Source of the DNA: a virus
DNA length: 22,427 bases
Direction: 5' to 3' (one strand)
IMG/VR virus record: IMGVR_UViG_3300009702_000349
Coordinates: 1 to 22,427 of that record
Made by a program: the position numbers and the translations under genes. The notes beneath the pieces are model-generated. The model made no database searches. It had not been told where the DNA came from and saw only the letters and a program-made list of their open reading frames with translations. This document shows positions 1-22,427 of the stretch, piece after piece (position 1 is the stretch's first letter; the number at the start of each line of letters is the position of its first letter).

Positions 1-1
1 T

Positions 2-1162
2 ATATTTGATTCACAGATATTATTTCCTACATTGTTTGGTTCGCAATCTCCTAATATTCAAGGTCCAAGAGTAGGTGATTTCAATTTACAATCAACATCA
101 GAAGGATCATCAATAAAGTTTGGCGTTGGAAACTTTATTAGAACATCAGGCACTATTATATGGATGTCTGATGTTAGAACACAAAGTACAAAACAAGGTA
201 AAGGTTTGATAGGTGGGGCATCAGGACAAACTACTAATAAGTTTTTTATTGATGTTGCAATCGGTTTTTTGGAAGGCCCAATTAGACGGATATTGAAAAT
301 CAGTGCTGATGGAAAATTGATATTCAGAAATCTAAATTCTGATGAAACTATAAATGTTACAAGTAAAAATATATCTGCTAAACCTTCTGGTTCTGGTAAT
401 CTTGAAATAACATATTCTTCACCTCCGGGAGGTGCTGATCTTACACAATTCAAAAAAGGTTTAGCATTAGTAGTTTCTGGTTTTACTAATGCTTCTAATA
501 ATGGCTCTTTTACTGTAAAATCAACTAAAAGCGATACACCATCTACAGGATGGACACAAGTTATAGTAAAAAATTCTTCTGGTTCTATTGCCATAAATGA
601 ATCTAGTGGACCTAATATATCTATGACTCAAACAACTTTTACTAATACTACAAGTGATGAAATAACTGCAACTGCTTTATCATCTACGAAACTTAGATTG
701 GATTCATCTGTAGATGGTCCTGATTTATCATTATTAGTAGTTGGAAAAGCAACTAATCTAAGTGGATTTACTGGAACGGCATCTGTCGATAATCAACAAA
801 ATCTGATATTACAATCAGTAGTAAAGAATAGCGATGGATCATCTTCAATAACTGTAAAAGATGGGACTGGATTTGTCGATGGAAATGCTATCCATGTTGA
901 TACAATATCAATAACCCAAGATTTATTGATAAGTAAATTCGCTGACGCATATGTATTGCATAATGGTGATATTGATCTTATAAATAATAGTCAACTAATA
1001 AATGTAGGAACAGGTATAGGTGTAGGATTTGGAAATTTAGCAGATGTAATGGTAATTGGTTCAGAACCTAATGGCCCTGATCTTACTAAATATAATATCG
1101 GATTGAAAATAAATTTACAAGGATTTACTGATAATACTAATAATGGATTTTATAATAGTTGA
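2..1162 (+). CDS. Phage tail-tip / hub protein, N-terminal part (5' partial, ends at a frameshift)
   Basis: The frame is open to the left edge with no stop, so the true start lies outside the window; a TTG at 32 is unlikely to be the start. The early part (DVAIGFLEGPIRRILKISAD, then GKLIF) matches the pattern in J-like tail hub proteins and gene transfer agent tail proteins, where a CEGPI-type motif is followed by ADGKL. After that come divergent repeat units of about 75-85 residues, each built around a G-x-DL...GFT...NNG pattern and ending in an N-I-(S/T) strand (about residues 126-203, 212-296 and 326 to the end, counted from the TTG at 32). The third unit breaks off at a TGA at 1160-1162, and its missing half is found in another frame starting at 1152. 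I read this as the first third of one protein that continues in the next entry. It would sit at the tail tip and take part in host recognition or DNA delivery. Confidence 0.72.
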   Translation: MFDSQILFPTLFGSQSPNIQGPRVGDFNLQSTSEGSSIKFGVGNFIRTSGTIIWMSDVRTQSTKQGKGLIGGASGQTTNKFFIDVAIGFLEGPIRRILKISADGKLIFRNLNSDETINVTSKNISAKPSGSGNLEITYSSPPGGADLTQFKKGLALVVSGFTNASNNGSFTVKSTKSDTPSTGWTQVIVKNSSGSIAINESSGPNISMTQTTFTNTTSDEITATALSSTKLRLDSSVDGPDLSLLVVGKATNLSGFTGTASVDNQQNLILQSVVKNSDGSSSITVKDGTGFVDGNAIHVDTISITQDLLISKFADAYVLHNGDIDLINNSQLINVGTGIGVGFGNLADVMVIGSEPNGPDLTKYNIGLKINLQGFTDNTNNGFYNS

Positions 1163-3401
1163 TTCGGATAGTGGATTCGATATGGCCGGATCGGTTAGTG
1201 CTGGTTGGACAAGATTGTTAGTGAGAAATAGATTCTTTTTTGTGCCAGAAACATCTGGAAGTAACATAACATTATCACAACTGACAATACCATTACCTGA
1301 TTCCCTAATCGAGGCTACAGAAGGCGCTGGATTGACTTCAGCAAATAGAGGCTTAGCGTATGTTGTTATAAATAATTTAGAACTAACATCATTCGGTAAC
1401 AGGCTTCCGCAGTTTGAGATTGTAGCCGATGCTACTTTAGATGGAACAAATGAAACTATAGATAATTCTATTCGTAAGATTATGAATAGGGCAGGATTTA
1501 CAGAAGTTACAGATTTACGAAACTTACCTAGTGAAGATTTATTATACGATGTGATTGATGCACCTAATGACGATATAATAGGCTATGTAATATCCGGGGA
1601 TCAAGAAACTAGACGAATATTCGATCCACTATTATCAGCATATGCTATCGGCGTTAGAGAATCAGATGGTATACTGCACTTTTTCGATAAAAGTAAAGTA
1701 AATGCAATATCTATAGATGAAACTAAACTTGCTGCACATATACAAGATAGTGATGCGCCCCGACCAGTAACTATGGATGATATAGCGAATTTTGATCTTC
1801 CATCACAAGTTGTTGTAAAATACTTAGATAAGGATTTAGAAGGGCAGCAAGCAGCGCAAAGCGCTAAAAAAGCGGAAACAAACGCGGCTGGTATTCAATC
1901 TGTTCAAATAATAGATATACCTATTATTATGTCTGCATCTAAAGCATTAGCAATAGCAGAAACACGATTATGGGGTAGTTGGAGTGGCAGAAATACTGCA
2001 ACTTTTTTCTTACCACCTTCTGATTTGAAGTATAATGAAGGCGATATATTATCAATGTCGATTTTTGGATCAGATATGGATATAAGAATAGCACGAAAAT
2101 CATTTGGTTCAAATGGAATAACAGAATATAAAGGTGTGTTAGAAGACACTTCTATATTTACTCGATCAACATTAGCCGAAAAGCCTAATTCTTCTAATCA
2201 AGAAATACTCGTTTCTCAGGGTGTTACATCTAATATACTTCATATTCCCGCATTTAGAACAAATGATAACTTGAAAACTAATTCTGTTTATGTCGGGATT
2301 AGCCGACCGCAATCTAATGCAATATGGCTAAATGGGGATGTTTTTGTTTCATTAGATGATATAACATTCAATCAGATAACTAATCAAACATCTGAGAGTA
2401 CGATCGGCGTATTGAAAAGTTCATTAGGTGATGGACCTATCGACCAATGGGATAATGTCAATACGATAGATATATCTTTGATCGCTGGAGCATTTGTTAG
2501 TGTAACAGAATTAGATGTGCTAAATGGCGCTAATCTTATAGCAGTTGGTGATGAACTAATACAATTCCAAAATGCTTTACAAGATCCTAATTCAACAGGT
2601 GATAATTCTTTATGGAGATTATCTAAACTTAGACGTGGAATAAGGGATACAGACGATCAAACTAAAAGGCATTGGTTAGAACAGCCTTGTGCTTTATTAG
2701 ATTCATCTATTCAACTTTCAGAATTACCATTTGCACTATCTGAAAAACAAGTATTATACGCTAAAGATGTTCATTCTGGCGCAGCATTGAATAGTATTGA
2801 CTCTAAATTTGTTATGATGACAGATCAAGTTTCTAGGACATTTATACCGCAAGGTGTAGATGCTACTATTGGTACTAATAACAGTCTTTTTATAAATATT
2901 ATATTTAGATCAAATGCAATCTTTAGTTTATTGTTTCAAAATCCACCTTCATCATTTGGAAGTGGTGGAAGTGGTATACAAGTAATAAACCCACCATCAA
3001 CAACAAATAGTTCAACGAATATTGTGAATAATGGAGATGTAACTGCAACATATACTCCGAGTTCTTTTATATCTAATATAAGAATAGGTGATTTTGTTAC
3101 AATAGAAGGATTTACTAATGAACAGAATAATGGTATATTTAGAGTAAAAAATGGTAATGGATCGTCTTTTGATATTATCAATCTTGATGCCATAGATGAA
3201 ATCGCTAATGCTATATACACTACTTATGCAATAAAGCGATCACTTACCCATATAGGGTCACCGAGAAGTGTGTTTATAGGTTTTGAATATACTCAAGCAG
3301 GGCAATCATCAGATGGATTTACAACTGGAGATGATATAACTTTGAGAGTTCTAGCAGGAAACAGTCGTCCACTTATTACAACAGTGAAATCGAGTTTATA
3401 A
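1143..3401 (+). CDS. Phage tail-tip / hub protein, C-terminal part (GTA Rcc01698-like)
   Basis: This segment carries the diagnostic core of the family: a region resembling the phage-tail_3 domain (DPLLSAYAIGVRESDGILHF), a VVVKYLDKD segment, a run of QSAKKAE, then ALAIAETRLWGSWSGRNTAT followed by FLPPSDLKYNEGD. Gene transfer agent tail proteins of the Rcc01698 type have the same order. Near the C terminus, about residues 618-700, lies a further GFTN...NNG repeat unit like those in the preceding segment. The listed start at 1143 has no ribosome binding site and falls inside the repeat unit begun in the upstream frame, so I do not think it is a real start. Skipping one T in 1148-1151 joins both parts into one protein of roughly 1,120 residues. 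The stop overlaps the next start by one base, which suggests translational coupling. Confidence 0.75.
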   Translation: MDFIIVDSDSGFDMAGSVSAGWTRLLVRNRFFFVPETSGSNITLSQLTIPLPDSLIEATEGAGLTSANRGLAYVVINNLELTSFGNRLPQFEIVADATLDGTNETIDNSIRKIMNRAGFTEVTDLRNLPSEDLLYDVIDAPNDDIIGYVISGDQETRRIFDPLLSAYAIGVRESDGILHFFDKSKVNAISIDETKLAAHIQDSDAPRPVTMDDIANFDLPSQVVVKYLDKDLEGQQAAQSAKKAETNAAGIQSVQIIDIPIIMSASKALAIAETRLWGSWSGRNTATFFLPPSDLKYNEGDILSMSIFGSDMDIRIARKSFGSNGITEYKGVLEDTSIFTRSTLAEKPNSSNQEILVSQGVTSNILHIPAFRTNDNLKTNSVYVGISRPQSNAIWLNGDVFVSLDDITFNQITNQTSESTIGVLKSSLGDGPIDQWDNVNTIDISLIAGAFVSVTELDVLNGANLIAVGDELIQFQNALQDPNSTGDNSLWRLSKLRRGIRDTDDQTKRHWLEQPCALLDSSIQLSELPFALSEKQVLYAKDVHSGAALNSIDSKFVMMTDQVSRTFIPQGVDATIGTNNSLFINIIFRSNAIFSLLFQNPPSSFGSGGSGIQVINPPSTTNSSTNIVNNGDVTATYTPSSFISNIRIGDFVTIEGFTNEQNNGIFRVKNGNGSSFDIINLDAIDEIANAIYTTYAIKRSLTHIGSPRSVFIGFEYTQAGQSSDGFTTGDDITLRVLAGNSRPLITTVKSSL
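1145..1162 (+). other. Apparent +1 frameshift in the tail-tip gene at a T4 run
   Basis: The upstream frame reads GGA TTT TAT AAT AGT TGA and stops. If one T of the run 1148-1151 is skipped, the frame continues as GGA TTT ATA ATA GTT GAT. The resulting residues NNGFIIVDS align without gaps to NNGSFTVKS and NNGIFRVKN in the other repeat units of the same protein. This is strong internal evidence that the two frames belong to one ancestral gene. A sequencing or assembly error in a homopolymer, a real inactivating mutation, or recoding could each explain it. Confidence 0.75.
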
Positions 3402-3853
3402 TGTCAACAACAGCAAATCTCGGAATTACCCACCTTCAATCGAATCAAGGCAGCGCAGAAATTACTATAAATGATGCACTAAATATAGTTGATGCGCTTT
3501 TACCAAAAGTAGTTGTAGCATATATTACTGACCCACCTGTTTCACCTAATAATGGAGAAGTATGGGCAATACAATCACCAGCAGCAGCCGGAGTATGGGC
3601 TGGACATGATAATGAACTTGCAGTTTATATAAATGGATGGATTTTTATAACACCTAGTAATGGTTGGACAGTTTGGGACCAAACAAATACTAGAGTTATT
3701 ACATTTATTGCAGGTGTTTGGGATATACCAAAAGGAATCGCAGCATTGAATCAAACAATATCACCGACTCCAACACAAGCAGAAGTGCAGGCTATTTCTG
3801 ATAAGGTTGATGAGATGCAGGTTGAATTCAAACATCAGGGTCTTATAAACTAA
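3401..3853 (+). CDS. DUF2793-like phage tail-associated protein
   Basis: The protein has 150 residues. Its first 110 follow the DUF2793 pattern found in tail-fibre or tail-tip proteins of alphaproteobacterial phages and prophages: an N-terminal THLQSNQGSAEITINDAL, then PP-x-SPNNGEVWAI, then AGVWAGHDNELAVYINGWIF and a W-rich NGWTVWDQ segment. The last 35 residues (PTQAEVQAISDKVDEMQVEF) look helical and could form a short trimeric coiled coil, but this part is not covered by the family. The start ATG overlaps the stop of the tail hub gene by one base, so the two are probably translated together. The exact function of DUF2793 is unknown; a structural role near the tail tip is inferred from position. 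Confidence 0.7.
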   Translation: MSTTANLGITHLQSNQGSAEITINDALNIVDALLPKVVVAYITDPPVSPNNGEVWAIQSPAAAGVWAGHDNELAVYINGWIFITPSNGWTVWDQTNTRVITFIAGVWDIPKGIAALNQTISPTPTQAEVQAISDKVDEMQVEFKHQGLIN

Positions 3854-3919
3854 TCAAGATATTATAAATTAGCCAATATAATATATAGATTCGGTATACT
3901 CCATGCATCGACGTTGTGG

Positions 3920-3939
3920 GATCGCCCATATGGGCGATC
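3920..3939. repeat. Perfect 20-bp palindrome
   Basis: The sequence GATCGCCCATATGGGCGATC reads the same on both strands. A near-copy lies with its centre 55 bp downstream (3975-3994). Paired palindromes upstream of a promoter are typical of dimeric repressor or activator sites, but no binding protein is identified here. Confidence 0.7.
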
Positions 3940-3974
3940 GAGCCTATGCCCGACTATTCATCCCCTGATCCCCC

Positions 3975-3994
3975 GATCGCCCATATCGGCGATC
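3975..3994. repeat. Second copy of the palindrome, centre slightly altered
   Basis: GATCGCCCATATCGGCGATC keeps both 7-bp arms (GATCGCC and GGCGATC) and the CATAT centre start of the upstream palindrome, with only two positions changed near the middle. Conservation of the arms suggests a duplicated binding site. Confidence 0.65.
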
Positions 3995-4016
3995 CTACGG
4001 ACGATGGGGGCCAATC

Positions 4017-4028
4017 GGCACTAGTGCC
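4017..4028. repeat. 12-bp palindrome GGCACTAGTGCC
   Basis: A perfect 12-bp palindrome unrelated in sequence to the GATCGCC pair. It lies 66 bp upstream of the -35 box at 4094. Its function is unknown and it may be incidental. Confidence 0.4.
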
Positions 4029-4093
4029 CGAAAAACCCGGAAAATCGACGATAAAATGGGGTGTTCACCCTATGATGTTCGGGCCGAATACGC

Positions 4094-4122
4094 TTGACAA
4101 TCCGATATCGGTAGCCTATAAT
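4094..4122 (+). promoter_or_regulatory. Consensus sigma70-type promoter
   Basis: TTGACA at 4094-4099 and TATAAT at 4117-4122 are separated by exactly 17 bp, a perfect match to the bacterial housekeeping consensus. The predicted transcription start is near 4129. The context CGCTTGAC before the spacer recurs at the other promoters of this window (18457, 19345 and, reversed, 18351). An inverted repeat, TTCGG-G-CCGAA at 4078-4088, ends 5 bp upstream of the -35 box and could be an operator. Confidence 0.85.
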
Positions 4123-4131
4123 GGAATCGTG

Positions 4132-4156
4132 GAAAAGCATTAGCGTAATGCTTTTC
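4132..4156 (+). promoter_or_regulatory. Hairpin at the predicted 5' end of the mRNA
   Basis: A perfect 11-bp stem (4132-4142 with 4146-4156) closes a GCG loop. It begins about 3 nt after the predicted start of transcription at 4129. 5'-terminal stems commonly protect mRNAs from 5'-end-dependent decay. The gene's ribosome binding site lies downstream and is not sequestered. Confidence 0.7.
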
Positions 4157-4189
4157 GAAAAGTATTCAGGAAGAACAGAAAGGAAAACC

Positions 4190-4591
4190 ATGTTCAAGAA
4201 AATCGTAGCACGTTTTCCGGGTGATCGTAATTGTCGAATCACTGAATCATTTTGGGATGATGAAATCATCATCGACGGAATGGTTCATCGTCGGCATCGG
4301 CACGGCGGCGGATTCGTAGCACAATCGGCAAAGGTTGCCGATTCGGCTTTTGTCGGAATCAATGCGCGAGTGTCCGATCATGCACAAGTGCGCGATCATG
4401 CAGTATTAGCAGACCATGTAAAGGTATTCGGTAATGCTATAATTGCTGGCGATGCTACTATTGTCGGAAGTGCTCAAGTTTTCGGTAATGCGCAAGTTTT
4501 CGATGAGGCGCATGTATTCGATCATGCGCATATTCATGGTAATGCTAAGATTCATGGGGATGCTTGCGTTTCTCTGAATAAAGCGCTCTAA
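4190..4591 (+). CDS. Small hexapeptide-repeat (left-handed beta-helix) protein
   Basis: The protein has 133 residues. After an N-terminal segment of about 45 residues with a histidine- and arginine-rich stretch (HRRHRHGGG), the rest is a run of hexapeptide-type repeats (AKVADS AFVGIN ARVSDH AQVRDH and so on), the signature of a left-handed parallel beta-helix. There is no acyltransferase-specific motif, so an enzymatic role is not implied. Similar repeat-only proteins (YdcK-like, or polymer-forming types) occur in phages and bacteria with unknown roles. An ATG at 4121 in the same frame lies inside the -10 box and cannot be transcribed from this promoter. The ATG at 4190 follows a good AGAAAGGA site. 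Many repeats share the D-H-A/G-N-A pattern, so internal duplication is likely. GC is higher than in the tail genes. Confidence 0.75.
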   Translation: MFKKIVARFPGDRNCRITESFWDDEIIIDGMVHRRHRHGGGFVAQSAKVADSAFVGINARVSDHAQVRDHAVLADHVKVFGNAIIAGDATIVGSAQVFGNAQVFDEAHVFDHAHIHGNAKIHGDACVSLNKAL

Positions 4592-4599
4592 ATCGCAAT

Positions 4600-4648
4600 T
4601 CACTAATCTAGTGATAATGGCTATCGGCATTTTGTCGGTGGCCATTAT
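4600..4648 (+). ncRNA. Strong intergenic RNA hairpin with wobble pairs
   Basis: Bases 4614-4628 pair with 4634-4648 over 15 continuous positions, three or more of them G-U wobbles (for example 4622-4640, 4624-4638, 4627-4635), around an ATTTT loop. G-U pairs are compatible with RNA but not DNA symmetry, so this probably acts as RNA. A smaller stem, TCACTA/TAGTGA (4600-4605 with 4609-4614), lies just upstream and would compete at one base. No T run follows, so it is not a standard terminator. It may be an mRNA-stabilising or processing element. Confidence 0.6.
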
Positions 4649-4676
4649 TCAATGAGACAAAAGGATAAAAGTAAAA

Positions 4677-4898
4677 ATGTATACACTTTGGATCGAAACT
4701 GATGATGGTCGCTTATTGAAGTACAATCGTGAAGATCGTAGTTTTTCTGAAAAAGGCATAGCATCAATATTCCCGACTTATGAATCCGTGCTACAATATG
4801 GGATCAAATTACAACTCTGCGAAGGTGAAAAACTTTGGGTTGGAACTCTTACGAATAGAAAGTATCGTAATATCACAGATAAAGCAATAAAGGTATAA
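4677..4898 (+). CDS. Hypothetical protein (73 aa)
   Basis: A short open frame with a good start context (AAAAGGA about 10 nt before ATG). The product begins MYTLWIETDDGRLLKYNRED and looks like a small beta-rich globular domain; a KLWVG segment follows near the C terminus. I do not recognise a family. It lies 7 bp upstream of the SNF2-type helicase and is probably co-transcribed with it. Absence of low-complexity sequence and a sensible amino acid composition support coding. Confidence 0.6.
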   Translation: MYTLWIETDDGRLLKYNREDRSFSEKGIASIFPTYESVLQYGIKLQLCEGEKLWVGTLTNRKYRNITDKAIKV

Positions 4899-4905
4899 TA
4901 GTAAA

Positions 4906-6951
4906 ATGGATTCAACTGAAACAGTAAAAGAAAAAGAACATAAGTCTTTCGGGATGAAAGAAATTATCAATCCGCTCAATAAAGCAACTGAGCGTATGTT
5001 TTCGCCTGCGCGTTTACGCCCAAATGACTTCTTAGAAGTTTCAATGACTAAAGATGGGAATATCCTAACTTTAGCATATGCGAAAAGTGCATATAATGAA
5101 GGTGAAAAAGTGTCGGCGTCTAATGCAGGGTGCCGATCATTTATGAAAATGCCAGAGCGTCGGTATTCTGGTTGGGGTAAATGTATACTCAAACCTACAG
5201 ATATCAACGCTCTTGCTATCCGTTGTATCTGGCCGACTGATCGAGTTATCTATTTAGATGATGAATCGAAAGAACTTGTAAACATGCTTGTTTTGCGTTT
5301 TGCTGAACAATCTATATCAGCAAAGAAAAAAGCACTATTCAAACTAAAAAAGGTTATGCCAAGTTCTGTAGATTCTTTTGTAGATCACCCGAAAAATCCA
5401 TTGATGGATTATCAACTCGCTTGTCATAATACATCATATTTTGTAGATGGTGTCGCTGAATTTATGGACCCCGGATGCGGAAAATCTGCTATTGTAGTAT
5501 CTCGGGTTAGCACGGAAAGCCGGGTAATACATAAAAAAGAAAAGCGTGCATACAGAAGTATTATTGTTTGTCCGCAAAGTGTTCGTGTAAACTGGCGCCG
5601 AGAGTTTGAAAAGTTTTCAACTACAAAGGGCCGAATCGTAGTTTTACATGGTACTGCATTAGATCGGATGAAACAACTCGCAGAAGTTTTAGACGTACAA
5701 GATGATGATAAATGGTTAGTTGTGATTTGTTCATATGAAACATTGTCTAGGTCGTGGGAAGTTATAAGATTATTCGATTGGGATTTGGCAGTAGCCGATG
5801 AATCCCATATGTTCAAACAGCCGACTACACAACGTTATAAAACAATGCAAGCGTTGAGGGATAGATCAAAATGTCGTGTTATTCTTACAGGCACAGAAGT
5901 TGGAAACATTATCGGAGATTTATATACTCAACTTGAGTTTTTGGGCAAAGGATATTCCGGCTTTTCGTCTTATAAAGCATTCTGTGCTTTTTATCATGTT
6001 TATTCTGATAACGAAGGTAGAGATGGGCATAGGCGAGTTTCTGGTTTTCAGAATATCCCGATTCTTCAAGAGCGCATTTCTAGGTTAGCATTTCAAATGA
6101 CTAAAAAAGAAGCGCTACCAAATCTACCTAAACAAATGTTCGATATTCAGGAAGTTATGATGACTCCGCAACAAATGGAAGTTTATACAAATCTACAAGT
6201 AAAACTCGCAGCACAAATCGAATCACAACTTGATAACATTGATTCGATGAATTCATCTAATTATTCTATTACTGTATCAAACATTCTAACTAAACTATTG
6301 CGGTTATCTCAAATTTCATCAGGATTCACGAAAACTGATGATTTGGTAGATGATAATGGAGATATCATCAGTAAGGGTAAAATTGTTTACTTCGATAGAA
6401 TCCCTAAGATTGACAAAGTTATTGAAATCATCAAAGAAAAAACTAAATATGAAAAAGTTATCATTTGGTGCTGTTGGGTTCCAGCGATTGAAGAAATTTC
6501 TCGACGCTTGAATAAAGCCAATATAAAACATGTAACATATTATGGTAAAACGAAACAAGAAGATAGGGAGACTGCACAAATAAGTTTCAATAATGATCCG
6601 ACAGTAAAAGTATTCTTAGGAAATCAATCTGCTGGTGGTTCAGGCATGAATCTACCGGGTTATGTTCCTGAATGGGAAGGGACAGATAAGGACACTAAAT
6701 GTAATGCTAGCCATGTGATTTACTATTGTAATGACTGGTCGCATATCAAGCGAGAGCAAAGCCAAAATCGGAATCACGGAAAATCTAGGAATCGTGTTCC
6801 GATTCAATATACCGATATCATCTGTCCCGGTTCTATTGATGAAGAAATCCTAACTCGACTAACTGGTAAGAAGATTACCGCATTGGATGTAAAGGATATT
6901 AGAGGAACATTGAAACGTATTATTGGGTTTGATGTGAAAGGGCAGGAATAA
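4906..6951 (+). CDS. SNF2-family DEAD-like helicase / ATPase
   Basis: The protein has 681 residues. Two RecA-like lobes are visible: motif I DPGCGKS at residues 188-194, motif II DESH at 298-301, motif III LTGT at 327-330, motif V SAGGSGMNL at about 575-583, and motif VI starting at Q618 (QSQNRNHG). The order and the NDW preceding motif VI fit superfamily 2 of the SNF2/RapA type, common in phage replication and recombination modules. Such enzymes translocate on DNA and remodel protein-DNA complexes or DNA junctions. The roughly 150-residue N-terminal part is not recognisable. No nuclease domain is present. The ribosome binding site is weak. The gene leads a run of small genes with short spacers, so it may be the first large gene of an early operon. 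Confidence 0.85.
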   Translation: MDSTETVKEKEHKSFGMKEIINPLNKATERMFSPARLRPNDFLEVSMTKDGNILTLAYAKSAYNEGEKVSASNAGCRSFMKMPERRYSGWGKCILKPTDINALAIRCIWPTDRVIYLDDESKELVNMLVLRFAEQSISAKKKALFKLKKVMPSSVDSFVDHPKNPLMDYQLACHNTSYFVDGVAEFMDPGCGKSAIVVSRVSTESRVIHKKEKRAYRSIIVCPQSVRVNWRREFEKFSTTKGRIVVLHGTALDRMKQLAEVLDVQDDDKWLVVICSYETLSRSWEVIRLFDWDLAVADESHMFKQPTTQRYKTMQALRDRSKCRVILTGTEVGNIIGDLYTQLEFLGKGYSGFSSYKAFCAFYHVYSDNEGRDGHRRVSGFQNIPILQERISRLAFQMTKKEALPNLPKQMFDIQEVMMTPQQMEVYTNLQVKLAAQIESQLDNIDSMNSSNYSITVSNILTKLLRLSQISSGFTKTDDLVDDNGDIISKGKIVYFDRIPKIDKVIEIIKEKTKYEKVIIWCCWVPAIEEISRRLNKANIKHVTYYGKTKQEDRETAQISFNNDPTVKVFLGNQSAGGSGMNLPGYVPEWEGTDKDTKCNASHVIYYCNDWSHIKREQSQNRNHGKSRNRVPIQYTDIICPGSIDEEILTRLTGKKITALDVKDIRGTLKRIIGFDVKGQE

Positions 6952-6954
6952 GTA

Positions 6955-7326
6955 ATGAAAAAGAAAATGGAGGTAATGGTAAGAAATAATGGATTCGATT
7001 GGCCTGATAAAGTTCCAATACTAGAAGAAAACAATCCTGTTTTTCAAGACGAATACATTATACACCTAATAAAGTTTTCAACATATCTTGCTTTTGAGAA
7101 CATATATAAAAATGTGATAGGATTTAGCCATAGTAAGATAAAAGAATCAAATTTTGCATATAATGTGTGTAATGCCATGTATGGAAAATACGCATTAGAT
7201 GGAAGTTATAATTCTTATGAAAGCACAATGCTAAATGGTAAATTCAGTTACGAAGAAAAAGTAAAAAACATGATTGAAACTTGGAATAGAGTTTGGGAAC
7301 TTTTTGGATATGAAAAAGAAAGATGA
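6955..7326 (+). CDS. Hypothetical protein (123 aa)
   Basis: The start follows the SNF2-type gene after 3 bp, with AGGAA six bases upstream. A second ATG at 6976 is preceded by GGAGG but only 2 nt away, too close to be ideal. The product has many aromatic and asparagine residues (FAYNVCNAMYGKYALDGSYN) and no signal peptide or membrane segment. I recognise no domain. Its stop codon abuts the next gene, suggesting one operon of small accessory genes. Confidence 0.55.
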   Translation: MKKKMEVMVRNNGFDWPDKVPILEENNPVFQDEYIIHLIKFSTYLAFENIYKNVIGFSHSKIKESNFAYNVCNAMYGKYALDGSYNSYESTMLNGKFSYEEKVKNMIETWNRVWELFGYEKER

Positions 7327-7327
7327 A

Positions 7328-7717
7328 ATGATTATGAAAAACAATGATAATAACAATAATCGAGTTATATTCTTTGAAGATGTTAGTAAAACATTAGACA
7401 TCGAATCAGCAAAAAAGTTTGGTAACATTCTAATCTTGTTTGATAACAAATCAAAAGAGATTAGGCGGCCAAGCATTTTCAACACTAAAGAGTTTTCTAA
7501 GGCAGTTTATCAAAGGTTGTATGATATCGAATTTGATCCTAAGAAGGATTCCATTGCTATCTCTGGATCTATTATTCCTATTTGTGTTATTGTTGCTATT
7601 GCTTTTGAAATTCAAAGCCCATTACGTCTACTTTTTTATAATGCTAACACTTCGCAATATGAGCAGCACTTGTTGGAATCGTATCTAGAAGATGACTTGG
7701 ATACTAAAGAAAGGTGA
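7328..7717 (+). CDS. Hypothetical protein (about 129 aa)
   Basis: I chose ATG 7328, two bases after the preceding stop, with AGAAAG upstream; the next gene uses the same arrangement (AGAAAGGTGA ATG). An upstream ATG at 7310 and a TTG at 7274 are in frame but overlap the preceding gene. The N terminus is asparagine-rich (KNNDNNNN). A hydrophobic stretch, SIIPICVIVAIAF, around residues 78-90 is too short to be a confident membrane helix. The C terminus is acidic. Family unknown. Confidence 0.5.
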   Translation: MIMKNNDNNNNRVIFFEDVSKTLDIESAKKFGNILILFDNKSKEIRRPSIFNTKEFSKAVYQRLYDIEFDPKKDSIAISGSIIPICVIVAIAFEIQSPLRLLFYNANTSQYEQHLLESYLEDDLDTKER

Positions 7718-7996
7718 ATGAAAATGTTTTGGAATCGAAAAAAGAAAAAAGATGAATCAATAACTATGGTTTGGGCTAAACTCATACTAAAAAGACATAA
7801 TAATGATATTGAACCTTTCGTTTCTATAAATCTACCGAATGAAAGTGAATCATCTTCAAATGCAGTAATGTATACATTCACTAAAGGTATTTTACATTAT
7901 GTCTTTGAAACGGGTTTGAAATTCGGAAATACAACTTTTTCTATTGCTAAGGATCTGCATGAAATAGTAGATGAAGTTTCTAATGAAGATTGCTAA
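7718..7996 (+). CDS. Hypothetical protein (92 aa)
   Basis: Starts directly after the previous stop with AAGAAAGG just upstream; ATG 7724 is an alternative. The N terminus is strongly basic (NRKKKK), the middle has a serine-rich ESESSSN stretch, and the C terminus is acidic. No known domain. It is one of a run of small genes between the SNF2-type helicase and the candidate single-stranded-DNA-binding protein. Confidence 0.5.
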   Translation: MKMFWNRKKKKDESITMVWAKLILKRHNNDIEPFVSINLPNESESSSNAVMYTFTKGILHYVFETGLKFGNTTFSIAKDLHEIVDEVSNEDC

Positions 7997-8006
7997 AAGG
8001 AAACTG

Positions 8007-8069
8007 TGATGAATAACGAAGTAACTATGAGGAATAACGGAGTAACTATGATGAATAACACAGTAATCA
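8007..8069 (+). repeat. Three 21-bp tandem repeats at the start of a gene
   Basis: Copies at 8007-8027, 8028-8048 and 8049-8069 share the pattern TGAxGAATAACxxAGTAAxxA and encode three 7-residue units, MNNEVTM, RNNGVTM and MNNTVIK. The first and third copies each start with an in-frame ATG, so the repeat also multiplies possible start codons. Confidence 0.8.
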
Positions 8070-8335
8070 AATGCACAAATATGCTTAGTACTAAGGAAAA
8101 TATGGAGGATGTTTCATCAGAAGAATACGAAAAATTTTTGATTGATGCTATTGAACTTGTATTGATTTCATTACAAGTAACAAGACAATACACTTCTGCT
8201 GCTATCGAATCTTACGATTCCTGCACTACAAAACCTGAAATCATACAAAAATATAATACTCTCTATGAAAAATTATTTGAATTTACCGATGAACTAATCA
8301 AAACTTCTAATAAAATCATTGATATTAGGTCATAA
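8009..8335 (+). CDS. Hypothetical protein (108 aa) with repeated N terminus
   Basis: The ATG at 8009 has AAAAGGA upstream; a GTG at 8006 and later ATGs at 8030-8051 are alternatives. After three 7-residue tandem units the protein is largely helical (EEYEKFLIDAIELVLISLQV and an ELIKTSNKIIDI C terminus), suggesting a small helical bundle. No family recognised. It sits 24 bp before the next gene, probably in the same operon. Confidence 0.5.
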   Translation: MNNEVTMRNNGVTMMNNTVIKCTNMLSTKENMEDVSSEEYEKFLIDAIELVLISLQVTRQYTSAAIESYDSCTTKPEIIQKYNTLYEKLFEFTDELIKTSNKIIDIRS

Positions 8336-8359
8336 ATATAGATCAAAGAAAGAAGGAAA

Positions 8360-8974
8360 ATGGACGAAAATACTAGACAATTACATGGATCAATGATAGA
8401 GATTCGCAATCTTAGGCTTTCAATCCATCCTATTATTGCTCGCATAAATTCTCATAATAAGGACAACAAAACCAATGTAAACATGAACGATATTGCTGAT
8501 CTTATATGGGTCTTGAAAAGATATTATAGTCTTATTGATGATTTCCGTAAGGACTTAGGCGCAACATTAGACTTAGCAAATAAAATCTTAGGTGTAAGTT
8601 GGTTATTATTACCAGATGAACTATCATCTATTGATGGTGATATATCTCAAATTACACCTAGAGTATCTACGCCTTTGAGAGGTGTTTCATTTACTAAGGA
8701 TTATGAAAGATATGAAAAAGTATTGAAAGCATTTGGTGTTCCTGAAGATATTATAAAAACAGGTGTATTGAATATTCATTGGGTTCATGCTAAAGAATGG
8801 TTGTCGAATCAACTTCACGAAGGAAAGCATATACCAGAAGGAATTAGATTGGATGAAACTTATGTAGAATATAAATCAACAGTTCGCACGAAAAAAGAAG
8901 TTGATGAATCGGATGAAGAAAATATCTCACACAACTCATATAAGGAATATATGAATGACCGAAAAACGAATTGA
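8360..8974 (+). CDS. Hypothetical protein (204 aa)
   Basis: Start supported by AGAAGGAAA directly upstream. The N-terminal half is helical (residues 1-90, with IADLIWVLKRYYSLIDDF), and the middle has an FGVPEDIIKTGVLNIHWVHA segment that looks like a conserved globular part. The C terminus is charged and low in complexity (KKEVDESDEEN). It overlaps the next gene by 20 bp, which implies coupled translation with the candidate single-stranded-DNA-binding protein and perhaps a shared role in DNA replication or recombination. I do not recognise the family. Confidence 0.6.
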   Translation: MDENTRQLHGSMIEIRNLRLSIHPIIARINSHNKDNKTNVNMNDIADLIWVLKRYYSLIDDFRKDLGATLDLANKILGVSWLLLPDELSSIDGDISQITPRVSTPLRGVSFTKDYERYEKVLKAFGVPEDIIKTGVLNIHWVHAKEWLSNQLHEGKHIPEGIRLDETYVEYKSTVRTKKEVDESDEENISHNSYKEYMNDRKTN

Positions 8975-9782
8975 ATCGAATATAACGAAAATCAATCCTA
9001 ATCTTCCTGCATACATGCAAGAAGATGGTTTGATGGGGACAGAAGAACTTTCTAAGATTGTTCGTCCACCTTTATTGAGAATTATTCAAAAATCATCGAG
9101 TGATGATCTATTGGAGAAATTCGATAAAGGTGATCTAATCATACGTCCAGCAGATGCACTAGTTGCATCATACAATAACGGCAACCCTGATAAATTCCTG
9201 TTTACACCTATCATCTATTGGCGGGAGTTTGTTACATGGGCACCACTAACTTTGAAAGGGCAAGTTCCTGCAGTTCTTGGAACTACACGGGATGAAAATA
9301 GCGCTCTCGCTCGTAAGGCTATGGATGCTACATTACGAGAAGAAGAAATACAATATGAAGGTATGACATTTACCGCTAATCATGTTGCACACTTGAACTT
9401 TCTTTTTATTATTCAAAATAATGATGCTATGGGTTTTGAACCTGCCTTATTCTCATTCTGCCGTGGTGAATATGTAACTGGCACAAAATTCGCAAGTATG
9501 ATAAAACAGTGCCATGCGCCGATTTTCAGCCGAATCTATGAAGGGCAAGTATCACCTACACCACGAAGTAATCAAAAGGGTTCGTGGTATGGATTGGATA
9601 TCAATAATCCTACCGATGATATCAGTCCGTGGGTTGATAGTGATTTGTATGCCCAATATAAGGATTTGTATGAGAAGTTTTCCATTTCACTGAAAAGTGA
9701 TAATATCAAAACTGACTATGAATCTAGCGAATCTAGCGAATCTGATGAATCTGATGGGTATAATGATTCGGATGAATTCTAA
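8955..9782 (+). CDS. Phage protein with acidic tail, possible single-stranded-DNA-binding protein
   Basis: The protein has 275 residues. A central globular region has alternating beta-type segments (KFLFTPIIYWREFVTWAPLT, then LNFLFIIQNN, EPALFSFCRG, GSWYGLDI), compatible with an OB-like fold. The last 20 or so residues are an acidic serine tail that ends in phenylalanine (SDEF). Acidic tails with a terminal aromatic residue are characteristic of phage and bacterial single-stranded-DNA-binding proteins such as T7 gp2.5. The position directly before the primase-helicase fits. This is an inference from tail and context, and I cannot show homology to a known family. AAGGA lies 8 nt before the start. 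Confidence 0.5.
   Translation: MTEKRIESNITKINPNLPAYMQEDGLMGTEELSKIVRPPLLRIIQKSSSDDLLEKFDKGDLIIRPADALVASYNNGNPDKFLFTPIIYWREFVTWAPLTLKGQVPAVLGTTRDENSALARKAMDATLREEEIQYEGMTFTANHVAHLNFLFIIQNNDAMGFEPALFSFCRGEYVTGTKFASMIKQCHAPIFSRIYEGQVSPTPRSNQKGSWYGLDINNPTDDISPWVDSDLYAQYKDLYEKFSISLKSDNIKTDYESSESSESDESDGYNDSDEF
9720..9755 (+). repeat. 9-bp tandem repeats encoding an acidic ES(S/D) tail
   Basis: Two copies of GAATCTAGC are followed by two copies of GAATCTGAT, encoding ESSESSESDESD. The period is a multiple of three, so copy-number change would lengthen or shorten the acidic tail without breaking the frame. Confidence 0.8.
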
Positions 9783-9815
9783 AATTCTAAAATTCTAAAT
9801 TAGTAGGATATACAT

Positions 9816-9845
9816 TACCACTAAGAATGAAAGTTCTTAGTGGTA
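9816..9845 (+). promoter_or_regulatory. 12-bp hairpin covering the initiation region of the primase-helicase gene
   Basis: Bases 9816-9827 pair perfectly with 9834-9845 around a TGAAAG loop, ending three bases before the ATG at 9849. The right arm occupies the position where a ribosome binding site should be, and no clear site is seen otherwise. The T content after the stem (ATTTATG) is too low for a good terminator. Such a stem could act as a translational operator for autogenous control, or attenuate read-through from the upstream gene. Just upstream, 9776-9799 holds three 8-bp ATTCTAAA repeats that span the previous stop. Confidence 0.65.
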
Positions 9846-9848
9846 TTT

Positions 9849-12764
9849 ATGAATCAGGATACACTTCAAAACATAAATACTTATGTTGAGTTGGAGCGCA
9901 TAGGTTGGAAATATGAACCTTGTAGCGATGAGGAAATAAGATGTAAATGTCCTGCGCATAATGATAAACACCCATCTTGTTTTATCAATGTAAAGAAGAA
10001 TCTTTTTCAATGTAAAGTTCCTTCTTGCGGCGCAAAAGGTGATCTAGTAACATTTTTAGCATTAGCGCTAAAAACTAACAGGCCAACAATATACGCAGAT
10101 TTAGCGAAACGTTATGATGTATCTGAAATAAAAAGCATCAGTTCCGATATCATTGAGAAATATCACACTACTCTAAAACATGGTAAAAAAGGGCGAACAT
10201 TAGTAGATGCCATATATAAAAAAGGTATAATAGATGAAGATATTGTACGGTATAGAATAGGATATGATCCAAACCGCAATCGTATAACTATACCCATTAG
10301 AAACAATTATGGGTCTTTTGTAAACATTAGAAGGTATCTACCTAATGCACCTAATAAAAACAAAATGTCTAATGTGCGGGGGCACGGTAAGATACGTTTA
10401 TTCCCCATAGATCAAACAGATTATAAAAGAATAATGGTTTGTGGTGGTGAGATAAAAGCAATAGTAGCGGCTCACTTATTGAATCCGCATGATATTGGTG
10501 CTGTTTGTACAACAGGTGGTGAAGGAAATTGGGAAAACGAATTCTCCGAGTTTTTCAGAGATAAAGTAGTTTATATTTGTTTTGATATTGATAATGAAGG
10601 TCGCAAAGGTGCGATGATGGTCGCTACTAGATTGTTACTAGTAGCAAAAAGCGTCAGGATTATAGAACTCCCATTAGATAAAGAAAAGTATCCGCATGGT
10701 GATATAAACGATTGGGTAGGGGCAGAAAAAGCGAATGAAAAAGATTTATTGAAACTAATAGAAAACACAGAAGTATGGAAACCGACAGATTTTGAAAAAG
10801 ACCCAACAAAAGAAGATCAATCTAAGCCTGTTGAAACTAAATTAGATGATTCTACAAAGCCTGATTTAGTAGGCAAACCTATAACAATAACAGGTGTTGT
10901 CAGTGCTATTGATACTTCACCATATTTAGTGCCAAAGAAAGTAAAATGTATATGTGAGAAGGATCAAAAATACTGTTTCATGTGCCCTGTTTTCGCTAAG
11001 TTCAAACAAAATGATACTTTCGTTGAACTTACAATCCAACCTAAATCTGCGCACATATTAGAATACATAAATGTAGGTAAAAAAGAAATTCGAGAAACAA
11101 CACGAAAATGTCTGCGCATACCTATTTGTAAGACAGTGGAGTTTCATCCGATTTCTCATTATAGCATTGAGGATATTAGATTGAATCCTTGTCTTGACAT
11201 AGATTCGTTGGAATCTAATAAAACTATGATTCCTGCGTATTCTATATCGCATGGATTAGAGTTGAATACACCTTATAATTTTACTGGGTATACTTATCCA
11301 CATCCTAAGAGCCAACAGGCTATTTTCCTCGCTAAAAAGAATAAAGCATCACAAGATTCACTAGATACATTCAATCCTAGTGATGAAGATTTATCTAAGT
11401 TACTGATTTTTCAACCTAAAAATTGGAATTATATCGGCTTGGATAAAAAGTTGAATGAAATATATGATGACTTAGAGGATAATGTAACCCGTATTTTTAT
11501 GCGAAAAAAATTGCATTTGGTTTGTGATTTGGTTTATCACAGCGTACTATTCTTTTCGATAGAAGATAATAGATTAGAAAAAGGTTGGGTAGAAGCATTA
11601 GTTTTAGGTGATAGTGCGCAGGGTAAAACAGAAACTTCTAAAAGATTGATGGAATACTATAAACTCGGTGTTCGAGTTGAATGTAAAAATGCTAGCACGG
11701 CTGGCCTTCTCGGAGGTGTACAATCATTAGGTGGAAATAGTAGATGGTTTGTTACATGGGGTATCATACCGACACATGATCGGCGTTTAGTGATTTTAGA
11801 AGAATTGAAAGGCGCTAGTGTTGAAGTTATATCAAAACTTACAGATATGAGAAGTTCAGGTGTAGCAGAAATACCTAAGATTGAAAAACGAAAAACATTT
11901 GCGCGTACTCGATTATTAGCAATAAGTAATCCTAGAAAAGATATGCCAATATCAACATATAGTTATGGCATTTATGCGATAAAAGAGTTGATAGGATCAT
12001 TAGAAGATGTTAGACGCTTTGATATGGGATTGATAGTTTCTGCAGAAGAGATAGACCAAAAGTTTGTAAATAACTTATCCGCTAACAAATCTAAACATGA
12101 AAATATACACACAAGTGATTTGTGTAGAAATCTTATATTATGGGCATGGACTAGAAAACCTTATGAGATATTGATTGATGAGTCTATCAAAAAAGAAATA
12201 ACATTTTCTGCCAATAAGTTATGCGAAGAATATACGGATATTATACCACTTGTGGATCGCGGGTCGATGCGATTGAAAATCGCTAGGCTCAGCATAGCAT
12301 TAGCGGCTCGCACATTTTCTTGTGATGAAGAAGATTACCATATTTTAGTTGTAAGAAAATGTCATGTTGAATACATAACTAGATTATTAGAAAAAATATA
12401 TTCGAGTAAGATATTCGGATATAAAGACATGACGACTTCTTATAAACTGACTTTGAAACTAAAAGACCCTGATATTATAAAAAAACATATATTAGGCACT
12501 CCGTATCCTTCGGATTTTATAGACAATCTTCTTTTTACTAACAATATAGATGTTCGAGATATTCAAGACTGGTGTGGATGGGAAAGAAGTGTATCATCAG
12601 AACTTATATCATTACTTGTTAGAAAACGAGCCATTACTAGAGAGGGTATAATATACCATAAAAATCCTGCATTTATCGAGTTCCTTAGAGATTTGAAAGA
12701 TTCTGATGATTTGAAAATAGTGGATAGACCTAAATATATCAAAGAAGAGGATGAGGAAATATGA
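9849..12764 (+). CDS. Primase-helicase fusion: CHC2 zinc ribbon, TOPRIM and MCM-like AAA+ domains
   Basis: About 971 residues. The zinc ribbon uses C34, H37, C55 and C60 (C-x2-H...C-x4-C). The TOPRIM catalytic motifs are GGE at 199-201 and DID at 246-248. Next is an OB-like segment (VGKPITITGVVSAI) with a second metal motif, C367-x-C369-x6-C376-x2-C379, as in MCM N-terminal domains. The AAA+ part has Walker A GDSAQGKT at 587-594, Walker B VILEE at 648-652, sensor-1 SNP with N694, and SLEDVRRFD at 717-725, equivalent to the MCM SRFD arginine-finger motif. The last 80 residues look like a winged helix. The protein should both prime and unwind DNA at the fork. Walker B has Glu-Glu rather than Asp-Glu. 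A GTG at 9840 is an alternative start but lies in the hairpin stem. The stop overlaps thyX by four bases. Confidence 0.85.
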   Translation: MNQDTLQNINTYVELERIGWKYEPCSDEEIRCKCPAHNDKHPSCFINVKKNLFQCKVPSCGAKGDLVTFLALALKTNRPTIYADLAKRYDVSEIKSISSDIIEKYHTTLKHGKKGRTLVDAIYKKGIIDEDIVRYRIGYDPNRNRITIPIRNNYGSFVNIRRYLPNAPNKNKMSNVRGHGKIRLFPIDQTDYKRIMVCGGEIKAIVAAHLLNPHDIGAVCTTGGEGNWENEFSEFFRDKVVYICFDIDNEGRKGAMMVATRLLLVAKSVRIIELPLDKEKYPHGDINDWVGAEKANEKDLLKLIENTEVWKPTDFEKDPTKEDQSKPVETKLDDSTKPDLVGKPITITGVVSAIDTSPYLVPKKVKCICEKDQKYCFMCPVFAKFKQNDTFVELTIQPKSAHILEYINVGKKEIRETTRKCLRIPICKTVEFHPISHYSIEDIRLNPCLDIDSLESNKTMIPAYSISHGLELNTPYNFTGYTYPHPKSQQAIFLAKKNKASQDSLDTFNPSDEDLSKLLIFQPKNWNYIGLDKKLNEIYDDLEDNVTRIFMRKKLHLVCDLVYHSVLFFSIEDNRLEKGWVEALVLGDSAQGKTETSKRLMEYYKLGVRVECKNASTAGLLGGVQSLGGNSRWFVTWGIIPTHDRRLVILEELKGASVEVISKLTDMRSSGVAEIPKIEKRKTFARTRLLAISNPRKDMPISTYSYGIYAIKELIGSLEDVRRFDMGLIVSAEEIDQKFVNNLSANKSKHENIHTSDLCRNLILWAWTRKPYEILIDESIKKEITFSANKLCEEYTDIIPLVDRGSMRLKIARLSIALAARTFSCDEEDYHILVVRKCHVEYITRLLEKIYSSKIFGYKDMTTSYKLTLKLKDPDIIKKHILGTPYPSDFIDNLLFTNNIDVRDIQDWCGWERSVSSELISLLVRKRAITREGIIYHKNPAFIEFLRDLKDSDDLKIVDRPKYIKEEDEEI

Positions 12765-13771
12765 TCGACTTAGAAAAAGTGGTAGAGAAAGTTTATAGTT
12801 GTAATCAACCTAATGTTATCAATATCCCTAAACGTATGGGAAAACCAGCCAAAGATCAATTTGAAGGATTTTGGGGAGATAAACTTGCAGAAATCGCAGG
12901 TAGAGTATGCTATGATTCGTTTGGGAAGGGCAGAAATAGTGTTCAATATGCCGCTCATATATTAGAAGTAAAACATCTTAGTGTGTTAGAACATGTAAAC
13001 TTTACAATCGAAATTGATGTTGAGAATAAAACCAGTATTCCTGATTTCATAACTTTATTCACAGTGTTGCTCAACCGTCCCGGAGTTTTTTCTTATTTCA
13101 ATAGAGATGAAAGAACCTGCCGGATTACCATGAATCTACGATCACTACATGAATGGAAAAAGTGGGATAATCTTTATAAGTTTGATTATGAAAAAATCCT
13201 TTCTAATGTTCTAAGAAAAGAGATTTGGAGAGAAGTGCTAGATGGAGAAATAGTAAAAAACTTTGTGCCAAAAAATCTAGAACTTTATTCTGAAAAAATC
13301 CCTAATGTAAACTTAGTTCAACCAGAATATGACGAAGAAAAATGGTATACTTTCTGGTTTTGCGGGTCGCGTGGATTCAGCCATGAACTTGTAAGGCATG
13401 GAGATAGAACCGCAATCAGTCAGAGAAGCACTAGATATGTAGATGAAAGTTGCTCTATGATACGTTGGCACCCTTTGATATTGAAGTATTGTGATGTTGA
13501 TAAGTTAGATGCACAAGTAAAAAATGTATCATCAACATATTCAGAAATTGTTGATATTTTGATCGCAAACGAATATGATAGAAAATCGGCAAGGGGAGCA
13601 GCGAGAGGTATTCTACCAAACGCATTAGAAACACAAGTTGTATTCAGCGCATCACTCGCACAGTGGAATCGTATTATCAAAATGAGATGCAATAAGTTTG
13701 CAGACGCAGAGATTCGATATTTGATGGACAAAGTGAAAGATATAATCTATGCAGAAGAATACACAAAGTGA
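12761..13771 (+). CDS. thyX: Flavin-dependent thymidylate synthase ThyX
   Basis: ThyX makes dTMP from dUMP using methylenetetrahydrofolate, NADPH and FAD. The signature is visible as R212-H213-G-D-R216 followed by TAISQRSTRY (to Y226), with SVLEHVNFTIEI at about residue 70 and NLRSLHEWKKW in the middle, both typical of the family. The usual motif is RHR; here two residues (Gly-Asp) are inserted between the histidine and the second arginine, unless the alignment shifts. At 336 residues it is longer than most ThyX proteins (about 220-260). The ATG overlaps the primase-helicase stop (ATGA) and follows a GAGGAAAT site. It belongs to the nucleotide-supply block with the following MazG-like, kinase and deaminase genes. 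Confidence 0.9.
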   Translation: MIDLEKVVEKVYSCNQPNVINIPKRMGKPAKDQFEGFWGDKLAEIAGRVCYDSFGKGRNSVQYAAHILEVKHLSVLEHVNFTIEIDVENKTSIPDFITLFTVLLNRPGVFSYFNRDERTCRITMNLRSLHEWKKWDNLYKFDYEKILSNVLRKEIWREVLDGEIVKNFVPKNLELYSEKIPNVNLVQPEYDEEKWYTFWFCGSRGFSHELVRHGDRTAISQRSTRYVDESCSMIRWHPLILKYCDVDKLDAQVKNVSSTYSEIVDILIANEYDRKSARGAARGILPNALETQVVFSASLAQWNRIIKMRCNKFADAEIRYLMDKVKDIIYAEEYTK

Positions 13772-14261
13772 ATTTTATCAGAATGTATTTGATTTCCATA
13801 AGAAATATAGATTTACTACTACTAATAATCTAGAAACAGATTATGACAGTATGAGCACTGATGGAAAATTGCATTTGTTTTATGTTATAAGACTCTTGAA
13901 AGATGCACTATATTATAGCGCTGATGCCGAATATAATGAGATATTCATGCGACTTTCACTTATTATAGAAGAACTAATAGAACTATGTCAAGCGATGGAT
14001 AATAGGGATATTATTAGTATGGCAGATGCTCTTGGTGATTTATCTTATGTAATCAATGGAACAGCGGTATCTTATAATCTTCCTTTATCGTGTATCGAAA
14101 AAGAAATACACAAATCCAACATGACTAAAAAACAAAGTGCATCTAACGTACACAATAAATCTAAGAAACTAATTGATAAAGGTAATAGTTATGTCCCACC
14201 CAATCTTGTAGATATAATAAAAGATCATAATAGAAAGGGCCATTGTGAGTATTGTAAATAG
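13749..14261 (+). CDS. MazG-like all-alpha nucleotide pyrophosphatase
   Basis: The core is helical with an acidic metal-binding pattern: IIEELIELCQAM followed by ADALGDLSYVINGTA. The E-E-x-x-E and D-x-x-x-D arrangement is that of the MazG / phosphoribosyl-ATP pyrophosphohydrolase-like superfamily, which hydrolyses NTPs or dNTPs to monophosphates. In phages such enzymes remove unwanted nucleotides or lower (p)ppGpp, but the substrate here cannot be predicted. The N-terminal 40 and C-terminal 40 residues are outside the core; the C terminus HCEYCK carries two cysteines and a histidine. The gene overlaps thyX by 23 bp and the next gene by 17 bp, so all three are probably coupled. Confidence 0.7.
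   Translation: MQKNTQSEFYQNVFDFHKKYRFTTTNNLETDYDSMSTDGKLHLFYVIRLLKDALYYSADAEYNEIFMRLSLIIEELIELCQAMDNRDIISMADALGDLSYVINGTAVSYNLPLSCIEKEIHKSNMTKKQSASNVHNKSKKLIDKGNSYVPPNLVDIIKDHNRKGHCEYCK
13962..13991 (-). promoter_or_regulatory. Possible antisense promoter inside the MazG-like gene
   Basis: On the minus strand TTGACA (13991-13986) and TATAAT (13967-13962) are 18 bp apart, and the -35 box has the CGCTTGAC context of the other promoters here. It may be accidental, because it lies in an AT-rich coding sequence and no hairpin or terminator was identified downstream. Confidence 0.3.
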
Positions 14262-15141
14262 ATCAACATTAGCATATAATGTAAAATCTTGCGGTATGAT
14301 TTTTGGGTTTGAAGATGTTTTCAAAGTAGAAAATTTGTTAGATCCATATAATATATGTATAGCGAAAGATACTATTCGAGCAGAACCTTTGAATATTGAG
14401 ATACCAAAATATGATATTCTTTATGACCCTTTTCCTAAATCTAATGTTTTATTCGGGACTAACTTTCCTTGTCCGTTTGATCTTGAATGTGAACCTACAT
14501 CTATATACCTAAAAAGGAATATAATAAACTATGGGATTTATCATTGTTTCAAAGTAATATGTGTTTACATGAAGAATAAAATAAGTAAAAAAATGTATCA
14601 TAAATGTTTGAAAGCAGGATACAGATTTGCGTATATTAGGGTGAATAGCCTTCTATTCGGTTTTCCTTATAAAAAGCAGTACATTTTCGCAGTATTATAT
14701 AAAGATAATAATTTCAATATCCGACTTCCGTATATGGGTTCAATGGGTTCAATGGGTTCAATGGATTCAATGGATTCAATGTATAAAGAAAAATGGGATG
14801 AGATTGATCCATATAAAGATGGTGTTCCAAATACAAAACACTCAACAGAAAAAAGACGACTGACATTATACGAATGTGCATCATTAGCAGGATGGAAAAA
14901 CGATATATTACCTATAGGGGATAATAAGATTGAGCAAATAAATAAATCATTACCTTATAAAATATCACAATGGTTGGCAAGACAAATAGCACTATATCTA
15001 AGTGATTATTGGAGGGATGAATCATTTGAAAGTAAATACTCAACAATAACTAATAAGATAGAAGTGAAACGTTTTATCGGTAATAATACTCCAAAAGCAA
15101 AATGTTTTGATTTGCTGCATTATAAAGGAATCAAAAAATGA
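14245..15141 (+). CDS. Diverged cytosine-C5 DNA methyltransferase-like protein
   Basis: The protein has 298 residues; it starts at GTG with AAAGGG a few bases upstream. Its parts line up with C5-methyltransferase motifs: FPCPFD at 74-79 resembles motif IV (PC with the catalytic cysteine), CLKAGYRFAYIRVNSLLFGF and PYKKQYIFAVL resemble motif VIII, and LTLYECASLAGW ... IEQINKSLPYKISQWLARQI resembles motifs IX and X. A clear SAM-binding F-x-G-x-G motif I and an ENV motif VI are not seen, so it may be inactive or have a changed activity. Its place among dNTP genes suggests a link to DNA modification. The identification rests on pattern resemblance only. It overlaps the kinase gene by four bases. 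Confidence 0.5.
   Translation: MSIVNRSTLAYNVKSCGMIFGFEDVFKVENLLDPYNICIAKDTIRAEPLNIEIPKYDILYDPFPKSNVLFGTNFPCPFDLECEPTSIYLKRNIINYGIYHCFKVICVYMKNKISKKMYHKCLKAGYRFAYIRVNSLLFGFPYKKQYIFAVLYKDNNFNIRLPYMGSMGSMGSMDSMDSMYKEKWDEIDPYKDGVPNTKHSTEKRRLTLYECASLAGWKNDILPIGDNKIEQINKSLPYKISQWLARQIALYLSDYWRDESFESKYSTITNKIEVKRFIGNNTPKAKCFDLLHYKGIKK
14734..14778 (+). repeat. Five 9-bp tandem repeats encoding MGS/MDS
   Basis: Three copies of ATGGGTTCA are followed by two of ATGGATTCA, encoding MGSMGSMGSMDSMDS. They lie between the motif VIII-like and motif IX-like parts, where methyltransferases carry their variable target-recognition region. The repeat is in frame, so slippage would alter length without a frameshift. 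Confidence 0.85.
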
Positions 15142-15695
15142 TCGTAATAGAGGGTACAGATTTAGTTGGAAAAACTGTTCTAGCCGAAAAGTTAGCAGAA
15201 AAACTTGGATTTATGTATTATCACTTGAAAGAACCTCTACAACTTTCTGGATATGTCAATCTAATAAAAGAACTAGGCCCAAATGTAATTTTTGATAGAT
15301 TACATTTGAGTAGAACCGCTTATGGAAAAGCAGTAAAGAATCAAAAAGTATTACATCCAGTAGGAATGAAAGTAGTTGATGATTATATTACTGTGAACTC
15401 TGGATTAGTTATCGTGATTCTAGGTTCTGAAAAAGATATAAGAAAGTATTGGAGAAAAGATGAAATGTATTCTATTGAAAATGTGTTACGCACTAATCAC
15501 CAATATGAAAAAATAGTAAAGAATAAACATATCAAAACTGATATTTGTATTATTCCAAGTGAACATAAACTTATAAAAAATGTTACTTGCTGTTTTACTG
15601 ATGCTTCTAAGAACATATGGCCGTCAAGCCACTTAGATTTCATTATAGAAATGTATGAAAAATATAGACGGATATCAAATGAAGCGCTACGCTAA
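15138..15695 (+). CDS. P-loop deoxynucleoside monophosphate kinase (thymidylate-kinase-like)
   Basis: The protein has 185 residues. It opens with MIVIEGTDLVGKTVLAEKLA, a P-loop of the thymidylate kinase type (G6-x4-G11-K12-T13), and has FDRLHLS near residues 52-58, equivalent to the DR-(Y/H) motif that binds the nucleotide base and sugar. A lid-like KYWRKDEM segment follows. It would phosphorylate dNMPs, most likely dTMP made by ThyX, to dNDPs. The substrate is inferred from neighbours. The start overlaps the previous stop (ATGA) and has AAGGAATC upstream. Confidence 0.65.
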   Translation: MIVIEGTDLVGKTVLAEKLAEKLGFMYYHLKEPLQLSGYVNLIKELGPNVIFDRLHLSRTAYGKAVKNQKVLHPVGMKVVDDYITVNSGLVIVILGSEKDIRKYWRKDEMYSIENVLRTNHQYEKIVKNKHIKTDICIIPSEHKLIKNVTCCFTDASKNIWPSSHLDFIIEMYEKYRRISNEALR

Positions 15696-16179
15696 AAAGT
15701 TAGAAGTTATGATAGGATTAGTGGATTCAATAGCACAACTATCACAATGTAGACGCGCTTCAATAGGTTGTGTTATATTCCCTAATGACTGCACAAACAT
15801 TTTTTCTATCGGATATAATGGGCCACCTAGAGGGATATCTAATAATGCTTGCACTGGTATTACAGGTAAATGCGGATGCGCTCACGCAGAAGCGAACGCT
15901 TTAGCAAAGTTAGATGTTCAACATCCAGCACTAATAATAGCGCTAACTTGTACACCGTGTGAATACTGTGCAAATCTTATACTAAACACTAATAATGTGA
16001 TAGGCATAATTTATCGTTATGAATATAGAGATTTGACTGGATTGATAAAACTGGAATCTTGTGGAATCACTTGTTTTCGATCTAATGAAATAGAAGATTA
16101 TGCTTCATTAGAAGGTGAAGATTCAAAAGAGCACTATTGTCTGATAAGAAAATTACAAATCATAAAAAATAGAGCATAA
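15679..16179 (+). CDS. Deoxycytidylate (dCMP) deaminase-like protein
   Basis: The zinc deaminase signature is complete: H69-A-E71 in CAHAEANAL, and C94 and C97 in CTPCEYC, with E71 as the proton shuttle. NGPPRGISNNACTG upstream is typical of dCMP deaminases. The enzyme would convert dCMP to dUMP, the substrate of ThyX. I chose ATG 15679, which overlaps the kinase gene by 17 bp; ATG 15655 is also in frame but adds eight residues that the family does not need. At 166 residues the length is normal. The C-terminal 40 residues are less typical. Confidence 0.85.
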   Translation: MKRYAKKLEVMIGLVDSIAQLSQCRRASIGCVIFPNDCTNIFSIGYNGPPRGISNNACTGITGKCGCAHAEANALAKLDVQHPALIIALTCTPCEYCANLILNTNNVIGIIYRYEYRDLTGLIKLESCGITCFRSNEIEDYASLEGEDSKEHYCLIRKLQIIKNRA

Positions 16180-16183
16180 ACAA

Positions 16184-18124
16184 ATGGATAATATCATCAT
16201 ATCTAATGTGAATCAATTACCTGATATTTGTTCAGCAAACGATATCATAGTCGATTTTGAAACTACGAGTTTTGATAGTACTAGGGGTGGATTACACCCT
16301 TATAAAGGTGATAGAATCTGTGGTATTGCAGCGACAACACTAACTACTAATAAAGCATGGTATATCCCGATACGACATAAAGATATCTATTGTGATGATG
16401 AAGATATACAAAACATACCTATCGAAAATGCTATAAATTGGTTGAATGATTTACTGTCGAGTAAAGGTAAATGGATCAATCATAATGTAAAGTTTGATGC
16501 TCATTTTGCACACGTCGAAGGTATAACATCTATAAATCGAAATTTGATATGCACACTCACAGGCGCTAAATTAGTTTACAGCGACATGATGTATCAAGGT
16601 GGATATAGCCTTAGCAATCTATCGAAATTATGGTTGAAAAAAGATATTAGTTCTTACGATAAAGAAATAAAGCAGTATCTAAGGAATCTACACATTGGCA
16701 GAAAAGCCGCTAAAGATTATGCTTTAGTTCCAATAGATTTATTGGGCAGATATGCTTGTTATGATGTGAGAACAGCAAAAGATTTATATCTTTATATCGA
16801 AAATATACTGAATGATGATGAAAGAAAGATAGTTTGGGAAACTGAGAAAAAACTAACTAATGTACTATTTGATATTGAAAAAGAAGGTCTGAAAGTTGAT
16901 CTAGATGAATTGGAATGTAAAGAGTATGTAATATCAATAAAACTTAGACGATATGAAGAAGAACTAGAAAATATATTTGGTTTCAGTGTCAACCCAAAAT
17001 CTAATAAAGATTGCTATGAAGTTCTTATAAATCAATTTGATTTACCAGTTTTAGAACTTGTTGAAAAAACTAAGAATCCATCATTTGATAAGAATGCACT
17101 TAGTAAGTATTTAGAACTACCAGATGTAATAAATGACTCTAAGAAAGAAAAAGTTGTGAATATAATGCTAAAGCATCGAAAACTATCTACACTACTCTCT
17201 ATCTATATTCAACCTTATCAAATACATGCATCTAATAAAGATCAGATATTACATTCATCTTATAATCAATGTGTCCGAACGGGCAGACTTTCAAGCCGTC
17301 AACCGAATAGTCAACAGTTGAATAAGAAAGCAAAAGAACTTATACATTGTAATGAAGGCGAATCTTTTTTATCCGCCGACTATTCGCAAATCGAATTTCG
17401 CATTATGGTTCATGTTATAAAAGACATAGAAGCGATAAAAGCGTATCGTAATAATCCCGATACTGACTTTCATCAGTGGGTTGCCGATATGTGTAAAATA
17501 GACAGAAGTCCCGCAAAGAATGTAAACTTTGCAATTGGGTTCGGAGCCGGCAGGGCAAAGGTTCTTAGTATGTTATCTACTAATAAGTCTATAACTGCTG
17601 AAATGGGTGAAAAAATAGATAAAATGATTGAAAGAGATATTATCAATCCTAATGAAAGAATGAAAGTATTTGAAGATATGTGTAAAAAGCGTGCATCGTT
17701 TATATACAATCTTTATCATAACACCCTACCGGGTATTCGCACTTGCTCTAGACTTGCTTCTACTAAAACTGCTAATAGAGGTTATATTAGAACTTTGTAT
17801 AAAAGGCGTAGGCATATAAATAAAAATCATGCTCATATCGCATTCAACGCTTTGATACAAGGAACTGCAGCGGATATCCTGAAAGAGATACTAATAAAAG
17901 TTTCCCCTAGATATAATAAACGCATTAGAGAATGGGGAATACGAATCGCTGCTATTGTGCATGATGATATTCTATTCATCGGTCCGACTGAAATAATGCA
18001 CAATAAAGATGTTCAGGATTACATTCGAGATTTATTAGAATCACCAAGTTATGATTTTTTGATACCTATAAAAACTTCTATGAATATCTCAGATACAACA
18101 TGGGGTAATATGGAAAAAACATAA
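16184..18124 (+). CDS. Family A DNA polymerase with 3'-5' exonuclease domain
   Basis: The protein has 646 residues. The exonuclease domain has DFETT (D24, E26), NHNVKFDAHFA (Exo II) and YACYDVRTA (Exo III), so proofreading should be active. Polymerase motif A is DYSQIEFR starting at D399; motif B is R441-x3-K445-x3-F449-x3-F453; motif C is H593-D594-D595. E. coli Pol I has tyrosine at the position of F453 and HDE in motif C; F in place of Y is an uncommon substitution in motif B. No 5'-nuclease domain is present, as usual for phage enzymes. It should be the main replicative polymerase with the upstream primase-helicase. The start lies 4 bp after the deaminase gene with a weak ribosome binding site. 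Confidence 0.92.
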   Translation: MDNIIISNVNQLPDICSANDIIVDFETTSFDSTRGGLHPYKGDRICGIAATTLTTNKAWYIPIRHKDIYCDDEDIQNIPIENAINWLNDLLSSKGKWINHNVKFDAHFAHVEGITSINRNLICTLTGAKLVYSDMMYQGGYSLSNLSKLWLKKDISSYDKEIKQYLRNLHIGRKAAKDYALVPIDLLGRYACYDVRTAKDLYLYIENILNDDERKIVWETEKKLTNVLFDIEKEGLKVDLDELECKEYVISIKLRRYEEELENIFGFSVNPKSNKDCYEVLINQFDLPVLELVEKTKNPSFDKNALSKYLELPDVINDSKKEKVVNIMLKHRKLSTLLSIYIQPYQIHASNKDQILHSSYNQCVRTGRLSSRQPNSQQLNKKAKELIHCNEGESFLSADYSQIEFRIMVHVIKDIEAIKAYRNNPDTDFHQWVADMCKIDRSPAKNVNFAIGFGAGRAKVLSMLSTNKSITAEMGEKIDKMIERDIINPNERMKVFEDMCKKRASFIYNLYHNTLPGIRTCSRLASTKTANRGYIRTLYKRRRHINKNHAHIAFNALIQGTAADILKEILIKVSPRYNKRIREWGIRIAAIVHDDILFIGPTEIMHNKDVQDYIRDLLESPSYDFLIPIKTSMNISDTTWGNMEKT

Positions 18125-18128
18125 ATAT

Positions 18129-18165
18129 AAAAAAACCCCAATGAGCAAATCAATACTCATTGGGG
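18129..18165 (-). terminator. Intrinsic terminator for minus-strand transcription
   Basis: A perfect 10-bp stem (CCCCAATGAG at 18136-18145 with CTCATTGGGG at 18156-18165) is bordered on its left by seven A residues (18129-18135). Read on the minus strand this is a GC-headed stem followed by seven T residues, a classical intrinsic terminator. On the + strand no T run follows, so the orientation is leftward. It lies 4 bp after the polymerase stop. Confidence 0.85.
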
Positions 18166-18184
18166 CGGCTCATGTAATTTATAT

Positions 18185-18234
18185 CGACTGTTCCATTCTA
18201 ACTTGAATTCTAATAGTTTAGAATGGAACAGTCG
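18185..18234. repeat. 17-bp perfect inverted repeat
   Basis: CGACTGTTCCATTCTAA at 18185-18201 is perfectly complementary to 18218-18234, with a 16-base spacer. The loop on the minus strand contains TTAGAA, which could also pair with the TTCTAA at the top of the stem, giving an alternative fold. It lies inside the predicted minus-strand RNA. Confidence 0.8.
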
Positions 18235-18322
18235 GCTTTGTAAAGTGATTATATCTTAGATATCAGATAAGACATGAACCATAAAAACTTATTTGATTCT
18301 AAAATCTTTACTCGGCATGTAT

Positions 18323-18351
18323 AGTATAGCGTGCATGACTTCGATTGTCAA
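18323..18351 (-). promoter_or_regulatory. Minus-strand sigma70-type promoter
   Basis: On the minus strand TTGACA (18351-18346) and TATACT (18328-18323) are 17 bp apart. The preceding bases GGCGC are shared with the opposite promoter at 18457, so the two -35 regions form a 10-bp inverted repeat (18347-18356 and 18452-18461). The only sensible target is the small RNA unit ending at 18129. Confidence 0.75.
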
Positions 18352-18456
18352 GCGCCTATGGGAAATTTTCCGGGATTTTTCTGAAAATTGTCGTAAGTCT
18401 AGTGTTTACAGGCATTTACACGAATTATTTTTTTCGGGTTTTTCTCGGATTGGCGC
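18352..18456. other. AT-rich spacer between two divergent promoters
   Basis: No gene is present. The stretch holds several T-rich runs (for example ATTATTTTTTTC near 18425), a GGAAATTTTCC near-palindrome at about 18361 and a repeated TTTACA within GTGTTTACAGGCATTTACAC. It separates the two oppositely oriented promoters and could hold regulator sites or a replication origin, but nothing identifies it firmly. Confidence 0.4.
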
Positions 18457-18484
18457 TTGACTTCGGTATTGGATGTGCTATAAT
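18457..18484 (+). promoter_or_regulatory. Sigma70-type promoter for the small-gene operon
   Basis: TTGACT (18457-18462) and TATAAT (18479-18484) are separated by 16 bp, with GGCGC before the -35 box. The predicted start is near 18491. It would drive the genes from 18563 onward and is divergent from the small-RNA promoter. Confidence 0.8.
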
Positions 18485-18490
18485 GTAGGT

Positions 18491-18509
18491 GTCGAGCATA
18501 GGGCTCGGC
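18491..18509 (+). promoter_or_regulatory. Hairpin at the predicted 5' end of the transcript
   Basis: GTCGAGC (18491-18497) pairs with GCTCGGC (18503-18509), including one G-U pair, around ATAGG. The stem begins at the predicted first base of the RNA. The rest of the 5' leader to 18562 has no other clear element apart from a nine-codon open frame at 18521-18550. Confidence 0.6.
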
Positions 18510-18562
18510 CAAACCAAGAGATGGATATGATGACGACAACACCTGATTAGTTGGAATAAATT

Positions 18563-18865
18563 ATGAAAAATCTCATAGAACTACTCGAAAAAATGAATGT
18601 GGCTACACTACAGCATTCAGATACATTCAACTTTGATGCACATATCCTAGAAATAACTAATCTAATGCTAACTACTTCAATCTCTGAATCTCCATTATCT
18701 CCATTATCTGATATTCTACATCTCTATGATTTGGTTGGTGAATTCTACGATAATATTGAGATACTAACTATTCTGGGCAAGGCTCAAGATACAATAAAAA
18801 TTTGTCTCACAAAACTGAACAATAATCCATCATTATTTGACCAACCCATATCCTTCAAGAATTGA
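18563..18865 (+). CDS. Hypothetical protein (100 aa)
   Basis: First gene after the promoter at 18457. TTGGAATAAATT precedes the ATG, giving a weak GGA ribosome binding site. The product is helical and rich in leucine (MKNLIELLEKMNVATLQH, then DILHLYDLVGEFYDNIEILT), with no membrane segment or known motif. SPLSPLSD in the middle is encoded by a short duplication (tctccattatctccattatct). Function unknown. Confidence 0.5.
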   Translation: MKNLIELLEKMNVATLQHSDTFNFDAHILEITNLMLTTSISESPLSPLSDILHLYDLVGEFYDNIEILTILGKAQDTIKICLTKLNNNPSLFDQPISFKN

Positions 18866-18917
18866 TCTTGTCCTGTACTATTTCTTTCCGCAATAACGCG
18901 GGTTTGGAGTATGAATT

Positions 18918-19355
18918 ATGGATAAAACTGGAATTGTTGTACGTCTATGTTGTATTGCAGTAGACAAAGTAGATAAATCTACTAATCGACTTCGATATTT
19001 TCAACGAAAAGATTCTACATATATTTGTGCTATTGTCAGCAACAATCATCGAATAAACATATTCGATGTTGATTTGTCTGATGAATCTATTTCTAATCGA
19101 CTTGTCACTTGTGATCCAATTTGTGGTGCGAGAGAATACCGAAAGCGTATCATATTGGACGATGGTTTGAATGGCCTAGATGGTCTGGACGATGGTCTGT
19201 GGCTGTATGATGAGGACAAGCCGGACAAGCCGGACAAGCCGGACAAGCCGGACGATGAGGACGATGAGGACGATGAGGACGATGAGGACGATGAGGACGA
19301 TGAGGATCAGTCAAAAAAATCCTCGAAAAACTTTGTGAATAGGCTTGACTTTTGA
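18918..19355 (+). CDS. Hypothetical protein (145 aa) with repeat-built acidic tail
   Basis: GGAG lies 8 bases before the ATG. The first 90 residues are an unrecognised globular part (GIVVRLCCIAVDKVDKSTNR and so on). Residues from about 75 on become repetitive: GLNGLDGLDDGL, four DKP units, then six DDE units, followed by a short basic end (SKKSSKNFVNRLDF). The tail is almost entirely 9-bp tandem repeats. Long acidic tails occur in nucleic-acid mimics and in proteins that bind basic partners; no such role is shown here. The promoter of the next gene begins inside the final codons of this gene. Confidence 0.6.
   Translation: MDKTGIVVRLCCIAVDKVDKSTNRLRYFQRKDSTYICAIVSNNHRINIFDVDLSDESISNRLVTCDPICGAREYRKRIILDDGLNGLDGLDDGLWLYDEDKPDKPDKPDKPDDEDDEDDEDDEDDEDDEDQSKKSSKNFVNRLDF
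19215..19304 (+). repeat. Ten 9-bp tandem repeats in two blocks
   Basis: Four exact copies of GACAAGCCG (19215-19250) are followed by six exact copies of GACGATGAG (19251-19304), encoding DKP and DDE units in frame. The absence of silent differences between copies indicates recent expansion by slippage or unequal recombination. Confidence 0.95.
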
Positions 19356-19372
19356 GACGTTGAGCCTACAAT
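19345..19372 (+). promoter_or_regulatory. Sigma70-type promoter for the GC-rich small genes
   Basis: TTGACT (19345-19350) and TACAAT (19367-19372) are 16 bp apart, in the GGCTTGAC context shared with the other promoters. The predicted start is at or near 19379. The -35 box overlaps the last codons of the preceding gene. Confidence 0.75.
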
Positions 19373-19378
19373 GTACAT

Positions 19379-19401
19379 GTTGATCGGATGTTCCGATCGA
19401 C
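19379..19401 (+). promoter_or_regulatory. 10-bp hairpin at the predicted 5' end of the transcript
   Basis: Bases 19379-19388 pair with 19392-19401 with one G-U pair, around a TGT loop. The stem starts exactly at the predicted first base. The ribosome binding site AAAGGAAAG lies downstream and stays free. Confidence 0.7.
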
Positions 19402-19437
19402 GAAAGCAGAAACGGCTAAAATAAAGGAAAGCCGAAA

Positions 19438-19866
19438 ATGACAACCGCAACAGCAGATATCGAAAAAGTGGAAACCGTCCAGAATTCGGACGGTGGAAAA
19501 AAGAAGCGCGGTCGTACCCGTCGCCCCGATCACCCGTTGATCGGTTCGGAAGATGTTTCGCTTTATCCGTTCGCTTCAACACCTGACGACTACGATCCGA
19601 AAAAGCACGCACCATTGGCGAAAAATGACTTTGCCACTGAAGCCGCTTTTTTCGACTACAAAGCGGATCGTGCCGAACAGGCAGCGCTAAAATGGCGCAC
19701 GGAAGCAACCGAAGCCCGGAAGTTTGGGAGCCAGCGCGAGCGCGCATCACTCCGCAAACTTCGCGCCATGCGCGAGAAAGCGCACGAAATCGAGCGCAAA
19801 CTCGCAGCGCAAGGCGTGGACATTGAATCGCTCTTGTCCGATTTGGATGAGGACGACGATTCCTAA
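19438..19866 (+). CDS. Small charged GC-rich protein, probably coiled coil (142 aa)
   Basis: Strong start: AAAGGAAAG upstream of ATG. Residues 1-35 are disordered and basic (KKKRGRTRRPDHP), the middle has a YPFASTPDDYDPKKHAP segment, and residues 65-125 form a long charged helix (RAEQAALKWRTEATEARKFG and onward). The end is acidic (SDLDEDDDS). No family recognised. Base composition is far more GC-rich than in neighbours; line 19741-19800, for instance, has 36 G or C in 60, against 16 of 60 in 14581-14640. That could reflect recent acquisition or codon adaptation for strong expression. It has its own promoter, 5' hairpin and terminator, so it is a self-contained, probably highly expressed unit. 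Confidence 0.7.
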   Translation: MTTATADIEKVETVQNSDGGKKKRGRTRRPDHPLIGSEDVSLYPFASTPDDYDPKKHAPLAKNDFATEAAFFDYKADRAEQAALKWRTEATEARKFGSQRERASLRKLRAMREKAHEIERKLAAQGVDIESLLSDLDEDDDS

Positions 19867-19884
19867 ATCCTGATTCTTTATCAT

Positions 19885-19918
19885 CGACCGTAGGATTAGC
19901 GTTCTACGGTCGCTTTTT
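19885..19918 (+). terminator. Intrinsic terminator
   Basis: CGACCGTAG (19885-19893) pairs with CTACGGTCG (19904-19912) over 9 bp with a 10-base loop, followed by CTTTTT. It ends the unit that starts at 19379. Confidence 0.85.
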
Positions 19919-19925
19919 CCAAAGT

Positions 19926-20276
19926 ATGAAAAAATCAGAACTGAACCAAGAAACCGGAGTAAATAGCAGAATGAACAAGACTGAAAAGAACGAACGTCTA
20001 CACGACCTAGAAGTGATGCGATGGATCGTAAAGGATTTACGGCACTGGACCGATCCGCATACGCTTGAATCCGCAGTAAATCGCGTAAACAAGCGGATCG
20101 CAGAACTCGAAACAGAACGCATCGACCTTCAATCAAAACACGAAAGCGCTATAAAATCGGTCGAAAATGCCGAAAAGCGTTTGAAAAGAATGGAAAAAAA
20201 GTACATTGAGGATGTTATGATGAATGATATCATCAAATTGAAGAACATCCGATCGAAGTTGAAAAAGAATAAATAA
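19926..20276 (+). CDS. Small coiled-coil protein (116 aa)
   Basis: Begins 8 bases after the terminator T run, so it must be read through or have another promoter that I do not see. ATG 19971 (MNKTEKNERL) is an alternative start with GGAG further upstream. The product is almost wholly helical and charged, with heptad-like patterns (VNKRIAELETERIDLQSKHE, then SVENAEKRLKRMEKKY). No catalytic motif. Base composition in the first half resembles the preceding gene, suggesting a common origin. A structured RNA follows. Confidence 0.6.
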   Translation: MKKSELNQETGVNSRMNKTEKNERLHDLEVMRWIVKDLRHWTDPHTLESAVNRVNKRIAELETERIDLQSKHESAIKSVENAEKRLKRMEKKYIEDVMMNDIIKLKNIRSKLKKNK

Positions 20277-20300
20277 TAAGTAACAAACTAGTGGTATCCT

Positions 20301-20397
20301 GAGCCCTTGATTATAGATAAAGCGTAGCGATGAAACTCCCATACGCTAAGGACTAATGCAATAATTAGTCTACGCTCTATAATCAAGGGTTTTTTTT
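20301..20397 (+). ncRNA. Structured RNA ending in a strong terminator
   Basis: An outer stem of 13 perfect pairs (20304-20316 with 20377-20389), extended by G-U and A-U pairs into the U run, encloses two more helices. AGCGTAG (20321-20327) can pair with CTACGCT (20370-20376), or its first six bases with an identical TACGCT at 20342-20347. GACTAAT (20351-20357) pairs with ATTAGTC (20364-20370). Eight T residues follow the outer stem (20390-20397), so the whole also works as a terminator. The two copies of TACGCT make the inner pairings mutually exclusive. It does not fit a tRNA. It may be a 3' UTR element of the preceding gene or a separate small RNA. Confidence 0.65.
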
Positions 20398-20404
20398 ATT
20401 TGAG

Positions 20405-20413
20405 TGATATAAT
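20405..20413 (+). promoter_or_regulatory. Possible extended -10 promoter of the ligase operon
   Basis: TGA-TATAAT (20405-20413) matches an extended -10 element, directly after the terminator at 20397. No -35 box is clear; TTTTTTT lies at the expected distance. It would start transcription near 20420, within the 8-bp repeats. Confidence 0.4.
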
Positions 20414-20417
20414 ATAA

Positions 20418-20449
20418 ACATAGAAACATAGAAACATAGAAACATAGAA
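20418..20449. repeat. Four 8-bp tandem repeats in the ligase leader
   Basis: Four exact copies of ACATAGAA lie between the candidate promoter and the ribosome binding site (AAGGATAAGGAT). The 8-bp period is not a multiple of three, as expected outside coding sequence. Confidence 0.9.
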
Positions 20450-20476
20450 GCATAAGGATAAGGATAAAATAATATT

Positions 20477-21319
20477 ATGACATGGGCGCCTGAATGTTTG
20501 AAAGTGAAAAAATGGGATGAGTTCACGGAATATGGATATATACAACCTAAACTAGACGGAATCCGCCTAAGGGTATTCTTAGATTATGATAGGCGAGTCT
20601 ACGCATTCGGTAGAGATTCACGCGAGCACTTGGAATACTTTGGGCGGTATCCATTCCTAAAAATCCTACTGATGGATACATACACTTCTATGCCCAAAAT
20701 GTCTTATGTTGATGGAGAGTTATATTCACCCGGAAATTTGGCGAGTAGTGTTACAACTTTCTTAGCCAATAATGAACAATCGAAATTACGATATAAAGTT
20801 TTCAGTGTTCCATATTGGGATTCTAAAGACTTAGCGCATGAAAACCCGCTTGAAATATATGAAGATTTTAGAGATAAGTTTCCTTTTGTTGAAACTAGAC
20901 AGAGTTATCCTAATGATTTCAAAATAGAAGTGTTGAATGAGCGCATCGCTAGGATTAGAATAGAGGGTTATGTATTCAAGAATCTAAATTATTTGCAATG
21001 GGCAAAGTATAAACCTATAAAAACTGTCGATTGTGTTATAACAGGAATCGTGCAAGGTAAAGGTAAATATACTGGATTAGTTGGAGCAATAAAAGTTAGC
21101 GTATATAATAGTAATAACGAACTTCAAGAAATAGCGTCTACATCAGGAATGACAGATAGCGTTAGATTAGATATAACTGAGGACGAAAATCTTATCGGTA
21201 AAATCTGCGAAGTGGGATATCAATATGTAGGATCAGGTGGACGGCTTAGACACCCACGTTTTCTTAGGTTGCGTGATGATAAACCTATAAATCAATGCAC
21301 AAAAGATCAATTAGGATGA
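20477..21319 (+). CDS. ATP-dependent DNA ligase
   Basis: The protein has 280 residues, the size of a minimal phage ligase. Nucleotidyltransferase motif I is K25-L-D-G (QPKLDGIRLRV), the lysine taking the AMP. Motif III is VDGELYSPG, motif IV IEGYVFKN, and motif V lies in YLQWAKYKPIKTVDCVITG. The rest resembles a C-terminal OB domain (GKGKYTGLVGAIKVSVYN). It should seal nicks during replication or repair. The start is preceded by AAGGATAAGGATAAAAT. The stop overlaps the start of the reductase gene, suggesting coupled expression. Confidence 0.9.
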   Translation: MTWAPECLKVKKWDEFTEYGYIQPKLDGIRLRVFLDYDRRVYAFGRDSREHLEYFGRYPFLKILLMDTYTSMPKMSYVDGELYSPGNLASSVTTFLANNEQSKLRYKVFSVPYWDSKDLAHENPLEIYEDFRDKFPFVETRQSYPNDFKIEVLNERIARIRIEGYVFKNLNYLQWAKYKPIKTVDCVITGIVQGKGKYTGLVGAIKVSVYNSNNELQEIASTSGMTDSVRLDITEDENLIGKICEVGYQYVGSGGRLRHPRFLRLRDDKPINQCTKDQLG

Positions 21320-22427
21320 TTAGAATAATGAAAAAACGCAGGATCACAAAACGAGATGCTTCCATTGTTGTTTATAATAAACATAAAATCGAAAAAGCGA
21401 TATTGAGTGCAGCCTATGATATTAGCCCCGCTGAAATACCCGATGTATCTAAAGTAATAAAACATATAGATCAATTAGTCAGCGATCTAATGACGGTTGA
21501 AACTATACAGGATATCACTATAAGTACATTACGAACTTATGGATTCACTAAAATAGCAAGTTGTTATCAAAGATATAGAAATAATAAATCCATAATACGA
21601 AATGCGCATCCTGATAATACCGCATTACGGGATTATGTATTTACTGCAAAGTATGCTAGGACTAAGAAACATAGTCTTATAAAAGAAACTTGGTCTGAAA
21701 CTTGCCATAGAGTTATGGATATGCACTGTCGAAAATATCCATTACTAACAAGCGAAATAATAACAGTTTTCCAAAGATCGGTTATAACTGGAAAAGTTAT
21801 ACCATCCGCCAGATCATTACAATTTGCTGGACCTGCTATTGAAACACACAATGAACGCATTTATAACTGTTCCGCTACGGCTGCAAATAGACAATCTTAC
21901 TTTTCAGATTTACTATTCATATTACTATGCGGATGCGGTGTAGGTATATCAATCCAAAGATGCCATGTAAAACAACTTCCAGAAATAAAACATATTTCCA
22001 GAAAAGTACTACACTATAGTATAGATGATAGTATAGAAGGTTGGGCGAATGCAGTAAAAATGTTGTTTACATGTTACATGCAAACAGGTGATTATGTTGA
22101 ATTTGATTATAGTAGCATTCGTCCAGAAGGTTCACCACTAATCACAAGTGGGGGAAATGCACCGGGACATCTTGGATTGAAAAAATCATTAGAACAAGTT
22201 AGAGAGATTCTAAACCAATCTTGTGAGCGTAAACTTCGACCTATTGAAGTTGCTGATATTACTTGCATTATAGCCGATGCAGTGTTATCCGGCGGGATTC
22301 GTAGGGCATCATTATGGATAGGCTTTGATTCTGATGATGGTGAAATGATGACCTATAAAACAGGTGATTGGTTATCGAAACATTTATATCGAAAAAATAC
22401 TAACATTTCTGCGTATATACTTCGGGA
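21316..22427 (+). CDS. nrdJ: Class II (adenosylcobalamin-dependent) ribonucleotide reductase, N-terminal part
   Basis: The frame is open to the right edge, giving 370 residues of a longer protein. The N terminus (residues 15-95) is an ATP-cone-like regulatory domain (VVYNKHKIEKAILSAAYD). The catalytic part shows IYNCSATAANRQSYFSDLLF, then LLCGCGVGISIQRCHVKQLP, then DSIEGWANAVKMLF and LITSGGNAPG, a pattern typical of cobalamin-dependent ribonucleoside-triphosphate reductases. C in YNCSA corresponds to a conserved redox cysteine. It would reduce ribonucleotides to deoxyribonucleotides without oxygen or a separate small subunit. ATG 21316 overlaps the ligase stop (ATGA); ATG 21328 is an alternative. 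The C-terminal finger-loop and reductant cysteines lie beyond the window. Confidence 0.82.
   Translation, partial: MIRIMKKRRITKRDASIVVYNKHKIEKAILSAAYDISPAEIPDVSKVIKHIDQLVSDLMTVETIQDITISTLRTYGFTKIASCYQRYRNNKSIIRNAHPDNTALRDYVFTAKYARTKKHSLIKETWSETCHRVMDMHCRKYPLLTSEIITVFQRSVITGKVIPSARSLQFAGPAIETHNERIYNCSATAANRQSYFSDLLFILLCGCGVGISIQRCHVKQLPEIKHISRKVLHYSIDDSIEGWANAVKMLFTCYMQTGDYVEFDYSSIRPEGSPLITSGGNAPGHLGLKKSLEQVREILNQSCERKLRPIEVADITCIIADAVLSGGIRRASLWIGFDSDDGEMMTYKTGDWLSKHLYRKNTNISAYILR

Follow-up and report, generated by a model that had tools for sequence, protein, structure and literature searches.

The 22.4-kb IMG/VR virus fragment analysed here, called the window in its entirety, carries on its plus strand a gene for a putative primase-helicase fusion of 971 residues, in a single unbroken open reading frame that begins with ATG at 9849, ends with the stop codon at 12762-12764 and has no internal stop; these limits agree with those given in the first-pass annotation. 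An in-frame GTG at 9840 is an alternative start that would add three residues, and the stop codon overlaps the start of thyX. The fusion lies in a replication cluster with the order SNF2-type helicase, Pam3 gp34-like protein, fusion, nucleotide enzymes and DNA polymerase A (Table 1). In Paenibacillus phage API480 an annotated SSB occupies the slot of the Pam3 gp34-like gene, so the latter could encode a partner similar to SSB. A hairpin (-20.5 kcal/mol, z -4.1) formed by a perfect 12-bp inverted repeat at 9816-9845 stops 3 nt short of the fusion ATG, with no clear Shine-Dalgarno sequence in between; when its conservation was checked in the relatives, the hairpin was not conserved. Downstream of the DNA polymerase gene, the intergenic gap contains a perfect 17-bp inverted repeat with a 16-nt loop (18185-18234), possibly a terminator or an origin element, and a second hairpin of 10 bp is found at 18136-18165.

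Table 1. Features of the fusion gene and of its neighbours, in window coordinates
Feature	Position	Strand	Evidence
SNF2-type SF2 helicase (neighbour)	4906..6951	+	Pfam SNF2-rel_dom 2.5e-27; 58 related loci
Pam3 gp34-like protein (neighbour), directly upstream of the fusion	8955..9782	+	Pfam PF23977 7e-13; 51 related loci
TOPRIM primase-MCM helicase fusion, 971 aa	9849..12764	+	ORF, translation, relatives
CHC2 DnaG zinc ribbon, residues 8-91 (ligands C34, H37, C55, C60)	9870..10121	+	Pfam Zn_ribbon_DnaG E 2e-8; Pfam match in 49/49 relatives; Z 9.3 to 1d0q
DnaG-type RNA-polymerase domain with TOPRIM fold, residues 93-312 (E201, D246, D248)	10125..10784	+	Profile against Aquifex DnaG 8.6e-19; Z 20.3 to B. 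subtilis DnaG
Linker, residues 313-326, low confidence; TOPRIM/AEP divergence point	10785..10826	+	pLDDT <50 at 314-322; AEP-MCM homology starts at ~328
MCM-type N-terminal Zn/OB domain, residues 327-500 (C369, C376, C379, C427)	10827..11348	+	Inside the Z 31 MCM match; cysteines invariant in 49
MCM AAA+ domain, residues 508-868	11370..12452	+	Profile: 32/32 PDB matches MCM; fold Z 27-31
Walker A GDSAQGKT (587-594)	11607..11630	+	G587, D588, G592, K593 invariant in 49
Helix-2 insert hairpin (~620-638)	11706..11762	+	Predicted strands 622-626, 633-637 between Walker A and Walker B; aligns with archaeal MCM
Walker B VILEE (648-652)	11790..11804	+	E651, E652 invariant in 49; D-E in other family members
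Pre-sensor-1 beta hairpin (~671-686), K677 near tip	11859..11906	+	Predicted strands 672-674, 682-684; K677 in 48/49
Sensor-1 Asn694 (SNP)	11928..11930	+	Invariant
Arginine-finger motif EDVRRFD (719-725), R723	12003..12023	+	R723 in 49/49
Probable C-terminal winged helix (874-950)	12468..12698	+	Predicted H-H-H-beta-beta-H
Family A DNA polymerase, presumed replicase (neighbour)	16184..18124	+	Pfam DNA_pol_A 1.7e-50; 14/16 related genomes

Relatives were collected with sequence patterns and tblastn, which gave 8 and then 62 IMG/VR loci; 31 more, several of which match in the primase only, were reached with an alignment built from remoter members. Conservation was assessed on 49 full-length relatives with 36-51% identity to the window protein. 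From the 49-sequence alignment the full-length fusion was modelled with AlphaFold2 (mean pLDDT 86.5), and the primase half was modelled separately by the same program (pLDDT 92.8).

Residues 1-312 comprise the CHC2 and TOPRIM primase region. In the window protein alone Pfam recognizes the DnaG zinc ribbon, with TOPRIM below the cut-off, and the CHC2 ribbon is detected in all 49 relatives. The sequence profile of the primase matches Aquifex DnaG, and in structural alignments residues 93-321 of the primase-half model give Z 20.3 with B. subtilis DnaG, Z 20.1 with Aquifex DnaG and about Z 18 with T7 gp4. The four CHC2 ligands and the three acidic TOPRIM residues are invariant in the alignment of the 49 relatives, while DNA_primase_S, the domain of archaeo-eukaryotic primases (AEP), was absent from the window protein in the Pfam search. 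The N-terminal half is thus, as judged by profile and modelled fold, a DnaG-type TOPRIM primase, in line with the CHC2 ribbon and TOPRIM primase that had been proposed for it.

The C-terminal two-thirds have a different affiliation. When residues 323-862 of the model were compared with solved structures (Foldseek, VIA-align), the best match was an SsoPfMCM entry with Z 31.0 over 464 aligned residues, and all 50 entries among the fold matches listed are MCMs, mostly with 440-470 aligned residues. The match covers the AAA+ domain together with the Zn/OB tier that precedes it, starting at residue 319-329 in most listed rows. When a profile built from the AAA+ domain alone was searched against the PDB, every chain that it found was an MCM, the best at 1.1e-6. 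Alignment with archaeal MCMs places the helix-2 insert, the pre-sensor-1 hairpin, sensor 1 and the arginine finger at corresponding positions. The AAA+ domain might instead come from another helix-2-insert group (RavA/MoxR, Mg-chelatase) or from SF3, its likeness to MCM reflecting general AAA+ features; such a reading could invoke the Pfam MCM model, whose score in the window protein alone is weak (E 0.0023, below cut-off). Since bacteria, E. coli among them, also match this model, its score is no proof alone, and MCM identity was established by the profile and fold searches. We consider the alternative exceedingly improbable: the structural match takes in the Zn/OB tier, the AAA+ profile found MCM chains exclusively, and a related protein with an AEP primase, described below, exceeds the Pfam MCM cut-off. 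SF3, DnaB/RecA, RavA and chelatase identities were rejected on the positive MCM match and not on their absence from the match lists; in the fold and profile searches none of SF3, DnaB, RavA or chelatase outranked MCM, and Pfam found no RecA-type helicase domain in the window protein. Assignment of the helicase half to the MCM family is therefore supported by sequence profile and modelled structure. The structure comparison with MCM proposed in the first-pass annotation has thus matched both tiers, and the features named there, an OB-like segment with a second four-cysteine motif and an AAA+ domain with GDSAQGKT, SNP and SLEDVRRFD, are all present as described.

Particular positions of the helicase half deserve comment. 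The arginine-finger residue R723 is conserved in the 49 relatives, in all AEP-MCMs and in 5/6 archaeal MCMs, and archaeal MCMs also have lysine at the position of K677. The position of the archaeal sensor-2 arginine is occupied in the alignment by Ser806, so sensor 2 would be shifted or absent; nearby, R808 is present in 44/49 relatives and K810 in 49/49. Beyond the AAA+ domain, the winged helix suspected earlier is probable: the AlphaFold2 model predicts a suitable order of secondary structure elements for residues 874-950, but a sequence-profile search with this C-terminal part gave no match. The Walker B motif reads VILEEL. The Glu-Glu pair, previously singled out as unusual, is real and constant in the near subgroup (49/49), but the usual Asp-Glu is found in 10/27 sequences of a wider family set. 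As a counterpoint to helicase activity, the Glu-Glu of the window subgroup might weaken Mg coordination, and one half of the protein could be inactive, the primase as a degenerate remnant or the MCM part as a slow ATPase or DNA-tethering ring. The zinc ligands likewise vary in some relatives (H37 replaced by Cys in 3/27 and C60 changed in 5/27 of the wider set), as in Microbacterium phage Krampus and Arthrobacter phage Wollypog, whose CHC2 ribbon has C-x2-C for C-x2-H and a changed fourth ligand. Nevertheless, all catalytic and zinc positions tested in both halves are invariant across the 49 relatives despite the divergence of these sequences, as expected under selection for both activities, and we regard an inactive half as highly unlikely.

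The fusion recurs in IMG/VR loci and in phage records, about 60 of each, lytic isolates included; among sequenced phages 66 records matched, 45 with a coverage of 80% or more. Its carriers include phages of Microbacterium (Krampusvirus and others), Bacillus phages BSP7 and BSTP, Weizmannia phage Youna2, Arthrobacter phage Wollypog, Paenibacillus phages API480 and SV21 and an uncultured 56-kb phage. The relatives are mostly labelled 'DNA primase', 'primase/helicase' or 'DNA primase small subunit', and the description of the lytic isolates Krampus and AnnaSerena lists 'a DNA Primase' with the MCM unmentioned (PMC7302621). One scan of a genome collection for copies on bacterial chromosomes yielded close relatives on a 49-kb and a 59-kb MAG contig, both binned as Robiginitomaculum. 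These contigs are probably phage sequences within the bin, and the binning hints at alphaproteobacterial hosts for part of the fusion group, no host being assigned to the window.

The same MCM module occurs behind an unrelated primase. Protein gp45 of Bacillus phage vB_BboS-125 matches the window protein solely from residue 328 on; its N-terminal part is an archaeo-eukaryotic primase (Pfam DNA_primase_S 4e-10, and PriCT) without CHC2 or TOPRIM, and its MCM domain is recognized by Pfam with E 3e-13. In the reverse search, gp45 matched TOPRIM-MCM phages from residues ~380-400 on (1e-42 to 1e-58). This AEP-MCM type corresponds to PHROG 18685, to which the window protein aligns from residue ~328 on (phrog_18685, E 1e-73); it was found at 21 IMG/VR loci and on a Bacillus velezensis plasmid, and has Asp-Glu in Walker B. 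The AEP and CHC2 primases were mutually exclusive in the genomes tested: DNA_primase_S was above cut-off in 4/4 AEP-type and 0/15 TOPRIM-type genomes, and CHC2 was present in 14/15 TOPRIM-type genomes, the divergent ribbon of Wollypog being missed, and absent from the one AEP-type genome tested. Each TOPRIM-type genome has a single CHC2 primase. The point at which the swapped primases are joined falls in the linker left disordered by the AlphaFold2 model. In a phylogenetic tree TOPRIM-MCM and AEP-MCM form one clade against archaeal MCMs with support 100/100, separated from them by a very long branch. As read from these alignments, the same helicase chassis carries one or the other of two unrelated primases, exchanged at the linker. 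The tree nests AEP-MCM inside TOPRIM-MCM weakly and a single TOPRIM clade is compatible with the data (AU p 0.32), so that no direction of the swap is claimed.

What the MCM part does in the infected cell can be approached through the rest of the genome. No DnaB-type helicase (DnaB_C) was found in any of the 16 genomes with the fusion that were examined, seven of which are full phage records, while control genomes were positive; for this reason the MCM is probably the replicative helicase of the phage. Adding the location of the gene in a replication cluster and the presence of DNA polymerase A in 14/16 genomes, the fusion is most likely helicase and primase of the phage in one. Krampus and Wollypog have, instead of DNA polymerase A, an annotated DnaE-like polymerase in two genes. 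In BSP7 (MH707430, 45996-47342) and Youna2 (OM293949, 50062-51780) two separate open reading frames share the DNA polymerase A domain, with ~280 and 660 bases between them, respectively; the BSP7 stretch gave no Rfam intron match. The phage could still use the host DnaB, and the MCM-like part would then be an origin-binding initiator or a loader for that helicase, the primase serving a host-type fork. No loader or initiator was identified within the window, borrowing of the host DnaB is conceivable in principle, and in SaPI and SCCmec elements the initiator helicase binds the element's own origin (PMC7581432). Such a role is improbable: the MCM motif set is conserved in full, from Walker A and B, sensor 1 and arginine finger to helix-2 insert and pre-sensor-1 hairpin, and BcMCM, whose architecture is closely analogous, has helicase activity (PMC4538821). 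An initiator role would in any case be compatible with a helicase role.

Taking into account the profile matches, the modelled folds and the gene content, it is very likely that the fusion constitutes the phage's own primosome, in which a DnaG-type primase is attached through a flexible linker to the N-tier of an MCM-family ring helicase, the only candidate replicative helicase of the phage. MCM rings encircle the leading-strand template and move 3'-5' with the N-tier first, whereas in T7 gp4 and DnaG-DnaB the ring encircles the lagging strand. In the model that we propose, the MCM part would, by analogy with BcMCM and archaeal MCM, assemble as a hexamer, hydrolyse ATP and travel 3'-5' along the leading-strand template. 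Because the MCM N-tier faces the fork, the attached primases would sit beside the excluded lagging strand, at the nose of the fork where this strand exits the ring, and prime it there, a placement comparable to that of Pol alpha-primase on the eukaryotic CMG. The primers would be extended by the family A polymerase of the phage, or by DnaE in some relatives. Somewhat beyond an even chance, in our judgement, this phage MCM replisome is agnostic to the primase, the same linker taking a TOPRIM or an AEP primase, and in its TOPRIM version the lagging strand excluded from the ring is primed ahead of a helicase that travels 3'-5' on the leading strand. To our knowledge no cell has a replisome of this composition, with a bacterial-type primase at the front of such a helicase.

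In bacteria DnaG works with DnaB, and in archaea and eukaryotes an AEP primase works with MCM; we know of no cell that joins DnaG-type primase and MCM as one replisome machine. A widespread phage protein with a DnaG-type primase on an MCM, beside a related family with AEP on the same MCM, demonstrates that primase and helicase lineages are exchangeable, and raises the question of how priming works with either strand polarity. The fusion offers a small, one-gene MCM replisome model in bacteria that is testable with laboratory phages, and dozens of sequenced phages would receive a corrected annotation. MCM helicases in phages are already known, AEP-primase fusions among them (PMC5862659; PMC4538821). 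Literature searches gave no TOPRIM-MCM fusion, the main 2016 survey of viral replication proteins lying outside those searches, and the architecture is apparently new within the literature searched.

Four groups of known proteins can be set beside the window protein. Archaeal and eukaryotic MCMs (SsoPfMCM 9nuk, SsoMCM 6mii, Mcm2-7) share with it the Zn/OB tier and AAA+ fold (Z 31) and the four structural elements aligned above, but identity in structural alignments is 13-18%, the zinc ligands are spaced differently, and the window protein has EDxRRFD in place of LxSRFD and carries a fused primase. T7 gp4 and Twinkle-type proteins also combine a TOPRIM primase and a helicase in a single polypeptide; their ring is of RecA type instead of MCM AAA+, and the opposite polarity of translocation is expected. 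The 'DNA primase' of Krampusvirus, Bacillus BSP7 and Wollypogvirus is TOPRIM-MCM along its whole length, with ~24-31% identity, but has Asp-Glu in Walker B; the actinophages have the altered zinc ribbon, and two pair with DnaE. The AEP-MCM of a Bacillus cereus prophage, BcMCM, reported to unwind DNA 3'-5' and to act as a primase/polymerase (PMC4538821), bears out the earlier remark that bacterial mobile-element MCMs carry other fusions. Judged through phrog_18685 and vB_BboS-125, it resembles the window protein in the primase being N-terminal to MCM and in the shared C-terminal two-thirds (Zn/OB, AAA+ and C-terminal domain); BcMCM, PHROG 18685 and vB_BboS-125 gp45 probably belong to the same family, as suggested by architecture, host group and length. 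The BcMCM type differs in its AEP primase (DNA_primase_S, PriCT) and Walker B Asp-Glu, where the window protein has TOPRIM and Glu-Glu.

Follow-up and report, generated by a model that had tools for sequence, protein, structure and literature searches.

Gene neighbourhood of the small RNA unit

The window analysed here is the whole of the 22,427-nt virus record IMGVR_UViG_3300009702_000349 (positions 1 to 22,427) and is a fragment of a tailed phage. Its left part carries tail-fibre-like genes, and its right part a replication and nucleotide block that encodes, always on the plus strand, an SNF2-like helicase, a primase-helicase, a family A DNA polymerase (dpol) and a ligase; the same block holds two genes that we take to be ThyX-like and ribonucleotide-reductase-like. 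A small RNA unit is predicted on the minus strand of a 438-nt non-coding gap, which extends from the dpol stop codon (18124) to the start of an orphan ORF (18563). The recognisable genes around the unit are all on the plus strand, in agreement with an earlier note on this DNA, according to which all genes run opposite to the unit. The gap is flanked by the following genes:

16184..18124, plus strand, family A DNA polymerase (dpol), with its stop codon 4 nt from the end of the small RNA U-tract
18563..18865, plus strand, orphan ORF of 100 aa, the first ORF downstream of the divergent promoter

Family searches with the 100-aa orphan ORF found no family.

Several other features were recorded in the window. 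A plus-strand promoter with 12/12 bases of the sigma-70 consensus and a 17-nt spacer (4094-4122) lies between the tail and replication blocks. Immediately 5' of the primase-helicase start, which may be 9849 instead of 9840, the region 9775-9845 contains three tandem AATTCTAA copies and a 12-bp inverted repeat. Tandem repeats were also found within a 145-aa orphan ORF (9-nt units, 19209-19306) and 5' of the ligase gene (ATAGAAAC repeated 5.4 times, 20412-20454). A 142-aa ORF (19438-19866) has relatives in the clade and a local G+C content of up to 0.475, against mostly 0.30-0.39 elsewhere in the window. When genome contigs were searched for the host with the primase alignment, the only match was weak and partial (30%, query residues 2-94) and came from a Paludibacteraceae MAG.

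Promoters and terminator in the gap

The earlier note had proposed a minus-strand promoter TTGACA-17-TATACT and a terminator with a 10-bp stem and U7, and both were located (18351-18323 and 18166-18129). A second promoter faces the opposite way. The elements are:

18346..18351, minus strand, TTGACA, the -35 hexamer of the small RNA promoter, separated by 17 nt from the -10 hexamer
18323..18328, minus strand, -10 hexamer TATACT of the small RNA promoter, from the promoter scan
18129..18166, minus strand, intrinsic terminator: stem-loop (18166-18135) with 10 perfect pairs, or 13 when extended, followed by seven U (18135-18129)
18129..18316, minus strand, predicted small RNA of ~188 nt, its 5' end inferred 7 nt past the -10 hexamer and its 3' end placed at the U-tract
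18457..18484, plus strand, divergent promoter TTGACT-16-TATAAT with TG before the -10 hexamer, from the promoter scan
18347..18356, minus strand, exact copy of GGCGCTTGAC around the -35 hexamer of the small RNA promoter
18452..18461, plus strand, exact copy of GGCGCTTGAC at the divergent promoter

The small RNA promoter has 11 of the 12 consensus bases. Promoter-like sites are common in the window, so that this promoter alone proves nothing: 26 rows have at least 10/12 matches with spacers of 15-19, two other sites reach 12/12, and the region 16000-20500 contains 20 such sites versus 17.8 expected. The pair of signals is not chance. None of 400 dinucleotide shuffles of the window produced an 11/12 promoter and an equally strong terminator within 50-450 nt, and a weaker pair at this distance appeared in 9 of the 400. 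When the same scan was applied to 63 related loci together with the window (1,163,446 nt), four promoter-terminator units were obtained; three are plus-strand units of relatives with 10/12 promoters and weaker terminators, and the sole minus-strand unit is the one described here. These sequence statistics lend good support to a dedicated minus-strand non-coding transcription unit, which, as expected of an independently transcribed phage small RNA, would have a promoter and an intrinsic terminator of its own, both on the same strand.

The GGCGCTTGAC stretch has just two copies in the window when up to one mismatch is allowed; both are exact and both lie at the -35 elements of the back-to-back promoters. 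Between the dpol stop codon and 18457 no strong plus-strand terminator was detected, the lone match (ending at 18439) having 6/7 pairs, 3 of them G-C; the next strong plus-strand terminator ends near 19912.

Fold and coding capacity of the predicted RNA

Three structures are predicted within the RNA upstream of its terminator:

18281..18311, minus strand, 5' hairpin (RNA nt 6-36) of 10 weak pairs, 3 of them G-U, with a z of only -1.65 alone
18167..18280, minus strand, long-range 9-bp stem (RNA nt 37-45 with 142-150) around the long hairpin, from the fold and weakly supported
18185..18234, minus strand, 17-bp perfect hairpin, all pairs Watson-Crick, with a 16-nt loop containing GAAUUC

The 17-bp perfect hairpin had already been claimed and is indeed present, with 17 Watson-Crick pairs; no perfect inverted repeat of the window is longer, the runner-up having 12 bp and the maximum in 30 shuffles being 14. 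The 188-nt RNA folds at -67.2 kcal/mol versus -31.9 kcal/mol in shuffles (z -9.2). Most of this signal comes from the long hairpin (z -8.3 alone) and from the terminator (z -6.3); z falls to -2.0 for the first 82 nt and to -1.8 when the long hairpin is left out, values close to background. The plus strand of the unit folds nearly equally well (z -8.3), and thus the fold cannot pick the strand, which is indicated by the promoter and the U-tract.

The symmetry of the fold is a point in favour of a different reading, in which the promoter has arisen by chance and the inverted repeats either work in plus-strand RNA, shielding the 3' end of the trimmed dpol mRNA, or form a DNA structure. The frequency of promoter-like sites and the absence of such a unit from the scannable relatives (see below) are also compatible with it. 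However, a T-run follows the terminator stem on the minus strand only, the promoter-terminator alignment had no equal among the shuffles, and the -35 region has ten bases in common with the divergent promoter. We consider this reading unlikely.

The stretch between the two signals had been put at about 190 nt without a meaningful open frame. By distance it is ~188 nt, and no open frame of at least 20 aa is wholly contained in the predicted transcript; two frames (23 and 34 aa) begin inside it and exit through the terminator, and one 20-aa frame begins in the promoter. In this absence of coding capacity the predicted transcript agrees with phage small RNAs. An Rfam search of the window gave no family at the gathering threshold; the matches up to E = 10 were microRNA-type hairpins and others far below gathering scores, with neither 6S RNA nor a CRISPR repeat among them. 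In sequence and structure the RNA matched no described family, oop included. Taken together, the fold, the uniqueness, the shuffles and the lack of a contained ORF sustain the dedicated non-coding transcript of the earlier note as a predicted unit; the roles that it proposed are not supported.

One conceivable role is that of a decoy against host defence, for example an RNA anti-CRISPR, described in PMC10651486 as a lone CRISPR repeat behind a promoter. A hairpin RNA of phage origin with its own promoter would suit such a decoy, but no CRISPR repeat family appeared among the Rfam matches up to E = 10, a comparison that covers the Rfam families. The hairpin itself would also count against a decoy, its 17-bp stem being longer than those generally known from CRISPR repeats. 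Of the readings considered, we hold this one to be the least probable.

An arm of the hairpin has a 20-nt identity to a primase-polymerase gene in an unrelated phage contig (L003, 7338-7357), and one frame of the small RNA reads LEWNSR, resembling the same gene. As a candidate gene remnant, the small RNA was rejected: the 20-nt identity was judged to be chance, and searches with the peptide up to E = 10 found nothing in Pfam or PHROG, nor did it give a meaningful match in phages.

Distribution in related phages

Relatives were collected through the primase-helicase, which retrieved 8 loci as a single query and 62 loci, including those 8, as an alignment (22-51% identical over the best segment). 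A GenBank phage record completes the set of 63 related loci (L004-L066), many of which have dpol and the surrounding genes in conserved order. In 47 of the 63 the dpol end and enough sequence were available for scanning, several of these loci being near copies of one another; 3 were too short and 13 had no complete dpol end. In the 700 nt after dpol, none of the 47 scannable relatives has a minus-strand promoter together with a minus-strand terminator (5 have a promoter-like site of 10/12 on that strand and 6 a terminator-like site), and the unit is therefore not a conserved RNA of the phage clade. The post-dpol region of the relatives is often long and A/T-rich, and a plus-strand promoter in it is common in the clade.

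According to the earlier note, a related genome lacking the promoter and terminator while retaining the flanking genes would refute the unit. Such genomes do occur, among distant relatives; as their dpol identity is only 27-45%, their lack of the unit points to lineage-specificity and not to lack of function. Further searches were directed at the unit itself. A dpol protein query found no close relatives with the unit, a pattern scan of viral contigs for the hairpin arm returned one unrelated gene only, and one for the terminator returned no match. Neither blastn of the small RNA region against phage and plasmid records nor nhmmer against 183 loci gave a match. As far as the searched collections show, the predicted minus-strand RNA seems private to the phage of the window; records very near its genome are possibly missing from these collections, and the absence of close sisters there says little.

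Other candidates for common elements were rejected. A palindrome scan for an operator or iterons in common with the relatives remained near background. Local alignments of the post-dpol gap against 9 relatives on both strands yielded 2 of 18 at p <=0.05, in short A/T-rich or promoter-like stretches. At least 119 stretches contain GGCGCTTGACA promoters, and among the matches listed 3 of 119 are followed by a terminator within 400 nt without a 60-aa ORF; one of the three (L099) is, by reading of its sequence, a tRNA gene and the other two look like chance, so no sister small RNA was recognised among the promoters listed.

The relatives show two features of their own. Serial type II hammerhead-like motifs are found 5' of the ribosome site and start codon in plus-strand genes, and many lie after dpol. 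Pattern matches number 37 in 16 of the 63 relatives, a count that takes one place in L048 twice and includes a doubtful match in L034; L016 has sites at 19414, 19886-19948, 21145, 21513 and 21990, and others are in L014, L017, L038, L048, L055, L063 and further loci. The L016 site at 19886-19948 is the only one above the Rfam threshold among five loci searched. The window contains no match to the hammerhead-like pattern. Serial hammerheads have already been described in prophages (PMC3088659). Separately, dpol is split at the same place (residue 400/401 of the window protein) in L005 (17439-18385), L013 (17225-18180) and perhaps L027; in L005 the frame is open through a 973-aa protein, and the insertion looks like an intein.

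Proposed role of the small RNA

The reading that we favour, although with somewhat less than even confidence, is that of a lineage-specific oop-like unit, antisense and convergent, whose ~188-nt non-coding RNA would limit read-through from the dpol operon. Starting from the sequence elements, their order, their improbability and the complementarity, all of which are observed, we infer transcription, read-through, duplex cleavage and timing as follows. The small RNA promoter, arranged divergently to that of the following block, would fire towards the 3' end of dpol and transcription would end at the unit's own terminator. RNA polymerase coming from the dpol operon is expected to read through the small RNA region because a strong plus-strand terminator is absent there. 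The small RNA would then be a perfect 188-nt antisense to the dpol read-through tail, and the loops of the 17-bp hairpin on both strands could make the first pairing contact. The sense-antisense duplex may be cleaved by RNase III in the dpol 3' UTR, and the convergent promoter may also impede sense transcription. As a result, the dpol operon would be shielded from the block beginning at 18457, and its timing set against that block.

The unit shares its arrangement with oop: it diverges from the next promoter, heads for the 3' end of the sense gene upstream and has its own terminator. The predicted RNA end 4 nt past the dpol stop codon is as expected for a unit fitted between two genes. Against the oop-like reading, the predicted RNA stops short of dpol, and an antisense RNA acting purely in cis would not require a strong fold. 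Moreover, since the unit is absent after dpol in 47/47 scannable relatives, control of dpol in the clade does not need it.

The earlier note had also suggested that the RNA primes replication from the adjacent control region. Apart from the location of the unit in a non-coding stretch between a DNA polymerase gene and an ORF, nothing supports an adjacent origin at which the RNA would prime or control replication: the gap showed no iteron array, the cumulative GC skew rises through it without a turn, and for lambda oop the primer role has been discarded, as stated in PMC3985674. We regard such a role as very improbable.

Search for pairing targets

The main rival to the oop-like reading is a trans-acting small RNA of the Hfq type, which would pair with host messages, as PreS pairs with dnaN in lambda, or bind a host protein; PMC12197685 reviews such RNAs of phages. 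We see it as a serious possibility, if a somewhat doubtful one. The promoter, the exposed A/U-rich loops and the seven-U terminator fit an Hfq-type RNA, as do the strong own fold and the lack of coding capacity, and two exposed loops have UUAGAAU(U)CAA in common. Yet a 7-mer occurring three times was seen in 9 of 200 shuffles, and pairing with the phage leaders was unremarkable. The best-ranked site was:

9773..9799, plus strand, three tandem AATTCTAA copies 5' of the primase-helicase gene, the best-ranked but non-significant pairing site for a small RNA loop

A match-count score, which counts repeats many times over, favoured the primase-helicase leader (p 0.002; 1/500 shuffles and 2/224 mocks). 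A duplex-energy scan of short phage leaders gave a best p of 0.01 in 24 tests and thus found nothing. With an accessibility-based energy and 244 mock RNAs not overlapping leaders, the signal was gone: the best of the 24 phage leaders (primase-helicase, -7.0 kcal/mol) was matched by 140/244 mocks on some leader, and 220/244 were as good by a two-site score; for the primase-helicase leader alone, 5/244 mocks were as good. No phage leader (n=24) therefore pairs with the small RNA better than with mock RNAs, and the regulatory role in replication or host genes that had been proposed receives no support from these scans. To a combined reading, in which a two-loop regulator would pair through UUAGAAU and UUAGAAUUCA with the tandem AATTCTAA copies (9773-9799) and, as antisense to the dpol tail, balance primase-helicase against polymerase, we give very little credence.

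Comparison with known systems

As predicted, the RNA gene is well-formed and ordinary in kind, phage antisense and small RNAs having been reviewed (PMC12197685); unusual are its apparent restriction to one lineage and its place beside a polymerase gene. If made, it would add a lineage-specific antisense RNA beside a polymerase gene to the few phages with known ones, and one could then test cleanly whether replication operons are insulated by short convergent transcripts. Given that none of the scannable relatives has it, it would be a recent RNA gene, useful for questions on the origins of phage RNA genes.

The plasmid antisense RNAs CopA and RNAI target a leader or a primer of replication. 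They resemble the predicted RNA as stem-loop antisense RNAs with their own promoter and terminator and with complementary loops on the sense strand, whereas the RNA of the window faces the tail downstream of a polymerase gene. Phage RNAs that depend on Hfq, such as PreS, are likewise non-coding, and the U-rich end of the predicted RNA may permit trans action of their kind, but for it no target was found among the phage leaders. Among cis-encoded antisense RNAs of phages, PAK_P4as15 and nine RNAs of phiR1-37 are described in PMC12197685, which presents their roles as largely open. Like the predicted RNA they come from phage genomes; they have been seen as RNA, whereas the RNA of the window is predicted from a clear promoter and terminator.

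The closest parallel in arrangement is lambda OOP (pO-oop-tO). It is 77 nt long versus ~188 nt for the predicted RNA, no sequence relation between the two was found, and its upstream gene is a lysogeny regulator, in place of the polymerase in the window. The oop RNA runs from pO to its own terminator and is antisense to the 3' end of cII (PMC5869508, PMC3985674), overlapping the coding end by 52 bases (PMC5869508), whereas the predicted RNA ends at 18129, 4 nt short of the dpol stop codon (ending at 18124), and has no such overlap. The oop RNA acts with RNase III, and the cuts described fall outside cII; in addition, pO activity reduces convergent transcription from pR (PMC5869508, PMC3985674). 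In common with OOP, the predicted unit would produce a short RNA from a promoter beside replication genes, with its own terminator, directed against the 3' end of the gene upstream, and the sense operon would continue past it.
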